Assembly (NCBI GenBank): GCA_013003535.1
Contig: JABDIY010000028.1
Location: 89,631-153,630 of the forward strand
Direction of reading: 5' to 3'
Length of the DNA stretch: 64,000 bases
DNA from: Acidimicrobiales bacterium
Lineage (GTDB): Bacteria; Actinomycetota; Acidimicrobiia; Acidimicrobiales; SZUA-35
Below, piece by piece: positions 1 to 64,000 of the stretch. The notes under the pieces were generated by a model that was not told the origin of the DNA, ran no database searches, and saw only the letters and a program-made list of their open reading frames with translations. The translations under genes were made by a program, and so were the position numbers. Within the stretch, counting starts at the first letter, position 1, and each line of letters starts with the position of its first letter.

Positions 1-1871
1 TTGAATTCGGCGGTCCCGGATCGTTTGTCCCAGGCATCGTTGGTGAGAAGATTGATGTCGACCAGTTCGGGAAAGTGGTAGGTGGTGAACGTGAGCCCAA
101 CGGGAATATCCGGCTGGACTCGAATAGGCATGGTCACCGAACCCCGGGGCGAGGAGACCCGAACGGTCTCGCCGTCGGCAAGGTTGAGCCGGGCGACGTC
201 GACCGGGTTCATATCGAGAGCATTGCCGTATCGAATGGGACTGTTCATGGCGCCGCTCTGCACGCCGGTGTTGAAACTGTCGAGGGCCCGTCCAGTGGTG
301 AGCCGCAGCGGGAACTCGACGGTGAGTTCTTCTTTGGGCCCTTGGGCAACTACGGCCGAAAATGGGGCTCCGGCTCGGCCGCCGAGATCGTCTTCCCATA
401 GCCAGCCGTGAAGGAACGGGCTGCCGGGATGATCGATATCCGGGCACGGCCACTGAAGGCCGGACTCGTCCTCCAGCCGTTGATAGGTCATACCAGCATG
501 CATAGGCGAGAGGTGCCGCAGTTCCTCCCAGAGGTCTTCCGGTGTTGGATCACCCCATTCGGGATAGCCCATCCGGTGGGCCAGGTCGCGCAGAATATCT
601 TGATCGTGGTGCGCCTGCCCGGGCGGCGTGACCGCGGCTCGGACTCGTTGGACACGCCGTTCTGAGGAGGTGACAGTGCCGTCGCATTCGGCCCAGCCGA
701 CCGACGCAGGCAGAACAACGTCGGCCAATTCGGCGGTGCGGGTGAGGAAGATGTCTTGGACGACAAGGAGTTCCAGTCCCCGAAGCAGCTTCCGGGCATG
801 GGCGATGTCGGCCTCTGAATCCGCCGGGTTCTCACCGATCACATATGCCGCAATGATCTCGCCTCGTTCCATCGCCTCGAACATCAATGTGAGGTGCAGC
901 CCCTCGTCAGGCGGGATGGGTCGTCCGTACACCGCTTCGAATTTTGCCCGATGATCGGGATCGGAGACGTCTTGGAAACCCGGAAGTTTGTTGGGCAACG
1001 CCCCCATGTCACCGCCACCCTGAACGTTGTTCTGGCCCCGCAACGGAACCAGTCCGCTCCCCCATTTGCCAATGTGGCCGGTGAGGAGTGCAAGGTTGCA
1101 GAGCGACAACACGTTGTCGACGGCGTTGTGATGCTCGGTAATGCCGAGGGTCCAGAGAATCTGCGCAGTCTCGGCGGTGGCGTACGCCCGAGCCATCTCG
1201 GCGATTGCGGCGGCGGGAACGCCAGTGAGCTCCTCGCCCCGTTCCAGGGTGTACTCCCGCACACTCTCGACGAAGGCATCGAACCCGGTGGTGGAATGGG
1301 CGATGAAGTCTTTGTTGTGGAGGTCGTTGGTGATGATGTAGTTGGCAACGGTGTTGGCCAATGCAACATCGGAACCAAGTTCCAAGCCCAGCCACAGGTC
1401 CGCGAACTTGGAGGAACTGGTGCGCCGGGGATCTACCGCATACATGCGGGCGCCGTTCTGCAGACCCTGCATCAGATGGTGGAAGTAGATGGGATGGGCT
1501 TCCCGAGCATTCGATCCCCACAGGAGGATGATGTCGGTCTCTTCAATTTCCTTGTACGACGACGTTCCGCCGCCGGCACCGAACACTGTGGCCAGACCGA
1601 CCACCGAGGGTGCGTGTCAAGTTCGGTTACAGGAATCGATGTTGTTGGTACCCAGCACGGCGCGACCAAATTTCTGTGCCGCATAGTTCATTTCGTTTGT
1701 GCTCTTGGAGCACGAGAAGATCGCAAAACCTTCACCGCCCTTGTTCTCCTTCACCGCGGCGAATCCGGCAGCAACCTTGGTAAGGGCTTCCTCCCAGGTG
1801 GCGGGACGCAGCTCGCCGTTTTCACGGATGAGGGGTTCGGTGAGACGGGGCTTACGGGACATCAGAGCCAT
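1..1871 (-). CDS. fdhF: Selenocysteine formate dehydrogenase catalytic subunit (3' partial)
   Basis: Molybdopterin (bis-MGD) oxidoreductase of the FdhF type, expected to oxidise formate to CO2. The frame is open from the ATG at 1871 to the window edge except for one TGA at 1617-1619 (codon 85). The context there is NNIDSCNRT-U-HAPSVVGL, which aligns with E. coli FdhF NNVDCCARV-U-HGPSVAGL, so the TGA is Sec followed by the conserved His. Further on, the segment PLRGQNNVQGGGDMGALPN matches the family's conserved Arg/MGD region, and the frame runs to the C-terminal motif GTAEFK at the edge, so only a few residues are missing. The predicted protein starts at MALMSRKPRLTEP, directly after the point where the N-terminal 4Fe-4S domain of FdhF would end; a GATACT -10 box 5 nt before the ATG supports this short start. 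The iron-sulfur portion may be encoded on a separate gene beyond the window. Confidence 0.93.
1588..1604 (-). promoter_or_regulatory. Candidate bacterial SECIS stem-loop of the formate dehydrogenase gene
   Basis: On the minus strand the stem GTGGTC/GGCCAC (one G-U pair) closes a GGTCT loop. The loop GG starts at nucleotide 22 counting the T of TGA as 1. E. coli fdhF has the same GGUCU loop at the same distance. Part of this identity is forced by the conserved Gly-Leu codons, so folding and comparison would be needed to separate the two causes. Confidence 0.7.
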
Positions 1872-1876
1872 ACCCA

Positions 1877-1882
1877 AGTATC
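1877..1882 (-). promoter_or_regulatory. -10 box of formate dehydrogenase gene
   Basis: GATACT on the minus strand lies 5 nt before the ATG at 1871. This spacing implies a leaderless transcript and selects this ATG over upstream in-frame codons. No convincing -35 element is seen. Confidence 0.5.
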
Positions 1883-1962
1883 GCAGAAAGATGCGACACC
1901 CGTCACCGCAGAGTGGAACGTTCCCACTATGCGGCAATCCCCCACGATCAAGCTCCCTCCGC

Positions 1963-2039
1963 AAATTCCTGTGGATACCCACACTGGTTGTGGCTCTCAC
2001 AACGGCAGAACGTCGTTTTGTGGTTCACCACAGGAATTT
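1963..2039. repeat. 12-bp inverted repeat with inner hairpins
   Basis: AAATTCCTGTGG (1963-1974) is perfectly complementary to CCACAGGAATTT (2028-2039). Between them lie smaller inverted repeats such as TTGTG-GCTCT-CACAA (1988-2002). The element fills the gap between the GNAT gene's stop and the formate dehydrogenase promoter. It could be a terminator for the GNAT gene, a structured RNA or a small mobile remnant. Confidence 0.6.
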
Positions 2040-2054
2040 CACACTGGCTGGCAG

Positions 2055-2630
2055 TCAGGTCCGTTGCTGGGTCGATTCCCAATCCGCCCGCGTGATGCCA
2101 TAGAGCACGTGGTCATGCCACTCGTCGTTCCGCCACTCACAGCCTCGAACGATCCCCTCTTGCAGAAAGCCGGCCTTCACAAGGGCGCGCTGCTCGGCAA
2201 TGTTTTCGATGGCGGTGTCGGCCTGAATTCGGTTGGCAGGGGTGCGGTTGAACAGATGCGAAACGAAAAGGCGCTGAGCGGCCGACCCGACTCCTCGACC
2301 TCGAAATTGCGGCAACAGGGCGATGCCGATAGCCGGGCAAACGCTTTGTGGGGATGGTCCCCAACGCGCCGTCCTCCACCCCACGTCTCCGGCGAATGTA
2401 CCGTCGATCGTCACCACGAATTGCCCTGACGTGCTCCCCTGCAAACCGTCCGCGCCGAATCGTCGCTCCAGATCCTCGAGAGCCGTTGCCACTGTCATGG
2501 GTCCCGCAAAATTGAACTGGCCGCCCAACTCTCGACTGGCTCGAATCTCGGCCATCATCGGAATGTCCCGGGCCTCAACTGCGCGCAGCCCGACGGTCAA
2601 CCCAGGGCCTGCTGGTGACACGTCCGACAT
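2055..2630 (-). CDS. GNAT-family N-acetyltransferase (RimJ/RimL-like)
   Basis: A 191-residue protein of the GNAT fold, predicted to transfer acetyl from acetyl-CoA to an unknown amine substrate. The N-terminal stretch GLTVGLRAVEARDIPMMAEI is typical of the RimJ/RimL subfamily. The acetyl-CoA pyrophosphate-binding loop is visible as LLPQFRGRGVGSAAQ (the R/Q-x-x-G-x-G/A type), and the C-terminal part LVKAGFLQEGIVRG matches the usual 'kaGF..eG' segment. The start at 2630 gives a family-like N-terminus and has CAGAAT 6 nt upstream; an alternative ATG at 2678 would add 16 residues. It stands alone between the formate dehydrogenase gene and the divergently transcribed proS. Confidence 0.8.
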   Translation of the reverse strand: MSDVSPAGPGLTVGLRAVEARDIPMMAEIRASRELGGQFNFAGPMTVATALEDLERRFGADGLQGSTSGQFVVTIDGTFAGDVGWRTARWGPSPQSVCPAIGIALLPQFRGRGVGSAAQRLFVSHLFNRTPANRIQADTAIENIAEQRALVKAGFLQEGIVRGCEWRNDEWHDHVLYGITRADWESTQQRT

Positions 2631-2740
2631 CGCTCCATTCTGGACCACAGCCCGCCAGATTTGGGGCACGGAGCTCATGATTGGACCCAGTTCAAATAAC
2701 GAAAGCCCAGCCCGATTGCGCAGCTACGCTCAAACGCACT

Positions 2741-4447
2741 ATGCGCTGGTCGAAACTCTTCACCCCCACCCTGCGGGACGCTCCGAACGATGCGGTCGCC
2801 CCCAGCCACAGGCTACTCATCCGGGGTGGATTCATTCGCCAGCTTCATGCCGGCCACTACTCCATGTTGCCGCTGGGCTGGAAGGTTCACCAGAAGGTGG
2901 CCCAGATCGTCCGCGAGGAGATCGAAGCCATCGGAGGACAGGAATTCCTGCTTCCAACAATGCATCCGGCGGAGATCTGGCAGAAGTCCGGTCGCTGGGA
3001 CACGATGGGCGAGATCATGTTTCGACTCGATGACCGTCGGGGCAATGCCAACGCGCTTGGAATCACCCACGAAGAAATCTTCACCACCGTTGCCGCCGAG
3101 CTGAGCAGCTACAAACAGCTTCCCCAGATCTGGTATCACATCCAAACGAAGTTTCGCGACGAAGCACGACCGAAGAGCGGCCTTCTCCGGGTACGAGAAT
3201 TCCATATGAAGGACAGCTACTCCTTCGATGTCGACGAGGCCGGACTGGATGCCAGCTTCGACCTTCACGATGCGGCCTACCGAAGGATCTTCGCCCGATT
3301 GGAGATCCCCTCGTTCGGCGTTCAAGCAAGTTCGGGAGCGATGGGTGGGAACGACTCGGTGGAGTTCATGACACCCTCGGATGCCGGCGAAGACGACGTG
3401 ATCCGCTGCCCACAGTGCGACTATTCGGCCAATATCGAAAAAGGCACGTCCGCCATCACCCCCGTTGTGGACGAAGCCGGACCAGAAACACCGGAACGAT
3501 TCGACACACCCGGCGTCCGGACGATCAAGGCGCTCGAGGAGTTCCCTGGCGGAGCGGCCGCTGATCGTCAGCTGAAAACCCTGGTGATGATGATGGACGG
3601 TCTCCTCACGCTGGTCTTGGTTCGAGGCGACCACCAACTGAACACGCAGAAACTCGCCGATGTCACCGGCGCCATCGAAATCCGACCCGCCGAGGTGAAA
3701 GAAACGTTCGCGGCGATGGGCGCACACCCCGGTTCGCTCGGAGCCGTCGCCGTCACGGATCACCCAATCATCGTGGATGAGGCGCTTCGTGGTCGGACCA
3801 ACATGACCACCGGCGCCAACACCGACGACGTTCATTACCGAGGGGTCTCCGTGGAGCGCGACATCAACGCGTCCCAATGGGCCGACCTTCGCGAAGTGCA
3901 GGCGGGAGAAGCCTGCGTCAACTGTGGCGCCCCACTTGAAATCGTCCGCTGCATCGAGATCGGCCACATCTTCAAACTGGGAACCAAGTACGCCGAGGTG
4001 TTCGGCGCCCGAGTTTCTACCCCTGAAGGCGGCGAGACGCCTATCGTGATGGGGAGCTACGGAATCGGTATTGGCCGAAACATGGCAGCCGTAGTGGAAG
4101 CCCATCACGATGACAAAGGCATCATCTGGCCGGTATCGGTGGCGCCGTTCGAGGCGGTCATCACCCTGATGCGGCTCGACAAAGAAACCATTGCTGCCGG
4201 CGAAAAGCTCTACGCCGAGCTCAAAGCTGCCGGCGTCGACGTGCTGCTGGACGATCGCGATGCTCGGGCCGGAGTGAAATTCGCCGACGCCGAACTGATC
4301 GGGATCCCCTACCGGCTCACACTCGGTCCGCGCGGACTGGCGGAGGGGAATGCCGAATTCACCGTCCGCTCTTCGAGTGAGACCACCAACGTAGACCTCG
4401 CCTCCGCCGCAGCCACGGTGTGGGAAGCGGTGTCGGCGGCGCGCTGA
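2741..4447 (+). CDS. proS: Proline--tRNA ligase
   Basis: Class II aminoacyl-tRNA synthetase that charges tRNA-Pro with proline. The 568-residue length and order fit bacterial-type ProRS: catalytic core with GGFIRQLHAGHYSMLPLG (motif 1 region), FRDEARPKSGLLRVREF (motif 2), an inserted YbaK-like editing domain around residues 230-380, the motif 3 segment SYGIGIGRNMAAVVE, then the anticodon-binding domain ending in TNVDLASAAATVWEAV. The ATG at 2741 starts MRWSKLFTPTLRDAP, the family's normal N-terminus; a longer in-frame start at 2681 would add 20 atypical residues. TACGCT lies 10 nt upstream as a possible -10 box. Confidence 0.97.
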   Translation: MRWSKLFTPTLRDAPNDAVAPSHRLLIRGGFIRQLHAGHYSMLPLGWKVHQKVAQIVREEIEAIGGQEFLLPTMHPAEIWQKSGRWDTMGEIMFRLDDRRGNANALGITHEEIFTTVAAELSSYKQLPQIWYHIQTKFRDEARPKSGLLRVREFHMKDSYSFDVDEAGLDASFDLHDAAYRRIFARLEIPSFGVQASSGAMGGNDSVEFMTPSDAGEDDVIRCPQCDYSANIEKGTSAITPVVDEAGPETPERFDTPGVRTIKALEEFPGGAAADRQLKTLVMMMDGLLTLVLVRGDHQLNTQKLADVTGAIEIRPAEVKETFAAMGAHPGSLGAVAVTDHPIIVDEALRGRTNMTTGANTDDVHYRGVSVERDINASQWADLREVQAGEACVNCGAPLEIVRCIEIGHIFKLGTKYAEVFGARVSTPEGGETPIVMGSYGIGIGRNMAAVVEAHHDDKGIIWPVSVAPFEAVITLMRLDKETIAAGEKLYAELKAAGVDVLLDDRDARAGVKFADAELIGIPYRLTLGPRGLAEGNAEFTVRSSSETTNVDLASAAATVWEAVSAAR

Positions 4448-4475
4448 ATCGGCGATACTCGTGTCAAGGCGGGCT

Positions 4476-5102
4476 TCAGTTGAGAGCGCCCAGGACCAAA
4501 AAAATCTGGGCGAGGTGATAGGTCGCGTGCACAGCAACTCGCCCACCCGGAGCTGCGTTGATGAACCGGTCATAGCCCAACAGGGCATCGGAGACGACAA
4601 ACAGCAGCGCCCCGCTCACCAGTAAAAGGCGACCAGTGCCCACCAGTAGCGTGGTGGTCAGGCCGATCGTGAGAATGTAGGCCACGACCGGCACGAAGTA
4701 GCTGGTGCCATGTAAGGAATCAGTGATCTTGGTACCAACAGTGGCGATCATGCTACTGGCGATCAGAAGGCCGACGAGCATCCAGAGACTGCGCATACCG
4801 ATCGATGCGGCCAGACCGGTATACGCCAGATGGCCCACCAGAAACGAAGCCAAACCGGCGACGAACTTGTCTACCCGAGGCAGAAGGAGGACATCGCCAA
4901 AGAGGCCTGCGATCAGGGCCACCAAAAGCCACAGCTGCTCACCACCGGAGAGCTCGTCGGCCCAGACGGCCAGAATCAACGCCACCAAGACGGCAGGCTT
5001 GGCTCCTTGTTCGATTCGCTCGTTGCCAGTGTGCACCGACCACCAGTCCAACCCGGCAGCAAGAGCGGAAACGGCGATGAAGATCCAACTAGTCGTCGTC
5101 AC
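4476..5102 (-). CDS. Lysoplasmalogenase-like (YhhN family) membrane protein
   Basis: A 208-residue integral membrane protein, almost entirely hydrophobic helices, of the YhhN/TMEM86 family. Family members hydrolyse the vinyl-ether bond of lysoplasmalogens; substrate here is untested. The characteristic acidic residues are visible in LIAGLFGDVLLLPRVDKF and VVSDALLGYDRF, and HATYHLAQIFLVLG closes the C-terminus as in the family. The GTG start at 5102 overlaps the 3' end of the upstream lipoprotein gene by 14 nt, suggesting coupled translation; the much longer upstream frame extension runs through that gene's coding sequence and is unlikely. Confidence 0.85.
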   Translation of the reverse strand: MTTTSWIFIAVSALAAGLDWWSVHTGNERIEQGAKPAVLVALILAVWADELSGGEQLWLLVALIAGLFGDVLLLPRVDKFVAGLASFLVGHLAYTGLAASIGMRSLWMLVGLLIASSMIATVGTKITDSLHGTSYFVPVVAYILTIGLTTTLLVGTGRLLLVSGALLFVVSDALLGYDRFINAAPGGRVAVHATYHLAQIFLVLGALN

Positions 5103-6537
5103 GGCGCTCCCGCACAGGACTCCAAAAAGCCACTGATCCCTCGGCGATTTTGAACGTTGCCGCCTCGGATCGACCGTCGGGAAGACGGTGAAGCCAGATT
5201 CCCTCGTCACGACCAACGCTCGATCCGGGGAACACCAGTCGGGAGCTGTCGGGACTCCAGATCGTCAGAGCCTGGGCGTACTGATCGTAAAAGGGAAGGT
5301 ACGCCCCCTCGAACTGGGTGCTCAGCACGAAGCGAGGGGTTCGCGAGATCTCTTCACCGTCGCTGCTCGAGACGGTCCAACTGGAGTACGCGCGGCCATC
5401 GCCGAGCGAGTCGAAGTTGACGCTGGCGATCATTTCGCTATTCGGCGCCCAGAATGCTGCTCGGATCGCCTCCGTTCGCAACGTGGAGATTTCCTCTGTT
5501 TCCAGATTGAGGATATGCAGGCCCCGACCGAGCGTCCCGCGGTCCTGGAAGTGACCGCCACCACCGGCGGTATTGTTTACCTGGGCCACTACGCCACTTC
5601 CCTCCACGAGAATTGAAAGCTTCTTCCCGTCCGGGGAAAGAACCAACGTTGCCCGGCCGTTGAAGTCCACGATGCGGCGGGCGAGGTCGGGGTTGAACGC
5701 CCCGTCCAGCTCTGCGTCAAGCCTCAGCACTGCGCCGTCTCCGCCGGCGGGGTCGACATTGTTCGCCACAACGAAAACAGCGGAGCCATCAGCGAGAAGA
5801 GCTGGTGCTCGGAATGTGGGAGCGACAAACTGAACATCGGTGCCAACGCCGGTCAGAAGATCAAAAGAACGAAGGCGGTTCCCGGCGTGAGCCACGACCC
5901 CATCGGCCTCAGGGCGCCACGAGAAATAGTAGGGGATGTCGGCTTCGACCACCGGAGTCGAGCCGCCTTCGTCCACGACCGCCAAACCCGTTCCGCCGGG
6001 AGCGTTGCCCAGGATGGCCAGACGTCCGGATCCATCGGGAGCCCACACCGAGTAGTAAGAAACGACCGGTGCAGGCACCTCTGCATCGATTGTCACCGAC
6101 CCGTCCTCCGCCACCGATCCAAACACGATTGCCCCCGAAGTAGAGGCTGGATTGAAGGTCGTCCAGGCCAAGCGGCGGCCATCGGGGGAAAACACCGGTT
6201 GAGCGGCGTCATTGGTGGTGGCTGCCAGGACTTCGCCTGCGAAAGTAAGAATCGAAAGATTCTGTTCGGCAGTCTGAACAACGATCCGATCCTCGGGACC
6301 GAGCAGTTCGAAAAGCTCGCCGGGACCAGGTTCGGGAACCGGTCCTGGGTCGGTCTGCGGGAGTGTTTCGGCAGGACTGTCCTCTGGGTCAGGTGCCGTC
6401 GTCGTTGTCGTCGTGTCCGTCGCGTTCTCGTCGCCGGAGAACAGGGTGCAACCACCGACGAGCAGCGCGACTGCGAACAAGAAGATAAGTTCCGGGTGGG
6501 CGGTGCGCTTCACGAGTAGATGAGGGTCTGAACGCAC
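5089..6537 (-). CDS. Lipoprotein with TolB/WD40-like beta-propeller
   Basis: A 482-residue secreted lipoprotein. A signal peptide with hydrophobic core IFLFAVALLV ends in the lipobox LVGGC (Cys30), followed by a Thr/Asp/Pro-rich linker (residues about 36-70). The rest shows propeller-like repeats with blade motifs such as PVFSPDGRRLAW, LVLSPDGKKLSI and IWSPDSSRLVF, typical of TolB-type domains that bind partners or polysaccharides outside the membrane. No catalytic motif is recognised. It overlaps the lysoplasmalogenase-like gene downstream, so the two probably form a small unit. Function unknown. Confidence 0.8.
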   Translation of the reverse strand: MRSDPHLLVKRTAHPELIFLFAVALLVGGCTLFSGDENATDTTTTTTAPDPEDSPAETLPQTDPGPVPEPGPGELFELLGPEDRIVVQTAEQNLSILTFAGEVLAATTNDAAQPVFSPDGRRLAWTTFNPASTSGAIVFGSVAEDGSVTIDAEVPAPVVSYYSVWAPDGSGRLAILGNAPGGTGLAVVDEGGSTPVVEADIPYYFSWRPEADGVVAHAGNRLRSFDLLTGVGTDVQFVAPTFRAPALLADGSAVFVVANNVDPAGGDGAVLRLDAELDGAFNPDLARRIVDFNGRATLVLSPDGKKLSILVEGSGVVAQVNNTAGGGGHFQDRGTLGRGLHILNLETEEISTLRTEAIRAAFWAPNSEMIASVNFDSLGDGRAYSSWTVSSSDGEEISRTPRFVLSTQFEGAYLPFYDQYAQALTIWSPDSSRLVFPGSSVGRDEGIWLHRLPDGRSEAATFKIAEGSVAFWSPVRERRDDD

Positions 6538-6582
6538 AACGAGACCGTATCCGACAACCGCCGACGGCGAGATGCCAAGTGC

Positions 6583-8010
6583 CTACGGGTTGGCCGCCAG
6601 TTGCTCCACGGGAGCGAAATCGTCCCGCAGCACAATCCCACCATGGCTGAATGCGTCGATGTCCTCAACCAGCACACCGTGCTCGAAGTCCACTTGGGGT
6701 GGAGTGATGGGGTGATCGGATGCGATCAAGATCTGATTTGCCGGGGTCTTACGGGGCCAATCATTGGGGACGACCGCCGCACGAAAGTCGAAGTGCTCTG
6801 CGAACGTGGCCAGTTCGGCCTCGGCGAACCGGTTCCGGTCGCCGTCGATGATGTTCATGACGTAGACGCCTCCGGGGCGAAGCACCCGATCAAGTTCCGC
6901 GATCACCTCAGTCGTAGTGAGATGCCATGGCACGCTCAGCCCTCCGAACGCATCCCCCACCACCAAGTCGTACCCGTCGGTGGGAAGGTCGGCCAACGCC
7001 AATCGGGCATCGCCAGTACGGACTTCGAGGTCCGGTCCGGTCACGAGGCCCAGTTGTTCACGGCCAACGTCCACCAGCAACGGGTCGATCTCCAACACCA
7101 GGTGGGTCGAGCCGGGTCGAGTGGCATTGATGTAGCGAGGAATGCTGAATGCCCCACCGCCCAGATGGAGTGCGTCAACCGGACCGGGTGGGAGCGTGTC
7201 GATCACGTCACCGATGATGTTGATGTAGCGAAATTCCAAGTGGGTGGGGTCCTCCAGATCGACGGCACCATGGCGGAGCGTGTCGAGGACCAGAAACCGC
7301 AGGTTGGGATTGTCGGGGTCGGTCACAACCCGTCCGCAGGCATAGGCCGATTCAAATTCACACGGGTTGGCGGAGACCGTAGCGGCACTGAACACCAGCA
7401 CTGCGGACAGGGCGATTCCGCCCGAGGGTAGCTTGCCTGAACCCAGGCGGATCGTGTGAGCTATCCCCCAAACGACCAGCGCGAGGCCCACCGCGAGGAT
7501 GATGGGCCGGGTGGGAACGGCAGACACCAGCACGAACCCGGTGAAGAAGGTGCCAAAGAGGGCACCAACGGTTCCAGCAGCAGAGAGCCCGCCCACCACT
7601 TCGCCCGTTTCGGTAAGGCTCTGCAGCCGCAATTTGGCGACCATCGGACTCACCGTGGTGAGAACCATTGCCGGCAAGAAGAAGCCGAAGAGAGCCAGGA
7701 TCACGATTGCGGGGACCGCACTGCCGATACCGGGTCCAAGGAAAGAAACGATCGGGATGGACAGCCAGCTGAGGACTCCGCCGGCCATGAGCGCCGGACC
7801 GATCATCTTATTTGGTTCGTTCTTGTCCGCCAGGCGTCCACCGACCGCGGAACCCAACGCGATGCCGGCCAGGATCGTACCGATGATCCCGGTGAAGGTT
7901 TCGAGGGACACTCCGACGTACGGGGCCATGAGTCGCCCCGCCAGGATTTCGAGCACCAGTACGGACGCCGACGTGAAAAAGACCAGAATCCGGGCGTAGT
8001 TGATACTCAC
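6583..8010 (-). CDS. Membrane-fused spermidine-synthase-like protein
   Basis: A 475-residue protein with two halves. Residues 1-215 carry about six or seven hydrophobic helices (for example SASVLVLEILAGRLMAPYVG, a hallmark of 'fused MFS/spermidine synthase' proteins). Residues from about 235 on form a methyltransferase-like Rossmann domain with the nucleotide-binding motif ALHLGGGAFSIPRYI, acidic LEIDPLLVDV, and GDARLALADLPTDGYDLVVGDAFGG. The family resembles polyamine aminopropyltransferases, but the true product and acceptor of membrane-fused members are mostly unknown. It is transcribed away from the lipoprotein gene's start with a short gap of 45 nt and could share its operon. Confidence 0.85.
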   Translation of the reverse strand: MSINYARILVFFTSASVLVLEILAGRLMAPYVGVSLETFTGIIGTILAGIALGSAVGGRLADKNEPNKMIGPALMAGGVLSWLSIPIVSFLGPGIGSAVPAIVILALFGFFLPAMVLTTVSPMVAKLRLQSLTETGEVVGGLSAAGTVGALFGTFFTGFVLVSAVPTRPIILAVGLALVVWGIAHTIRLGSGKLPSGGIALSAVLVFSAATVSANPCEFESAYACGRVVTDPDNPNLRFLVLDTLRHGAVDLEDPTHLEFRYINIIGDVIDTLPPGPVDALHLGGGAFSIPRYINATRPGSTHLVLEIDPLLVDVGREQLGLVTGPDLEVRTGDARLALADLPTDGYDLVVGDAFGGLSVPWHLTTTEVIAELDRVLRPGGVYVMNIIDGDRNRFAEAELATFAEHFDFRAAVVPNDWPRKTPANQILIASDHPITPPQVDFEHGVLVEDIDAFSHGGIVLRDDFAPVEQLAANP

Positions 8011-8086
8011 GCCGTCAGCCTAAACACCCACCCCGAAATTCCTGCTGCAGGCGAGATCCTGTGTCGCCTACAGCAATCGGAACAAA

Positions 8087-9304
8087 CTAATTGACGCGCA
8101 CGTCTATCCAGACAAGCCGATGATCCGACGAAGGGAAGGGGAACGTGCCGACGAGCGGAAACAGTGCGTCATCCGACTCGGGCCAGAAGACCCGGGCGTC
8201 AGTGATCTTCATGTTGTTTCGCGGGAGCACATAGTCGGCACGCAGGTTGCCAGGCGCAGAGTCGCTGAAGTCCGCCGTGTCAAACCTCGGATCGCTCAGG
8301 TGATCCAGGTTCGCCCCGCCCTGAAGAGCAGCTTGCTCGACGGCGCCCTCGCTCGAAGGAGCGACCCGACTGTTGACTTTGGGGTTGTTCAATAATTGCT
8401 GGATCGCCCCTGGGATGCTGTCGCCGTCAAGCGGATCGGAGTTCTGATCACCAGCGATAACGAAACGATCCGACCCGGCCAGCCCCCCATAGACGCCGGC
8501 GTCGTCGTAGATGTAACCACTCCGGGCCGGCTGGATGTAGTCAGCCCAGAATCGGATTTCGTCATAGTTGCGGGTGCCGTTCCGGTCTTCGTCTCCGTCG
8601 AAAACCGGTGGAGTTGGATGACTGACGAGGAAGTGAACGGTCTTTCCACCGGTCAGGATCGGGACATCCCAGTGACTCTTGGAGGAGAGACGGAAGACGC
8701 CGAGTTCTTCTTCGGAATACCAGTCGGCCGGGCCGTCCACCGAAGGATCGTCTGGCAAGAGTGCGCCGGGCATGTCCTTCCACAGGAAGGTCTGGAATGT
8801 TCGGATGGCGTCGTAGTCGATCGGGTAGCGGCTGTAGACGGCCATTCCGAACTGTCCGGGGAAGAACCCGAAACCAAACGCGTCGCCAGGACCGCCCACG
8901 TTATTGGAGTTGTCGAGGTCGAAGCCGGAGGGAATCCCAGTGTTCGATGGGGCGGTGAATCGATACGGATAATCGATCGCCGCGGCCCCATTCTGAGAAA
9001 CGTTGAGGTAGTTCTCATTGAAGGCATCTAGCGCAACGTTGCCATCGTCGTAGTCGAACTCGTTAATGAGGAGGATGTCTGGTCGCGACCGCTGAATGAT
9101 CTCGGCTATGACCGATGGCTGCGTACTCCCCGGCGCCGAAAGTTCGGTGGCGAGGTCACCCTCGTTGAATCTGTTCATCGAGGCGTTGAATGTGGCAACT
9201 CGGACATTCGGGGGGCCCGATCGTGCTGCGTCCGCTGTGGTAACCGCCATCAGGGTCGAGGCCGCAATGGCCAAGGCTCCAAAGAGCTTGATTCCTGTCT
9301 TCAT
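8087..9304 (-). CDS. Secreted endonuclease/exonuclease/phosphatase-fold protein
   Basis: A 405-residue exported hydrolase of the EEP superfamily. The signal peptide is MKTGIKLFGALAIAASTLMA with a likely AxA cleavage at ADA. Catalytic signatures are VATFNASMNRF (the first Asn of the fold), LLINEFDYDDG (metal-binding Glu), FVIAGDQNSDP (G-D-x-N) and FPSSDHRLVWIDV (C-terminal S-D-H). Substrate (nucleic acid, phospholipid or phosphoester) cannot be told. The ATG at 9304 is chosen because it gives a clean signal peptide and has a purine-rich ribosome site (GAAAGG) 7 nt upstream; the longer open frame to 9517 has no such features. The gap 9305-9458 to etfA holds no gene I can support. Confidence 0.88.
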   Translation of the reverse strand: MKTGIKLFGALAIAASTLMAVTTADAARSGPPNVRVATFNASMNRFNEGDLATELSAPGSTQPSVIAEIIQRSRPDILLINEFDYDDGNVALDAFNENYLNVSQNGAAAIDYPYRFTAPSNTGIPSGFDLDNSNNVGGPGDAFGFGFFPGQFGMAVYSRYPIDYDAIRTFQTFLWKDMPGALLPDDPSVDGPADWYSEEELGVFRLSSKSHWDVPILTGGKTVHFLVSHPTPPVFDGDEDRNGTRNYDEIRFWADYIQPARSGYIYDDAGVYGGLAGSDRFVIAGDQNSDPLDGDSIPGAIQQLLNNPKVNSRVAPSSEGAVEQAALQGGANLDHLSDPRFDTADFSDSAPGNLRADYVLPRNNMKITDARVFWPESDDALFPLVGTFPFPSSDHRLVWIDVRVN

Positions 9305-9458
9305 GATGAAGCCTTTCTTTGTAAATCCCGCGTTGGCGACCCCGAGCCCCGGTCGCATGCATGATCCTGCCCCATTTTCGCTTGGAAGTGCAAGCGAAGG
9401 AGGTGTCACGCCTGGACGGCGCGGCCGAACGGGATTGCAGAGAAGGGGTATATCGGGG

Positions 9459-10433
9459 TTAGGTGCGGCGGGATTTGATTTCGTCGATGACAGCGGGGAG
9501 GACTTTGTGGAGATCACCCTCCACGAAGTAATCCGCTTTCACCACCATGTTCGCTTCAGGATCGGTATTGATTGCCAGGATCTTCTTACTGGCCATCGCT
9601 CCTACCCAATGCTGAATTGCGCCGCTGATTCCGCTAGCCACATACAGTTCGGGGGCGATCCGCGTTCCGGTCTGACCAACCTGGTCCCGGTGGGGACGCC
9701 AACCATTGTTCGTGACCGCTCGGGAACAACCCACTCGACCACCCAACAGCTGTGCCAGCTCCTCCAACGGTGCAAACGCCTCAGCGGAACCGACGCCACG
9801 ACCGCCACCGAAAACGATCGGCGCAGTTGCCAGCGTGACGCCGGCTTCGGCCATCTCCCTCCCCACTACGTGGGTACGGGCATACAACTGATCAATGTCC
9901 ATCTCGATCGCCTCGATGTCGGCCACGTCGGTGCCAAGCGGTTCAGCCTCCAACGCATGATGGGCGATGGACACAATACGGGTGTCGGCGGTCAGAAGAG
10001 CTTCCTCCAGAAGCGACCCGCCCCACTGAATGCGGGTGAGAGCGACCTCGTGATCGGCCAGGTCGGCCGTCAACTGCGTGCAGTTGGCCACGAACGGCAG
10101 ATCGAGTCGGGCCGCAGCATGGGCCAAAACCTCGTTGCCTTTGCTCGTGCCGCTGGCGAGAACCACATCGGGCGAGATCTCATCGATAGCCAACTCCAGA
10201 GCCTGACCCCATGCCTCGGGGCTGAACACGTCGAGCACCTCGTTCTCAGCAACGTGGACCGTCTCAACCCCGAATTGGCCGGCGACCTCGGCAACAGCTT
10301 CAGCGTCCATGGACGAGCCACAGAGGAGTAGGTGGATCGTGCCATCGAGCGCCCTGGCGGCGGTGATGGCCTCCAAGGTTGCGGGCGAAATAGCTTCACC
10401 GTCGATTTCGGCCAATACAAGAATGTCGATCAT
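9459..10433 (-). CDS. etfA: Electron transfer flavoprotein, alpha subunit
   Basis: FAD-binding alpha subunit (324 residues) of the ETF heterodimer, which accepts electrons from flavin dehydrogenases and passes them to the quinone pool. The C-terminal FAD domain is clear: GVGSAEAF, SRAVTNNGWRPHRDQVGQTG, LYVASGISGAIQHWVGA, and AINTDPEANMVVKADYFVEG, all standard ETF-alpha motifs. The ATG overlaps the stop of etfB as ATGA (10431-10435), so the pair is translationally coupled. Downstream of a dimethylglycine/sarcosine dehydrogenase-like gene on the same strand, it is the likely electron acceptor of that enzyme. Confidence 0.96.
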   Translation of the reverse strand: MIDILVLAEIDGEAISPATLEAITAARALDGTIHLLLCGSSMDAEAVAEVAGQFGVETVHVAENEVLDVFSPEAWGQALELAIDEISPDVVLASGTSKGNEVLAHAAARLDLPFVANCTQLTADLADHEVALTRIQWGGSLLEEALLTADTRIVSIAHHALEAEPLGTDVADIEAIEMDIDQLYARTHVVGREMAEAGVTLATAPIVFGGGRGVGSAEAFAPLEELAQLLGGRVGCSRAVTNNGWRPHRDQVGQTGTRIAPELYVASGISGAIQHWVGAMASKKILAINTDPEANMVVKADYFVEGDLHKVLPAVIDEIKSRRT

Positions 10434-11203
10434 CAGAGGAGCCCCAACTCGTCGAACAAATCTACAATTGCCGGCGCAGCTTCTATGCCCTCGCCCAGCT
10501 TCACGGTGTTGGACTCCTGGGCAGGTGGTTGGATGAGCCGAACACGACGTTGACCACCAACTTCACCTTCGGCTTCGATCACACCTACTTCTACCTTCTT
10601 GGAGGCCAAGCGACCTTTCATGGTCGGGTAGCGAGGAAGGTTGAGCCCTTCTTTGACCCCCATGACGGCGGGCAGGGGAAGCTTGTAGACCTCGAAACCT
10701 CCATCGATTTCGCGTTTTGCGGTGACCATTCCAGCGCCAAGGTCAGGCTCGATGCCCTTGATTGCATTGACCATCGGGCGGCCAAGCGCATGGGCAACTC
10801 TTACGCCAACTTGAAAACCGCCTGAATCGGCGGATTCGTTGCCGAAAAGAATGAGATCGAAGGGACCGTCGTCGGCTTCCAACGTCTGGACTGCCGATGC
10901 GATTGCCCGGGCGGTGCGCTGAGGGTCCCACGGCGATCCATCGGTGCTGAGAAGAACCGCGCTTTGTACGCCCAGCGATGCGGCGTAACGAAGCTGTTCC
11001 TCAGCTTCGGGGGCACCCAGTGTCAACACGGTGGAATTTCCCTCGAAACGGTCAGCGAGTTGCACCGCTTCTTCTACTGCGCACTCCTCGTGAGGTGACA
11101 TGGCAAAACCGAGGTGAGCCGAATCTACATCCTGGCCGTCGGCGGTGATATTGATCTTCGCCCCCGGTGCTGGGACCCGCTTCACGCAACAAAGCACACG
11201 CAT
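10433..11203 (-). CDS. etfB: Electron transfer flavoprotein, beta subunit
   Basis: ETF beta subunit, 256 residues, with the expected MRVLCCVKRVPAPGAKI start and the AMP-binding region FDLILFGNESADSGGFQVG. The stretch LPRYPTMKGRLASKK contains the family's conserved beta-subunit recognition segment (LPRYP-type). An in-frame codon two residues upstream (11209) is an alternative start. It forms an operon with etfA and follows the DMGDH-like gene after a 180-nt gap that holds a repeat/hairpin element. Confidence 0.96.
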   Translation of the reverse strand: MRVLCCVKRVPAPGAKINITADGQDVDSAHLGFAMSPHEECAVEEAVQLADRFEGNSTVLTLGAPEAEEQLRYAASLGVQSAVLLSTDGSPWDPQRTARAIASAVQTLEADDGPFDLILFGNESADSGGFQVGVRVAHALGRPMVNAIKGIEPDLGAGMVTAKREIDGGFEVYKLPLPAVMGVKEGLNLPRYPTMKGRLASKKVEVGVIEAEGEVGGQRRVRLIQPPAQESNTVKLGEGIEAAPAIVDLFDELGLL

Positions 11204-11300
11204 GATCAAAGAGCCTTACTTGAGGAACTGGCATGCCAGCCGGAGGCGAGGGCGTTGCCGCCAGAAGTGCCGAACAAATCCGAGCGGTTCGTGTGATGCC

Positions 11301-11342
11301 CGGAGGCAAAGCCTCCGTGGCGTTTAAACGGCCCCCGGAGGG
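11301..11342. repeat. Dispersed hairpin element, copy 1
   Basis: CGGAGGC-AAA-GCCTCCG (11301-11317) is a 7-bp hairpin. It is followed by the palindrome CGTTTAAACG (11321-11330) and by CGGAGGG (11336-11342), which could compete for pairing with GCCTCCG. A related sequence occurs at about 32910-32948. It lies between the DMGDH-like stop and etfB, where it could be a partial terminator or attenuator setting the ETF:dehydrogenase ratio. The rest of the 11210-11383 gap shows nothing else I recognise. Confidence 0.55.
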
Positions 11343-11383
11343 ACAGGACAGCATTCGTTGGTTCGCGCACTGGATCTACCCAA

Positions 11384-13915
11384 CTAGCCCTTCAGGCGGG
11401 TGTCGTCGGGGTCAAAGACACTGCCTTCGATGGCGGCCACCTTGATCGGGAAGAGCTCGTTCATGTACATCACCTTGAAGTCCGCCCCGACCTCGACCAT
11501 ATCGGCCGGGAGGTATCCGAGCAGAAGATGCTTGCCAACGCTGGGGCCTGGACCGGCGGTGCAAACTCGCGACACGCGTCCATGGCTGTCCACGATTCGC
11601 TCACCGGCGACGGTCATGATGGGCTCGTTGCCACCCTGCATGTAGCGTTTCCGGCCCTGACTGTCGGTGTTGTCCTCCACGGTGAAGGTGCACATCTTGG
11701 CGGCGGGACCGTCCTCGCGAGCCTTCAAATAGGCCTCCTTACCGATGAAATCGGCAGCCTTGACCATGGGGCGGGCCAGCCCAGCTTCGACGGGTGAGTA
11801 CTCGCTCTCGAGTTCCGCACCCATGAGGCGGTAACCCTTCTCGAGACGACCGGACGTTCCGTACACCCCGCCACCGGTGGGGCGCAAACCATGCTCGGCG
11901 CCCGCTTCCATGAGGGCATCCCAGAGCGCCGGGCCGTTGTCCCAGGCGGTGTAGATTTCCCAACCGGTGTCGCCAACATAGGAAATCCGGAACAGTGTGG
12001 CCTTGATCGGACCGCTGGCGGTCTGGAGCTCCACGTTGCGCAGAGAACCATACGGCGACCCTTCTTGGCTCAGATCGTGATCGGTGAGCGCTCCTACCAC
12101 CGCGGGGGCATTGGGGCCCCACACTCCGAGCGTTGTGGTTTCGAGCGTGATGTCTTTGAAGGTCACGCCGGTCTCGGGCATGTGCTTCTTGATCCAGAAA
12201 GAATCCCGGCCGCCGTCGAACACACCGGTGACGATTCGGACCGTGTCTTCGGCGGTGCGCATCATGGTGAGATCAGAGTGGAACCCTCCGTCGGGCGTGA
12301 GCCACGGGGTATAGACGCTGGAGCCGACAGGCTTGTCTACCTTGTTGACCGCAAGGTACTCGGCGTAGGCAACGGCACCGGGGCCGCTCAGCTCATAGAC
12401 CTGAAAGGCCGAGAGGTCCACCATGCCGGCGTTCTCGCGAAGGTTCAGATGCTCCCCGAGAGTGATCGGGCTCCACCAGCGATTGTCCCACTCGACCTCG
12501 CGTTCGCTGAGGCCGTAGCGCTCAACGAGGTCGGCGTTCGAGTTGTACCACTGGGGCCGTTCCCAAGTGCGGGCGGAAAAGAACTCTGCGCCTAATGCCT
12601 CCTGGCGGCTGAAGTACGGACTGACCTGGAGATTACGGCGACCCTCCCACTGCTCAGAAGGATGCACGATGCCGTAGGTCTTGTTGAAGTGTTCCTCGGC
12701 GCGGGCCCAGATGTGGTCATCGCTCTTCTCCTGCTCATAGAAGCGGGCAATATCTGAGGCGTGGGCATCGATGACCCGGGGATAGCCGTATGTCATCCAC
12801 TCGGCAACGACCTGGGCCATGCCAGGGCCCTCCTTGACCCAGACTGCCGATGCGGCCCACAGATTGCGGACTTCGGGGATTTCACCGAGACAAGGCATAG
12901 CATCCGGCGTGAGGCTCAGAAGTCCGTTGATGGCGTACTTGATCTCGGCATCACCCAGCATGTCCATCAGCTCGATGGCCTCTTCCATCTGTTGATCGAA
13001 ATCGTCCGGGGTGAATGGCATTTCGGTGGGGCTGAGCGCCGCTTCCTCATTGGATGGAATCTCATCCGGGTGGTGAAGGATCGGCCGATGAGCGTAAGAC
13101 CCGACCTCCATGGATCCCGAGGACTGCCGTTCGTAGCAGAAGGTGTCCATGTCACGGACGATCGGGTAGCCGATCTCGTTGTTGGTTTCGGCCAGGATGT
13201 CCATGGGACCGACATCGGCCATCTGGTGTACTGCTGGCACCAAAGGTATATATGCACCTGCGAGGTTGGCGGTCTGGTTGCTCCAACAGCCGGTGGCGAT
13301 CACCACCGTGTTGGCCATGATCGTGCCCTTGTCTGTCACCACGCCGGTGATCTTCTTCTGCCCGGGTACGTGGCTGTTCTCGGTCAGCAGGTCGGTGACC
13401 ATTGTGTTGGCGAATACGCTGAGATTGCCTGCCTCCTGGGCTTTCTTGCGCATTTGCGTGCCGGTTTCCAGCGAGTCCACAACCGAAACGGTTGGGCAGT
13501 AGAAGCCCCCCAGAATTACGTTTTCATTGATGAAGGGAACCAGTTCTTTCACCTGCGCCGGAGTGAGGAGCTGGGCCTCGACACCCCAGGCCATTGCGCT
13601 CGTCATACGGCGGTTGAACTCAGCCATACGCTCTTCGGTTCGGGCAACTTCGATTCCGCCACTGTCAACACTAAGGCCCAGATCCCGATACTGATTGGCG
13701 CTCTGCACGCCGAGTAGCGCCATCTCCTTGTTGTGGTCGACCGGGAAGATGAAGTTTGACGCGTGACCCGTGGAGCCACCGGGGTTGGGCAATGGGCCCT
13801 TGTCGATCTGCACGATGTCGGTCCAGCCGAGGTCAGAGAGGTGACCTACGAGACAGTTGCCGACGATGCCGGCGCCGATGACTACGACATTGGCGGTGGA
13901 GGGGAAATCGATCAC
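11384..13915 (-). CDS. FAD-dependent dimethylglycine/sarcosine dehydrogenase-like protein 1
   Basis: An 843-residue flavoprotein with the two-part layout of DMGDH/sarcosine dehydrogenase. The N-terminal DAO domain (residues 1-about 430) has the dinucleotide motif VVVIGAGIVGNCLVGHL and the STGHASNFIFP segment, whose His corresponds to the covalent-FAD His of DMGDH. The C-terminal GcvT-like/aminomethyltransferase domain (LRENAGMVDLSAFQVYELSG, YVGDTGWEIY, PVEAGLARPMVKAADFIGK) is the part that receives the methyl-derived C1 on tetrahydrofolate in known enzymes. The GTG at 13915 is chosen because GAGGT lies 5 nt upstream; a longer frame reaches 13975. etfBA follow downstream, and a GntR gene is divergent. 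Exact substrate (dimethylglycine, sarcosine, other N-methyl amine) is not determined. Confidence 0.9.
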   Translation of the reverse strand: MIDFPSTANVVVIGAGIVGNCLVGHLSDLGWTDIVQIDKGPLPNPGGSTGHASNFIFPVDHNKEMALLGVQSANQYRDLGLSVDSGGIEVARTEERMAEFNRRMTSAMAWGVEAQLLTPAQVKELVPFINENVILGGFYCPTVSVVDSLETGTQMRKKAQEAGNLSVFANTMVTDLLTENSHVPGQKKITGVVTDKGTIMANTVVIATGCWSNQTANLAGAYIPLVPAVHQMADVGPMDILAETNNEIGYPIVRDMDTFCYERQSSGSMEVGSYAHRPILHHPDEIPSNEEAALSPTEMPFTPDDFDQQMEEAIELMDMLGDAEIKYAINGLLSLTPDAMPCLGEIPEVRNLWAASAVWVKEGPGMAQVVAEWMTYGYPRVIDAHASDIARFYEQEKSDDHIWARAEEHFNKTYGIVHPSEQWEGRRNLQVSPYFSRQEALGAEFFSARTWERPQWYNSNADLVERYGLSEREVEWDNRWWSPITLGEHLNLRENAGMVDLSAFQVYELSGPGAVAYAEYLAVNKVDKPVGSSVYTPWLTPDGGFHSDLTMMRTAEDTVRIVTGVFDGGRDSFWIKKHMPETGVTFKDITLETTTLGVWGPNAPAVVGALTDHDLSQEGSPYGSLRNVELQTASGPIKATLFRISYVGDTGWEIYTAWDNGPALWDALMEAGAEHGLRPTGGGVYGTSGRLEKGYRLMGAELESEYSPVEAGLARPMVKAADFIGKEAYLKAREDGPAAKMCTFTVEDNTDSQGRKRYMQGGNEPIMTVAGERIVDSHGRVSRVCTAGPGPSVGKHLLLGYLPADMVEVGADFKVMYMNELFPIKVAAIEGSVFDPDDTRLKG

Positions 13916-13954
13916 GTTGAACCTCGGTGGAGTTGATCTGCTTGTGGGCCGGGA

Positions 13955-13974
13955 GATATCAAAGTGATATATCA
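13955..13974. promoter_or_regulatory. Candidate GntR operator in divergent promoter region
   Basis: The perfect palindrome TGATATATCA (13965-13974) stands next to GATATC (13955-13960), giving an AT-rich patch in an otherwise GC-rich 150-nt intergenic region between the DMGDH-like gene and the GntR gene. Position and symmetry suit an operator for the adjacent regulator, and the TATATC core may also serve as a -10 region. This is inference from context. Confidence 0.45.
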
Positions 13975-14067
13975 ACGACGTATCGGTGGTATCGTAGGGC
14001 GAGCGTCACATCGACGCAACTGCATGTCCTCCAAAGTCCACTCTCTCCAAGAAGTCCTTTCCCGCTC

Positions 14068-14724
14068 ATGTCCGAACAGAACTCCCTTGCCGAGCAGGCC
14101 TACCAAATGATCCGCTCGCAAATCGTCCGGCTCACGCTCGCCCCTGGTGATGTCCTGCGGGAAGATGTGTTGCAGGAACAATTGAGAATTGGCAGAACGC
14201 CGATCCGGGAAGCACTACAGCGCCTCGCCCGAGAGCACTTTGTGAACATCATTCCCCGGCGCGGAATGATCGTGGCGGGCATCGAGGTAGAAGAACTCGC
14301 GCTCCTCTTCGAAACCCGCACGGTCCTCGAGCCTTATGCCGCTCGCCTGGCTGCCGCACGCGGGAACAAAACGCACTGGGAGGAGATGGCTAGGGCCATC
14401 GCCTTGAGCGCCTCGGCCGACAACGAAGAGCTCATGGCGATCGATCATCGCTGCCACGAGCTGATGTGGCTCGCCGCCGGCAACCGATTCCTGATCGACA
14501 CCCTCGACGTTCTCTACGCCCAAAGCGATCGACTATGGCATCTGTACCTCAGCGACGTCGCCGACATGAACGATGCGGTGGATGAACACCGGGATTTGCT
14601 GAGCGCACTGCGTTCGGGCGACGGCGAGCGATCAGCCAAACTGATGGAAGCCCACGTCCGCGCTTTTGATTCTCAGATTCGCCAAGCCGTCACCGCCCGC
14701 CTCGCCGCCCCCCTCACGTCGTGA
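14068..14724 (+). CDS. GntR-family transcriptional regulator (FadR/FCD type)
   Basis: A 218-residue one-component regulator. The N-terminal winged helix is visible as AYQMIRSQIVRLTLAPGDVL and IGRTPIREALQRLAREHFV, the standard GntR helix-turn-helix. The C-terminal FCD effector domain contains the spaced acidic/His residues (DHRCHELM, DEHRDLLSALRSGD, MEAHVRAFD) that bind metal or carboxylate ligands in this subfamily. The ATG at 14068 gives a normal N-terminus; the frame extends upstream to 13927 but that part covers the promoter region. Divergent from the DMGDH-etf operon and directly upstream of fhs, it probably controls one-carbon genes on one or both sides. Confidence 0.9.
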   Translation: MSEQNSLAEQAYQMIRSQIVRLTLAPGDVLREDVLQEQLRIGRTPIREALQRLAREHFVNIIPRRGMIVAGIEVEELALLFETRTVLEPYAARLAAARGNKTHWEEMARAIALSASADNEELMAIDHRCHELMWLAAGNRFLIDTLDVLYAQSDRLWHLYLSDVADMNDAVDEHRDLLSALRSGDGERSAKLMEAHVRAFDSQIRQAVTARLAAPLTS

Positions 14725-14864
14725 CCCTCGCTGAGGATCCTCCGCAACTTTCCACGATGCAGCAAGTTTCCACATAATGGGAACTTTCCTGCCGATCGTG
14801 TGGCGCCCGCCGAAACCCGAACCCTACAGTTAGACGATCTAACCACCTACGAAAGTGAGCCGTT

Positions 14865-16562
14865 GTGGCCTTCCCTTCGGATCTAGAGATTGCCAAGGGT
14901 GCCAAGCTGCGCCCTCTCAACGAGATCGCCGAGGCTTCGGGGATTCCCATCGAATACCTCGAGCCCTACGGCTCCGGCGCCGCCAAGATCAAGCTCGATG
15001 CCATCGACGCAATGGCCGACCGGCCGACCGCGAAATATGTTGTCGTCTCCGCAATCACACCGACGCCGTTGGGCGAGGGCAAGACCACCACGACCGTCGG
15101 CTTGGGTCAGGCCTTCCAACACATTGGATCCTCAGCCACCATCGCAATTCGCCAGCCCTCCATGGGTCCAACATTCGGAATCAAGGGCGGAGCGGCCGGC
15201 GGCGGTTATGCGCAGGTCGTACCCATGGAGCTGTTCAACCTCCATCTGACTGGAGACATGCACGCCGTCACCGCAGCCCACAACCTGTGCTCGGCCATGG
15301 TTGACGCCCACATCTACCAAGGCAACGAAACTGGGCTAGACCTCCACAACATCACGTGGCGACGAGTTCTGGATGTGAACGATCGAGCGCTCCGCAACAT
15401 CGTGGTCGGACTGGGTGGTCGACTCGACGGCATCCCTCGCGAAACCGGCTTCGACATCACGGCGGCCTCTGAGGTCATGGCCGCGCTGGCACTCTGCACA
15501 GGCCTGCGGGACCTCCGGGATCGCCTGGGACGGATCGTGATCGGCTACACCAAGGAGGGGACACCGGTCACCGCCGAAGACATCGGAGCCGCCGGGTCCA
15601 TGACGGTCATTCTCACCGAGGCCATCAAACCCAACCTCATGCAGACACTCGAGAACACGGCGGCATTGGTTCACACCGGCCCGTTCGGAAACATCGCTAC
15701 CGGCAACTCATCAATCGTGGCCGACCAGATCGGTATCCACATGAACGAGTTCCTCCTCACCGAAGCCGGATTCGGGGCCGACATGGGCGCCGAGCGATTC
15801 TTCAACATCAAGTGCCGCTACTCCGGCCTCGCCCCCGACGCCGCCGTTCTCGTGGCAACCGTGCGAGGGTTGAAAGCTCACTCCGGTAACCACAAGATCG
15901 TGGCCGGGCGAGAACTTCCCGAGGCGTTGCTGGCGGAAAATCCCGACGAGGTTCACCAGGGCGGCGACAATCTCCGCAAACAATTGGAGAACATGCAGGT
16001 CCACGGGGTTTCTCCGGTTGTGGCCATCAACGTCTTCCCCGGTGATCACGATGCCGATATCAACGCCATCAAGGAGATCGCGGCCGAGTACGGGGCACGA
16101 GTAGCAGTCGCCACCCACTTCTCCGACGGCGGCCGCGGCGCCACCGATTTGGCCGAAGCCGTTCGTGACGCGGCCAACGAACCCTCGGAGTTCAAGTTGC
16201 TCTACCCCGCCGAGGCCTCACTCAAAGACAAAATCCACGCGGTTGCCACCAAGGTCTACGGTGCTGACGGCGTGGAGTACAGCGCGGCCGCCGACAAGCA
16301 GTTGGCGAGCTATACCGCAGCTGGGTTCGGCAACCTGCCCGTGTGCATCGCCAAAACCCACCTTTCGATTTCCTCAGATCCCACGAAAAAGGGGGCGCCG
16401 AAAGGGTGGACACTACCCGTGCGAGAGGTTCGGGCTTCGGTAGGAGCCGGATTCATCTATCCTCTGTGTGGAGACATGCGCACCATGCCCGGGCTCGGGA
16501 ATACCCCGGCCGCCCAAAAAATCGATATCGACGCAAACGGCGAGATCGTCAACCTCTCCTAG
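14865..16562 (+). CDS. fhs: Formate--tetrahydrofolate ligase
   Basis: ATP-dependent ligase interconverting formate plus THF and 10-formyl-THF; in methyl oxidation it can run toward formate and gain ATP. The 565-residue protein has the P-loop-like motif TPLGEGKTTTTVGL, IRQPSMGPTFGIKGGAAGGG, and the C-terminal MRTMPGLGNTPAAQ typical of the family. GTG start at 14865. The gap 14725-14864 after the GntR gene likely holds its promoter, though I cannot place it firmly. It is followed after 15 nt by an MTHFR-type gene, so both are probably co-transcribed and feed the formate dehydrogenase at the window start. Confidence 0.97.
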   Translation: MAFPSDLEIAKGAKLRPLNEIAEASGIPIEYLEPYGSGAAKIKLDAIDAMADRPTAKYVVVSAITPTPLGEGKTTTTVGLGQAFQHIGSSATIAIRQPSMGPTFGIKGGAAGGGYAQVVPMELFNLHLTGDMHAVTAAHNLCSAMVDAHIYQGNETGLDLHNITWRRVLDVNDRALRNIVVGLGGRLDGIPRETGFDITAASEVMAALALCTGLRDLRDRLGRIVIGYTKEGTPVTAEDIGAAGSMTVILTEAIKPNLMQTLENTAALVHTGPFGNIATGNSSIVADQIGIHMNEFLLTEAGFGADMGAERFFNIKCRYSGLAPDAAVLVATVRGLKAHSGNHKIVAGRELPEALLAENPDEVHQGGDNLRKQLENMQVHGVSPVVAINVFPGDHDADINAIKEIAAEYGARVAVATHFSDGGRGATDLAEAVRDAANEPSEFKLLYPAEASLKDKIHAVATKVYGADGVEYSAAADKQLASYTAAGFGNLPVCIAKTHLSISSDPTKKGAPKGWTLPVREVRASVGAGFIYPLCGDMRTMPGLGNTPAAQKIDIDANGEIVNLS

Positions 16563-16577
16563 CTAGGTGAACCAAAA

Positions 16578-17435
16578 ATGACCATCGAGTCCACACCCCA
16601 GCAGTACCGCCGCAATCTCATTCGTGAGATGACCTACGAGCTCATACCGATGAAAAGCGTCGAGAAGGCGATGCTCGATCTCGCTCCCGGCTCGACGGTG
16701 TCCGTCACGTGCTCCCCGGTGAAAGGCATCGATGCAACCATGCAGCTCACCGAGGAGATCAGACGCCTTGGCCATCATCCCGTCCCTCACATCGCGGCCC
16801 GTCTTGTGGAGTCCCACCAGCACACCAAACTGATCGCGAAATGGTTGCAGGCCGAGGGTCTCACCACGCTGTATCTCATCGGCGGTGACGCCTCCAAGCC
16901 AGTTGGCCCGTATGACGAGGCGTTCACCTTCCTCCGGGATCTTCTGGACGAGGATCCCGGGCTCAGCACTGTTGGTGTCGGCAGTTATCCCGATGGCCAT
17001 GCGCTCATAGATTCGGCAACCTTGAAGAACGTCCTCCACAAGAAGCAGGCATTGCTCGCCGAGGCAGGGGTGGCCGGCTATACCAGCACCCAGATGTGCT
17101 TCGACCCCAGCACCATACGAACCTGGCTGGAGGCCGAACGAGCCGACGGTTTGACGCTCCCTGTGATGCTGGGGATTCCCGGTGTCATCAACCAGACCAA
17201 ACTCCTCTCCATGGGCGTCCGTCTCGGGATCGGTGCTTCGCTCCGGTATCTGCGCAAGAACAGATCCAGCGTGTCCCGCATGTTGGCGCCCGGGGGTTAT
17301 GACCCCAACCAGCTCCTCACCCCAATGGAGAACGACCTGGAGCGCCTCGGGATCACCGGTCTTCACTGCTTCACGTTCAACCAGGTGGAGAACACCCGGA
17401 TCTGGGCCGAAGCAACCGTAGAAGACCTGAGTTGA
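16578..17435 (+). CDS. Methylenetetrahydrofolate reductase-type protein
   Basis: A 285-residue TIM-barrel protein of the MTHFR superfamily that would interconvert methyl-THF and methylene-THF using a flavin. Seen directly: SVTCSPVKGIDATMQL, HIAARLVES, LTTLYLIGGDASKPVG, VAGYTSTQMCFDPSTIRTWL, LPVMLGIPGVINQTKLLSMG. The segment YLIGGD matches the family's LRGD-like loop, and the long C-terminal half ends in HCFTFNQVENT, close to the usual 'H.yt.n'. It is a divergent member, so a role in catabolic methyl-THF oxidation rather than methionine synthesis is possible. Placed 15 nt after fhs in the same direction. Confidence 0.82.
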   Translation: MTIESTPQQYRRNLIREMTYELIPMKSVEKAMLDLAPGSTVSVTCSPVKGIDATMQLTEEIRRLGHHPVPHIAARLVESHQHTKLIAKWLQAEGLTTLYLIGGDASKPVGPYDEAFTFLRDLLDEDPGLSTVGVGSYPDGHALIDSATLKNVLHKKQALLAEAGVAGYTSTQMCFDPSTIRTWLEAERADGLTLPVMLGIPGVINQTKLLSMGVRLGIGASLRYLRKNRSSVSRMLAPGGYDPNQLLTPMENDLERLGITGLHCFTFNQVENTRIWAEATVEDLS

Positions 17436-17504
17436 CGCGGCCTCCAAGCGGGCAACTCACCGACGAAGCACAGGTTTGGTTACACAACGGTTACAGCTCC
17501 CGAT

Positions 17505-17510
17505 CATACT
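17505..17510 (+). promoter_or_regulatory. -10 box of small hypothetical gene
   Basis: CATACT lies 7 nt before a GTG at 17518, the leaderless arrangement seen repeatedly in this window. It is used to choose that start over the upstream in-frame codon at 17476. Confidence 0.4.
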
Positions 17511-17517
17511 TTCCGCA

Positions 17518-17952
17518 GTGAGCGAGGGCACACGAATCGAGAGGGTGTTTTTTCAGTCCACGGCCCAGCTGGCCATGGGACCTGGAAGCGCGCTCATTCA
17601 AGGCTTCCTTTCCGAAGCGGTAGGGGCCCGTATGTGTTTGGCGCTGATCGCTCGACCAGACGGAAGGTTCACGCTCGTCTTGGACAACGAGTGGATCGGG
17701 CTGGGATTCCGAATCCGGGACCGGGAAGCGGGTGTAACTCTGACCGATGATTTCGAGATCCCTCGCCAGGCGATTCAGGCCGTCATCGCCGGCTGGCCGG
17801 CCGATTGGGATGCGGACGCTTCACCCACCCTCTCAACGCACTACTCCCACGACAACATTCCTCACTTGTCAGTTAACGACGCAGAGATCACTGCAGACCC
17901 GTCATCTGTGACCTGGATCGATGAGCCTACAGCTCGATTGCCCCACCAATAG
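17518..17952 (+). CDS. Hypothetical protein, 144 residues
   Basis: Not recognised. A soluble, moderately acidic protein without signal peptide or membrane segment. Visible features are an alpha/beta-looking core (FFQSTAQLAMGPGSALIQGF, RFTLVLDNEWIGLGFRIRD) and an acidic C-terminal third. Codon use looks coding through its length. The GTG start at 17518 is chosen from the adjacent CATACT box; a start at 17476 would add 14 residues. It lies alone between the MTHFR-type gene and an MFS transporter, co-directional with both. Confidence 0.55.
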   Translation: MSEGTRIERVFFQSTAQLAMGPGSALIQGFLSEAVGARMCLALIARPDGRFTLVLDNEWIGLGFRIRDREAGVTLTDDFEIPRQAIQAVIAGWPADWDADASPTLSTHYSHDNIPHLSVNDAEITADPSSVTWIDEPTARLPHQ

Positions 17953-18057
17953 CTCAGTAATCTCTGTCACGTTCCTGCTCATCGTGGCGCAAATGCGGCA
18001 CACTTTGGGTCCGAGCGAATCCTGGTCTTCAGCGCTCCCAACGTAAACGGATACCTC

Positions 18058-19374
18058 TTGACGGATTCGCTCTATACCGCGATCACCGACGTCCCGCCCG
18101 ATGTCGAGTCCGACCAAACCGATACTCATCGCGCTCGGCGATTCTCAGTGGTAGGGGCTACCTGGGCACTGTTTCTTGGGTTGGCATTCCTGATGATGGG
18201 CAACGGGCTGCAAAGCTCCCTGGTCGGGCTCCGGGCCGAATCGGAGGGTTTCTCCACAACGGTCACGGGCATCGTGATGTCGTTCTACTTCGTGGGGTTT
18301 CTCTTCGGCACCCGCATCGCCAATCATGCCTTGCGAAACGTGGGCCACATTCGAGTCTTCTCCGCTCTCGCCAGCGTCGCATCCAGTTCGGTCCTGATCT
18401 ACGCCATATCGGTGAATCCGTACACGTGGGCAATGATGAGGTTCGTTACCGGCGTCTGCTTCGCCGGCCTCTACGTCGTGGTGGAAGGGTGGCTGAACAA
18501 CTTGGCCACCAATCAGAACCGTGGTCGAATCATGGCTTCCTACATGGTGATCTCGATTGGAGGAGTAGGCGCTGGCCAGGTGTTCCTCAGTACCGGAGCA
18601 ACCGGAGGGTCAGACCTTTTCATCGTGGCCAGCGTTCTTGTCTCGTTGGCACTGGTCCCGGTGGCACTCAGCAACACGAGCACACCGCCCCTCTACACTC
18701 CCATCGCCATGCCGATCCGCGAGATCTGGCGAATCGTTCCCACCGGTCTCACGACTTCCTTCCTGACGGGAATCGGCAACGGCGCCCTCTTCGGCATGGG
18801 AGCGGCCTATGCCAGCGCGGCCGGACTGTCGGCTGGCCGTATTGGCCTCTTCATCCTCATGCCCATGATTGGCGCCGTGATCTTCCAGTTTCCGATCGGC
18901 ACGATCTCAGATCGTGTCTCGCGGCGAGCAGTGATATTCGCAGTGGCGCTGGCCGCCACCATCGTGCCGCTTGCACTGGAATGGACCGAACCCAATTCAC
19001 GCCTGTCGTTCTTTCTCATGTTCCTGCTCGGTGGGGCCGTTTTCCCGTTGTACTCACTGGGAATCGCTTACACCAACGACTGGCTGCCCGGCGAACAAAT
19101 CGTTGGCGCAGCAGGTCAGCTCGTGTTCACCAACGGCCTCGGTGCTGTGCTTGGGCCATTTGTTGCATCGGCCTTCATCACCGGCTTTGGGAATCAGGGG
19201 TTTTTCCTCAGCATGGTTCTGGCCCACGGTCTGCTGACCCTGTACGCCGGGTATCGAATAATTGCCAAAGATGCCCTCCCGGTTTCGCGGCAAGGCCACT
19301 TCGTTCCCTACCCGAGCCGAGCCTCAGGTATGGCGGCGGCTTTGCTCAGCCCTCGCCGGCGCAAAGAGTCCTAG
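18058..19374 (+). CDS. Major facilitator superfamily transporter
   Basis: A 438-residue membrane transporter with about 12 hydrophobic segments. The MFS loop signature appears as FLFGTRIANHALRNVGHIRVF after helix 2 and again in the second half as FQFPIGTISDRVSRRAVIF (the D-R-x-x-R-R pattern). The cytoplasmic C-terminus ends in Arg-rich LLSPRRRKES. TTG at 18058 is taken as the start because it gives a short hydrophilic lead before helix 1; this is uncertain. Substrate unknown; its place beside one-carbon genes hints at but does not prove uptake of a related solute. Confidence 0.85.
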   Translation: MTDSLYTAITDVPPDVESDQTDTHRARRFSVVGATWALFLGLAFLMMGNGLQSSLVGLRAESEGFSTTVTGIVMSFYFVGFLFGTRIANHALRNVGHIRVFSALASVASSSVLIYAISVNPYTWAMMRFVTGVCFAGLYVVVEGWLNNLATNQNRGRIMASYMVISIGGVGAGQVFLSTGATGGSDLFIVASVLVSLALVPVALSNTSTPPLYTPIAMPIREIWRIVPTGLTTSFLTGIGNGALFGMGAAYASAAGLSAGRIGLFILMPMIGAVIFQFPIGTISDRVSRRAVIFAVALAATIVPLALEWTEPNSRLSFFLMFLLGGAVFPLYSLGIAYTNDWLPGEQIVGAAGQLVFTNGLGAVLGPFVASAFITGFGNQGFFLSMVLAHGLLTLYAGYRIIAKDALPVSRQGHFVPYPSRASGMAAALLSPRRRKES

Positions 19375-19411
19375 GTTGGCATCCCGTAGGTGGGGCGCCC
19401 TGCCAGCGGTT

Positions 19412-20449
19412 CTACAGCAACCCAATCTGGCCGGGTCCGGTGGCAGTTCTCCCGATAACGGCTGCAGTGTCGCCACTTGTCTCGAGTTGTTCGGTTACAC
19501 CGGCGGTTCGATCAGGATCGACACCAAAAACCAGCCCGCCCGACGTCTGGGCGTCGGCCAACATCAGGATTGTGACCTCATCCACCGACCCCACCGTCAC
19601 CTGACTTTTGATCCAATCCCAGTTCCGTCGGGTTCCGCCCGGGATCATTCCCGCCATCGCCAGTTCACGGGTGCCAGAAACATAGGGAACCGCGTCCACG
19701 AGGAGTTCAACATCGACTCCAGATTCCTTCGCCATACGGCCCAAGTGGCCGAGAAGCCCGAATCCAGTGATGTCTGTGCAACCGGTGGCACCGCTATCGA
19801 GAGCGGTTCGTGATGCGGACGCGTTGAGCCGAATCATGGACATCACCGCGTCCTTCGCCACGTCGGCCGAGGCGGCGTCGGCTTTGATTGCGGTGGTGAT
19901 GATCCCGATGCCCAACGGTTTGGTGAGAATCAAATCTTGCCCGGGACGTAGGCCGGTGTTTGTGAGCATCTTTCGCGGGTCAACCGTCCCCGTGACCGCC
20001 ATGCCATACTTCGGCTCGGGATCATCCACGGTGTGCCCGCCCGCCACAACAAACCCCGCTTCGAGAGCGATATCGGTTCCACCGGCCAGAACTTCGCCCA
20101 ACAGAGATGTGGGCAAAACATCTACGTTCCAGCCCACCAGGTTCAAGGCGAAGATCGGCGTTCCCCCCATCGCATAAACATCGCTCACCGCATTGGCCGC
20201 TGCCACCCGACCCCAGGTTCTGGCGTCGTCTACTACGGGAGTAATGAAGTCGGCCGTGGCGACGAGAGCGCGGTCTTCTGCCAGGCGCCAGACGGCGGCG
20301 TCATCGCCCGTATCAGGGCCAACGAGGAGGTCCGGATGGGGAGTGGGAGTCAACTGGCTCACCACGTGAGCCAACTCGCCGGGAGCGAGTTTGCAGCTTC
20401 AACCCGCGCCGTGGCTGAATTGCGTTAACCGAGTTGGTCGTTCGCTCAT
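19412..20449 (-). CDS. selD: Selenophosphate synthetase, itself a selenoprotein
   Basis: Makes selenophosphate from selenide and ATP, the selenium donor for Sec-tRNA. Read from the ATG at 20449 the start is MSERPTRLTQFSHGAG-U-SCK, aligning residue for residue with E. coli SelD (LTQYSHGAGCGCK). The TGA at 20399-20401 falls exactly on catalytic Cys17, and Lys20 is kept. Downstream come the ATP/Mg motifs GPDTGDDAAVW, NAVSDVYAMGGTPIFALNL, VVAGGHTVDDPEPKYGMAVTG and CTDITGFGLLGHL. Length with Sec is 345 residues, normal for SelD. If TGA were a stop, translation would have to start at an inner codon (20374) and lose the catalytic loop. A TATCGT box 7 nt upstream supports the ATG. It follows the second DMGDH-like gene by 60 nt. 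Confidence 0.97.
20373..20391 (-). promoter_or_regulatory. Candidate bacterial SECIS stem-loop of selD
   Basis: On the minus strand, AACTCGC-TCCCG-GCGAGTT forms a perfect 7-bp hairpin starting 7 nt after the TGA. The pair GG sits at nucleotides 22-23 from the T of TGA, as in the formate dehydrogenase element, although here the first G lies in the loop and the second opens the 3' stem. Confidence 0.65.
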
Positions 20450-20456
20450 GGCAGTG

Positions 20457-20462
20457 ACGATA
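20457..20462 (-). promoter_or_regulatory. -10 box of selD
   Basis: TATCGT on the minus strand, 7 nt before the ATG at 20449, suggests a leaderless selD transcript with its own promoter in addition to any read-through from upstream genes. Confidence 0.4.
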
Positions 20463-20484
20463 CGACTGAACGACCGGTCCCGCT

Positions 20485-20500
20485 ACGCCAGCGCTGGCGT
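20485..20500. terminator. 16-bp perfect palindrome between DMGDH-like 2 and selD
   Basis: ACGCCAGCGCTGGCGT is fully self-complementary (6-bp stem with a GCGC loop as RNA). It lies 10 nt after the stop of the DMGDH-like gene and about 36 nt before selD. It could be a weak terminator or attenuator, or an operator; no T-tract follows. Confidence 0.45.
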
Positions 20501-20509
20501 GATGACCCG

Positions 20510-22981
20510 CTAGGAACGCATTCGACCACCATCGGGATCGAACAGCGGAGCATCGAGGCGAGTGGCCTTCCTCCGAACACCGAGCACTTCGATTTCGAAG
20601 CGATCTTCGTCGCTCTCGAATCGGGCGGGAACATACCCCATTGCTACCGAGCGTCGAGAATGATGTGCGTACCCACCGCTGGTAACCCAACCGACAACCT
20701 CATGGTCAAACCAAATCGGTTCGTCTCCGATCACGTCGGCGTCCTCGGCGTCGACAACAAACGACAGCAACCGGCGTTCGGGACCGACATCTTTCTCGGC
20801 GGCAGCCGCATCCCGACCGATGAACTCCTTGTCCAGCTTCACGAATGCGCCCAGCCCAGCCTCGTAGGGGCCATAGATCGGACGGAACTCTCGAGCCCAG
20901 GTTCCGAAGTTCTTGTCCAGCCGGAGGCTGTTGAGAGCGTGGCCGCCAAACAGGCGGACCCCGTGAGGCTCTCCCGCCGCCAAAACCTTGTCGAAGAGGA
21001 TTCGCTGATATTGGGCGGGCATCCAGATCTCATACCCCAGATCACCAGTGAATGTGATCTTGCCAACGACACACGAAACGTTGCCGATGTCCATCCACCG
21101 GGTTCGCATGAAACCGAACGCTTCGGCGCTCACGTCGTCATCGACCAGGGACCTCAGGACATCTCGGCTCTGGGGACCGGCCAGGGAGAGTCCCGCCCAC
21201 TGCATCCCGAGCGTCTCGAAGATCACGGAGCCGTCGGCAGGACAGTTTCGCTCGAACCACCGTTCGTGATAACGCTCGGCCACGCCAGAACCAAACACGA
21301 AAAACTCCTCACCGTGGACCGAGCTCAGGCACGAAACGGTGAAATCGCCGATGAGCTTGCCAGCATGATTCAGCATGGGTGTGAGGACAATTCGGCCGGC
21401 TGAGGGCATGCGATTGGCTAGGACGCGATCCAGCCACTGCCGCGCTCCCGGCCCAGTGATTCGGTACTTCGCAAAGCCGGTCGACTCATAGAGCCCTACA
21501 CCGTCTCGGACTGCGGCAACTTCGGCCGCCACCGAGTCCCACGCATTTGAGCGTTTGAACGTGATCGTTTCTTCGGGTTGGGTGCCCTCGGGCGCAAACC
21601 ACAGCGCCGTCTCCAATCCGAACGACGAGCCCCAGACCGCATTGTGTTCGATCAAGCGGTCATAAATCGGCGAGGTGATCAGTGGTCGAGCCGCTTTGAG
21701 ATGTTCGTTTGGGAAGGTGATCCGGAAACGACGGCCGTAGTTCTCCCGGACTTTCTCGTTGGTGTAGGACAGATTGGCGTAGTCGCCGAAGCGGGCTACG
21801 TCCATACCCCAAACGTCGAACCCGGGGTCGCCGTCGGTCATCCAGTTGGCCAACGCCAGACCCACGCCGCCGCCTTGGCTCAGTCCTGCCATCACCGCAC
21901 ACGCGCTCCAGTAGCCGGGCAGACCTCGGGTCGGGCCGAGCAGCGGATTGCCATCGGGCGAGAAGGTAAATGGTCCGTTGATGACCTGCTTGATGCCGGC
22001 CTCGGCAAAAATCGGGAAGTGCTGGAACCCGACGTCGAGTGAGTCAGCGATCCGATCCAGATCCGGTTCGAGCAGCCGCATGCCGAAATCCCATGGTGTC
22101 TCTTTTGGAGACCACGGCTTTCCCTTCCGCTCATAGGTCCCGAGGAGAAGGCCGCCCGCCTCTTGGCGCATGTAGATTTCTCCACCGAAGTCGATCGCGT
22201 GGAGCATCTCGCCGTTCTTCTCGTTGTATTCAGCTACGGCAGGGATGTCCTCGGTGAGAAGGTACATGTGTTCCATGGCCAGGACGGGAAGTTCCAATCC
22301 CACCATCCGGCCCACCTCCCGGGCCCACAGACCGCCCGCATTCACCACATGCTCACAGTGGATGACGCCAAGATCTTCGATGATGTTGGCGGGGTTACCA
22401 AGCTCGGTCTTCCCAACGTGGACGTCCCAATCGCCATCGGTGGCCCGGGTGATGTTGTGCGCCCACGTAGAGCGGTAGATCTCGGCACCAGCTTGGCGAG
22501 CCACCTTGGCGTAGGCATGTGTGACACCACTGGGGTCTACGTGCCCTTCGTGAGCGTCGTACATCGCGCCGACGAAATACTTTTCTTCGAAGATGGGAAG
22601 CAGTTCTTTGGCTTCGGCAACGCTGATGAGTTCGGTTTCCATCCCCAGGTAGCGACCACGAGCATGGCTCATTCGAAGCCAGTCCATCCGCTCGGGGGTA
22701 TCGGCCAGCATCACCCCGCCCGTGATGTGGATGCCGCAGTCCTGACCGGAGACCTTCTCGATTTCCTCGTACAGCTCGATGGTGTACTGCTGCAGCTTGG
22801 CAACGTTAGGATCACCATTCAACGTGTGCATGCCACCGGCGGAGTGCCAGGTGGATCCACTGGTGAGTTCAGCCCGCTCCAGCAGCACCACGTCGGTCCA
22901 GCCGGCCTTGGTCAGGTGGTAGAGGATCGAGCACCCGACCACGCCGCCGCCGATCACCACCACTTGGGCGTCGGTTTTCAT
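20510..22981 (-). CDS. FAD-dependent dimethylglycine/sarcosine dehydrogenase-like protein 2
   Basis: An 823-residue paralogue of the protein at 11384-13915. The DAO domain starts with VVVIGGGVVGCSILYHLTKA and has GSTWHSAGGMHTLNG, whose His matches the covalent FAD-linked His of DMGDH. The GcvT half shows GVGLYESTGFAKYRITGPGA, FTGDLGYEIWMPAQY and PYEAGLGAFVKLDKEFIGRDA. Family enzymes oxidise an N-methyl group and hand the carbon to THF; which N-methyl substrate this copy uses is unknown, but two paralogues could take dimethylglycine and sarcosine in sequence. It starts 8 nt after folD ends, so they are surely co-transcribed, and folD would process the methylene-THF made. Confidence 0.92.
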   Translation of the reverse strand: MKTDAQVVVIGGGVVGCSILYHLTKAGWTDVVLLERAELTSGSTWHSAGGMHTLNGDPNVAKLQQYTIELYEEIEKVSGQDCGIHITGGVMLADTPERMDWLRMSHARGRYLGMETELISVAEAKELLPIFEEKYFVGAMYDAHEGHVDPSGVTHAYAKVARQAGAEIYRSTWAHNITRATDGDWDVHVGKTELGNPANIIEDLGVIHCEHVVNAGGLWAREVGRMVGLELPVLAMEHMYLLTEDIPAVAEYNEKNGEMLHAIDFGGEIYMRQEAGGLLLGTYERKGKPWSPKETPWDFGMRLLEPDLDRIADSLDVGFQHFPIFAEAGIKQVINGPFTFSPDGNPLLGPTRGLPGYWSACAVMAGLSQGGGVGLALANWMTDGDPGFDVWGMDVARFGDYANLSYTNEKVRENYGRRFRITFPNEHLKAARPLITSPIYDRLIEHNAVWGSSFGLETALWFAPEGTQPEETITFKRSNAWDSVAAEVAAVRDGVGLYESTGFAKYRITGPGARQWLDRVLANRMPSAGRIVLTPMLNHAGKLIGDFTVSCLSSVHGEEFFVFGSGVAERYHERWFERNCPADGSVIFETLGMQWAGLSLAGPQSRDVLRSLVDDDVSAEAFGFMRTRWMDIGNVSCVVGKITFTGDLGYEIWMPAQYQRILFDKVLAAGEPHGVRLFGGHALNSLRLDKNFGTWAREFRPIYGPYEAGLGAFVKLDKEFIGRDAAAAEKDVGPERRLLSFVVDAEDADVIGDEPIWFDHEVVGWVTSGGYAHHSRRSVAMGYVPARFESDEDRFEIEVLGVRRKATRLDAPLFDPDGGRMRS

Positions 22982-22989
22982 TCGCTCTG

Positions 22990-23871
22990 CTAACCCTTCA
23001 ACATCTGATAGGCGTTGTACGTGTTCTGCATCAGGCAGGCGATAGTCATAGGACCGGTGCCTCCCGGCATCGGTGTGATCGCACCCGCAACCTCCTGAAC
23101 CGAGTCGAAATCCACGTCGCCAACGATGCCTGCCTCGGTGCGGCTGATACCCACATCCAAGACTGCGGCTCCAGGCTTGACGTGGTCAGCCGTGATCAAG
23201 CGGGCAATTCCAGCTGCCGCCACGATGATGTCGGCATCCCGACAAACCGAAACGAGGTCCCGCGTCCGGCTGTGGGCGAGGGTGACGGTGGCATCTACTC
23301 CCTTGCGGCCGAGGAGAAGAACCTGGGGCAAGCCAACCAGCGTGGACCGACCGACGACCACGGCTTTGGCCCCAGCGGTAGGGATCTGGTAACGCTCGAG
23401 GAGACGCATCACCCCCAACGGTGTGCACGGGGCATGGCCTGGATTGTTTCGGACCAATCGACCCATCGAGCGTTCGGTGAGTCCATCCACGTCCTTTTCC
23501 GGCGGAATCAGATTGAGCACGGCCTCGGCGTTGAGACCGTCGGGCAGCGGCAATTGGACCAGGATTCCATGCACCGCCGGGTCAGCAGCCAACTCGGCAA
23601 CGGCTCCCTCCACCTCCGCTTGCGTGGCATCGTTCGCCAGCTCGACGTGGCGGCTCTTCAAGCTTGCCTCCACGGCCTTCTTCCGTTTGGATCCCACGTA
23701 GACCTGGGACGGTTTGTCATCGCCGACCAGCACCGTGGCGAGGGTGACTTCTGGGGAGCCGTCCGCCGCTACTCGGCTGGCGAGTTCAGCGATCAGCTCG
23801 TCCCGGACGCGTTTACCGTCCATAAGAATTGCTCCCCCGGCCGTGTGTTCAACAGTTCCAGTGGTAGCCAT
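22990..23871 (-). CDS. folD: Bifunctional methylene-THF dehydrogenase/methenyl-THF cyclohydrolase
   Basis: Oxidises 5,10-methylene-THF to methenyl-THF with NADP and hydrolyses it to 10-formyl-THF. The 293-residue protein shows the family motifs VGDDKPSQVYVGSKRKKA (catalytic Lys in the K-x-K-A region), HGILVQLPLPDGLNAE, PPEKDVDGLT, PCTPLGVMRLLERY, AVVVGRSTLVGLP and AITPMPGGTGPMTIACLM. The ATG at 23871 is chosen; the frame extends to 24012 but the added part is not family-like. Gene order folD then DMGDH-like 2 links the demethylase with C1 oxidation. Confidence 0.97.
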   Translation of the reverse strand: MATTGTVEHTAGGAILMDGKRVRDELIAELASRVAADGSPEVTLATVLVGDDKPSQVYVGSKRKKAVEASLKSRHVELANDATQAEVEGAVAELAADPAVHGILVQLPLPDGLNAEAVLNLIPPEKDVDGLTERSMGRLVRNNPGHAPCTPLGVMRLLERYQIPTAGAKAVVVGRSTLVGLPQVLLLGRKGVDATVTLAHSRTRDLVSVCRDADIIVAAAGIARLITADHVKPGAAVLDVGISRTEAGIVGDVDFDSVQEVAGAITPMPGGTGPMTIACLMQNTYNAYQMLKG

Positions 23872-23959
23872 GAGACTGCAAACTAGCCCGTGAAGTCTCA
23901 CCGCTTCTGACGAAGCGACAATTTGCCGCCTGATGAAAGACTGATTGCGCCGAGACGAC

Positions 23960-24559
23960 CTACACCGAGTACTCTGCCGCAAATTCCGGTTGAATTCCGT
24001 TTTCATCCGCAAGCCAGCGCGGCAGAAGTCGGCGCGGAATACGCACGAGACCCGAATTGGGATTTCGTGTCCCGAGTAACAGGTCGAATAACGGGGTTGT
24101 CACCCCAAAATTGCGCTGTGGGGAAGAGAAATGGTGCTGTAGGTGGTGTCGCCATAACCACCTACTCACTCGCTTGCGAGGTGGTCGATGATGGATCGAG
24201 TCGTGCACCCGGGTGTAGCCGACATGGCCGGCAAAAAAGCCCAGCCCAACCGGCGCCGCCCGGCCGACACCGCCCACCAGCGGGGCGGGCAAAGCCGTGA
24301 ACACAACGAGGCCAGGAAGCCGGCTGGCCAGAAAATCTCGGTTGAAACCGACGGCCGTGGTACGGAACGGATTGCGATGGTGATCGAGGTGCTCGGTGGC
24401 AAAACCGTTACGTGTGGATCGCAACCGAACGTCGTGCATGGTCCAACGATGCATGCCGTACTCGGTGGCTGACCACGCCAGCAGACCTGCACCGAGGCGA
24501 AGTGCCGGAGAAATGATCGCCATACTCCACGCTAGAACACAACAGCACCGTGTGGCCAT
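23960..24559 (-). CDS. Sterol desaturase/fatty acid hydroxylase superfamily protein
   Basis: A 199-residue membrane di-iron protein. His boxes are plain: EYGMHRWTMHD, TEHLDHHRNPF, RVHDSIHH and RHHLQHHFSSPQ, separated by hydrophobic helices (CVLAWSMAIISPALRLGAGL, LPGLVVFTALPAPLVGGVG). Superfamily members hydroxylate or desaturate lipids such as sterols, fatty acids or carotenoids using O2; the target is unknown. The ATG at 24559 avoids overlap with the DUF3726 gene; a longer frame to 24706 exists. It lies in a run of minus-strand genes from 27867 to 19412. Confidence 0.82.
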   Translation of the reverse strand: MATRCCCVLAWSMAIISPALRLGAGLLAWSATEYGMHRWTMHDVRLRSTRNGFATEHLDHHRNPFRTTAVGFNRDFLASRLPGLVVFTALPAPLVGGVGRAAPVGLGFFAGHVGYTRVHDSIHHRPPRKRVSRWLWRHHLQHHFSSPQRNFGVTTPLFDLLLGTRNPNSGLVRIPRRLLPRWLADENGIQPEFAAEYSV

Positions 24560-24587
24560 CGCCAGATCGCTGCCCGCAATCGACACG

Positions 24588-25154
24588 CTAGTCGTTGTCG
24601 GATAAACCGGCTCCGGCGCCACTCGCTCGAGAATGCGCGGAGCTGGGAACATAGATCCGTGCCGCCAGAGCCACGAGCACATTCCAGTTCGCTTGGGATA
24701 CCGCAATCTGCGTCACCCGCGCACCAGACAGCACGGTTTCCGATGCAGCCGCCGTCATACGGACCGACGCCGCACCTCCCCCAATTCGTCCCTCCACACC
24801 TGATGGTCCGATCGCCGCTGACCAGTCCGCTGCGGTCAATTCAAAACGAACCCCGAATACCTCAGCAGCCGGGCCACACAGCCCGGCGAACAGCAGCACG
24901 TTGTCCTGCACTGCCACCACGTCTCCTTCTTCGGCGATGGCTGTGTCAACCGCCCTGACCACAGCGGCCAAATCTACTCCGGTTTGGATCGCCGCAACGA
25001 CGGTACCAACGCCGTCCCTACCGTATTCGCACAACCACCGGACCGCCGCGGCCACGTCCGCCGCCGTACCTGGATCGACGCCTGAGCCAATGAGCGCCTT
25101 ACGACTGGTGGTCTCTATCTCGTTGAAGGAGACGGGCAGCGGGTCCACGGTCAC
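24588..25154 (-). CDS. DUF3726-like protein
   Basis: A 188-residue protein resembling the DUF3726 family, of unknown function. The N-terminus SFNEIETTSRKALIGSGVDPGTAADVAAAVRWL (residues about 9-41; quoted in part: SFNEIETTSRKALIGSG) is a helical segment that recalls the N-terminal part of malate/L-lactate-dehydrogenase-type (MDH2/YlbC) proteins. No catalytic residues can be named. Its ATG overlaps the stop of the upstream 574-residue gene as ATGA (25151-25154), so it is translationally coupled to it and likely acts with it. Confidence 0.6.
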   Translation of the reverse strand: MTVDPLPVSFNEIETTSRKALIGSGVDPGTAADVAAAVRWLCEYGRDGVGTVVAAIQTGVDLAAVVRAVDTAIAEEGDVVAVQDNVLLFAGLCGPAAEVFGVRFELTAADWSAAIGPSGVEGRIGGGAASVRMTAAASETVLSGARVTQIAVSQANWNVLVALAARIYVPSSAHSRASGAGAGLSDND

Positions 25155-26875
25155 GGCTCAGCCAGAACCGGCAGCCACCAGTCGTCAATCCCGTCAAGGG
25201 CGAGTTCGTCGATCAGGGGTGCCCCCTGGAAAAGCGTCACACGCGTCCACCGATCCGATTTCGGATCAAACTTCGATGCGCCAAAAAACGAGAGCTTGCA
25301 CCGTAGGAGATCGATGGGACGGCAATGAACGCCGATCACGTTGTCCCTGATCTCGGAATACGGATGTCGTGCCACGGTCTGCACCCGCTGGATGGCCATC
25401 CGGTGCTGGGGAAAGGCGAGACAAACCTCGCCGGCGAGCGCCGATGGATCGAAACTGCGGAGGTCGGCGGCCAATCGGTTGACCCGTCGCCCAACATCGA
25501 GCGGTGTCTCGAGGTGGTCACCGGGTTCTGCGAAGCGGTCACCCAGTCTCGGTTCCTGCTTCTCCTCTGATACATACCAGAACAGGCGGCAGTGTTCCGG
25601 CTGATCGAAATCCAAGCCAACAGCCCAACCAAACTCGGCGTCGATAATCGAGAGTAACTCCTCTACCGTCATCCGGGGATCGACCCGTGCGATCTCGACA
25701 GCCGACATACAGTTTGCCAGTCCATCCACCAGCTCCGGATAGAGCTCGAGGAGTAGGGCAACGAGAAGCTCGCTGCACTCCACGGACCAACTGCGGGATC
25801 GCTCTACCAAACGATCCCAGGGGTGTGACCACGAGATGACCTCATCGGCGACGGCCCGCACCACGAGAAGTTCGTTCCGCAGAGCCTCGATCCTGGCGGC
25901 CTGCTCTTGGTCGGCGGTTTCCCATTGGGCAACGTGTTTGGTGGCCCGCTCCAGCAACTGAAAGAAGCGAGCGTGCTGAGAAGTAGCGGCCTCGTCGATT
26001 GCTCGAACGCGCGCCAAAGCTGTCTCCCGCGCCAGCATCCAGTTGTTGATCAGAACCGGATGAGTGACGAGAAATGGGGCCATACCCAAACCGGTGGAGT
26101 TCCCGATTCCCAAATGACGTTTGAGCCTGAGATCCAGCGAAACTGCCGTCCCTGGTGATCGGCGGGCTGCGATGTGTTCTACGAGGTCGTGGGTGAACGC
26201 CCGAACGAGCCAGACGGTCAGCAACTCGACTCCGAATGGTCCGTCCATGATCGGCCGATCAACAACCACAGATCGGTCAGCGATCCCGAATTTGCCGTTT
26301 CCATAGACTGCGGTGGTCCGCATCAGGTAACCGATCGAACTGATCAATTCGGGGGCCGGCTGTTGTCCCTTCGCCAGGCGATCGACGACATGATCGAAGA
26401 GGCGCACGGATCGGTTGGCCCTGCTCAGCACCAGGTCGGTAACGGCATAACGAGCCGCCTCCTGCCGGGGCACGGCCTTTTCCAGTCGATCGAGCTCGGC
26501 ATCTGAGGGAACACCGTCGTACAAGACGTAACTGGAGTCCCACGCCTCGGCGATCACGCGGTCGGTGCGCTGCAACGGATCCAGCGGCGTGGAAAACGCC
26601 ACCAGGCTGTAGGCGCGCGAGGCCACCTCCACGCAATAGACGGCACGACCAAATCCCAGGTCGTCGATTTCCCACCTCACTCGATCCACCCGAGCCCCGT
26701 ATTCCGCCAAGTCCCGCAGGATCCGGCGCATGAAGCTCAGCCGAGTGGGATAGAAGCTCCCCATTCGTTCGAGTCGCATCACATCAGCTGCTGGCCGCAA
26801 GGGCACCAGAGGGTGCAACTGGCCAATTCCGCACACCATGGCGTTGGAAGCTGGCACCGTGGAAGGATCCGTCAT
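25151..26875 (-). CDS. Conserved hypothetical protein, 574 residues
   Basis: Function not recognised. A soluble protein without signal peptide or membrane helices. Notable segments are LHPLVPLRPAADVMRLERMG near the N-terminus, YLMRTTAVYGNGKFGIADR, LKRHLGIGNSTGLGMAPFLV (Gly-rich loop) and a C-terminal EVCLAFPQHRMAIQRVQ. It begins 5 nt after the M19 dipeptidase stop and ends in an ATGA overlap with the DUF3726-like gene, so the three form one coupled unit. In Pseudomonas, an M19 dipeptidase gene and an unknown gene precede the dimethylglycine demethylase genes; the resemblance of arrangement is suggestive, but I cannot show that this protein is homologous. Confidence 0.75.
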   Translation of the reverse strand: MTDPSTVPASNAMVCGIGQLHPLVPLRPAADVMRLERMGSFYPTRLSFMRRILRDLAEYGARVDRVRWEIDDLGFGRAVYCVEVASRAYSLVAFSTPLDPLQRTDRVIAEAWDSSYVLYDGVPSDAELDRLEKAVPRQEAARYAVTDLVLSRANRSVRLFDHVVDRLAKGQQPAPELISSIGYLMRTTAVYGNGKFGIADRSVVVDRPIMDGPFGVELLTVWLVRAFTHDLVEHIAARRSPGTAVSLDLRLKRHLGIGNSTGLGMAPFLVTHPVLINNWMLARETALARVRAIDEAATSQHARFFQLLERATKHVAQWETADQEQAARIEALRNELLVVRAVADEVISWSHPWDRLVERSRSWSVECSELLVALLLELYPELVDGLANCMSAVEIARVDPRMTVEELLSIIDAEFGWAVGLDFDQPEHCRLFWYVSEEKQEPRLGDRFAEPGDHLETPLDVGRRVNRLAADLRSFDPSALAGEVCLAFPQHRMAIQRVQTVARHPYSEIRDNVIGVHCRPIDLLRCKLSFFGASKFDPKSDRWTRVTLFQGAPLIDELALDGIDDWWLPVLAEP

Positions 26876-26880
26876 CCGTC

Positions 26881-27867
26881 TCAACTCCCCGGTGGTCCGA
26901 AGGAGTGGTCGAAAAAGCGCTGCCAATTCCCCCCCATGATGGCGGCTCGTTCATTTTCGGCGAAGCCCACCTGTGTGAGTCCGTCGGCGATAACCCGGAA
27001 ACCCAGGTTTGATTGAAACCAGGATGGTTGGGGCGGAAATCCGGGGTTGGCGGGGTTGCCCTCGCCGTAGTCGGTTTGTTTGGTCCACCGACCATTCCGC
27101 ATCCAGGTGACCACCGAGTCCGGTTGATTCTGGCAAAGATCGCTACCGATTCCCAAATGGTCGACGCCGTAGCGCTCCGCGCTGTCGGCGATCATCTGAC
27201 AGAAACTTGCGAGAGTGCAATTTGAACCGTCGGCGAGATGGTGGGGATACAGCGAGAAGCCCAGCATCCCTCCAGACGAAGCTAAGGCAGCCAAAACCTC
27301 GTGCGGCTTGTTGCGGCGAGCCGGGTGCCACAAGGCCGGGTTGGCGTGGGTGATGGCGATGGGACGTTGCGAATGAGAAATTGCCTCCAATGTTGACCGG
27401 TCAGCAGAATGGCTCATGTCAACAACGAGCCCTACCCGATTCATCTCGGCGATCGCCTGCTTACCGAACCGCGTGAGGCCAGGGTCGTTATCCTCATAGC
27501 ATCCGGTAGCAAGCAGTGACTGGTTGTTGTACGAGAGCTGCATGAACCGCACGCCCAAGGAGTGAACGATTTCGATCAGGCCGATGTCATCCTCGATTGG
27601 CGAAGGATTTTGAAAACCGAAGAAGATTGCGGTCCGCCCCTCTTGCTGGGCTCTTCGGACATCGTCACCACCTCGACCAAGGAAAATGAGCTCGGCATGA
27701 CGCTCGAACCTGACATTCCACTCCTCGAGGCGCAGCACCATCTCCCGGAAGGTCTCGTGATACGCAATGGTCACATGAACAGCGTCCACACCTGCGGCCC
27801 TCATCTCCCGAAAGATTTCTTCACTCCAGTTGCTGTACTGGAGCCCGTCGATCGTGGGCGTCGCCAT
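26881..27867 (-). CDS. Membrane dipeptidase (peptidase family M19)
   Basis: A 328-residue zinc dipeptidase of the renal-dipeptidase family, amidohydrolase fold. Visible features: MATPTIDGLQYSNW start, HSLGVRFMQLSYNNQSLLATGC, MNRVGLVVDMSHSADRSTLEAI (metal-binding D-x-S-H), PIAITHANPALWHPARRNK (second His), and YGVDHLGIGSDLCQNQPDS (conserved Asp). There is no signal peptide, so it should be cytoplasmic. The canonical N-terminal H-x-D is not evident; the start region reads DGLQYSNW. ATG at 27867 has TACGCT 6 nt upstream, a leaderless start. First gene of the M19/574-aa/DUF3726 unit. Confidence 0.9.
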   Translation of the reverse strand: MATPTIDGLQYSNWSEEIFREMRAAGVDAVHVTIAYHETFREMVLRLEEWNVRFERHAELIFLGRGGDDVRRAQQEGRTAIFFGFQNPSPIEDDIGLIEIVHSLGVRFMQLSYNNQSLLATGCYEDNDPGLTRFGKQAIAEMNRVGLVVDMSHSADRSTLEAISHSQRPIAITHANPALWHPARRNKPHEVLAALASSGGMLGFSLYPHHLADGSNCTLASFCQMIADSAERYGVDHLGIGSDLCQNQPDSVVTWMRNGRWTKQTDYGEGNPANPGFPPQPSWFQSNLGFRVIADGLTQVGFAENERAAIMGGNWQRFFDHSFGPPGS

Positions 27868-27873
27868 GGCCAG

Positions 27874-27879
27874 AGCGTA
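27874..27879 (-). promoter_or_regulatory. -10 box of the M19 dipeptidase unit
   Basis: TACGCT on the minus strand lies 6 nt before the ATG at 27867. The same hexamer at the same spacing occurs before the AlkD-like gene and before the MFS gene at 56699. Confidence 0.45.
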
Positions 27880-27996
27880 GGCCAACCATCACCAAGGCCG
27901 TGAAGCGCATGCTGCTCCGATCGGTAAAGCCCTGGTCAGAGCAACACCGAACGCTTCGAGTGGTAGACCACCACAACTTCCCGATATTCTCGATTC

Positions 27997-28518
27997 GTGG
28001 GGAACAATCCCGTCATCCGTTTTCCGTCGCCAACGGCCGATGCCCCTAGCGATTCTCGCGTCGGAGTTGTTGCGTCGGATCCGCAGCGTCGGATTATCCG
28101 CCAACCGATTCCACTACCCCTGCCTCGGTCGCAACGCCCACCCTCCCCAACCAGTCGCCCCAGTCTCGAACAAGCACCAGGCGAGGAAAGCGGTCTCGAG
28201 CCTGACGTCCCCTGGCTCCGCACCAGCGGCGAGCTAGCCACTGGACAACCGTGCCGGCGCAGGGCCACTCCAGCATCCCGGGGCGCATTCGAACTCGATG
28301 TATCCGCCGACTTCTATGCCACGAAGGCCAACGATCTCCCACCGGCGATTTTTGGTTACTGGCTCCCTCGCTGCTGCCAGACCCCCACCGCGCCGCGCTT
28401 GGGAACCACCGAATATGAGGGGCCAGAGGTTTTGGGATACAACGATCTCTCGAAACCTCAGCCGCCGTCGGTCCTGGGGTACTGGCCCTTCGATCGACCC
28501 CAGCCTGCTGAGGGTTAA
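27997..28518 (+). CDS. Hypothetical Pro-rich protein with GYW-type repeats
   Basis: Not recognised; a 173-residue, Pro/Arg-rich, low-complexity protein that may be largely disordered. The C-terminal 60 residues repeat a short pattern: AIFGYWLP, EVLGYNDL, SVLGYWPF. The GTG at 27997 has TATTCT 6 nt upstream, matching the leaderless pattern, which supports expression. An opposing frame (27936-28268, minus) looks less like a protein. It overlaps the 3' end of the reductase gene by 4 nt. Moderate to low certainty that it is a gene. Confidence 0.4.
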   Translation: MGNNPVIRFPSPTADAPSDSRVGVVASDPQRRIIRQPIPLPLPRSQRPPSPTSRPSLEQAPGEESGLEPDVPWLRTSGELATGQPCRRRATPASRGAFELDVSADFYATKANDLPPAIFGYWLPRCCQTPTAPRLGTTEYEGPEVLGYNDLSKPQPPSVLGYWPFDRPQPAEG

Positions 28519-29732
28519 GCCGAAGCCCGTGTCTTGCGCAAGATCGGATCAGCGAGACCCAGGGCCTTGTCGGTGGAACGGAAAACGAAACCGGACACCC
28601 CTGGCGTGTCGGAATCCACGAGGTTTCCCATCACCTGAAGCGTGATGTTGGCAATGGCTTGTGTGCCAACGGCCAAGCGCAGTCCAGACCTCAGGATCCA
28701 CGGGTGGCCGATCAGAAACGAGAAGCGTCGGCCAGTGCGGAGAAACGCGTCGAACCGATCCCCCACCTCCTCGTCGTAGCGTTGCGGAGCGGTGGCTGGA
28801 TCTTGGACGAACAGATCTGCGGCCAACATGCCTGATTCCAGGCCGTAGTCGATCCCCTCCCCATTCATCGGATTGACCAGGCCGGCAGCGTCACCGATCG
28901 CAACCCAACCGTCCCCGTGCCGTTTCTGTGCGCTCATCGGAAGCCGCCAGGCTCGGGGTCGCTCGAGATTCGGGCCCAGCTCCCAGGAATCACGGACCGA
29001 ATGACGGTAGATCTCCAACAGGGAGTTGAGATTGAGCTTTTTGAATCCCTTCATGGTGCTCAGTGCTCCACACCCGATGTTCACCGTGCCATCGCCGGCA
29101 GGGAACATCCAGCCGTAACCAGGGACCGACAGCCCGTTTGCATCTTTCATCGTGAGGCACGCTTCGAGGTGTTCTGAGTCATGCCGTGGCGATTCGGCGT
29201 AGGCCCGGATCGCCAAGCCGAACGGCTCGTCTTTCACCCGCTCAGCTCCCAACATGCGAGCCACCGCCCCCGGAGCCCCACAGGCTGCAACCACCAGATC
29301 TGCTGTGTATTTCTGGCCACCGGCGTTGACGCCCACGACCCGTCCATTGTCGATCACGGGCAGCGCCTCGGTCTCCCAGATGATTTCGGCCCCTGCGGCT
29401 GCAGCCGCGTCGATCAGGGACGCATCCAACCGCCGCCGCGGCCACACCGCTCCATGATCGGGGAACTTGGTCCCGCTGGGCCAGGGAAGCTCGCGCACGG
29501 TCGTGTTGGCGATCATCCGGAGCCCGCTGATCCGGTGAGCGTCGGACATGTCAATCTTCAGCTCGTTGAGTGCTGCGACCGCCCGGGGCGTGAGGCCATC
29601 ACCGCAGACCTTGTCACGGCCGTAGGCCGCTTTGTCGAATACCCGTACTTTCACTCCCTGTCTGGCCGCCTGGATGGCCGCCGCCGCACCGGCCGGTCCG
29701 GCACCGATCACGATCATGTCGCTGTGACTCAT
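28515..29732 (-). CDS. Geranylgeranyl-reductase family flavoprotein
   Basis: A 405-residue FAD oxidoreductase of the family that saturates isoprenoid chains (for example the menaquinone side chain or polyprenols). FAD motif MIVIGAGPAGAAAAIQAARQG at the N-terminus, the family motif YGRDKVCGDGLTPRAVAAL, GYGWMFPAGDGTVNIGCG (substrate/FAD region) and WVAIGDAAGLVNPMNGEGID (the G-D-A-A-G flavin motif). Start at 29732 (MSHSDM) or two residues upstream. It diverges from uppP, which also works on polyprenyl substrates. Confidence 0.9.
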   Translation of the reverse strand: MSHSDMIVIGAGPAGAAAAIQAARQGVKVRVFDKAAYGRDKVCGDGLTPRAVAALNELKIDMSDAHRISGLRMIANTTVRELPWPSGTKFPDHGAVWPRRRLDASLIDAAAAAGAEIIWETEALPVIDNGRVVGVNAGGQKYTADLVVAACGAPGAVARMLGAERVKDEPFGLAIRAYAESPRHDSEHLEACLTMKDANGLSVPGYGWMFPAGDGTVNIGCGALSTMKGFKKLNLNSLLEIYRHSVRDSWELGPNLERPRAWRLPMSAQKRHGDGWVAIGDAAGLVNPMNGEGIDYGLESGMLAADLFVQDPATAPQRYDEEVGDRFDAFLRTGRRFSFLIGHPWILRSGLRLAVGTQAIANITLQVMGNLVDSDTPGVSGFVFRSTDKALGLADPILRKTRASA

Positions 29733-29900
29733 GCCCATAGAGTGCCGGATCGCTGCCACCGAACCTCAACCAAAGCATGGTGACCCTCGTCGCCTACCGG
29801 CACCGGATGAAGGGCTCTATCCACCGCCAGCTGTGCCGATGATGGAAGTATCGACCAAATCATCGCTCCACGCCCCCACCGCTTCCGCCAACTGCGGACC

Positions 29901-30833
29901 GTGTCCGCGCCACTTCTGGCCATCGGTGTAGTTCTTTTCTTGCTTGCCGGTCCGGCGTTGGCCCATAGCGTTCAGTCAACAGACGACACGCTCGAGCTGA
30001 CCGTTCTGGAAGCTGCGCTTATCGGATTGGTCGAGGGCGTTACCGAGTACCTTCCGGTGAGTTCAACTGGCCATATTCTGGTGACCAGCGAGCTGCTGGG
30101 CCTGAACTCCAGCCAGCAGGCCGAGGATCTCATGGATGCCTATGCCATCTGCGTCCAGGCCGGCGCCATCTTGGCGGTTCTTGTGGTGTACCAGCAACGA
30201 ATTCGTCAGCTGCTCGACGGGCTCATCGGTCGTTCGGTGGAAGGTCGTCAGATCCTTCTCGCGGTGATTGCGGCATTTATTCCCACCGCGATCATCGGTC
30301 AGTTCATCTTTCCGGTGGTTCGCGATCGGTTGTTCGGCGTTGGGCCGATCGCCCTCGCCTGGATTGTGGGGGGCATGGGAATCCTCCACTTGAGCCGTTC
30401 CAGATTCTTCGCCCGGCCGGGGAAAGACCTCCACGATCTCACCGTTCAAAACGCCGTGGTGATCGGCCTGCTCCAAACGCTCGCCATGTGGCCCGGGGTG
30501 AGTAGGAGTCTGATCACGATTATCGCCGGCGTGCTCGTTGGTCTCACCTTGCGCGCTGCGGTCGAATTCAGCTTCTTGCTCGGCCTGATCACGCTCACCG
30601 CCGCCACGGCGTACGCCGGACTCGAGGATGGGTCGGCGATGATCGACGCATTCGGCTGGTTTACGCCCGCCGTTGGACTTGTCGTTGCGTTCGTTTCCGC
30701 CGTCGCCGCCGTGCGCTGGATGGTCAGTTACCTGAACACCAAAGGCTTTGAGATCTTCGGCTGGTATCGGGTAGCAGTCGGCCTAATCGCACTGGCCTTC
30801 ATCGGCGCAGGCGCTCTACCGTTCTCCAGCTGA
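29901..30833 (+). CDS. uppP: Undecaprenyl-diphosphatase
   Basis: Integral membrane phosphatase that recycles undecaprenyl diphosphate for cell-wall synthesis. The 310-residue protein carries the BacA signatures GLVEGVTEYLPVSSTGHIL and WPGVSRSLITIIAGVLVGL (the SR motif), with helices spread to FIGAGALPF. GTG start at 29901 adds an N-terminal hydrophobic stretch (PLLAIGVVLFLLAGPALA) before the usual first motif, which could be an extra helix or a cleaved signal; a later start is conceivable. Confidence 0.95.
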   Translation: MSAPLLAIGVVLFLLAGPALAHSVQSTDDTLELTVLEAALIGLVEGVTEYLPVSSTGHILVTSELLGLNSSQQAEDLMDAYAICVQAGAILAVLVVYQQRIRQLLDGLIGRSVEGRQILLAVIAAFIPTAIIGQFIFPVVRDRLFGVGPIALAWIVGGMGILHLSRSRFFARPGKDLHDLTVQNAVVIGLLQTLAMWPGVSRSLITIIAGVLVGLTLRAAVEFSFLLGLITLTAATAYAGLEDGSAMIDAFGWFTPAVGLVVAFVSAVAAVRWMVSYLNTKGFEIFGWYRVAVGLIALAFIGAGALPFSS

Positions 30834-30850
30834 TCGCGTCTGCCACCGCC

Positions 30851-31561
30851 TCAGGCCGTGTTCAGGCGACGAAATCCTTCGGCCATACGGCCCCGGCCCA
30901 GCCCGCCTTCCATCGCAACCCGTTCACCCCAGCTCCGAATCATTGCCGGCAAGCCCTCGGAGTCTTGCATCTGGCTCTCGTGGCACAACAATGCTTCGAT
31001 CTTTCGATCAAACATGGGCGTGATGTCTACGTAATGATTGCAGTCAGGCCCACCAATCAACCAGGTCTCGGGCACCGAGTGCGGCTGAAGTCCTTCCTCA
31101 CTCAACAAACCAATGTGGGCGAATTCGTTGCGGGAATCAGGATAGATCGCAGCCAGTGTGGCTTCGCCGGCGGCGAGGTGATCGGGGTGACTGCTGTACA
31201 GACGATCCAGGTTGCGGATCGGTGACTGGGTGAGAATGCGATCGGGTTTCACTTGTCTGATGACACGGCTGATCGCCTTGCGGAGTTCGAGGTCCGCTAC
31301 TACTGCGCCGTCTGGAAAGCCGAGGAAATGCAGCTCGGTAACACCCAGGACCTTGGCGGCGCGGGTTTGTTCCTCCCGCCGGATCTCTGCCATCCGCTCC
31401 CGCGAAATCGTGTTGTCAAAGCCGCCGGCCTGGCCGTCGGTGACGAGGCAGTACACCACCCGGTGCCCCTCGTCGGTGAGCGTGGCAGTTGTGCCGGCGC
31501 AGCCGAAGTCAAGATCATCCGGATGGGCGGCAATATTGAGAATGGTGAGAGGGCTGTTCAC
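30851..31561 (-). CDS. PIG-L family deacetylase
   Basis: A 236-residue zinc-dependent N-acetyl-sugar deacetylase fold (GlcNAc-PI deacetylase / MshB / BshB relatives). The metal motif AHPDDLDFGCAGT is at the N-terminus, followed by VTDGQAGGFD and SHPDHLAAGEA (the H-P-D-H metal/catalytic motif). Targets in the family include mycothiol precursors and glycolipids; here unknown. The GTG start at 31561 is preceded by TATCGT with a 7-nt gap. Divergent from the DinB gene. Confidence 0.9.
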   Translation of the reverse strand: MNSPLTILNIAAHPDDLDFGCAGTTATLTDEGHRVVYCLVTDGQAGGFDNTISRERMAEIRREEQTRAAKVLGVTELHFLGFPDGAVVADLELRKAISRVIRQVKPDRILTQSPIRNLDRLYSSHPDHLAAGEATLAAIYPDSRNEFAHIGLLSEEGLQPHSVPETWLIGGPDCNHYVDITPMFDRKIEALLCHESQMQDSEGLPAMIRSWGERVAMEGGLGRGRMAEGFRRLNTA

Positions 31562-31641
31562 CTACTCAACGATAGAGGTCTGACGCCGGGCCGCGAGCAG
31601 TCAACGCGAGGCGGCGCCTCAAGAGCTGCTTGGATAGAGCA

Positions 31642-32217
31642 ATGCCTGCGAACCGAACGCCCGATCCACCGCCAGCCCAACCGGACGACAAGGACTGGAC
31701 TTGGGTCTTGGAGCGCCCCTGCCCAGATTGCGGAGCCGACGTTGGGGAGCTCTCGATGGACGCAGTGGCAAATCTGAACCAAAAGTGCGCTGCTGATTTT
31801 GCCGAAATTCTGCGCCGAGACAGCGAATGGGTCCACGCTCGGCCGACTCCCAGCACGTGGAGCCCACTGGAATATGCCTGCCATGTTCGCGATGTCTTCA
31901 CCCTTTTTTCCCAACGGCTCGAACTCATGCTCAACACCGACGATCCCCTGTTCGCCAACTGGGATCCCAACGTGACCGCCCTGGAGAGCAACTACCACCT
32001 GACCGACCCCGACCAGGTCGCCGCCGAGATCCTCGAGGCCGGGAATGACATCGCAGCAAAGTTCGCAGCGCTTGAGCCTGACCAGTGGGAGAGGCCTGGC
32101 CGCCGCTCCGACGGAGCCTCCTTCAGTGTGCTGACCTTCGCCCGCTACGAGGTTCACGATCCGCTCCACCACCTATGGGATGTGACCGGCGAATCGATGG
32201 CGGGAACGTTCAGCTGA
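31642..32217 (+). CDS. DinB-family protein
   Basis: A 191-residue four-helix-bundle protein of the DinB/YfiT (mycothiol-dependent-enzyme-like) superfamily. The N-terminal RPCPDCGADVGEL and the helical core ARPTPSTWSPLEYACHVRDV carry the first metal-ligand His, with EVHDPLHHLWDVTG supplying the HxxxHHxxD-type cluster near the C-terminus. Such proteins often are thiol transferases or isomerases in actinobacteria; the reaction is not known. ATG at 31642 is preferred over the TTG at 31630. Confidence 0.82.
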   Translation: MPANRTPDPPPAQPDDKDWTWVLERPCPDCGADVGELSMDAVANLNQKCAADFAEILRRDSEWVHARPTPSTWSPLEYACHVRDVFTLFSQRLELMLNTDDPLFANWDPNVTALESNYHLTDPDQVAAEILEAGNDIAAKFAALEPDQWERPGRRSDGASFSVLTFARYEVHDPLHHLWDVTGESMAGTFS

Positions 32218-32250
32218 TCGAGCCGGATGGAGTACGGGCACCCGCACCGG

Positions 32251-32856
32251 CTAGGTCCGAAACATGAGGCTGATTCGAGGCTCGGCTCGGGCAACCTTGG
32301 GGACGCCGTGCTGGTGAGTCGCTTGGAAGGTCCCGCCCATGACCAATAGATCTCCATGACCCAAGCCAAAGGTGAGAGCGGAACCACCGTGATCGGGTCG
32401 GATCTTGAACGGACGGCGCCCGCCCAGTGAGACGATCGCTACCACGGTGTCGCCCGGCAGACGCACTCGATCTCGGTGAATCGCCACGCTGTCGCGTCCG
32501 TGCCGGTAGTGGTTGGCTGTGATCGATGGGAAGGCCCTGCCGTAACACTGTTCGAACAGCGATCGGAGTTGGCCGAGTTCCGGAACGATCGCCGCTGGTT
32601 CCTTCGCCCGCCAGACCAGTCTCGGAACGTCCACGATCCGGCCGTACATGGTCCGCTGGTCTGCTTCCCACTGAGCGTTTTCCTCGACTCGCTGGAACCA
32701 AGCGTCGGCCCCTGGCAACCAGTGGGAGCAATGATCCACCCACGCCCCGGCGCCCAGATCGGTTCGTTCAACCTCGCCAAAGATCGTGGGAACACGAGGT
32801 GCACCGGCCGAGAGGAATCCCAGCTGTAGTGCTGCGGCAACGGAGTCAGAACCCAT
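32251..32856 (-). CDS. alkB: AlkB-type 2-oxoglutarate/Fe(II) dioxygenase
   Basis: A 201-residue DNA/RNA dealkylation enzyme that removes alkyl lesions by oxidative demethylation. The iron triad is visible: HRDRV (H-x-D) and THQHGVPKV (distal His), and the 2-oxoglutarate-binding Arg in RISLMFRT at the C-terminus. The segment ANHYRHGRDSVAIHRD is the standard AlkB 'NyY..g.d.i..H.D' region, and VVAIVSLGGRRPFKIR the following strand pair. ATG at 32856 follows a TATACT -10 box by 6 nt with an SOS box next to it, so transcription is probably leaderless and LexA-repressed. Confidence 0.9.
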   Translation of the reverse strand: MGSDSVAAALQLGFLSAGAPRVPTIFGEVERTDLGAGAWVDHCSHWLPGADAWFQRVEENAQWEADQRTMYGRIVDVPRLVWRAKEPAAIVPELGQLRSLFEQCYGRAFPSITANHYRHGRDSVAIHRDRVRLPGDTVVAIVSLGGRRPFKIRPDHGGSALTFGLGHGDLLVMGGTFQATHQHGVPKVARAEPRISLMFRT

Positions 32857-32862
32857 GACACC

Positions 32863-32882
32863 AGTATACGAACAAACGTTCG
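32863..32882 (-). promoter_or_regulatory. LexA (SOS) box with adjoining -10 box for alkB
   Basis: CGAACAAACGTTCG (32869-32882) fits the Gram-positive/actinobacterial SOS consensus CGAAC-N4-GTTCG exactly. TATACT (32863-32868, minus strand) directly adjoins it and ends 6 nt before the alkB ATG. LexA bound there would occupy the promoter spacer. Confidence 0.75.
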
Positions 32883-32889
32883 TTGTAGC

Positions 32890-32948
32890 ATCTGAACGCC
32901 CCCTGGAGTCCGAAGGCAGAGCCAGCGTGGCACCTGAACGCCCCCCGG
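32890..32948. repeat. Dispersed hairpin element, copy 2
   Basis: Contains two near-copies of CTGAACGCCCCC(C/T)GGAG (about 32893-32909 and 32931-32947) flanking AAGGCAGAGCC. The right part aligns at about 22 of 28 positions with the element at 11315-11342. It occupies the gap between alkB and the ABC ATPase. Confidence 0.5.
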
Positions 32949-32954
32949 AGGGTA

Positions 32955-33776
32955 TTAGAGCCGGGCCTTCTTGATGAAGGACTGCGTCAGAACATGGCGG
33001 GGATTGCCGAGGACCTGGGCTACCGGCCCGTCCTCGATGGTCCGGCCATCATGAAGGAAGACCAACCGGTCAGCTGCGGCTCGGGCGAAACCCATGTCGT
33101 GGGTGACGATGAGGACGGTGACGTCGGTAGCGGCGATTTCGGCAACCAACTCCATGATCCCCCGCGTGAGTTCGGGATCCACCGACGCCGTTGGTTCATC
33201 GAGCAGCAGGAGTTCAGGATCCGTGCACAACGCTCGAGCGATAGCCACCCGCTGCTGCTCACCGCCAGACAACTGGCTAGGGTGTTTACCGGCATGGCGC
33301 GCCATCCCCACCCGCTCCAAAGCGGCCATCGACCGTTCCTCCGCCTCGGCCTTGCTGCGGTGTTTCACCAATCGTTGGGCGATTGAGACATTTTGTTCCA
33401 CTGTCAACAGTGGGAAGAGGTTGAAGCTTTGGAACACCATGCCGCAGCGCAGCCGGACCGCGTGGCGTACATCGTTGTGATCTTCCACCGTGATGCCCAG
33501 CACCTCAAGATCTCCGGCCGTGATCGACTCGAGCCCGTTGATACAGCGAAGCAGCGTGGACTTGCCCGATCCGCTGGCGCCGATGATGACCACTACCTCG
33601 CCGTACTCAACATGGAGGGATGCATCGGACACCGCGGGGTAGGGACCGTAGTATTTGCAGACGCCGCTGGCCCGAACTGCGACGGGCGGGAGAATCGGCG
33701 CCACAGGCTCCAGCAGGATGGGTTGCTCTACCTCTGCTTGAAGAATGGGGAGATTCGCACGCCTGTCAGCGCTCAT
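32955..33776 (-). CDS. ABC transporter ATP-binding protein (polar amino acid type)
   Basis: A 273-residue ATPase of the GlnQ/HisP group. Walker A is IIGASGSGKSTLLRCINGL, Q-loop VFQSFNLFPLLTVEQN, signature HPSQLSGGEQQRVAIARAL, Walker B LLLLDEPTASVDPEL, and switch His in VLIVTHDMGFARAAADR. The N-terminal 40 residues are an unusual extension. No permease or binding-protein gene is next to it, so it is an orphan component or serves a transporter encoded elsewhere. ATG at 33776 has TACTGT 6 nt upstream. Confidence 0.92.
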   Translation of the reverse strand: MSADRRANLPILQAEVEQPILLEPVAPILPPVAVRASGVCKYYGPYPAVSDASLHVEYGEVVVIIGASGSGKSTLLRCINGLESITAGDLEVLGITVEDHNDVRHAVRLRCGMVFQSFNLFPLLTVEQNVSIAQRLVKHRSKAEAEERSMAALERVGMARHAGKHPSQLSGGEQQRVAIARALCTDPELLLLDEPTASVDPELTRGIMELVAEIAATDVTVLIVTHDMGFARAAADRLVFLHDGRTIEDGPVAQVLGNPRHVLTQSFIKKARL

Positions 33777-33824
33777 AGGCCTACAGTACGCCGAAATCCG
33801 GTGCACCGTTCAGGCGGCGGAATT

Positions 33825-34163
33825 TCAGACCTGGTTTGGAACCAGTAACGACTGCACGAAATGATCACGCAGCTCATTCACCTCAACCAGCAACTCGGCA
33901 AGGTACCGAGTGGGTTCGATGAACTGCACTGCTCTGAAGCGGCCCGCGCCAACATGGTGCTGGACGCGCCAAGCTGACTGGGTCTTGGTGTATCGAAACC
34001 GGACGAGCGACTCGACGATGTCGGCGTGCCGCTCCACCAATTCGATCGTGGAAGGGCCCTCAACGAGGTCAAAAACGAAGTCGTCCAAATCCAGATTTCG
34101 ACGCTCGGCGTTCATACCATTCACCCAACGTCGAGCACGAAGACGATCGATTTCTGGAACCAT
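33825..34163 (-). CDS. Hypothetical protein, 112 residues
   Basis: Not recognised. A small, charged, helical protein (MVPEIDRLRARRWVNGMNAE at the start; FRYTKTQSAWRVQHHVGAGR in the middle). The ATG at 34163 has a strong ribosome-binding site, AAAGGAG, about 7 nt upstream, which makes this one of the few genes here with a clear leader and Shine-Dalgarno. Transcribed away from the VOC gene. Confidence 0.65.
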   Translation of the reverse strand: MVPEIDRLRARRWVNGMNAERRNLDLDDFVFDLVEGPSTIELVERHADIVESLVRFRYTKTQSAWRVQHHVGAGRFRAVQFIEPTRYLAELLVEVNELRDHFVQSLLVPNQV

Positions 34164-34266
34164 ATTGTGCTCCTTTCGCTTAAACCTCATCTAAAGATAG
34201 AGGACGGAGGTCACCTCCCGCGCGATACCTCCTGGTTTCCTGGCTGGTGCGCACTACCTTGTACCT

Positions 34267-34644
34267 ATGAGCGACCAGCCACGTTCGGTCAACGTCCATC
34301 ATTCGATCAACTACATCGAGCTGCCCGCCACCGACCTCTCTGCGACCAAGGACTTCTTCCGAGCCGTATTCGGATGGGAATTCCAGGACTGGGGTCCGGC
34401 CTACATCAGCTTCAGCGGCGCAGGAGTGGACGGTGGCTTCGAGCTCTCCCCTCCCACACCCTCACCCTCGGCACCACAAAGGGGCGTGCTCGTTGTGCTC
34501 TACTCCGACAACCTCCCCGCCACACTTGAATCGGTGGGTCACGCCGGAGGAGAGATCATCCGGCCAACGTATGAGTTCCCGGGCGGGCGACGGTTTCACT
34601 TTCTCGATCCCAATGGAAACGAATTGGCCGTCTGGTCCCCCTAG
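34267..34644 (+). CDS. VOC-family (glyoxalase-like) protein
   Basis: A 125-residue vicinal-oxygen-chelate fold protein. It shows the paired beta-alpha-beta layout: HSINYIELPATDLSATKDFF then GWEFQDWGPAYISFSG in module 1, and GVLVVLYSDNLPATLESV then GRRFHFLDPNGNELAVWSP in module 2. Metal-ligand positions (His at the start of module 1, Glu near the end in GNELAVW) are kept. The family covers glyoxalases, dioxygenases and antibiotic-binding proteins; activity unknown. TACCTT lies 6 nt before the ATG. Confidence 0.85.
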   Translation: MSDQPRSVNVHHSINYIELPATDLSATKDFFRAVFGWEFQDWGPAYISFSGAGVDGGFELSPPTPSPSAPQRGVLVVLYSDNLPATLESVGHAGGEIIRPTYEFPGGRRFHFLDPNGNELAVWSP

Positions 34645-34718
34645 GGAAGGTTTCAGGCCACGATGTCCACTGGCGCGGCTGCCGTCCCGGAACCCGATTG
34701 GTGTGGTCAACTGTTCGG

Positions 34719-35711
34719 ATGCGTTCCGACAGCCTCGTTGTCGCGTTCCTGACAGCGGCGGTCCTCTGGTCCTCGGCCTGTGGCAGCGGCGCCGACGTCA
34801 GCGCCCCGCCAGATTCTCGACCACCGACCGCTACTGTCAACGCCGTCGATCACGAGGTAACCACTGCTCCGTCGCCCACCGCCACGTCCGCTGCCACGAC
34901 AGCCGCCGCCACCGTCACCCCTGAGGACCTCGCCGACCCCACATCACCGAGCGAGTTCGCCGCCGAGATCAGCAAAGCCGAGCGGGCGATACGGGACACT
35001 TCGCTCGATCCGTCCGTCGTAAACCAGTGGGGCCGACGCCAGCAGCGCCTTTACCGGCTACTGGCCATGAACGAGTCATGGGCCCCCGAGGCACTGCCGC
35101 TCGTGGATCACGAGATTCGCTTCGCAGTGGAGCACAACTGGCTGGCCCGGCAGGAGCTGTCCAGTCTGGTCACGAGCGGCAGGCTCAGCACCGTGCTCCC
35201 AGCATGGCGGGTGCGAGAACCACTGCCGGTCCCCGAATTGCTCGGCTACTACGAGGAATCGGAGGCCAACAGCGGGATCGAGTGGGAGTACCTTGCCGCC
35301 ATCAACCTGATAGAGACCAGGATGGGGCGAATCCAAGGTCTGTCAACGGCCGGTGCCACCGGACCAATGCAGTTCCTGCCCTCCACCTGGGCGGAATGCT
35401 GTGAGGGAGACCCCACGGTGGACCGGGATGCGATCATCGGTGCTGGTGTCTATTTGCGGGCCAGGGGCGGGCCCCAAGACATGGAGCGGGCGCTCTTCGG
35501 GTACAACAACTCTGACTACTACGTAGCTGCGGTCTCTGCCTACGTTGCGGTGTTGCGAGCTGATCCCAACGCACTGGCGGGCTACCACGCTTGGGAAGTG
35601 TATTTCCGAGCCGAGCCGGGCCTGGTGAGAATCCCGGCCGGTTACGAGGAGCCGGAACCGGTGGATGCGGTGGACTGGATCGCCGCCAACCCCCAGCACT
35701 TGTTGGGTTGA
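34719..35711 (+). CDS. Secreted lytic transglycosylase (SLT-like)
   Basis: A 330-residue exported protein that should cleave the peptidoglycan glycan strand. The N-terminus MRSDSLVVAFLTAAVLWSSA leads to a Cys (possible weak lipobox SSAC), then a Thr/Ala/Pro-rich linker of about 60 residues. The transglycosylase domain follows: WEYLAAINLIETRMGRIQGL with catalytic Glu, GLSTAGATGPMQFLPSTWAE (the G-P-M-Q-F motif) and LFGYNNSDYYVAAVSAY (the YN motif). The stop precedes a stem-loop terminator. Confidence 0.88.
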   Translation: MRSDSLVVAFLTAAVLWSSACGSGADVSAPPDSRPPTATVNAVDHEVTTAPSPTATSAATTAAATVTPEDLADPTSPSEFAAEISKAERAIRDTSLDPSVVNQWGRRQQRLYRLLAMNESWAPEALPLVDHEIRFAVEHNWLARQELSSLVTSGRLSTVLPAWRVREPLPVPELLGYYEESEANSGIEWEYLAAINLIETRMGRIQGLSTAGATGPMQFLPSTWAECCEGDPTVDRDAIIGAGVYLRARGGPQDMERALFGYNNSDYYVAAVSAYVAVLRADPNALAGYHAWEVYFRAEPGLVRIPAGYEEPEPVDAVDWIAANPQHLLG

Positions 35712-35744
35712 CCGAGCAGAGACGACGATGAGCGAAAACTGAAG

Positions 35745-35773
35745 AAGTCGCACAGCGTTTGCCGTGCGACTTC
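35745..35773. terminator. Stem-loop terminator after the transglycosylase gene
   Basis: GAAGTCGCAC and GTGCGACTTC form a perfect 10-bp stem with a 9-nt loop, 34 nt after the transglycosylase stop. No long T-run follows. Confidence 0.7.
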
Positions 35774-35786
35774 AATTTGGCGGCAG

Positions 35787-35807
35787 CTACTCGGGAGAAC
35801 CGAGTAG
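35787..35807. terminator. Second stem-loop in the convergent gap
   Basis: CTACTCGG-GAGAA-CCGAGTAG, an 8-bp perfect stem with a 5-nt loop, lies between the two convergent genes and can act in both directions. Confidence 0.55.
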
Positions 35808-35823
35808 TTGGCCAAAGTTTTCT

Positions 35824-35855
35824 GCTCGGGGCCTTAGCGGGTAGGAACCCCGAGC
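35824..35855 (-). terminator. Stem-loop terminator after the phasin-like gene
   Basis: GCTCGGGG and CCCCGAGC form an 8-bp stem about 12 nt after the stop of the minus-strand phasin-like gene. On the minus strand it is followed by an A/T-rich stretch (AAAACTTTGG). Confidence 0.65.
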
Positions 35856-35867
35856 GATAGACAGTGC

Positions 35868-36413
35868 TTAGACCTTGGCGAGTGCCTTGACCAGTTCACC
35901 CTTGCTCATGGTGGCCCGGCCGTCGAGGTCGACGTCCTTGGCCATTTCGTAGAGCTCAGCCTTGGTCTTGCTGGCAAGATCGGCTTTGGCAGCCTTGGTT
36001 TCGGAAGCCTTCACCTTTGCGGTGGTGGCCTTGACGGTCTCTACGACGTCTTCCTCGGCATTGTCGAGGGCGATTCCGAACTGGCCGGCTACCTGCTTCA
36101 CGCCCTTGCTGGCAAAGGCCACGGTGTCTTCAGCAAACTTCTGGGCGGTATCGAATGCCGGAACGAAGTCCGAGGTGGCTTTCTGAGCTGTTGAGACGAA
36201 GGTCTTGTACGTCTTGGTGGCGGTATCGGAGACGTTGCCGAAGGCGTCGACCATGTTGGTAGCGGCTCGTTCGGTGCTTCCCCAGAGACGCTCGCCGGCG
36301 GCACGGTTGAGGCGAAGAACGGCCTTGGGCATTGCGGGAAGTTCGTTTTCCAGTTTGTCGAGGCGGGTGTTGATCGACTCGATGCTCTCGTTGATGGTGG
36401 TGCTGATTTCCAT
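35868..36413 (-). CDS. Phasin-like protein with C-terminal Rho_N/SAP-like motif
   Basis: A 181-residue Ala/Lys-rich, helical protein. The first two-thirds are long amphipathic helices of the phasin type (STERAATNMVDAFGNVSDTA, FVPAFDTAQKFAEDTVAFAS). After an Ala/Lys-rich linker the C-terminus DLASKTKAELYEMAKDVDLD plus RATMSKGELVKALAKV resembles a Rho N-terminal/SAP-like helix-extended-loop-helix, which often binds nucleic acid. It could coat storage granules while touching the nucleoid. A good ribosome site (AAGGAGCC) precedes the ATG and a near-consensus promoter lies upstream, so it is probably abundant. Confidence 0.7.
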   Translation of the reverse strand: MEISTTINESIESINTRLDKLENELPAMPKAVLRLNRAAGERLWGSTERAATNMVDAFGNVSDTATKTYKTFVSTAQKATSDFVPAFDTAQKFAEDTVAFASKGVKQVAGQFGIALDNAEEDVVETVKATTAKVKASETKAAKADLASKTKAELYEMAKDVDLDGRATMSKGELVKALAKV

Positions 36414-36454
36414 GGGGTGGCTCCTTGGCCTTGTGCTAACTACTTGCTAGCTAA

Positions 36455-36483
36455 AGTATATACCCCCTGCTTGCAACTGTTAA
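36455..36483 (-). promoter_or_regulatory. Near-consensus sigma-70 promoter of the phasin-like gene
   Basis: On the minus strand, -35 TTAACA (36478-36483) and -10 TATACT (36455-36460) are separated by exactly 17 nt. The transcript would carry a leader of about 35 nt with a Shine-Dalgarno site. Confidence 0.65.
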
Positions 36484-36520
36484 CCCCCAATGTGGTGACG
36501 TTCGTTACACGACGTGTTCC

Positions 36521-36781
36521 TCACAGCGGGTCGAGATCGCCGAAATCAAGATCGATCAACGGTGGACCATCGGGCGTCTGCGCCACAGCTTCGGGCACCT
36601 CGCTGGGAACATCATCCATCCCCAAAGCCTGGCCCAACCCGAGCATGGCCGCCATGAGAATCGAGCCCTTGTGGCGCGGAATCCCGCTAGCGGTGGGCAG
36701 GAGCGGCTCAGTGCGCGTAGCGTCTCCCTCGTCCTCCGCCTCCCAGCTGAACCCCGACATGAGGTCAAGCCTAGATTGCAT
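36521..36781 (-). CDS. Small acidic hypothetical protein, 86 residues
   Basis: Not recognised. Visible parts: MQSRLDLMSGFSWEAEDEGD, a short helix GSILMAAMLGLGQALGM that may be amphipathic rather than membrane-spanning, and an acidic tail LIDLDFGDLDPL. ATG at 36781 or seven codons later at 36760. Divergent from the ECF sigma factor gene with 91 nt between the starts. Coding is likely from codon use and the acidic, ordered composition. Confidence 0.5.
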   Translation of the reverse strand: MQSRLDLMSGFSWEAEDEGDATRTEPLLPTASGIPRHKGSILMAAMLGLGQALGMDDVPSEVPEAVAQTPDGPPLIDLDFGDLDPL

Positions 36782-36872
36782 CGTCGGCGGAGTTCCGCCG
36801 CCATCAGCGGACGCTCGATGTTTTCTCTCATCCTGAAAGGATCCGGGCGCATCCGGACACAAGACTAAATGC

Positions 36873-37394
36873 ATGGCTTCCTCCGACCCATTCGATGCGT
36901 TGTTCAATAGCACCTACCCCCAAGTGGTGGCCTACGCCCGACGTCGGACCGCCAATGCTCAAGACGCCGATGACGTGGTTGCCGAGATCTATGCCACCGC
37001 CTGGCGGCGCCGTGATCAGCTCAACAGCATTCAGACTCCGTTGGCCTGGTTGTACGGCATAGGCCTGAACGTAGTGCGTAACCTTCGCCGGGGGGATCGG
37101 CGGCACCTCCGGCTTGTTGGTGCCGCCCAATCCCAGGCTGCGGCGGCCACCCACGCTTCAGATCCTGCCGATGCCATCCAAATCCGTGACGCCCTCGCCA
37201 CCATCCCCGACGATGATGCGGAGCTCCTACGCCTCGTTGCGTGGGAGGGGCTCTCCCATAGCGAAGCCGGAGACGTACTCGGATGTTCGGCCAATGCCAT
37301 AGGAATTCGACTCCACCGGGCGCGTCAACGACTCGACGCCGCCCTCTCCCCCACCTCCAATCCTCCCCACCAGAACAAAGCGAGCAACCAATGA
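36873..37394 (+). CDS. ECF-type RNA polymerase sigma factor
   Basis: A 173-residue sigma factor. Region 2 is visible as FNSTYPQVVAYARRRTANAQ and DADDVVAEIYATAWRRRDQL, region 4 as LLRLVAWEGLSHSEAGDVLG followed by CSANAIGIRLHRARQRLDAA. It directs RNA polymerase to an unknown stress regulon. Its stop overlaps the ATG of the next gene as ATGA (37391-37394), the usual linkage between a sigma factor and its membrane partner. AAGACT lies 6 nt before the ATG. Confidence 0.92.
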   Translation: MASSDPFDALFNSTYPQVVAYARRRTANAQDADDVVAEIYATAWRRRDQLNSIQTPLAWLYGIGLNVVRNLRRGDRRHLRLVGAAQSQAAAATHASDPADAIQIRDALATIPDDDAELLRLVAWEGLSHSEAGDVLGCSANAIGIRLHRARQRLDAALSPTSNPPHQNKASNQ

Positions 37395-38395
37395 CCTCCT
37401 CCCCGGATCCTTCCTCAGTCGATCTCAGCGATCTCCGCGCGGCAGACCCGGTTCGCATGGCTGATCTACCTCGAGCCTCCGACCCCGATGCAGTTGCATT
37501 GCTCCAGCGGGTGTCGGCTATTTCTTCCCCCACCCCGGCCCAAGCCCGCCGCGGCCTCCGCAACCGATTCGTCCCTCTTGGTGCGGTGGCCGCGGCGTTC
37601 CTGGTAGTAGTAGTCGGGTTCACCGTCTTCAGTCCCTCCAATACAGAAACAGCGCTGGCCACAGTGAAGACCGCGGCGCAGGAAGTTGCTGCTGCCGATT
37701 CGGGCCGGGCCACCACCGGTTTCGAGGTCGACGGTGTCAGCAATGGTGTGTCAGACCGCGCCGCTGGTACGGCCGTTCTCACCTTCAACGGCAACAATTT
37801 TGCAGTCACGCTCGATCTCGACGATCTTCCCCAAGAGCTCAAGGACCAGAGCGATGGCATGGGTGATCTTCTGAGCGAGGTGGAGACCCGATTCGTGGAC
37901 GGAGTGATCTATGGCCGGGGCGGACCGGTCGATGATTGGATTGCGGTCGAACTGCCCTCAGTCTTCATAGACCAGATCCGCGAAACCGCCGATCCCCGTT
38001 CAGTTCTCGAGACAGTACAAACGCTCGTGGAAACCGAAGAGGTAGGAGCCACCACCATCGAGGGCGTCGAGGTCACGCACTACCAGAGCATCGTGGATCT
38101 CGACGAGAAGTCGCTCGCAGAATCCGGATGGCTTGCCGGGGTCGACTCGCAGATCGATGTAGACACCGACGGGACCCTTACGGTGGATCTCTTCGTTACG
38201 GGTGCCGGCCAGCTCATCAAGATCGACGTATTCGGAACTTTGGCTGCAACCGAGGCGACCGACAGCATGACGGCAACCTTCTCGATCTCCACGCTCTTCA
38301 CAGACCTGAATGCCGTCGCTCCCATCACCGCCCCCGAAGGCGTGGTGCCTACTCCGTTCCTAGCTGGCGAACTTTTCGAAGAACCGGGCAGCTAG
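37391..38395 (+). CDS. Membrane-anchored putative anti-sigma/sensor protein
   Basis: A 334-residue single-pass protein: cytoplasmic N-terminal 60 residues, one membrane helix (VPLGAVAAAFLVVVVGFTVF), then an extracytoplasmic domain rich in beta strands that resembles LppX/LprG-type or outer-membrane-carrier-like folds (FEVDGVSNGVSDRAAGTAVL, TIEGVEVTHYQSIVDLDEKS). Coupled by ATGA to the sigma factor gene, it is its likely regulator; no classic zinc-binding anti-sigma motif is visible in the N-terminal part. The seleno-thioredoxin gene follows 61 nt downstream on the same strand. Confidence 0.75.
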   Translation: MTSSPDPSSVDLSDLRAADPVRMADLPRASDPDAVALLQRVSAISSPTPAQARRGLRNRFVPLGAVAAAFLVVVVGFTVFSPSNTETALATVKTAAQEVAAADSGRATTGFEVDGVSNGVSDRAAGTAVLTFNGNNFAVTLDLDDLPQELKDQSDGMGDLLSEVETRFVDGVIYGRGGPVDDWIAVELPSVFIDQIRETADPRSVLETVQTLVETEEVGATTIEGVEVTHYQSIVDLDEKSLAESGWLAGVDSQIDVDTDGTLTVDLFVTGAGQLIKIDVFGTLAATEATDSMTATFSISTLFTDLNAVAPITAPEGVVPTPFLAGELFEEPGS

Positions 38396-38456
38396 CAAAC
38401 AACGCTCTGCACCCTGCTCCCTCACCTGCGCTTCGATCTGGCACCATGGTCACCCT

Positions 38457-39083
38457 ATGGTGTTGACGAGACGGGCAGCCGCCGCTGCCGCGATCGGCCT
38501 GATAGTGGCCGCGTGCGGAACCGGCGACCCGCTTCCACAGATCGAAGCCGGCGGCGACCCTTCATCCACAACGGCGACAACCACGGTCACCACAGCAGAG
38601 CAAACGACCTCGTCAGTAGCCGGCGCTCCCCCTTCTACAACAACGGCACCGACTCTCACCACCGGGACTCCAGTCGCCGCCGATGCCCCCAATCCCTTCC
38701 CCGACCTCATCGCTACCGATGTCGCCACCGGCCAAAGTGTGAGCCTTCGCAGCCTCGGCGAGACCGGAACCCCGGCAGTGCTTTGGTTCTGGTATCCGCA
38801 TTGACCGGGCTGTCGGGCCGAAGCGCCCGTCGTTGAGCAGTTCGCTCAGCAGAATCCCGAAATCAAGATCGTTGGGATCGGTGGTCTTGACTCCCTGTCC
38901 CTAGCGGAAGACTTCAGGTCCAGCACCGGTGCCAATTTCCAGCTCCTCTGGGACGGTGAGTTCAATATCTGGCGTCACTTCGGAGTTAGTCGCCAACACA
39001 CGGTCCTCGTCTTCAATGGGGCGGGCGAACCGGTGGACAGCTTCAACCGCTGGGACGGCGACCGAGTTCTGGCCGCACTCTGA
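38457..39083 (+). CDS. Selenocysteine thioredoxin-fold lipoprotein (UxxC active site)
   Basis: A TlpA/ResA-type thiol-disulfide protein of 208 residues when the TGA at 38802-38804 (codon 116) is read as Sec. The signal peptide MVLTRRAAAAAAIGLIVAAC gives a lipobox ending at Cys20, followed by a Thr-rich linker (residues about 30-72). The fold then starts with FPDLIATDVATGQSVSLRSL and reaches PAVLWFWYPH-U-PGCRAEAP, which equals the canonical W-C-P-P-C-R-A-E-x-P with Sec for the first Cys. The frame continues without break to the next TGA at 39081 with normal fold elements (KIVGIGGLDSLSLAEDF, FQLLWDGEFNIWRHFGV). Oddity: the usual cis-Pro before the last strands is absent (SRQHTVLVF). Located outside the membrane, it may reduce or isomerise disulfides or peroxides. 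Confidence 0.92.
38814..38829 (+). promoter_or_regulatory. Weak candidate SECIS hairpin of the thioredoxin-fold gene
   Basis: CGGGC-CGAAGC-GCCCG forms a 5-bp stem with a 6-nt loop starting 9 nt after the TGA; the 3' arm can also pair with CGGGC at 38806-38810. It lacks the GG-containing loop seen at the formate dehydrogenase and HesB-like genes, so it is the least convincing of the four. Confidence 0.4.
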
Positions 39084-39111
39084 GCCGGAGTTCGGCACGT
39101 CGGACCGGCAG

Positions 39112-39711
39112 TCAATTCCAATCGAGCGGACCGATGTGGTTGGGTCCGGCACCGAGGAGCTCCGCTATCTGATCCTCGGATACTAGTTCTCCACCCCATG
39201 CGTCCATTCCCACATTTATCTGCCGGTCGTTCTGGCGCCAGACCTCGTGAACATGGCCGTGCAACAGCCATCCGCCACGGTCGAGGGGACGGTGCTCGGT
39301 GAAGCGATCCGCATCGTGCGAATCACCCAAATAGGGAAAATGCGAGCATTCGACCGACCTCCCGCCAATCTCGAGAGTGCTGGTCTCGCCCGGGAGAACC
39401 GTCATACCGGTAGAGACATAGAGGTCAAGGTGCCGGGCTCGCGTCTTGTGAGACCGACCCACCCAAGGTGCATCGTGATTCCCGCACAACAGCGTGATTC
39501 TGCCGTTCAGTTGACCAGCGAGCGGAACGGTGTCTCGAAGGTGTCCCATCGCCAAATCACCCAAAATCCATACCTCATCGCCAGGATCCACCGTTTTATT
39601 CCAGAGCGAGATGATTGCGTCGTTCATCTGCGCAGCATCATCAAAGGGACGGTTGCAGTAGCGAATGATGTTGCTATGACCAAGGTGAAGGTCAGAAGTA
39701 AACCATCGCAT
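39112..39711 (-). CDS. Calcineurin-like metallophosphoesterase
   Basis: A 199-residue two-metal phosphoesterase. The motifs run in order: FTSDLHLGHSNII (D-x-H), DEVWILGDLAMGH (G-D), RITLLCGNHDAPW (G-N-H-D), ECSHFPYLGD and LLHGHVHEVWRQND (G-H-x-H). The type is common in bacteria and phages; substrate unknown. The ATG at 39711 is selected because GATACT lies 6 nt upstream and the first motif follows at once; 39741 is an alternative. Convergent with the seleno-thioredoxin gene. Confidence 0.9.
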   Translation of the reverse strand: MRWFTSDLHLGHSNIIRYCNRPFDDAAQMNDAIISLWNKTVDPGDEVWILGDLAMGHLRDTVPLAGQLNGRITLLCGNHDAPWVGRSHKTRARHLDLYVSTGMTVLPGETSTLEIGGRSVECSHFPYLGDSHDADRFTEHRPLDRGGWLLHGHVHEVWRQNDRQINVGMDAWGGELVSEDQIAELLGAGPNHIGPLDWN

Positions 39712-39850
39712 CGTTCCAGTATCGGCGCCGAGTGGCTCCATTGTTACTCACACCACTGGCAAACCCCTAGCTGGCCTCTGACGAGCCCTGCCGATAGGGC
39801 TCGTACGTTGCTATGCGGCGACGCGAGCGAGTCTATGAGAGAGTGAGGAT

Positions 39851-40231
39851 GTGTCGGATCACAGCTTCTTCCCCTACAAGCTCGATAAACGCTGGTTTGC
39901 CCTGTTCGCGACGCTCCGCGTGGATGACAGCGATGGTGTCCACCTCACGGAGGACGGGATGATGCTGGCAACGTTCGGTCGCGTAAAAGTGGAGACGCCA
40001 CTCACCAACATTGTCCACACGGTCGTGACAGGCCCCCATCGCTGGTACACCGCAGTTGGACTCCGACTCAGCTTCTCCGACGACGGCCTCACCTTCGGCA
40101 CCAACCATCAACGCGGCCTCTGTATCGAGTTCAAGGAGAGGATCCCGAAGGTCATCGGGTTGCGAGATCACTCCGCCCTCTGGGTGAGCGTGGCTGACCC
40201 CGAGGGGTTGGCTGCGGCGATAGGTCGGTGA
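39851..40231 (+). CDS. Hypothetical protein, 126 residues
   Basis: Not assigned to a named family. A compact beta-rich protein (SDHSFFPYKLDKRWFALFAT, GVHLTEDGMMLATFGRVKVE, HTVVTGPHRWYTAVGLRLSF) whose C-terminal part ALWVSVADPEGLAAAIG resembles PH-domain-like membrane or regulatory proteins of actinobacteria. GTG start at 39851 with GAGG a few nt upstream. The gap 39742-39850 shows no gene. Confidence 0.65.
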   Translation: MSDHSFFPYKLDKRWFALFATLRVDDSDGVHLTEDGMMLATFGRVKVETPLTNIVHTVVTGPHRWYTAVGLRLSFSDDGLTFGTNHQRGLCIEFKERIPKVIGLRDHSALWVSVADPEGLAAAIGR

Positions 40232-40398
40232 CCCTCGAAGCCCAGATCGCCTGCGAGATGCACCAAGATGCCGTAAGCTGAAGGTGAGCTACCGACGTTC
40301 CCAGTCTCGTCCACCGCCCACGGTGGTCATCGAAACAGGGCCCGTTCAGCCCAACCGTCATCTCGACGGGTCGCATAACGAAAGTCTCCGGGGACGAC

Positions 40399-40815
40399 AT
40401 GACAGAACTCAGCAACATTCCAGACTGGCTGGACATGGAAGCCAAAGCCGGTGCCTGCGCAGTCTATGACGATGAGGGCAACCGCTGGAATCTGGCGCAG
40501 AGGAAATACACCGATGTGCGTAGTTGCCTACTGCGCAAACGAAAAACTGATCACATGCTCCTTGACAAGGAGACGCCCGGCGTGAACAAGACGTGGACGG
40601 GGACACGCAAAGGGGCCTACGTCACGGCGACCGGCGAAAACCCGGTGGCCATTGGGATTGCGTGGATCAAGGAAGAGGCCTATGCGGTCAACATGGGCAC
40701 TCCCGCCGAGACCGGCGTGAGTTCTCATTCGCCTTGGGATGCCATTCAAGAAGTAATCGACGAAGCAGCCAAGTCCAAGGCCAACATGGTGAAACTCACC
40801 GACCTCTACACCTAA
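40399..40815 (+). CDS. Hypothetical protein, 138 residues
   Basis: Not recognised. Soluble, with a run of beta-like segments (TWTGTRKGAYVTATGENPVA, IGIAWIKEEAYAVNMGT) and a C-terminal helix SHSPWDAIQEVIDEAAKSKA. The ATG is preceded by GGGGA with a 4-nt gap. The preceding 167 nt (40232-40398) contain no gene I can support; only short inverted repeats such as CACCG-N-CGGTG are seen. Confidence 0.6.
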   Translation: MTELSNIPDWLDMEAKAGACAVYDDEGNRWNLAQRKYTDVRSCLLRKRKTDHMLLDKETPGVNKTWTGTRKGAYVTATGENPVAIGIAWIKEEAYAVNMGTPAETGVSSHSPWDAIQEVIDEAAKSKANMVKLTDLYT

Positions 40816-40947
40816 CCTCTGGCCAAGTGGCTGCGTGAAGGTTCGAAACGCGACTGGTGCGGCTGCCTCCGAGGCCAGACGCGACGCCATTACGCCCAGC
40901 ATGGCCGGCACTTTGCCTCGAATAGGTAGATCGGCGAGGCTGAAGGG

Positions 40948-41412
40948 ATGGAACTGCACCCTGACGTCGAACACCTCGCCATGTTGTTGGGAACCTGGCG
41001 CGGGAAAGGTTCGGGGCACTATCCCACAATCGAAGATTTCGAATACTTCGAGGAAGTGACGTTCGGGCACGTCGGCAAGCCGTTCATCGCGTACAGCCAG
41101 AAGACTCGAGACGCTGCGACCGAACTGCCCCTCCACTCTGAAGCCGGCTACTTTCGACCGGTTGGAACCACGGCGGTTGAACTGGTCCTGGTGCAACCCA
41201 GCGGCATCGTAGAGATCCACGACGGAATTCTCGACGGGACCACCCTTCGGATGGAGTCAACGGCAGTGCTCACCACGCCAACAGCCAAATCGGTGACAAC
41301 CGTGCACCGAATGATTGCGGTGGGTGAGTCAACGCTCAGCTACGACGTTCACATGGCTGCGGTAGGACTGCCGCTGCAACACCACTTATCCGCCGAACTG
41401 CATCGGCAATAG
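40948..41412 (+). CDS. Nitrobindin-like heme beta-barrel protein
   Basis: A 154-residue protein of the nitrobindin (FABP-like, THAP4 C-terminal) family, a ten-strand barrel that holds ferric heme and can bind or isomerise reactive nitrogen species. The diagnostic start LGTWRGKGSGHYPTIEDF (G-x-W-x-G-x-G-x-G-x-Y-P-x-I) is clear, and the C-terminal YDVHMAAVGLPLQHHLSAEL has the family's proximal His region. ATG at 40948 with GAAGG directly upstream. Followed 10 nt later by an SDR gene. Confidence 0.9.
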   Translation: MELHPDVEHLAMLLGTWRGKGSGHYPTIEDFEYFEEVTFGHVGKPFIAYSQKTRDAATELPLHSEAGYFRPVGTTAVELVLVQPSGIVEIHDGILDGTTLRMESTAVLTTPTAKSVTTVHRMIAVGESTLSYDVHMAAVGLPLQHHLSAELHRQ

Positions 41413-41415
41413 AGT
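41410..41415 (+). promoter_or_regulatory. -10 box of the SDR gene
   Basis: TAGAGT, whose first three bases are the stop codon of the nitrobindin-like gene, sits 7 nt before the SDR ATG, giving that gene its own leaderless promoter. Confidence 0.4.
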
Positions 41416-41422
41416 TGCTCCC

Positions 41423-42223
41423 ATGACGATCACAATCATCAATGGTGGGACTCAAGGATTGGGTGAAGCGGTAGGTCGGGCGCTGGTAGCCAAGGGCGCC
41501 ACCGGGCTTGTACTCGCCGGCCGATCCCGAGACCGTGGCGAAGCGCTCGCCACCGAACTCACCCAACTCGGCACGCCATCCATTTTCGTCGAAGCCGACA
41601 TGAATCGAATTACCGCCCCACAGACGATCGTCGACGCCTGTGACAAGCGTTTCGGCACGGTGAACGGCCTGGTCAACGTGGCTGCGATCACAACGCGAGC
41701 CAATCTCCTCGCCGATACTCCGGAACACTTCGACCGGCAGATGGCCGTAAATGCCAAGGCCCCATACTTCTTGATCCAAGCGACCGTTCGACTCATGCTC
41801 CGCGAGGGCGCAACGGGTTCAATAGTGAACGTTGGTTCCGTGGCCAGCCACGGCGGTGCCGCCAAGCTCACGTCCTATGCCATGAGCAAGGGAGCATTGA
41901 CCGTTATGACGAAAAACCTGGCGTATGGCCTGATGCGCCACAAAATTCGAGTCAACCAGGTCAACCCTGGGTGGATGGATACCGAATCCGAGCATTGGAT
42001 CCAGATGAATGAGGACGGTGCACCCGAGGATTGGTTGGTTGCGGCCGAGCGTTCCCGACCGATGGGGCGGCTCGTGAAGCCCTGGGAGGTTGCGAACGTG
42101 ATCGCGTTCTGCCTATCGCCCGACTCGGGCATGATGACCGGAAATTGCATCGACGTGGATCAGTCCGTTCACGGGGCTGGCGATCCCCACGTTCCAGGCG
42201 TCGAAGACACCATCCCGATCTAA
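41423..42223 (+). CDS. Short-chain dehydrogenase/reductase
   Basis: A 266-residue NAD(P)-dependent oxidoreductase with Rossmann fold. The cofactor motif is INGGTQGLGEAVGRALVAKG (T-G-x-x-x-G-x-G type), followed by VNVAAITTRANLL (N-A-A-G-like), catalytic Ser in VNVGSVASHGG, and Y-x-x-x-K as SYAMSKGALTV. The tail PDSGMMTGNCIDVDQSVHGA is standard for classical SDRs. Substrate unknown. Its stop overlaps the stop of the convergent shikimate-kinase-like gene. Confidence 0.92.
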   Translation: MTITIINGGTQGLGEAVGRALVAKGATGLVLAGRSRDRGEALATELTQLGTPSIFVEADMNRITAPQTIVDACDKRFGTVNGLVNVAAITTRANLLADTPEHFDRQMAVNAKAPYFLIQATVRLMLREGATGSIVNVGSVASHGGAAKLTSYAMSKGALTVMTKNLAYGLMRHKIRVNQVNPGWMDTESEHWIQMNEDGAPEDWLVAAERSRPMGRLVKPWEVANVIAFCLSPDSGMMTGNCIDVDQSVHGAGDPHVPGVEDTIPI

Positions 42224-42735
42224 CCGCCGTCAGCGAGGGCAGCCAGCACTGTGTCCACCAACTCAGGTACGGGCCGATCTGCGTCAAGCGTGAGCTGCGC
42301 AGTGCTTTCGTAAAGAGGAAGTCGGCGTTCCCGCATCACCACCAACTCCTCTCGGCTGGTCGATCGCCGGTGATCCTCCGCTGAGAACCGCTCGAGCATC
42401 AGACCGACGTCCACGTCGAGAAAGACCACGAAGGCCCGCTGGGCCAATGCGTTCCTGCACTCGATGCTCTCGATGACTGAGCCAGCTGCAGTGATGACGC
42501 GTGGGATTTCGCTGAGCAGGGAGCTCAGTAGTGAATCCGCCTCCATGGAATGCAGTACCGCCAAGCCGTGCTTGTCGGCGATGTCACGGCCGGTCGAACC
42601 GGTCCGCCGCTCGAGGTCTGCATCGGAGTCGTCGAACGGCCAACCCAGAATCTCGGCAAGCTCCAAGCCAACCGCGGTCTTTCCCGACCCCATCATGCCC
42701 GTCATAACGATGTGGTTTTCTTGTGGTGTGGACAA
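42220..42735 (-). CDS. Shikimate-kinase-like P-loop kinase
   Basis: A 171-residue small-molecule kinase. Walker A is MTGMMGSGKTAVGLELAEIL, then FDDSDADLERRTGSTGRDIA (the D-x-D and R of the shikimate-kinase substrate site), and lid residues SAEDHRRSTSREELVVMRER. The aroK-type G-G-G loop is replaced by AAGSVIE, so a substrate other than shikimate is possible. TTG start at 42735 with AGGAGG 8 nt upstream. Confidence 0.8.
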   Translation of the reverse strand: MSTPQENHIVMTGMMGSGKTAVGLELAEILGWPFDDSDADLERRTGSTGRDIADKHGLAVLHSMEADSLLSSLLSEIPRVITAAGSVIESIECRNALAQRAFVVFLDVDVGLMLERFSAEDHRRSTSREELVVMRERRLPLYESTAQLTLDADRPVPELVDTVLAALADGG

Positions 42736-42840
42736 CCGAAATCCTCCTGCCTCTCCAACGTTAGACCGACTGCGGCCCGATCAACGACTAGTCCAAGAAC
42801 CGCTAGGACCATCGGGACCAGTCGGACTAACCTTTCCGGG

Positions 42841-43158
42841 GTGGCGCTCCACTACCTGGCCGAGACCGCCTTTGAAGACTTGCTCTTCGTTTGGCGGCGA
42901 CACGACGATCTACAGAACAACTCGAATGTCGCGCTACCGGTGTTAACTGCCAGCCGCCGAGACCTGGAACAGTCCCGACAGCGCATGCGTCGACTTCGCC
43001 TAGCGCTCTATCCATCGAGAACCGAACAAGAGACCGAACTTCTCGCCGTTCTTTGCCCAACGATCGACGAAATCGTTCATCTGGGCTGGGCCCACCAAAC
43101 GCCGCTCTTTCCCGGCACAATGACCTGCCCGTGCGGCGAGCGGATCCCGATCCCTTAG
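42841..43158 (+). CDS. Hypothetical protein, 105 residues
   Basis: Not recognised. Helical protein beginning VALHYLAETAFEDLLFVWRR and ending MTCPCGERIPIP; the C-P-C near the C-terminus may bind a metal. GTG at 42841 is taken as start; the frame extends far upstream through the antisense of the kinase gene, which is unlikely to be coding. Confidence 0.5.
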   Translation: MALHYLAETAFEDLLFVWRRHDDLQNNSNVALPVLTASRRDLEQSRQRMRRLRLALYPSRTEQETELLAVLCPTIDEIVHLGWAHQTPLFPGTMTCPCGERIPIP

Positions 43159-43179
43159 GTGGACAGGTTAAGCCGCGAT

Positions 43180-43776
43180 CTACGGCACCTGCACGAAGTG
43201 ATAATCGGCGTTGCATTCGCCTTGCAATGTGTCCACTGTGTAACTGTGCGGGTACAGGCGCAGGTATACGCAATGTTGACGACTGAAACTGTTGGCCGGA
43301 TAGCTCGCAATGAAGGTGTCGCCGGCCCGCAGGACCATGAGATCAGTGCCAACAACATCCGGCATCTCAACGGCACCAATAGTGACCGTCGGGCCCTTTT
43401 CGCTTTGCGGCTGAAGCAAATCCTCTGTTTCGCTGGCCTCCGCAGCCAGCCATCGCTCAAGAACCACGTCATACACGCCGGACTCACCAACGCTCGATGC
43501 CTGCTCGAGGGCCCGGTCGATACTGTCGTCCTGCTCGAGATCGATCCAGTTCCTGACGAGAGGGAGACCGATGGCCACCAAGGTGGACGCGATCACTATT
43601 GCCCCGGTCACTCCGATGGCCGATCGCATCCATAGCCACGTATTTCCGTCAGTTGTAGGGGAGGGCGAGGCCGACTGTTCTTGAACACCCGTTGCCATTT
43701 CGTTCTTTCTTGAAGGGTCGGACTCCATGTCCGATTTCACTATCTTTGCCCATCTCGGCGATTCTGTCTTGAGCAT
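43180..43776 (-). CDS. Single-pass membrane protein of unknown function
   Basis: A protein of up to 198 residues: a polar N-terminal region, one membrane helix (SAIGVTGAIVIASTLVAIGL), then an extracytoplasmic part with beta-like segments (TVTIGAVEMPDVVGTDLMVL, QHCVYLRLYPHSYTVDTLQG) and two Cys (QHC, GEC) that could form a disulfide. No family recognised. The start may be internal (for example the Met at residue 17 or 27). Confidence 0.6.
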   Translation of the reverse strand: MLKTESPRWAKIVKSDMESDPSRKNEMATGVQEQSASPSPTTDGNTWLWMRSAIGVTGAIVIASTLVAIGLPLVRNWIDLEQDDSIDRALEQASSVGESGVYDVVLERWLAAEASETEDLLQPQSEKGPTVTIGAVEMPDVVGTDLMVLRAGDTFIASYPANSFSRQHCVYLRLYPHSYTVDTLQGECNADYHFVQVP

Positions 43777-43807
43777 TTGACAATATTCTCATGACATATT
43801 TCGAGTT

Positions 43808-43850
43808 CTGCAGTCAATCAGGCCCGCCATGCGGGAATGAATGACTGCAG
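43808..43850. other. Nested inverted repeat / structured element
   Basis: CTGCAGTCA (43808-43816) pairs with TGACTGCAG (43842-43850). Inside, CCCGC (43823-43827) pairs with GCGGG (43831-43835) around a CAT loop. It lies between the VanY-like gene's 3' end and the start of the membrane-protein gene, both minus strand; it may be a small structured RNA, an operator or a processing site. Confidence 0.55.
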
Positions 43851-43886
43851 GTCGCTACGAGAGGCCTCGCCTCACTGCGCTAGCGG

Positions 43887-45086
43887 CTACCGGCCGTTGG
43901 TGGAGAAGTGCCACGGTTCGGTGGGAAGGTTGTAGAGGCCGTAGGAGGCAGCATTTGCTGCGAGCCAGTCCCAGCCGGGCCCTGACCGCCGTTTGATGAT
44001 CGAGCCGTTGTAGGTGAAGTCGATCGCTTTTCCCTGTTCGTGCATGGAACTCCCGGGACGAGCCGTTGGTGGCCGACACTTCGATGGCGACATCTCATAG
44101 ATCGCATAGTCAGAAGTGCCGCAGTGTTTACGTCGTAGCCGTATCTGAGCCTCGGAATCGCGATAACCACCACCCCCGAGGTTGATGCCATCGGCGTGGG
44201 CTGCCTCGAACAGGGCAGTGACATCGGCCGCGATTGATACATGCACCATCACGCCGAATCCGGCGTGCACGATATCGCCGGCTCCCACCAAGACCGGCCG
44301 AGAGCCGGGCAGTCCGTTGGCGCCGGAGAGCAAATCGACCAAGAGCGCCTCCGCGGCGGACAGCCGGGTGCTGACAGATGCATCCAGTTCGGCCAGCGAT
44401 TGCCGTTCGGCCAGCAGGTGATCGAGTCGCTCCTCAGCGGCCGCCAGCACAACAGCATGTTCCTCCGATGCTCCTTGGAGCGTGGCGAGGTCAGCTTCGG
44501 CCCTCCGTCGAGTGGAGTCGGCAAGCTGTGATGCAGCGAGCAACGCCTGCTGACCCACCACAAGCTGCTCGCGGGCGTGATCGAGACTGTCCCGCAGGTC
44601 ATCGTTTGAACCCAACACATAACGAGACAACGAGTCCTGTCTTACTGCCGTAGTGGGATCACCACTTCCAAGCAGCGACGCTCCGCCCCGCTCATCGAGA
44701 AATGAGCGCACGGCCTCGTTCTTGATCTGGACACCCAGCCTGTCGATCTCGTCCGTGATGGCGTCAACCTGGGCCTGGGCTTCATTGAGACCGTTCCGGG
44801 CTGAAGTAGCCTCCTGCCTAGATGTGGCAACTACGAGCTCCTGGCTGTTGATCCAGCCCCGCAGCACCGATAGCGCATCGTTGAGTTCATCGATCTCAAC
44901 GTTGGTGGCATCAATCGCTTTGGCTGCGGCGATCCTCTCCGCCTGAATCCGCCGTTTCTCGGCACGCAGATCCTCCACCGAGGTGGGGTCCGAATCGGTC
45001 TGGGCCGGCACTGACGCCGGGATGAGGAGGAACACTGCAACCAGCGCCACGCCCACACGCCCCAGTATCGGCTGCCAACATCGCAA
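43887..45086 (-). CDS. Coiled-coil D-alanyl-D-alanine carboxypeptidase (VanY/M15B-like)
   Basis: A 399-residue secreted cell-wall peptidase. Signal peptide GVALVAVFLLIPASVPAQ, then a long coiled-coil region (residues about 35-225: AEKRRIQAERIAAAKAIDAT, QVDAITDEIDRLGVQIKNEA) as in CwlO/RipA-type hydrolases, where it keeps the enzyme inactive or binds FtsX. The C-terminal M15B domain has SSMHEQGKAIDFTYNG (S-x-H-x-x-G-x-A-x-D, zinc His and Asp) and LPTEPWHFS (catalytic Glu and zinc His). TTG start at 45086 is tentative. A paralogue begins at 62765. Confidence 0.88.
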   Translation of the reverse strand: MRCWQPILGRVGVALVAVFLLIPASVPAQTDSDPTSVEDLRAEKRRIQAERIAAAKAIDATNVEIDELNDALSVLRGWINSQELVVATSRQEATSARNGLNEAQAQVDAITDEIDRLGVQIKNEAVRSFLDERGGASLLGSGDPTTAVRQDSLSRYVLGSNDDLRDSLDHAREQLVVGQQALLAASQLADSTRRRAEADLATLQGASEEHAVVLAAAEERLDHLLAERQSLAELDASVSTRLSAAEALLVDLLSGANGLPGSRPVLVGAGDIVHAGFGVMVHVSIAADVTALFEAAHADGINLGGGGYRDSEAQIRLRRKHCGTSDYAIYEMSPSKCRPPTARPGSSMHEQGKAIDFTYNGSIIKRRSGPGWDWLAANAASYGLYNLPTEPWHFSTNGR

Positions 45087-45295
45087 ATCTCGGCCCCCCG
45101 ACCACGAACGACGAAGTGTAGAAACACCTGTGTGGCAGACTCCTCCGTCGTCGCCGGACGACTCTGCCCCCCTGTAGGTTGGCGCGCTGTGGCCTCGCCG
45201 TCAAACGAATCACATGCGACTTCACAGTTTGGCCGGGCTCCAAACCAGAAGATCACCCCGATCCGCAGGCTGATCTAAGCTGTGCGAACCCATCT

Positions 45296-46540
45296 ATGAC
45301 CGTCACACGCACCCAAACAGCGGCACCAAACCCCGTCTACCACTCGACCCTCCGGGACCACCTGAAGGCCACCGAGCCAGAACTGTGGAACTGGTTCTCC
45401 CAGACCCATGCCCAATCCGATGAAAGCTCCGACGACACAGAACTAGAGATCCTGAAATCGGCCTACCGCATCGAGGATCATGATGGTCTCACGCTCGCCG
45501 CAGACGCCACGATCATCGGCGGTCGCCTCGGCCTCGATCATCCCGTCACGTGTTATCAGGCCCTCAACACCGATCAAAGCAATGCGTCGGTGCACATATT
45601 GGGTGACAAGACGAACGGTTTTCACACCCACATAGTCTTCAGCGGCGAGGTGCTGTCACTACTCACTCCCGCCGAGCTGAGGGCGGTGCTGGCCCACGAA
45701 CTGGCTCACGTGGCATTACTACTTCAAGACGATGGAGATTTCAGAATTCTGGCGGCACTGGTTGAGAGGCTCGCGGCCAACAGCGCTGCCCATGAGGCAC
45801 TTGATGAAACCGCTCGCCGTCTTCGGCTTCACACCGAAGTCCATGCCGATGCGATCTCAATCACTGCTACCGGTGAACGGGATGATCTCATCGCCGCCCT
45901 GGTCAAAACTCAGAGTGGACTGAAAAACGTCGACCCTCGCGCCTACCTTCGCCAAGCCGAGCAGATCCTCGCGTCCGACAATTCCGCCACCGCAGCCTGG
46001 ACCCACCCCGAACTCCACATCCGGGTTGCGTGTCTCGCCGCCAACACTGGAGCGACCGGTCCCAACCCAACCGTGGTTGCCGGGTTGATAGAAGGGCCCG
46101 ACGATCTTGATCGGTTGGATCTGCTGGGACAACTGCGACTCCAGGATCTCACCTCGTCCGTGCTCACCGGCGGAGTCGAGGCCGTTGGCGACTGGACCCG
46201 GTACAACAGCTATTTACGGAGCTTCGTTGGCAACGCCGGCGTCTTCGAGCTGCTGGCCAGCATGGGTCAAGGAACGGCCCCTCTGGCAAAGCCCAACCCC
46301 AATCGTAGTTTCCGTCCCGAGAATGACGCCTTGGTAAACGCCCAACCATCAGTCCGCAATTTCGCCGCTGCGCTTCTCGCGGATCTCGCCATGACCAATG
46401 ATGAGGACGCCGACAACGTTGGCCCGATGTGGATCTTGTCCAAAGAGGCCGAACGGATCGGAGTTGCCACCGAGTTCGATCGCATACTTTCCAAGGCCAC
46501 GGGCCAGACCCTCAGCTCGGTCCGGCGACTCAGAAAATGA
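45296..46540 (+). CDS. Cytosolic M48-family metallopeptidase, partner of the helicase
   Basis: A 414-residue zinc peptidase. The active site is AELRAVLAHELAHVALLLQD (H134-E-L-A-H138), with the third ligand region LRLHTEVHADAISI (Glu181, Asp185) as in M48. It has neither signal peptide nor membrane helices, unlike HtpX/Ste24, so it acts in the cytosol. The C-terminal half (about 200-414) is helical and unassigned. Its TGA overlaps the ATG of the helicase gene (ATGA, 46537-46540), so both proteins are made together. The divergent 209-nt region to the VanY-like gene holds a TAAGCT box 14 nt before the ATG. The pair looks like a two-gene defence or stress module; protease effectors activated by a partner are known in such systems, but activity here is inference. 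Confidence 0.85.
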   Translation: MTVTRTQTAAPNPVYHSTLRDHLKATEPELWNWFSQTHAQSDESSDDTELEILKSAYRIEDHDGLTLAADATIIGGRLGLDHPVTCYQALNTDQSNASVHILGDKTNGFHTHIVFSGEVLSLLTPAELRAVLAHELAHVALLLQDDGDFRILAALVERLAANSAAHEALDETARRLRLHTEVHADAISITATGERDDLIAALVKTQSGLKNVDPRAYLRQAEQILASDNSATAAWTHPELHIRVACLAANTGATGPNPTVVAGLIEGPDDLDRLDLLGQLRLQDLTSSVLTGGVEAVGDWTRYNSYLRSFVGNAGVFELLASMGQGTAPLAKPNPNRSFRPENDALVNAQPSVRNFAAALLADLAMTNDEDADNVGPMWILSKEAERIGVATEFDRILSKATGQTLSSVRRLRK

Positions 46541-49500
46541 CCTTCGCTACGTTGCTCAGTGAGGCCGACGCCCAACAAGCGCTACCGAGCGCTGGCGACG
46601 TGCTGGCGGTTGGCCTCCCGTTGCTCCGACAGCTCGCCCAACTTCATGCCGGCGGAATGGTCACCCGGATGGGTGGCCTGGATCACATCACCTATATCGA
46701 CGGCGAACTCGGCTTCGACCCCGAAATCGTGCAGCGTCCCAGCTCACCAAACCGCATGGTTGACCTTACGAATTCTCCCAACAGCCGTGCGGCATTAGAG
46801 ATTGCCGGGAGGGTGGCCATCGACCTCGACGATGGCTATTCGCACAACATCTCCACCCTCGACGTACTCACCGAAAGCGACGCCCTGCCAACCCGTCCGG
46901 TGTTGGTCAATGGCTATCAAGCTTGGGAGCAACGGTTGGATCACCACGACCAACTCACCGATATTCACCTTGCCGGACTGCTTCTCACCAGCTACGCAAC
47001 TGGGCTCGATCTGGATCTGCCCACCGACATTACCGAATTGGCCAGCAATCGCCGCCACCTACTCCGACTCAACCCCGGACTTCATCCCGTTGTGGCTGGC
47101 GTGCTGAGCGAGATGATCGAGCCAAATCGCAATCGTCGGCCTCCGGAGTTGGTGAGCTTGATCTCCCGGCTGGAAAACCATCGAGCACTGGCCGCCGATC
47201 TCAACCTCGACGATGCCTACCGCCTCGCGGCGGCCAGCCCCGGAACAAGTTGGCAATCCGCCGTACTGAGCACCTTGCGGGACCGAGTGTTCGATCTGAC
47301 ACGTCGCAACCGCGCCATCTACTTCCGACCCACGGCAGCGTCGGTTGGCTTAACCGAGGCATCGGTACCCATGATGCTGAACGTAGACCGAATCAAACCC
47401 GCCGATCTCCTGACGTGGAACGACGCGAATGCAAAGCAACTTACCGGTGGCGTACCGCGCAATCTGGGCAAATGGTGTCGCTTCGAAGAATCGCCACACG
47501 TCGCCCCGTCGCTCGACAAATTGATTAGCGCCGACCGTAGGAGCAAGGCCGAGTACGGCTTCGGACGACTGAAAATGATCGTGGCCTTCTTGCGCTGGGT
47601 AGACCCCGAAACCAACGAGACGATCCATTCGCCACTCGTTTTCATGCCGGTATCCCTTACGAAGAAACGAGGTGTTCAGCCGATCTACCGCCTCGCATGC
47701 GACACCGAGGCCACCGTGAATCCGGACCTTCGCCACCTGCTCAATGTCCGGTTTGGTATCGAGCTGCCCACAACGATCGACTCCTCTCCAGACGCGATCA
47801 AATCATTGGTGGCGGAATTGGAACGCGAGGTTCGCGCCACCGACCCTGCAACGCGGATCGAAGTGATCGAGCAGCCTCGTATCACACTGCTGCGCCAGCG
47901 GGCCAAGGTACGATTGGATGCATATCGGCGCCGTCGGGTCACCGCCCTCGCCAACTCGGGACGTTGGCGCCGCGTAGACCACAGCTACGATGACCACGAC
48001 TGGCGGCCTCTGGGCCTGACGCTCTACAAGAAGTTCGTCCACACACCGGACTTCCCACTGCGCTCCCTGGCGGGGGCGGATGCCCGCCCGGTCATCAGCT
48101 CGCGGCACGACGACCTCTCGTTCGCCGCCACCCGAGAACACCAATCGTTCGCGGTGGAGACCTCCGATACCAACCGTCACCGTTGGGAGGTTGACCTCTG
48201 CTCGGTCACGCTCGCGTCCGTCGGCTCGAAACGGTCAAGTCTCGTTCGCGATTATGACGAGCTTCTGCAGGACGTCGGAGTTGCCCACACTCACGTTCCC
48301 TTCGTTTCGGTTTTTTCGCCGGAACCCCGGACGCTCTTGCCTGCAAACAACGTGGCTGGGGTCGGCACTGATCTGGACCTGGTTCTCCCCGCGGACGACG
48401 CCCAGGCGCGGGCGGTTCGACGGGCCTTGCGGGGCGAATCGTTCATTATCCAGGGTCCGCCGGGCACCGGCAAGAGTCAGACGATCACCAACTTGATCGC
48501 CGCCCTCGTAGCCGACGGAAAGAGGGTCCTCTTCGTGTGCGAGAAAAGGGCCGCTATCGACGTAGTCGCCAACCGTCTCAAGCAGGTAGGACTCGGCGAG
48601 CTGACGGCAACGATTCACGACTCCCAAACCGATCGCCGGTCCTTCATCGCCGAGCGAGGCGCAGTCTATGACCGATGGCTGGAAGGAGACGCCAGCCGTG
48701 CGAGCGGGAATCCGATCGAGCGGAAAGCAAAGATCCGCAAACGTATGGACGCTGAGGTGGCCCGCCTCTCCGTTCTCGAAGCCGACCTCAACGCGGGAGG
48801 AATAGCGGGCCGAGATCTGATCGAACGAGCGGTTACGCTGCGGTTGAACAAAGTGAAGCCGGCGGAGCTGATTCCTGGCACGGTCCCCGAGGCAGGACCG
48901 AGCACCGCCCCCCATTCGGTGCCGGTCGCCGACTTCATCAAGGCCCTCCCCTTTCTCCAAGAAGTATCTGAAGCTCTCGCCAGCTCGGGACGGTCGCCCA
49001 TCCTCGGCGACGAGTTCGCCTTGAGAATCCACCCGGCCGAAGCCGCATCGGTTTCGGCGGTTCAAGCCGCTGCCAACGAACAGCGGGCCAAGCTTTACGC
49101 CCTTCGGTCCGCAGGGGTGCGTTTGGAGGACGTGACAGCAGGCGAATTGCTTCGGCTGTCCCGTGATGCCGCGATGGTGGCAACGATCCCTGCCGCGGTG
49201 CAGTACTTGGACGGCTCACCACCGGTCGGGCTCGCCGAGGCGATTCTTCACCAACGAAAAAACCACCGAGAGGTCGCTGAATCTCGAGCCGCCATCGAGC
49301 ACTGGTCCGCACTACTGGATCCCGCCGAGGCGCGCACCGCCTTGGCAATCGCCACCCAGCAAGAGGGGGCTTTCTTCAATATTCTCAGCGCCCGGTGGCG
49401 GGCGGTCAAGAAATCTGTTCGAGCGGCCTACAACTTCGATGCGCACCAGATCGAACCATCCATCACCGACGTCCTCACCAGACTGGTCGCCCACCACGAA

Positions 49501-51609
49501 GCTGTCGAAGCACGAGAGGGGTTCCTGGCCGACTCGCTACGCCGCTGGGGTACGAGCGACCCCGCCGCTCTAAAGGAAGTTCTCACCGAGGCAGCTGACG
49601 GACCGCTTCCGCAATTCTCCGGAGAACTCGGCTTCGACCCCGATGCGATCGCTATTCATGCCCAAGACCTTGCAGTGTTGAACAGCAAGTTGCTGATTTG
49701 GCCTGAAGGAACACTGGCAGAGCTGTTGGAGTGGGCGGACGGCGCAGCAGTGACCTTACCGTCGGTACAGCCAGCCTTGGAACGATGGGGCGCACTTGCA
49801 GAATTCGGACCCGAACTATTGCTAACCGCCCTCACACCGGGCGCTCCGCTGGACACTATTGAACGGGCCGTGGTTGATAGGGGTGTAGAAAATCTGCGGA
49901 GTCGACTGGTGAGCGTCGGGCTCTCCGGCACGGTGATCGATGGTGCGATCGAACGACTCCTCAGCACCAATCAAGAGCTGCTAGAGGCGAACGCCCAAGT
50001 AACGGTCAACACGGTGCGCGAACGATTCCTTCGAAATGTGGAGTTTGCACTTGCCTCGAAAGCGGACCGGACACCGGCGGAAAAGGCGAGGATGACTGCA
50101 TACCGGGCCGGTCGCAAAATCCTGGAGAACGAATTTGGGAAGAAGATGCGACACAAGCCGATCAGGGAACTCGCCAGCGGTGACCCTGGCGTCGTTGTGG
50201 CGGACCTGGCACCCATTTGGTTGATGAGTCCGCTCAGTGTCTCCGAGACCCTCCCGCTCGACACGGCGTTGTTTGACACCGTAGTGTTCGACGAGGCCAG
50301 CCAGATTCCGGTGGAGGACGCACTTCCAACGATGTTCCGGGCGCCCCAGGTGATCGTTGTAGGGGATCGAATGCAGCTCCCACCCACCACGTTTTTCACC
50401 GCCGATGTGGAACCCGACGCCGATGACGACGAGCTATTGGTCGATGAGGACGGACACAACTTGATCTTGTCCCTCGACGCCGACAGCTTCCTCACCCAGG
50501 CCGACCTGAAGTTGCCGTCGATACTTCTCAACTGGCATTACCGGTCGCGCTCGGAATCGCTCATCGCCTACAGCAATACGGCGTTCTATGACTCCCAGCT
50601 GGCCACAATCCCCGACCGCCGATTAGACGATCCGACGCAAGAACCGATTTCCGTCGCAGTGCCTACCCAGGGGGCTGCGAACGTGCGGCACGTTCTGGAT
50701 CGGCCAATTTCGTTCCACCGGATGACGCAGTCAGTTTATGCCGAGCGGCGAAACGAGTTCGAGGCCGACTACATCGCTGAGATGATCCGAGCGTTGCTGC
50801 TGGGACCGAACGAGCTGACAATCGGTGTAGTGGCATTCAGCCAAGCTCAACAGGCGGAAATCGAGGAGTCCCTTGCCGAACTGGCTACAGCCGACCCTCA
50901 ATTCGCCGGTGCTCTGGACCGGGAAATGGAAAGATCAAATGGCGAAGAATTTGTGGGGCTGTTCGTGAAAAACTTGGAGAACGTCCAGGGTGATGAGCGA
51001 GACATCATCATCATGAGCGTCTGCTACGGCCCGGACCTCACCGGCCGGATCCGAATGAACTTCGGACCGATCAACCAGCAGGGCGGCGAACGGCGGTTGA
51101 ACGTGATTTTCTCACGAGCCAAGCAGCACATGGCGATCGTCAGTTCCCTGGACGGTTCACAGATCACCAACCTGCACAACCCCGGGGCTGCCAACCTGGC
51201 CCATTTCCTCACCTATGCCGCCGCCGAGTCCATGGGAGACACACCCGCTGGGAAAGCTGCTCTAGCCCGGATACCGGGCGTTGGCTCGCGGGATTCGGAG
51301 ACGGTGCAGGCCACACCGGTCGTGAGCGAGATCGCCCGCGCGTTGCGAGACGAGGGACTCACGGTGGATGAAGCGGTGGGGCGGTCGGCGTTCAGGATTG
51401 ATCTCGCCGTACGAGGCGCCAGTTCGTACACGCTTGGCCTCCTACTGGAGCCAGCCGGCTCCAAGAACCGTGGGAGTTCATCTCGTTACCTAGCTGAAGC
51501 AGGGGTGCTCCAAGCCTTCGGCTGGCCCATAATGCGAATCTCGATTACCGACTGGCTTGACGATCGCAGCGGCGTGGTCCAACGCGTCCTCACCGCCGTT
51601 GCGGACTGA
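46537..51609 (+). CDS. Kinase-like/SF1 helicase (DUF4011/COG1112)/nuclease-like fusion
   Basis: A 1690-residue multidomain protein. Residues about 20-235 look like a degenerate Ser/Thr kinase: LPLLRQLAQLHAGG, then an F-to-I helix TDIHLAGLLLTSYATG and the C-lobe end VVAGVLSEMIEPNRNRRPPE (the 'ml..dp..Rp' signature). I see no intact HRD/DFG, so probably a pseudokinase. Residues about 245-600 match the DUF4011-type region (LRDRVFDLTRRNRAIYFRP). The SF1 helicase core follows: Walker A FIIQGPPGTGKSQT near residue 640, Walker B VVFDEASQIPVEDALP near 1248, LLNWHYRSRSESLIAYSNTA, and VQGDERDIIIMSVCYGPD (motif V). The C-terminal about 110 residues (FRIDLAVRG, LGLLLEPAG, GWPIMRISITDWL) resemble the REase-like domain common in these helicases, partly degenerate. 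Coupled to the M48 gene. Confidence 0.88.
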   Translation: MTFATLLSEADAQQALPSAGDVLAVGLPLLRQLAQLHAGGMVTRMGGLDHITYIDGELGFDPEIVQRPSSPNRMVDLTNSPNSRAALEIAGRVAIDLDDGYSHNISTLDVLTESDALPTRPVLVNGYQAWEQRLDHHDQLTDIHLAGLLLTSYATGLDLDLPTDITELASNRRHLLRLNPGLHPVVAGVLSEMIEPNRNRRPPELVSLISRLENHRALAADLNLDDAYRLAAASPGTSWQSAVLSTLRDRVFDLTRRNRAIYFRPTAASVGLTEASVPMMLNVDRIKPADLLTWNDANAKQLTGGVPRNLGKWCRFEESPHVAPSLDKLISADRRSKAEYGFGRLKMIVAFLRWVDPETNETIHSPLVFMPVSLTKKRGVQPIYRLACDTEATVNPDLRHLLNVRFGIELPTTIDSSPDAIKSLVAELEREVRATDPATRIEVIEQPRITLLRQRAKVRLDAYRRRRVTALANSGRWRRVDHSYDDHDWRPLGLTLYKKFVHTPDFPLRSLAGADARPVISSRHDDLSFAATREHQSFAVETSDTNRHRWEVDLCSVTLASVGSKRSSLVRDYDELLQDVGVAHTHVPFVSVFSPEPRTLLPANNVAGVGTDLDLVLPADDAQARAVRRALRGESFIIQGPPGTGKSQTITNLIAALVADGKRVLFVCEKRAAIDVVANRLKQVGLGELTATIHDSQTDRRSFIAERGAVYDRWLEGDASRASGNPIERKAKIRKRMDAEVARLSVLEADLNAGGIAGRDLIERAVTLRLNKVKPAELIPGTVPEAGPSTAPHSVPVADFIKALPFLQEVSEALASSGRSPILGDEFALRIHPAEAASVSAVQAAANEQRAKLYALRSAGVRLEDVTAGELLRLSRDAAMVATIPAAVQYLDGSPPVGLAEAILHQRKNHREVAESRAAIEHWSALLDPAEARTALAIATQQEGAFFNILSARWRAVKKSVRAAYNFDAHQIEPSITDVLTRLVAHHEAVEAREGFLADSLRRWGTSDPAALKEVLTEAADGPLPQFSGELGFDPDAIAIHAQDLAVLNSKLLIWPEGTLAELLEWADGAAVTLPSVQPALERWGALAEFGPELLLTALTPGAPLDTIERAVVDRGVENLRSRLVSVGLSGTVIDGAIERLLSTNQELLEANAQVTVNTVRERFLRNVEFALASKADRTPAEKARMTAYRAGRKILENEFGKKMRHKPIRELASGDPGVVVADLAPIWLMSPLSVSETLPLDTALFDTVVFDEASQIPVEDALPTMFRAPQVIVVGDRMQLPPTTFFTADVEPDADDDELLVDEDGHNLILSLDADSFLTQADLKLPSILLNWHYRSRSESLIAYSNTAFYDSQLATIPDRRLDDPTQEPISVAVPTQGAANVRHVLDRPISFHRMTQSVYAERRNEFEADYIAEMIRALLLGPNELTIGVVAFSQAQQAEIEESLAELATADPQFAGALDREMERSNGEEFVGLFVKNLENVQGDERDIIIMSVCYGPDLTGRIRMNFGPINQQGGERRLNVIFSRAKQHMAIVSSLDGSQITNLHNPGAANLAHFLTYAAAESMGDTPAGKAALARIPGVGSRDSETVQATPVVSEIARALRDEGLTVDEAVGRSAFRIDLAVRGASSYTLGLLLEPAGSKNRGSSSRYLAEAGVLQAFGWPIMRISITDWLDDRSGVVQRVLTAVAD

Positions 51610-51657
51610 TTAGCATCCTCAGGGAATGCATGTGGTGACAGGAGCGGTTAGACGAAC

Positions 51658-52830
51658 GTGAGCGCCGAGGTCAACGGACAACAACGGCAACTCCAGTTTC
51701 TTGCGGTTGCGCTCGTGCTGTCCATGTCCACCTGGTTCTCCACCGCGGCTGTTCTCGGCCAACTTCGCGACCAGTGGGATCTCTCGAGCAGCCAAGCCAG
51801 CTGGCTCACGATCTTGGTGCAACTGGGGTTTGTGGGTGGTGCGGTGGTCTCCGCGACGATGAACATTGCGGATCGGATTCCACCGCTCCGCCTGATCCTT
51901 TACGGGTCAATAGGCGCCGCTGCCGCCAACGCCGCGGTGGTCCTCGCCGACGGATTTCCACTCGCCGCGGTCGCCCGCTTCTTCACCGGAGCATGCCTCG
52001 CGGCGGTCTACCCGCCCGCGCTGAAGGCGATGTCCAGCTGGTATCGCCAGGGGCGGGGAATGGCGCTGGGCGTTCTCATCGGCGCCCTGACCGTCGGCTC
52101 AGCCCTCCCCCACTTGATCAACGCTCTCGGTGGCTTCGATTGGCAGGCGACCCTCTTGGTCGCTTCAGCACTCACGCTGGCGGGCGGCCTGATGACCGCT
52201 CTCCTGTGCCACGACGGTCCCTATGCCGTGGCCTCCGCTCCGTTCGATCCGTCACAGGTAGGGACCATCCTCCGGGACAGGAATTTCCGTCTGGCCAGCG
52301 CCGGCTATTTCGGCCACATGTGGGAGCTCTATGCCATGTGGGCCTGGATCGCGACGTTCTACCGGGACGTTTTCACCTCGGCTCGGGCGGCCAGCCTCGC
52401 TGCATTTGCAGTGATCGGAGTTGGAGCGCTCGGCTCTTTCTATGCCGGAGTGATGAGCGACCGCCGCAGCCGTCCTGAAGCAGCGGCGCTGGCAATGCGA
52501 TGGTCAGCTTCGATGGCGGTCGTCATCGGCTTTCTAGTGGACGCACCGAACCCCATCGTTCTGGGTTTCGGTCTGGTCTGGGGATTCTGGGTGGTCGCCG
52601 ATAGCGCCCAGTTCTCCACGATCGTCACCGAAACGAGCCCGGCGGCCTACGTTGGCACGGCGCTCACGATGCAGCTGGCAACCGGTTTCGTCCTGACCGT
52701 GTTCACGATCTTTCTCGTGCCCGTGATCCGAGACGCCTACGGATGGGGTTGGGCGTTCCTTCTCCTCGCCCCGGGACCGTTCGTTGGTGTTTGGGCCATG
52801 CGGGCACTCCGCTACGGACCTGCCCGTTAG
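51658..52830 (+). CDS. Major facilitator superfamily transporter
   Basis: A 390-residue, 12-helix transporter. N-terminal helix 1 LAVALVLSMSTWFSTAAVLG and the conserved segment WDLSSSQASWLTILVQLGFV recall the NarK/NNP or CynX-like MFS groups. The inner loop between helices 6 and 7 contains the short PFDPSQVGTILRDRNFRLAS. GTG start at 51658. It follows the helicase gene by 48 nt in the same direction but is not obviously part of that module. Substrate unknown. Confidence 0.85.
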   Translation: MSAEVNGQQRQLQFLAVALVLSMSTWFSTAAVLGQLRDQWDLSSSQASWLTILVQLGFVGGAVVSATMNIADRIPPLRLILYGSIGAAAANAAVVLADGFPLAAVARFFTGACLAAVYPPALKAMSSWYRQGRGMALGVLIGALTVGSALPHLINALGGFDWQATLLVASALTLAGGLMTALLCHDGPYAVASAPFDPSQVGTILRDRNFRLASAGYFGHMWELYAMWAWIATFYRDVFTSARAASLAAFAVIGVGALGSFYAGVMSDRRSRPEAAALAMRWSASMAVVIGFLVDAPNPIVLGFGLVWGFWVVADSAQFSTIVTETSPAAYVGTALTMQLATGFVLTVFTIFLVPVIRDAYGWGWAFLLLAPGPFVGVWAMRALRYGPAR

Positions 52831-53159
52831 CTCAGGGCCGAGAGCAGCACAAAGATCGCGGCAGCGCTGAAGACCCCGACGAAGACCTTCGGTTGCTTGG
52901 GTTTGACACCCTTGTAGGCACCGAATGCGATGGCGAGAGAAAACAGCGCCGCACCGATTGATTGCCCGGTCACTTCCGTAATCGATCTGCTAGTTCCGGT
53001 TTCTTCATCTGACACGGCCGTAAGAAACGTGATGGAGACCAGCAGCAGAGTTGTGATGGCCACGAAGAGTTTCATTCGGGCCGAAAGCTGCATCTGCGCG
53101 GTTGGTGCCGGCGCGGCAATGGACGTGGGAGGAGGGGGCGGCGTCTGAATATCGGTCAT
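52827..53159 (-). CDS. Small two-helix membrane protein
   Basis: A 110-residue protein with a Pro-rich N-terminus (MTDIQTPPPPPTSIAAPAPT), and three hydrophobic stretches (LFVAITTLLLVSITFLTAV, IGAALFSLAIAFGAYKGV, VFVGVFSAAAIFVLLSAL). No family recognised. Start at MTDIQ (53159); a longer frame begins at 53177. Its 3' end overlaps the MFS gene by 4 nt in convergent orientation. Confidence 0.65.
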   Translation of the reverse strand: MTDIQTPPPPPTSIAAPAPTAQMQLSARMKLFVAITTLLLVSITFLTAVSDEETGTSRSITEVTGQSIGAALFSLAIAFGAYKGVKPKQPKVFVGVFSAAAIFVLLSALS

Positions 53160-53240
53160 GGCTTCCTTGCTGTCCAATCCAAGAGTGCCGTATCAGCCGA
53201 TATGTCAAATGAGCTTCTCGCCCCCGTCGACAAGGGAAAA

Positions 53241-53268
53241 ACTACACAGTGACCACTACACAGTGACG
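53241..53268. repeat. 14-bp tandem direct repeat
   Basis: ACTACACAGTGACC (53241-53254) is followed directly by ACTACACAGTGACG (53255-53268), 13 of 14 identical. It lies in the promoter region of the DUF4262 gene and upstream of the small membrane-protein gene; paired sites 14 bp apart could bind a regulator. Confidence 0.6.
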
Positions 53269-53310
53269 TCTGGAAATTCCACTGTCATACCCCCCAACAA
53301 GACTGTCGGC

Positions 53311-53829
53311 ATGAACGAATGCGATTGCTGCAACGGCGCCACCCACGAAGAGGTACTCTCCCAAATCCATAGGAACATCCGGGACCACGAGTTTCATGTA
53401 GTCGGAGTCCTTGCGCCGGAGCCTTGGAGCTATACGGTCGGGCTCTCCAGCCGCGGTCTGCCCGAGCTTGTGGTGACCGGTCTCCAGACAGGTCTGGCCC
53501 ACCAGCTCATCACTTCGGTTGGCTATGCACTGATCGAGGGTTGCTCACTCCCGGACGTCGCTGACCTCGCAGACGTGCAACTCGGTCCGATCAATGTCAA
53601 TCATCTCCGAGGCAACCTGGTGAACATGTGGCGGGAGTATTTCGGGTATTTCCTCAACGGGGCGTTCCCCGAACCCGTTGAATTCATTCAGCTCAAGCTC
53701 GGAAACAGTCACTTGGGATTCGAAGAGGCGAAATATCAGACCGATCTGAGCAAACCTCACACGTCCCTAGACCGCCCAAGCACTAGAGCGGGGCGCTGGC
53801 GTCACCCTCATCGCCGGGACGCCGCATGA
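53311..53829 (+). CDS. DUF4262 domain protein
   Basis: A 172-residue protein of the DUF4262 family (unknown function). The start MNECDCCNGATHEEVLSQIH has a C-x-C-C cluster, then the family core VVGVLAPEPWSYTVGLSSRG and PELVVTGLQTGLAHQLI. The C-terminal 40 residues (LDRPSTRAGRWRHPHRRDAA) are Arg-rich and unlike the usual family end, perhaps a recent change of the reading end. ATG at 53311 chosen by homology; the longer frame from 53158 crosses the tandem repeat. Confidence 0.8.
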   Translation: MNECDCCNGATHEEVLSQIHRNIRDHEFHVVGVLAPEPWSYTVGLSSRGLPELVVTGLQTGLAHQLITSVGYALIEGCSLPDVADLADVQLGPINVNHLRGNLVNMWREYFGYFLNGAFPEPVEFIQLKLGNSHLGFEEAKYQTDLSKPHTSLDRPSTRAGRWRHPHRRDAA

Positions 53830-53886
53830 ACGGAGGACCGCATCAGCCTGCCCACCGATCGGTTGCGCCCCTCCCCTGATCCCAAC

Positions 53887-54171
53887 TCACTCCCGGCAAT
53901 CGCAGGGGATCTGGCGGCATTTTGGGCAACCCGCGGCATACCGATCTACACATTCTGAAAGGTCCAGGTCCAGTTGGTTGGCGAGCGAGGCCAGCCACGC
54001 CAATACATCAGACATCTCGTGCTTCTGTTGTTCGATTGTTCCTTTTCGCACGGCCTGAGCGAGTTCGCCAAGTTCCTCGGTCAACCATGCGATTGTGGCT
54101 GGGATACCGCGGTTGGCGTCGGCTTCACCGTACGTGTCGGCCATCAACTGCTGGAACTCCGAGATCTGCAC
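53887..54171 (-). CDS. MazG-like NTP pyrophosphohydrolase with Cys-rich tail
   Basis: A 94-residue all-alpha nucleotide pyrophosphohydrolase. MazG features: ATIAWLTEELGELAQAVRKG (E-x-x-E metal ligands) and QKHEMSDVLAWLASLANQLD (E-x-x-D). The C-terminus GCPKCRQIPCDCRE has four Cys in a C-x-x-C/C-x-C arrangement that may bind zinc. GTG start at 54171 with AGGAAGAG upstream. It would hydrolyse non-canonical or excess NTPs; proteins of this size often act in house-cleaning. Confidence 0.85.
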   Translation of the reverse strand: MQISEFQQLMADTYGEADANRGIPATIAWLTEELGELAQAVRKGTIEQQKHEMSDVLAWLASLANQLDLDLSECVDRYAAGCPKCRQIPCDCRE

Positions 54172-54237
54172 CCGCTCTTCCTAGCGGCTTGGCCGGTCCT
54201 TGCCCACCATTGGGCTGCCATGAGGCATGCTGGTTGC

Positions 54238-54927
54238 ATGTCCGCTCCCGGTGATCCCACGGCCGTGGTAGTGCTGGCCTACGACGGCGTGGCCGCCGAC
54301 GAGGCCGGAGCGATCGTGGAAATCATGACGACGGCGGGAATCCCCGTGGTGATCGCAAGTGTCGAGAGTAACCCTGTCACCAGTTATCACGGTCGCGTGG
54401 TCCCCACGCAGCCAGCGATCGAACTCGCCCGATGTGCAGCGCTTGTAGTTCCAGGCGGAATGGGGGTGCGAACGGCATCACAGAAACCCGAGTTGACCAA
54501 GGCAATCGCCACGGTCGGGGCTGGGGCCAAGTGGATTGGGGCGACCTCCACAGGATCGATTCTCCTCGTTGGCGCGGGATTGACTCCCGGGGCCAGGATC
54601 ACCACCCATTGGCTGGCCGCCGAGATGCTGGATAATGCGAACGTCGAAGTGGTCAACGAGCCGTTTATCCACGACGGTCGGGTTCTGACCGCGTCGGGAG
54701 TTGCCTCTACTGCGACGCTGGCATTTCGGTTGGTGGCCATCCTGCGGGGACCCGAGGCGGAGAAATTGGCTCGATCCTCCTACACACCGCGAGTATCGCA
54801 GGACACTCGATATGGCCGTTTGCCATGGTGGCGGCGCCTTCTCGGTCGGGGAACCTCGGACAATTACACCCTCGACCCCACTGGGGAGGCCGAGCTGATC
54901 ATTCTCGAATGGGACGACGATCTTTGA
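54238..54927 (+). CDS. DJ-1/PfpI family protein
   Basis: A 229-residue protein with the class I glutamine amidotransferase-like fold. Visible are VVVLAYDGVAADEAGAIVEI, ALVVPGGMGVRTASQKPE, and the nucleophile-elbow region WIGATSTGSILLVGAGL, where the usual catalytic Cys is replaced by Thr/Ser (A-T-S-T-G-S). It is therefore probably not a Cys-dependent hydrolase and may be a regulator or binding protein. CATGCT lies 6 nt before the ATG. Confidence 0.8.
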   Translation: MSAPGDPTAVVVLAYDGVAADEAGAIVEIMTTAGIPVVIASVESNPVTSYHGRVVPTQPAIELARCAALVVPGGMGVRTASQKPELTKAIATVGAGAKWIGATSTGSILLVGAGLTPGARITTHWLAAEMLDNANVEVVNEPFIHDGRVLTASGVASTATLAFRLVAILRGPEAEKLARSSYTPRVSQDTRYGRLPWWRRLLGRGTSDNYTLDPTGEAELIILEWDDDL

Positions 54928-55042
54928 GACATATACCGAGGTGAATGACAGAAATTGTTGCTGGAGCTGTCCATTCGGTGCGACGGTGTTCGTAGACGGA
55001 GTACCCGGACAGCCTGGGAAAGTGACATACGGAGGTACCACC

Positions 55043-55405
55043 ATGAAATACGCATTACTGCTCTATTCCGATCCCACTGCTGGCCCGGATCCAGAATCAC
55101 CTGAGATGGCCGACGAAATGCAGCGATGGTTCCAGTTCGGCAACGATCTGATGGGAGAAAGTAAGATTTTGGGCGGCGAAGCGCTCCACCCGACCGAGGC
55201 TGCCACCACCGTCAAGAAGCGAAACGACACTTTGATCACCGCCGATGGCCCATTCGCTGAGACCAAAGAGGCGCTCGGAGGGTTCTACTTGATCGAGGCC
55301 AAGGACATCGACGACGCCATCACGATCGCCAGCGATATTCCCAACATCCACTATGGCACGGTGGAAATACGCCCGATCATGGACTTCAGCGACATGCAGG
55401 ACTAG
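55043..55405 (+). CDS. YCII-related (DGPF domain) protein
   Basis: A 120-residue YCII-fold protein. It has MKYALLLYSDPTAG, the name-giving DGPFAETKEALGGFYLIEAK (D-G-P-F-A-E-T-K-E) and AKDIDDAITIASDIPN. ATG at 55043 has GGAGG with ideal 7-nt spacing. It is followed after 2 nt by an ECF42-type sigma gene; this pairing is well known for ECF42, whose sigma factor controls DGPF genes. Biochemical role unknown. Confidence 0.92.
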   Translation: MKYALLLYSDPTAGPDPESPEMADEMQRWFQFGNDLMGESKILGGEALHPTEAATTVKKRNDTLITADGPFAETKEALGGFYLIEAKDIDDAITIASDIPNIHYGTVEIRPIMDFSDMQD

Positions 55406-55407
55406 AC

Positions 55408-56646
55408 GTGCGCCGTCCACTGTCGCCGGTGGAGGTCACGTTTCGGACCGAGTGGGCGCCCATCGTGGCGACGCTTGTCCGTCAATTCGGCGACCTCGAC
55501 TTGGCGGAGGATGCCACCCAGGAAGCCTTCCTAGAGGCGTCTCGTCGCTGGCGACAAGACGGAGTCCCCGCCAACCCGGCCGGATGGCTGGTACTCACGG
55601 CGAGGAGAAAAGTGATCGATCGAATCCGCCGCGAGAAACGGTACAAGGAACTGCTAGCCCAAGTGGGACATTCGACGCGCGACGAGAGCGCCGACTCCGA
55701 ACCTCGGAGTGCGGACCTGTTGGCGTTGTTGTTCGGGTGCTGTCATCCGGCGCTCTCCACCGAGGCTCAGGTCGCCCTCACGCTCCGATCGCTGGGCGGG
55801 CTGACAACCGGTCAGATCGCCAGGGCATTTCTCGTTCCCGAAGCCACGATGGCCAAACGCCTGGTCAGGGCCAAAAACAAGATCCGTACTGCGGGAATCC
55901 CGTTTCAGATTCCCGCCACACTCCACGAGCGAGCTGATCGCCTTCGGGCGGTACACGCCGTGATCTATGCCATTTTCACCGAGGGTCACGCCGCATCGGA
56001 TGGCGAAACGACCGTGCGAGGCCAAATCTGCGACGAGGCGATCTGGCTGGCGAACAAGCTTGTGGAACTGATGCCCGATGACAGCGAATCCCACGGGCTT
56101 GCCGCGCTCTGCCTGCTGACCGATGCGCGACGTCCGGCCCGTGTAGGTCCCGACGGTCAACAGATCCTGTTGGCAGACCAGGACCGTTCGCTCTGGGATC
56201 AATCGAAGATCCGGTCGGGATTACTCCACCTGCAGAGGGCCGACGATCTCAACGAACTTGGCCCCTACGGTCTCATGGCAGCCATGGCATCGTTCCACAG
56301 CACAACACCGTCGTTCGATGAAACACCGTGGAACGAGATCATCGGGCTCTATGACCGGATATTGGACCAGCACGGCGGAGCGGTGGTGGCCCTCAACCGG
56401 GCGGTGGCCGTGGCTGAACGAGACGGCCCGGAGGCGGGCCTTGCGGCCCTGGCGGAGCTGGGCTCCAACGACGAACTCGATGGTTACCGGTACTTTCATT
56501 CGGCCCGGGCTGAACTTCTCGCCCGGAGCGGCCACCTCGACGAGGCCGCCACAGCTTTTCGAGCTGCTATCGCGGTGTGTGAAAACGAGGGGGAACGGCA
56601 GTGGTTCCAAACCCGCTTGAAAGAAGTCAGCCGGAGCAACAACTAG
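55408..56646 (+). CDS. ECF42-type sigma factor with long C-terminal extension
   Basis: A 412-residue RNA polymerase sigma factor. Region 2: FGDLDLAEDATQEAFLEASR and GWLVLTARRKVIDRIRREKR; region 4: LTTGQIARAFLVPEATMAKR. The following 230 residues (ADRLRAVHAVIYAIFTEGHA, VALNRAVAVAERDGPEAGLA, FHSARAELLARSGHLDEAAT) form the TPR-like extension typical of ECF42 and needed for its activity, in place of an anti-sigma factor. GTG start at 55408, coupled to the YCII gene. Confidence 0.93.
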   Translation: MRRPLSPVEVTFRTEWAPIVATLVRQFGDLDLAEDATQEAFLEASRRWRQDGVPANPAGWLVLTARRKVIDRIRREKRYKELLAQVGHSTRDESADSEPRSADLLALLFGCCHPALSTEAQVALTLRSLGGLTTGQIARAFLVPEATMAKRLVRAKNKIRTAGIPFQIPATLHERADRLRAVHAVIYAIFTEGHAASDGETTVRGQICDEAIWLANKLVELMPDDSESHGLAALCLLTDARRPARVGPDGQQILLADQDRSLWDQSKIRSGLLHLQRADDLNELGPYGLMAAMASFHSTTPSFDETPWNEIIGLYDRILDQHGGAVVALNRAVAVAERDGPEAGLAALAELGSNDELDGYRYFHSARAELLARSGHLDEAATAFRAAIAVCENEGERQWFQTRLKEVSRSNN

Positions 56647-56698
56647 CAGACTGGCTGCCGAAGCCGGGCTTTGCCGAGGATCGATCTACGCTGGTGGA

Positions 56699-57967
56699 GT
56701 GACCGTTGCGCTGGATCCAGACCCCTCGCGAACCGTCGTACAAAGGCGTTCACTCCAGGTCCTCTTCGCCAGCTCGTCGGGAGGACGGGCCGCCACGTCG
56801 GTGATGTTCTTCGTTGCCGTTTTGGCGGTGAAGGAGATCCTGGGGAACGGCCGGTGGGCCGGTCTCACCACTGTGGCCCTCACGCTGGGCACCGCCGTCG
56901 GTTCCTCCACTCTGAGCTCACTCATGGATCGTCGAGGCCGCCGGCCTGGGCTCACGCTTGGTTACGCACTGGCCGCAATCGGTGCAGTAGTGGCTGCTGC
57001 AGGGGTCGAGTATCAGTTACTGACCCCGCTCCTGTTGGGCATGGGAATGGCTGGTCTCGGCCAAGGGTCGACAAATCTGTCTCGGTACGCCGCCGCCGAC
57101 CTCGCCGCCGAGGATCAGAGGTCGCGGGCGATCAGCATGATCGTGTTCGCCTCCACTCTCGGCGCCGTCAGTGGACCGCTATTTGCCGGTGGGGCGGGAA
57201 ATCTCTCGGAACGACTTGGGCTGCTGAACCTGTCTGGCCCATTTCTGGCCGGAGCGGTGTTTTTCACCATCGCGGGCGTCATCGTTGCCGTGTTTCTCCG
57301 TCCCGACCCCTTGGTGGTCGCGGGGGGCCTCGGCTCTACTACCGGAGATCGCCGGCTGGGTTTCGTAGAATCGATGGGTATCGTGGTGGCCTCACCAGGA
57401 GCCCGACTGGGGCTCATCACCCTCTGTGGCTCGAGCGCGGTGATGGTCATGGTTATGGCGATGACGCCACTTCATATGGACGCCAACCACCACGGTACGG
57501 GCACGATCGGTTGGATCATCTCTGCCCACACGGCCGGGATGTTTGCCTTTGCCCCACTCGCGGGCTGGTTCAGCGATCGACGGGGACGGATTCCAGCCAT
57601 TCTTTTGGGTGCGGCCATCCTGATCCTTTCCACAGCCATCACCGCGGTCGCTACCGAGGCGCCGAACTCGCTCATGTTTCCCGGCCTCTACCTGCTGGGG
57701 TTGGGCTGGAGCTTCGGCATGGTGGCGGGCAGTGCTCTCGTGACCGAATCGGTTACCAAGGCTCAGCGCGTTTCCGCACAGGGCGCGGTGGACGTTGCCG
57801 GGGCGGTGGCCAGCGGCGCCGGCGCGCTCTCATCGGGGGTGATTTTCACCAGTCTCGGGTTCGGCGCACTCAGTATTCTCGCCATGCTCATATCGGGCAC
57901 GCTGCTGGTGGTGACACTTTTCCATGTGGGAAAGCAGCGCAGCCAACGCGTGGTTGTTGTCCCGTGA
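56699..57967 (+). CDS. Major facilitator superfamily transporter
   Basis: A 422-residue, 12-helix transporter of drug-efflux type. Loop motifs are STLSSLMDRRGRRPGLTLGY after helix 2 and PLAGWFSDRRGRIPAILLGA in the second half, both the D-R-R-G-R-(R/I)-P pattern. GTG start at 56699 has TACGCT 6 nt upstream. Convergent with the following hypothetical gene. Substrate unknown. Confidence 0.88.
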   Translation: MTVALDPDPSRTVVQRRSLQVLFASSSGGRAATSVMFFVAVLAVKEILGNGRWAGLTTVALTLGTAVGSSTLSSLMDRRGRRPGLTLGYALAAIGAVVAAAGVEYQLLTPLLLGMGMAGLGQGSTNLSRYAAADLAAEDQRSRAISMIVFASTLGAVSGPLFAGGAGNLSERLGLLNLSGPFLAGAVFFTIAGVIVAVFLRPDPLVVAGGLGSTTGDRRLGFVESMGIVVASPGARLGLITLCGSSAVMVMVMAMTPLHMDANHHGTGTIGWIISAHTAGMFAFAPLAGWFSDRRGRIPAILLGAAILILSTAITAVATEAPNSLMFPGLYLLGLGWSFGMVAGSALVTESVTKAQRVSAQGAVDVAGAVASGAGALSSGVIFTSLGFGALSILAMLISGTLLVVTLFHVGKQRSQRVVVVP

Positions 57968-57977
57968 GCCACCAGGT

Positions 57978-59312
57978 CTAGTTCGCCTTCTTCATCTGCT
58001 CCAACTCGGCGCGGATGTCCGGCAGCTTCTCCTCGATCGTTCCGATCACAACAAAGTTCTCGTGTAGCAGGGCTTCGCTGTCACCGTTCTGCTGAGCTGC
58101 GAACGGCAGGTATTCCTTCAGCAGTGGAACCACCGTTTCGAAGTGAACGAATGCCGATGCATAGTTTCCTATCAACTCCAAGATTCGGAGCGGGGTCCAA
58201 CGCACCGGGTTGCTCTCGCCCGTGAGCAGCAAGATCCCATCCAGACTGTCCAGCTCCCGGTCATTGAGCGAGCGACCCAGATAGTCCTCAAAGGCCGCCA
58301 GGTTGGCGTCGAGCCGCACATTGCTGAGCCCAACAAAGGGCGGCACATCGGAGGATGGCAACATGGCAGCAATCCACCGAACGAGCGGCAAACCCATCGC
58401 TCCCGTTTCTCCCGTTTCTCCTTCTGATGCCTCTGCCTGCCGAGCTGCTGCTTCGGCGAGATCGATCGACCATTGGAGCGAATGGGCCAGTAGATCGGCC
58501 GCCCGACTGTGATCGATGAGCTCGATGCGATACTCCCCTTCGTGGTCCAGTGAAACCTCGCCGGTTTCCTCAGCGATCATCTCGTCAAACGATTCTCTCC
58601 CAGAACTGGCATCGGTGATGGTCTCGCCGCGTAGACGGTCCACGCGAGCGAGCACATGGAAAGGGGCCACATCCGGCAGCAGCACCTCGAACAACACCTC
58701 GAAATCGTCGTCATTGGGGCCAACCACCTCCGCCACTCGGCCGATGCTTGCTTGTTCAATGGTGCCTAGCCACGGAGCGAGTTCGCTTCGTCCGCGGGAA
58801 GCTCGACCGTGAGCCGCTCTTCGTACCTCCTCTGTCATGCCCAACACCGTCAGGACGGACGCCAACGACACCCCGCTCACTCCCATTTCGGCAGCCACGT
58901 CTACCACCGCGGCCCGTTCACCCTCTTCCTCGGCGGTATGGATCATCCACGCAAAACTGGAAGCTTCATGCATGAACTCGGCGGGGCCGGCGGCCAACTC
59001 GGACTCCAGTCGGTCAACGAATATCGCCATGAGATCTTCTGAACTTGTTGCTGCCTCCCAATCGTCGGGTTGCTTGGTCTCGTCGAAGTCGGCCAGGGAG
59101 AGACCGTTCTCGGCCAGCATCGAGGTGAAGAGTTCCATCCCCGGATCGTTGAGGTCATCCATGGTGAACCCTTCGAGCCCGTCGCCGGGTCCACCGGGGA
59201 AGGATGGCGGAGCGTTGGCAGTGCCGAACGCTAGGGGCTCATTTACGGGCCGGAAGTGATCCGGACCGCCTTTGGGGGTGGTCCGTCCCCGGTTGTTCTT
59301 GCGACGCGCCAT
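57978..59312 (-). CDS. Hypothetical protein, 444 residues
   Basis: Not recognised. A basic N-terminus (MARRKNNRGRTTPKGGPDHF) leads into an acidic, helical protein without membrane segments. A possible helix-turn-helix-like stretch is VAAEMGVSGVSLASVLTVLG near residue 140. Other parts (FEVLFEVLLPDVAPFHVLAR, VSLDHEGEYRIELIDHSRAA) suggest an alpha/beta domain. ATG at 59312 starts right at the basic segment. No functional clue from neighbours. Confidence 0.7.
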   Translation of the reverse strand: MARRKNNRGRTTPKGGPDHFRPVNEPLAFGTANAPPSFPGGPGDGLEGFTMDDLNDPGMELFTSMLAENGLSLADFDETKQPDDWEAATSSEDLMAIFVDRLESELAAGPAEFMHEASSFAWMIHTAEEEGERAAVVDVAAEMGVSGVSLASVLTVLGMTEEVRRAAHGRASRGRSELAPWLGTIEQASIGRVAEVVGPNDDDFEVLFEVLLPDVAPFHVLARVDRLRGETITDASSGRESFDEMIAEETGEVSLDHEGEYRIELIDHSRAADLLAHSLQWSIDLAEAAARQAEASEGETGETGAMGLPLVRWIAAMLPSSDVPPFVGLSNVRLDANLAAFEDYLGRSLNDRELDSLDGILLLTGESNPVRWTPLRILELIGNYASAFVHFETVVPLLKEYLPFAAQQNGDSEALLHENFVVIGTIEEKLPDIRAELEQMKKAN

Positions 59313-59460
59313 TCTCACCACGCTAGCCAGTCACCCAGCCGGCCATGGCCAAATGGGCCTAGGAGAGTAGGCATATTCCAACTAGTGCTGAATGCATCTG
59401 TAGGACACCATGGTCCGTAGACCCAGTAGTGCGGCGGTCGATCTACGGTTGGAGAAGATG

Positions 59461-60516
59461 ATGGCGAAGAAAAGAATGACCGGGGCGGCAGTTCTGACCT
59501 TCGAACACATTTCGGCGGTAGTGCGGGCTGTAGGACTCGACGGGTTCATGGATGACATCATCAGCGGTCTGCGCTGCGCCGGGACAAACCTGGATACCCA
59601 GGCGACAGTCGTCCTGGAGCGGTCCGGTTTTCAATACTCCAAACCAGACGTTGGCCTGATCGAATGGATGCCGTCAATGGAATTGGGCCGGGCGGTCGGG
59701 ATCAAGACGGTGGGCTATCACCCCAGCAACCCCACGCAACGCCGTCTGCCCAGCGTGCTGTCAACTACCTCCATCCACGACACAGCAACCGGGCAACTCA
59801 CCGCCCTGGTGGATTCGACGCTGCTGACTGCCCTTCGCACCGGGGCTGCGTCGGCGGTGGTCACCCACATCCTGGCTTTGCCCACCGCAGCAGTGGTTGG
59901 GATCGTTGGTGCAGGAGCGCAGGCGGTAACCCAGATCCATGCCATTTCTCGCGTCCGACAGATAAAGCGAATCATCGCATTTGATACCGACCCTGCGGTG
60001 AGCGCCACCTTGGCAGCACGGCTGCCTCTCGCAGTTCCGGTGACAGTTGTAGAGACAGCCGCTGAAGCGATCGCCCAGGCTGACATCGTGTGCTCGGCTA
60101 CTACGGTCGACATAGGCGCTGGCCCGGTTCTGCCCGACCATGGCTACCTCCCCCATGTTCACATCAACGCGGTCGGTTCGGACTTTCCCGGCAAGATGGA
60201 AGTACCGGTAGCGCTCCTGCGGGCCGCGCTGGTGGTCCCCGACGATCCTCCCCAATGCCTCCGCGAGGGGGAATCTCAGCAATTGGAACTCTCCGAACTA
60301 GGACCAAGCCTCCCTGACCTCATCTCCAATGCTGCGCAATACGAGCGCTACCAGCAGGAGATCACTGTGTTCGATTCCACCGGCTGGTCGCTCGAAGATC
60401 TCATCGTGGCCGAGATAGCCCTCGACCATGCCCGGCGATTGGGCATCGGCATGTACACCGACCTTCAGTCCACGCCCGCCGACCCCTATAGCCCGTACGA
60501 GGATGTACTGCGCTGA
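59461..60516 (+). CDS. Ornithine cyclodeaminase/mu-crystallin family protein
   Basis: A 351-residue NAD(P)-binding protein. The family's Rossmann motif is VVGIVGAGAQAVTQIHAISR, preceded by LVDSTLLTALRTGAASAVVT (conserved T-x-x-R-T-G-A) and followed by ADIVCSATTVDIGAGPVLPD and HVHINAVGSDFPGKMEVP. Members deaminate/cyclise ornithine or reduce ketimines and imino acids; the exact reaction is open. The ATG at 59461 is chosen because GGAG lies 6 nt upstream; 59410 is a longer alternative. Confidence 0.88.
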   Translation: MAKKRMTGAAVLTFEHISAVVRAVGLDGFMDDIISGLRCAGTNLDTQATVVLERSGFQYSKPDVGLIEWMPSMELGRAVGIKTVGYHPSNPTQRRLPSVLSTTSIHDTATGQLTALVDSTLLTALRTGAASAVVTHILALPTAAVVGIVGAGAQAVTQIHAISRVRQIKRIIAFDTDPAVSATLAARLPLAVPVTVVETAAEAIAQADIVCSATTVDIGAGPVLPDHGYLPHVHINAVGSDFPGKMEVPVALLRAALVVPDDPPQCLREGESQQLELSELGPSLPDLISNAAQYERYQQEITVFDSTGWSLEDLIVAEIALDHARRLGIGMYTDLQSTPADPYSPYEDVLR

Positions 60517-60568
60517 CGGTCACGCCGGCCAGCCAAATCACCCAAATGGGCGAGTGGTCACCACGCGA

Positions 60569-61678
60569 CTAGTGGACTTCGAACGCACCGCCGGGATGGT
60601 GCACGCCGTTGAGAATGACCTCGACTGAGTGCGCGCCGGTGTAGTGGGTTCGTGTGGTGTGCTGCTTCAGGGAAATCGACTTGGAGACGGTGATTTCTCC
60701 GCCTGCGGCCACCAGACGCTCGGCACCTTTGAAGACCTTGGCTGAGGTGACACCGTTCGCCTTCATGAAGTGGATCCGGAAATCCACCAACACGCCCACT
60801 TCGAAATCCGTCGGGTTTGAAATCTGAGCGGTGATTCGCACAGACGAGCCGATGGCAGCGCTCGCCGGCTCGATGGAAACGTCGGCCAGAATCGCGCCGG
60901 CGTTCGGTGAGAACCCCATCACGGCCAGCGCGGCTGGGTCTGCCTGCTTCACGAGCGTCCGGAGCCCGTGGCGAATCATGCGACGCCGCGCATCGCTCCC
61001 ATCCTCCCACCATTGCTGGGCCAGCTCGATCACCACGTCAGGGTGATCCTTGGCGATGTCGTTGAGATTGTTGGCTACAGAACGGCGGACGTACTCCGAC
61101 GGATCATCTTTGAGGAGGGTGAGCAACTCGATTACCGGGCTTGGATCCTCCTGGAAGTTCTTGAGCCGTCCGGCCCACGGCAGTCGAGGTCTGGACCCCT
61201 CGCTCACCAGGCGACGAACGTGTTCGCTGGGATCGGTTGCCCAACGGCGGAACAGTTCGAGGGTGGCCGGCATGTGATGCTCAAGGTAGGGACGAACGCT
61301 GAACTCCGCAGTGAACCGTTTCGTGATTTGGTAGTTGGCCTCCATCGCCAGCTCGAAGTGTTCCAAGCCCTCGCTCGCCACGAAGTGGGCGTGGGGCATG
61401 TAGTAGAACCCCGCCATTCCCCCGTTTTCGGTTGAGGAACTGGCGGGCCCTAAGGACGCGATCAGGATCCGGAGGGCTTCCTCTCGGTTAGCGGGAAGGT
61501 AGTCAGCCAAGGACTTGGCGATCTGCTTGCTGCGATCCATGAGCTCCAGTGCTTCAAACCCGTCCAGCGACTGCGCAATGAAGGACTCGGCGGGAAAGCT
61601 GGGATGCACGGCACAAATGTCAGCCGCTATACGGGCGGGAATGTCCGGACCGAATTGGTTCTTCAACGGCTCGGCCAT
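60569..61678 (-). CDS. AlkD-like DNA alkylation repair protein with C-terminal beta domain
   Basis: A 369-residue HEAT-like repeat protein. The start MAEPLKNQFG matches AlkD, and the helical repeats (VRPYLEHHMPATLELFRRWA, YVRRSVANNLNDIAKDHPDV, WWEDGSDARRRMIRHGLRTL) form the DNA-cradling solenoid used to excise alkylated bases. The last 100 residues (VSIEPASAAIGSSVRITAQI) are an Ig-like beta domain found in a subgroup. ATG at 61678 is supported by TACGCT 6 nt upstream; in-frame starts at 61711 and 61726 exist. Confidence 0.87.
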   Translation of the reverse strand: MAEPLKNQFGPDIPARIAADICAVHPSFPAESFIAQSLDGFEALELMDRSKQIAKSLADYLPANREEALRILIASLGPASSSTENGGMAGFYYMPHAHFVASEGLEHFELAMEANYQITKRFTAEFSVRPYLEHHMPATLELFRRWATDPSEHVRRLVSEGSRPRLPWAGRLKNFQEDPSPVIELLTLLKDDPSEYVRRSVANNLNDIAKDHPDVVIELAQQWWEDGSDARRRMIRHGLRTLVKQADPAALAVMGFSPNAGAILADVSIEPASAAIGSSVRITAQISNPTDFEVGVLVDFRIHFMKANGVTSAKVFKGAERLVAAGGEITVSKSISLKQHTTRTHYTGAHSVEVILNGVHHPGGAFEVH

Positions 61679-61899
61679 CATGCGAGCGTAGTGAGTTTGT
61701 TGAAACACCATTCCTAATGGCTTCATGCCTGCCAAGGCCATTCTCCGGCATTGGACCGCTCGCCGGGGGGTATTTTGACGCCGGGATCGATGGTGGCAGC
61801 AGGCGTTCGCGCTCGCCCGATGCCGCTGGCCTGTTCGCCGCTGAGCCTCAGTCGTGCTTAAGTGGAGGTGTTCGGGAAATTCTACGAAGGGACGAGAAC

Positions 61900-62334
61900 A
61901 TGCTGATTGCCGAGATCCTCCGGAGCAAGGGAAACAAGGTCGCCACGGTCCGTCCCAACGACACGGTGGAGCGAGCGGTGTCAATGCTGAAGGAACATGG
62001 AATCGGTGCTCTCGTGGTATCCGAGAACGGTTCAACGATCGACGGGATTCTCTCCGAACGGGACATTGTGAGGGCGTTGGCATCCCATGCGGCCAGCACC
62101 CTCGCCATGCCGGTCAGTCAAATCATGACCGCCGATGTCGTCACCTGCCACCCTGGGAGCCGAACCGGCGAACTGATGGCCATGATGACCGAGCGACGGA
62201 TCCGTCACATCCCCGTGGTAAACGAGGGCTCGCTGGTTGGCCTGGTCAGTATCGGCGACGTTGTCCGGGTCCGCCTTCAAGAGTTGAAAGACGAGGCCGC
62301 ACTTCTGGAGGAGTACATCCAGCACGGCCGCTAG
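61900..62334 (+). CDS. CBS-domain-pair protein
   Basis: A 144-residue protein made of two CBS motifs: GNKVATVRPNDTVERAVSML / IGALVVSENGSTIDGILSER (first) and VSQIMTADVVTCHPGSRTGE / IRHIPVVNEGSLVGLVSIGD (second). Such stand-alone pairs bind adenine nucleotides or SAM and tune partner proteins. ATG at 61900 with GAAGGGA upstream. Convergent with the small selenoprotein gene 7 nt further on. Confidence 0.92.
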   Translation: MLIAEILRSKGNKVATVRPNDTVERAVSMLKEHGIGALVVSENGSTIDGILSERDIVRALASHAASTLAMPVSQIMTADVVTCHPGSRTGELMAMMTERRIRHIPVVNEGSLVGLVSIGDVVRVRLQELKDEAALLEEYIQHGR

Positions 62335-62341
62335 GACTCAG

Positions 62342-62644
62342 CTAATGCTGGCAGCTAGGTCCGTGCACGTGATGGGCTACAACATCAAGCTTTGAGCCGA
62401 TCAGTTTCTTGACAGCGACCAGCTCGATGACCTCGGCAAACTGAAGCAATTTGGGAGAGACCATGATCTCCAGCTCATCCTGGAACACCCGGCGGTAGGT
62501 CTCAGTCTTCTTCCCTTTGAGGTAGGTGTCGACCGACACCTCGTAGCTGCCGCCTCAACCGATAGGCGCCACGAAGTCGATCGCCGCCCGGCCACCCTTC
62601 TTGCGGACAACGTTCTTGGCCGCATCGGAGATTCGGAGTTCCAT
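62342..62644 (-). CDS. Small HesB/IscA-like selenoprotein (CC/Se motif type)
   Basis: A 100-residue protein when the TGA at 62555-62557 (codon 30) is read as Sec: MELRISDAAKNVVRKKGGRA, then IDFVAPIG-U-GGSYEVSVD. The layout (basic helix, then strand, then Cys/Sec-Gly-Gly, then V-rich strands) corresponds to the A-type HesB fold, in which the residue before G-G binds the iron-sulfur cluster. The C-terminus HGPSCQH keeps one Cys (Cys98). Bacterial HesB-like selenoproteins are a known family; their role is not settled. The ATG at 62644 has TACTGT 6 nt upstream, so a leaderless transcript. A conventional caller would report only a 65-residue fragment starting at 62539. Confidence 0.88.
62524..62541 (-). 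promoter_or_regulatory. Candidate bacterial SECIS stem-loop of the HesB-like gene
   Basis: On the minus strand AGGTGTC-GGTC-GACACCT is a perfect 7-bp stem with a GGTC loop; the loop GG starts at nucleotide 24 from the T of TGA. This is the cleanest SECIS-like element in the window. Confidence 0.75.
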
Positions 62645-62650
62645 AGAGTC

Positions 62651-62656
62651 ACAGTA
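62651..62656 (-). promoter_or_regulatory. -10 box of the HesB-like selenoprotein gene
   Basis: TACTGT on the minus strand, 6 nt before the ATG at 62644. Confidence 0.45.
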
Positions 62657-62764
62657 ACCGAGATCGCTCGGCGTCCATTCCCAGCGCCCGGCTGCGAACT
62701 GGGCACCAGTCCACTCACCAGTGCCAGAGGTTTAGATCGCGCCCGTGACAGCCGATAGTCCGAT

Positions 62765-64000
62765 GTGACTTCTCCGCGCCCAGGGATACATCGGCTCATC
62801 CTGCTGATTCTCACAAGCGTGCTGGTCCTCTGGGGCAGCCAGCCGGCGTTGTCCCAGGAGGGCAACGACGAAGCCGTTCCCACGAATGACAGCCTGGGTG
62901 GTGACGGCGGGAATGGTCAGGCTGAAGCCATCGACACTCTTGGTCTCGCTACAGCTTCACCCAGTGAACTGGCGGCACTCCGAGCTGCAGCTCACCCGAA
63001 ACCGGACCTCGACCCGTGGCGCAACGGCACCTCTGCAGTTGACGGTTGGAAACTTGCCGCCAGCGCCAACCTTGCAGCCCAAACGGTGGAACTCCGACGC
63101 CTCGAGGTGGAAACCCAAGCCGCTCGGGCCCGGGTCGAGGTAAGCATTCGGTCCCACGCATCCACTGTGAACCGGGATGAGGTGATCGAGACCCGGCTTA
63201 CCGCTCTCATCGTGGACTCGTTCATGAACAGCGAGGCCGACGCTCTGGACAAGCTGAACGGCCAAAACGCCACCCTCTACGTGGCCGAACCCATCGAGGC
63301 CGCTACCGAGACCCTCACGGCTCTCAAGGTTCGTTCGTCGGCCGCGATCAAACAAAGCGCCAAACTTGCGGTTGAACGCTCGGCAACGGCCGCCGATACG
63401 CAGGCGTTGGCGGTGTCGCAGCTTGAAACAGTGGATGAAGCAACCTCACTCGACCGGTCGGCGCAGATCTTCGGCATGGATCACGTCAGTGAGCTGCGGC
63501 GACGGGAGGCCCGGACATTGCAGGTTTCCGGTGAAGCTCCGGAGGTGGTCCCGGTGGGAACGTTCATGGTCAGCCCCACCATCGCTGCTTCACTTCGAGC
63601 AATGCTGGCCGCTGCCGCCGCCGCTGGCACGAATGTTGAAGTCGTGGAGGAGGCTCCTTCAATCGATGGTGCCGACCTCGAGCTGGTGGCGGAGCCACAA
63701 GCACCTCCACAACCAATCATCCTCGAGGGATGGGGATATCGCAGCACAGAGGAGCAAATCGACCTGCGGATGAGCCACTGCGGACCCTCGGCGTTCGACA
63801 TCTTCGACGGCCCCTCTCCGGCGTGCCAGCCACCCACTGCCCGACCTCTTCATAGCGAACACGAGAAAGGCTTGGCCGTGGATATCACGGAAAACGGCGC
63901 CATTCTCAACTCAACCTCGCCGGGTTTCGCCTGGCTCCAAGCCAACGCCGCGACCTATGGATTCTTCAATCTGCCATCCGAGCCGTGGCACTGGAGCACC
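62765..64000 (+). CDS. Secreted VanY/M15B-like carboxypeptidase (3' partial)
   Basis: 412 codons are visible before the window ends. A signal peptide (RLILLILTSVLVLWGSQPAL-S) starts from GTG at 62765, with GATAGT 5 nt upstream. A long helical region follows (VELRRLEVETQAARARVEVS, TETLTALKVRSSAAIKQSAK), then the M15B domain with SEHEKGLAVDITENG (S-x-H-x-x-G-x-A-x-D) and LPSEPWHWST at the edge. It is a distant paralogue of the protein at 43887-45086 with the same N-coiled-coil/C-peptidase plan. Expected to trim D-Ala from peptidoglycan stem peptides outside the cell; only the last residues are missing. Confidence 0.88.
   Translation, partial: MTSPRPGIHRLILLILTSVLVLWGSQPALSQEGNDEAVPTNDSLGGDGGNGQAEAIDTLGLATASPSELAALRAAAHPKPDLDPWRNGTSAVDGWKLAASANLAAQTVELRRLEVETQAARARVEVSIRSHASTVNRDEVIETRLTALIVDSFMNSEADALDKLNGQNATLYVAEPIEAATETLTALKVRSSAAIKQSAKLAVERSATAADTQALAVSQLETVDEATSLDRSAQIFGMDHVSELRRREARTLQVSGEAPEVVPVGTFMVSPTIAASLRAMLAAAAAAGTNVEVVEEAPSIDGADLELVAEPQAPPQPIILEGWGYRSTEEQIDLRMSHCGPSAFDIFDGPSPACQPPTARPLHSEHEKGLAVDITENGAILNSTSPGFAWLQANAATYGFFNLPSEPWHWST

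Follow-up and report, generated by a model that had tools for sequence, protein, structure and literature searches.

Among the predicted selenoproteins of bacteria, the Prx-like thiol:disulfide oxidoreductases, which belong to PF00578 and carry a UxxC or UxxU motif, are listed as a high-confidence predicted family in Table 1 of a 2026 review (PMC13188914). The described proteins that come nearest to the one studied here have cysteine in place of selenocysteine (Sec): they are DsbE and DsbF of M. tuberculosis, which oxidise hirudin in vitro and whose presumed membrane partner is DsbD or Rv2877c (PMC3853704). In the present work, our analysis points with high confidence to a selenoprotein that would be a lipid-anchored, extracytoplasmic thiol/selenol oxidoreductase with a thioredoxin (Trx) fold of the DsbF/DsbE type (ResA/TlpA-like, PF00578), with the active site Sec116-Pro-Gly-Cys119 and a SECIS-directed UGA116.

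The gene is located on the forward strand at positions 38457..39083 of the window, by which we mean the whole 64-kb stretch of DNA that was analysed. If codon 116, a TGA, is translated as Sec, it encodes a seleno-thioredoxin-like lipoprotein of 208 residues, with a Trx-fold domain at about residues 78-208. The open reading frame 38457-39083 begins with MVLTRRAAAAAAIGLIVAACG, reads VLWFWYPH-TGA-PGCRAEAPVV around the internal TGA, ends in LAAL, and is closed by a second, terminating TGA at 39081-39083. The protein starts with MVLTRRAAAAAAIGLIVAAC-G, followed by a Thr/Ser/Ala-rich linker and then by the domain containing W-F-W-Y-P-H-(TGA)-P-G-C-R-A-E-A-P. A signal peptide (38457..38516, forward strand) ends in the lipobox V-A-A-C20 (VAAC, residues 17-20, recognised by eye), C20 being the predicted site of lipid attachment; in five aligned lipoproteins from the genome of the window, neither A19 nor C20 varies. 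On the strength of this lipobox, the protein is predicted to be lipid-anchored and extracytoplasmic.

A preliminary description of this DNA had proposed that the TGA joins two fragments of one frame and replaces exactly the first active-site Cys. Both statements were borne out: the TGA at 38802..38804 (forward strand) interrupts the frame at codon 116, and homologue alignments place it, as U116, at the first active-site Cys column of relatives, where it opens a UPGC active site whose second residue, Cys119 (38811..38813, forward strand), is invariant in alignments A2 and A3. The further statement that the frame continues after the TGA beyond chance was upheld by homology, and openness of the frame proved to be weak evidence, with 144 of the 1936 TGAs in the window (7%) having at least 50 open codons on either side and the TGA at 38802-38804 ranking tenth of these 144 by codon usage. 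Since open frames around a TGA are common in this G+C-rich window, the case for Sec rests on homology. About 200 residues can be aligned across the TGA in species of the same genus (46-48% identity, E down to 9e-58), and the 86 codons 3' of the TGA gave dN/dS values of about 0.26-0.39 in same-genus comparisons, with changes mostly at third positions, a pattern that indicates purifying selection on the aligned post-TGA sequence. A codon-usage scan, which is blind near gene starts (for example, in selD), gave no clear candidate for another Sec-type TGA in the 64-kb window.

The frequency of such open frames and the fact that a single base change gives Cys, the residue of non-Sec homologues, would fit a pseudogene or a sequencing error, with the TGA being either a genuine stop codon or a misread TGC/TGT, and what follows it no more than a remnant. 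However, the identical TGA codon recurs in at least 117 genes from many independent assemblies, nearly all of Acidimicrobiia (the collecting pattern missed some), which excludes a miscalled TGC/TGT, and purifying selection past the TGA, the covarying hairpin and the correlation with selA described below argue in the same direction. None of the homologues ends naturally at this position; they either keep the TGA or, in lineages without selA, have Cys. We rejected this explanation, which is refuted in practice by the conservation of the TGA and which we regard as vanishingly improbable. Standard gene callers stop at residue 115, upstream of the active site, and would truncate all TGA-bearing relatives likewise.

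The genome of the window (4.0 Mb, 221 contigs, 95.8% complete) was checked for the machinery of Sec synthesis and insertion, as the preliminary description had advised, and all of its parts were present. SelA (386 bits) adjoins SelB (268 bits) on contig C169, SelD was found with 374 bits, and the tRNA-Sec, with anticodon TCA according to ARAGORN, scored 67.8 bits, over the cut-off. The selD gene, encoding selenophosphate synthetase, is in the window itself (19412..20449, reverse strand), and it too is interrupted by an in-frame TGA, at 20399-20401 in the motif GAG-U-SCKL. Two features by which a bacterial selenoprotein is recognised are thus found: an in-frame UGA where non-Sec homologues have Cys, and encoded SelA, SelB, SelD, and tRNA-Sec. 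A conserved in-frame UGA alone does not specify the residue, and the codon could also be read through or reassigned, to Trp, to Cys, or by a suppressor, with no Sec involved. Yet UGA still serves as a terminator for this gene and its neighbours, the position is that of the catalytic Cys column and tracks selA, a SECIS hairpin lies downstream, and the Sec pathway is complete. On these grounds, reassignment without Sec was rejected as well, being scarcely more probable than the pseudogene or error. Judged from the sequence evidence, the internal TGA is almost certainly read as selenocysteine.

The bacterial SECIS (bSECIS) model describes a hairpin 16-37 nt from the UGA, with a stem of 4-16 bp, a loop of 3-9 nt with a G within its first two bases, and an energy of -7.5 kcal/mol or lower (PMC13188914). 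The hairpin GUUGAGC-AGUUC-GCUCAGC at 38832..38850 (forward strand) agrees with every clause of this model: it has 7 bp and a 5-nt loop, AGUUC, in which G is the second base and U the third, a distance of 34 nt from UGA to loop, and an energy of -8.9 kcal/mol (z -3.86). Counted from the U of the UGA, it occupies positions 31-49, and its pairs show the exchanges C-G/U-A and A-U/G-C/C-G among homologues. Changes on both sides numbered 33, compared with 15.5 in shuffles, the covariation score was matched in none of 500 shuffles, and sliding the hairpin partner abolished the covariation. Averaged over 60 genes, the 14 codons that follow the TGA hold more RNA structure than codon-preserving shuffles do (mean z -1.3 to -1.45), which was true of no other stretch tested; taken singly, the window gene gives weak codon-preserving energy scores (z -0.2 to -1.1), and only the pooled set is convincing. 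Decoding of UGA116 by SelB and tRNA-Sec, as directed by the putative SECIS hairpin 38832-38850, is strongly supported by these comparisons.

Other RNA elements were considered. A hairpin at 38814-38829, at about 15 nt, was rejected as SECIS because its columns, once aligned, showed no covariation (52% paired, as against 51% in the swap control); the hairpin at 34 nt was therefore preferred. A long lower stem proposed by RNAalifold was set aside, as it pairs mostly coding-invariant positions, and Rfam at gathering thresholds gave no match in the 64-kb window. Two paralogues from the genome of the window (L003 and L004) are without an AGUUC-type hairpin and have CTGCGGTCGCAG, with a GGUC loop, closer to the TGA, which is possibly a different SECIS class.

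Four genes of this genome have a TGA at the same column, giving the motifs UPGC, UPTC, UTSC, and UPTC; in the three paralogues, the contexts are PH-U-PTC, PW-U-TSC, and PW-U-PTC. Homologues were found in 38 of the 39 genomes of the family, with as many as eight matches in one genome and most with one TGA, and every family sequence that was read out carries the TGA in the column of the first Cys and continues for about 90-100 residues beyond it. A scan of genome contigs yielded 79 loci, nearly all of which have a TGA at this column; most come from Acidimicrobiia, with many bearing the label Acidimicrobiales. In the order (108 genomes), among those genomes with a homologue, TGA forms occurred in 31 of 32 that have selA and in 0 of 5 that do not, as tallied by hand; the association gives a Fisher p of 1.4e-5, a value that treats these related genomes as independent. 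Two exceptions were encountered: one genome with selA has only homologues without TGA (G054), and one from the family set has a TGA form with selA not found, its assembly being 87% complete in 630 contigs (G019). The genus g7 is without selA, and none of its homologues has an internal TGA; the three that were read out have CGTC, CPSC, and CPQC.

The Cys forms L143, L145, and L150 of g7 are without the EQFA stretch that overlies the SECIS hairpin in the Sec forms, and keeping the hairpin may restrict the amino-acid sequence open to the latter. Some relatives in the family have two TGAs and a double-Sec UxxU motif, U-P-[F/H]-U, together with Arg at the cis-Pro column (L136-L140, L151, and L153-L155); no UxxU form was seen in the genome of the window itself. 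Tandem pairs of seleno-thioredoxins about 600 nt apart also occur (L068, L070-L072, L084, L085, L089, L091-L093, and L102), and in most of these pairs His stands at the cis-Pro column of the first copy and Pro at that of the second; three further loci of this kind are without His (L078, L086, and L096). Such selenoproteins are unusually numerous in the Acidimicrobiia and have been little described, and no dedicated selenoprotein paper on this class was found in the open-access literature that was searched.

Upstream of the seleno-gene on the same strand are an ECF sigma factor gene (36873..37394), which is a conserved neighbour, and the gene of a probable membrane anti-sigma partner (37391..38395), with one apparent TM segment, whose start overlaps the sigma stop so that the two share four bases. 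The product of 37391-38395 gave weak matches to the SCO4651-family lipoprotein and to anti-sigma models, both below cut-off. The partner stop at 38395 confirms the 61-nt gap to the seleno-gene, from which, together with the common strand, it could be supposed that the sigma factor, its membrane partner, and the seleno-protein form one envelope-stress operon in the window species, a reading compatible with the selenoprotein assignment. Two loci (L058 and L059) have the pair conserved upstream of their orthologue, and L029 and L030, which belong to the same genus, have the partner gene; the match values of L029 are nearly equal to those of L058, so that both may come from one species. Between the partner gene and the seleno-gene of L058 and L059, however, sits a DUF1499 gene on the opposite strand, and the pair is absent near homologues of other genera in the stretches compared. 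No ECF-type motif common to the regions upstream of the sigma genes and the seleno-gene was found: a motif like GAAAGGAT...TCCGGACACAAGA, conserved right before the ECF sigma genes (36713-36872 in the window, 1584-1750 in L058, and 1527-1686 in L059), is missing upstream of the seleno-gene and is perhaps the promoter or leader of the sigma genes themselves. Of the sigma linkage first proposed for this gene, then, the conserved upstream pair stands, and the inverted gene and the want of a shared promoter motif count against it. Co-transcription in the window species is possible, in an arrangement different from that of L058 and L059, and we consider a common operon rather doubtful.

The joined protein matches AhpC-TSA (PF00578) with 42.6 bits, above the gathering cut-off of 26, and also Redoxin, and its UPGC is the UxxC motif of PF00578 Prx-like oxidoreductases. 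AlphaFold2, run with 47 sequences, modelled a confident Trx domain at residues 81-208 with block-mean pLDDT of 94-99, and the Trx fold is well predicted. By sequence, Foldseek, and VIA-align alike, the nearest structures are M. tuberculosis DsbF (3ios; sequence E 1.4e-18, Z 19.6) and DsbE/MPT53 (1lu4; E 4.8e-15, Z 19.5), with 34% identity. The Cys that had been expected at the TGA column of homologues is there: CPTC of DsbF and CPFC of DsbE align with UPGC.

The usual cis-Pro, which had been described as lacking, is indeed replaced: at its column stands His181 (SRQHTV; 38997..38999, forward strand), as seen in alignments and conserved in the clade of the genus. The window protein thereby lacks the cis-Pro of actinobacterial DsbE/DsbF, and Pro is found in most UxxC relatives. 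In 121 aligned homologues, this column holds Pro in 83, Ser in 22, and His in 16, the contexts of His being QHT in the clade of the window and QHR in other Acidimicrobiia MAGs, where it is found in the first gene of tandem pairs. These two contexts and the separation of the clades suggest two origins of His, on a midpoint-rooted tree whose rooting is uncertain. Loss of cis-Pro may imply a chemistry unlike that of standard Trx. That His next to Sec-x-x-Cys marks a departure from plain disulfide exchange, with the surface protein binding metal or carrying out some other His-assisted chemistry of selenium, is a speculative idea to which we give little credence; if true, the UxxU relatives with Arg would be a second branch of such devices. 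The Sec forms, the natural Cys forms of selA-less lineages, the UxxU forms, and the forms in which cis-Pro is replaced by His, Ser, or Arg constitute a natural series on which the roles of Sec and of the cis-Pro position in an extracytoplasmic thiol oxidoreductase could be tested.

In the proposed mechanism, Sec116 would attack the substrate to give a mixed Se-S bond, Cys119 would resolve it into an internal Se-S bond, and the protein could be reset by a membrane partner, for example the CcdA-like protein of the genome. We lean slightly towards a role in reduction or exchange over one as an oxidant, given that Sec is a nucleophile of low pKa and that the genome of the window encodes a CcdA-type protein, with VKOR not found in it. 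The CcdA/DsbD-type gene adjoins a Cys-type ResA-like gene and not the seleno-gene, and the in vitro oxidant activity of M. tuberculosis DsbE and DsbF counts against this lean. Sec often raises peroxidase rates, and a seleno-peroxidase that mainly reduces peroxides like AhpC/TSA homologues, and not disulfides, was also weighed. The Pfam AhpC-TSA score, a structural likeness to Prx Q/Bcp (Z ~16), and the Arg of the UxxU relatives, which is reported at the cis-Pro position of peroxiredoxins (PMC2757866), are in its favour. The TxxU/TxxC peroxidatic motif typical of Sec-peroxiredoxins is absent, however, YPHU having Tyr in place of Thr three residues before Sec, the nearest structures are DsbF, DsbE, and ResA, and the CxxC-type partner Cys119 is invariant. 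We regard a main role as peroxidase as unlikely and retain the thiol/selenol oxidoreductase.

Compared with known systems, the window protein shares with DsbF and DsbE the extracytoplasmic Trx fold and the motif W-F-W-x-P-x-[C/U]-P-x-C; it differs from both in having Sec where they have Cys and in its long Thr/Ala/Ser-rich linker between the predicted lipid anchor and the domain, and from DsbF in having His where the latter has Pro at the cis-Pro column. With ResA, StoA, and CcmG it has in common the fold (Z 16-18 for ResA and CcmG; Foldseek E 5e-9 for StoA) and a predicted membrane-anchored extracytoplasmic setting, but only about 18-23% identity, and no NCBIfam model scored above its own cut-off, the values for ResA (NF002854), StoA (NF041202), and DsbE (TIGR00385) being 19.5, 22.7, and 23.2 bits against cut-offs of 170, 210, and 123. 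Pneumococcal Etrx1 and Etrx2 (4hqs and 2yp6) are lipid-anchored extracytoplasmic Trx domains (Z ~16), as is predicted for the window protein, but they are Cys proteins of a Firmicute with 16-19% identity. The WAxxUGC_long (NF041054), HUIPC-motif (NF047660), and other Trx-like selenoproteins of NCBIfam also have Sec in a Trx-type active site, and the window protein gave no match to NF041054 or NF047660 at E <= 0.01. To the Prx-like thiol:disulfide oxidoreductase selenoproteins of PF00578 it is linked by the Pfam match, by UxxC here, and by UxxU in its relatives, the comparison having been made through the Pfam score and the motif. The gene is a further predicted selenoprotein of this UxxC/UxxU type, a kind already known, with His in place of cis-Pro and in a lineage rich in copies.
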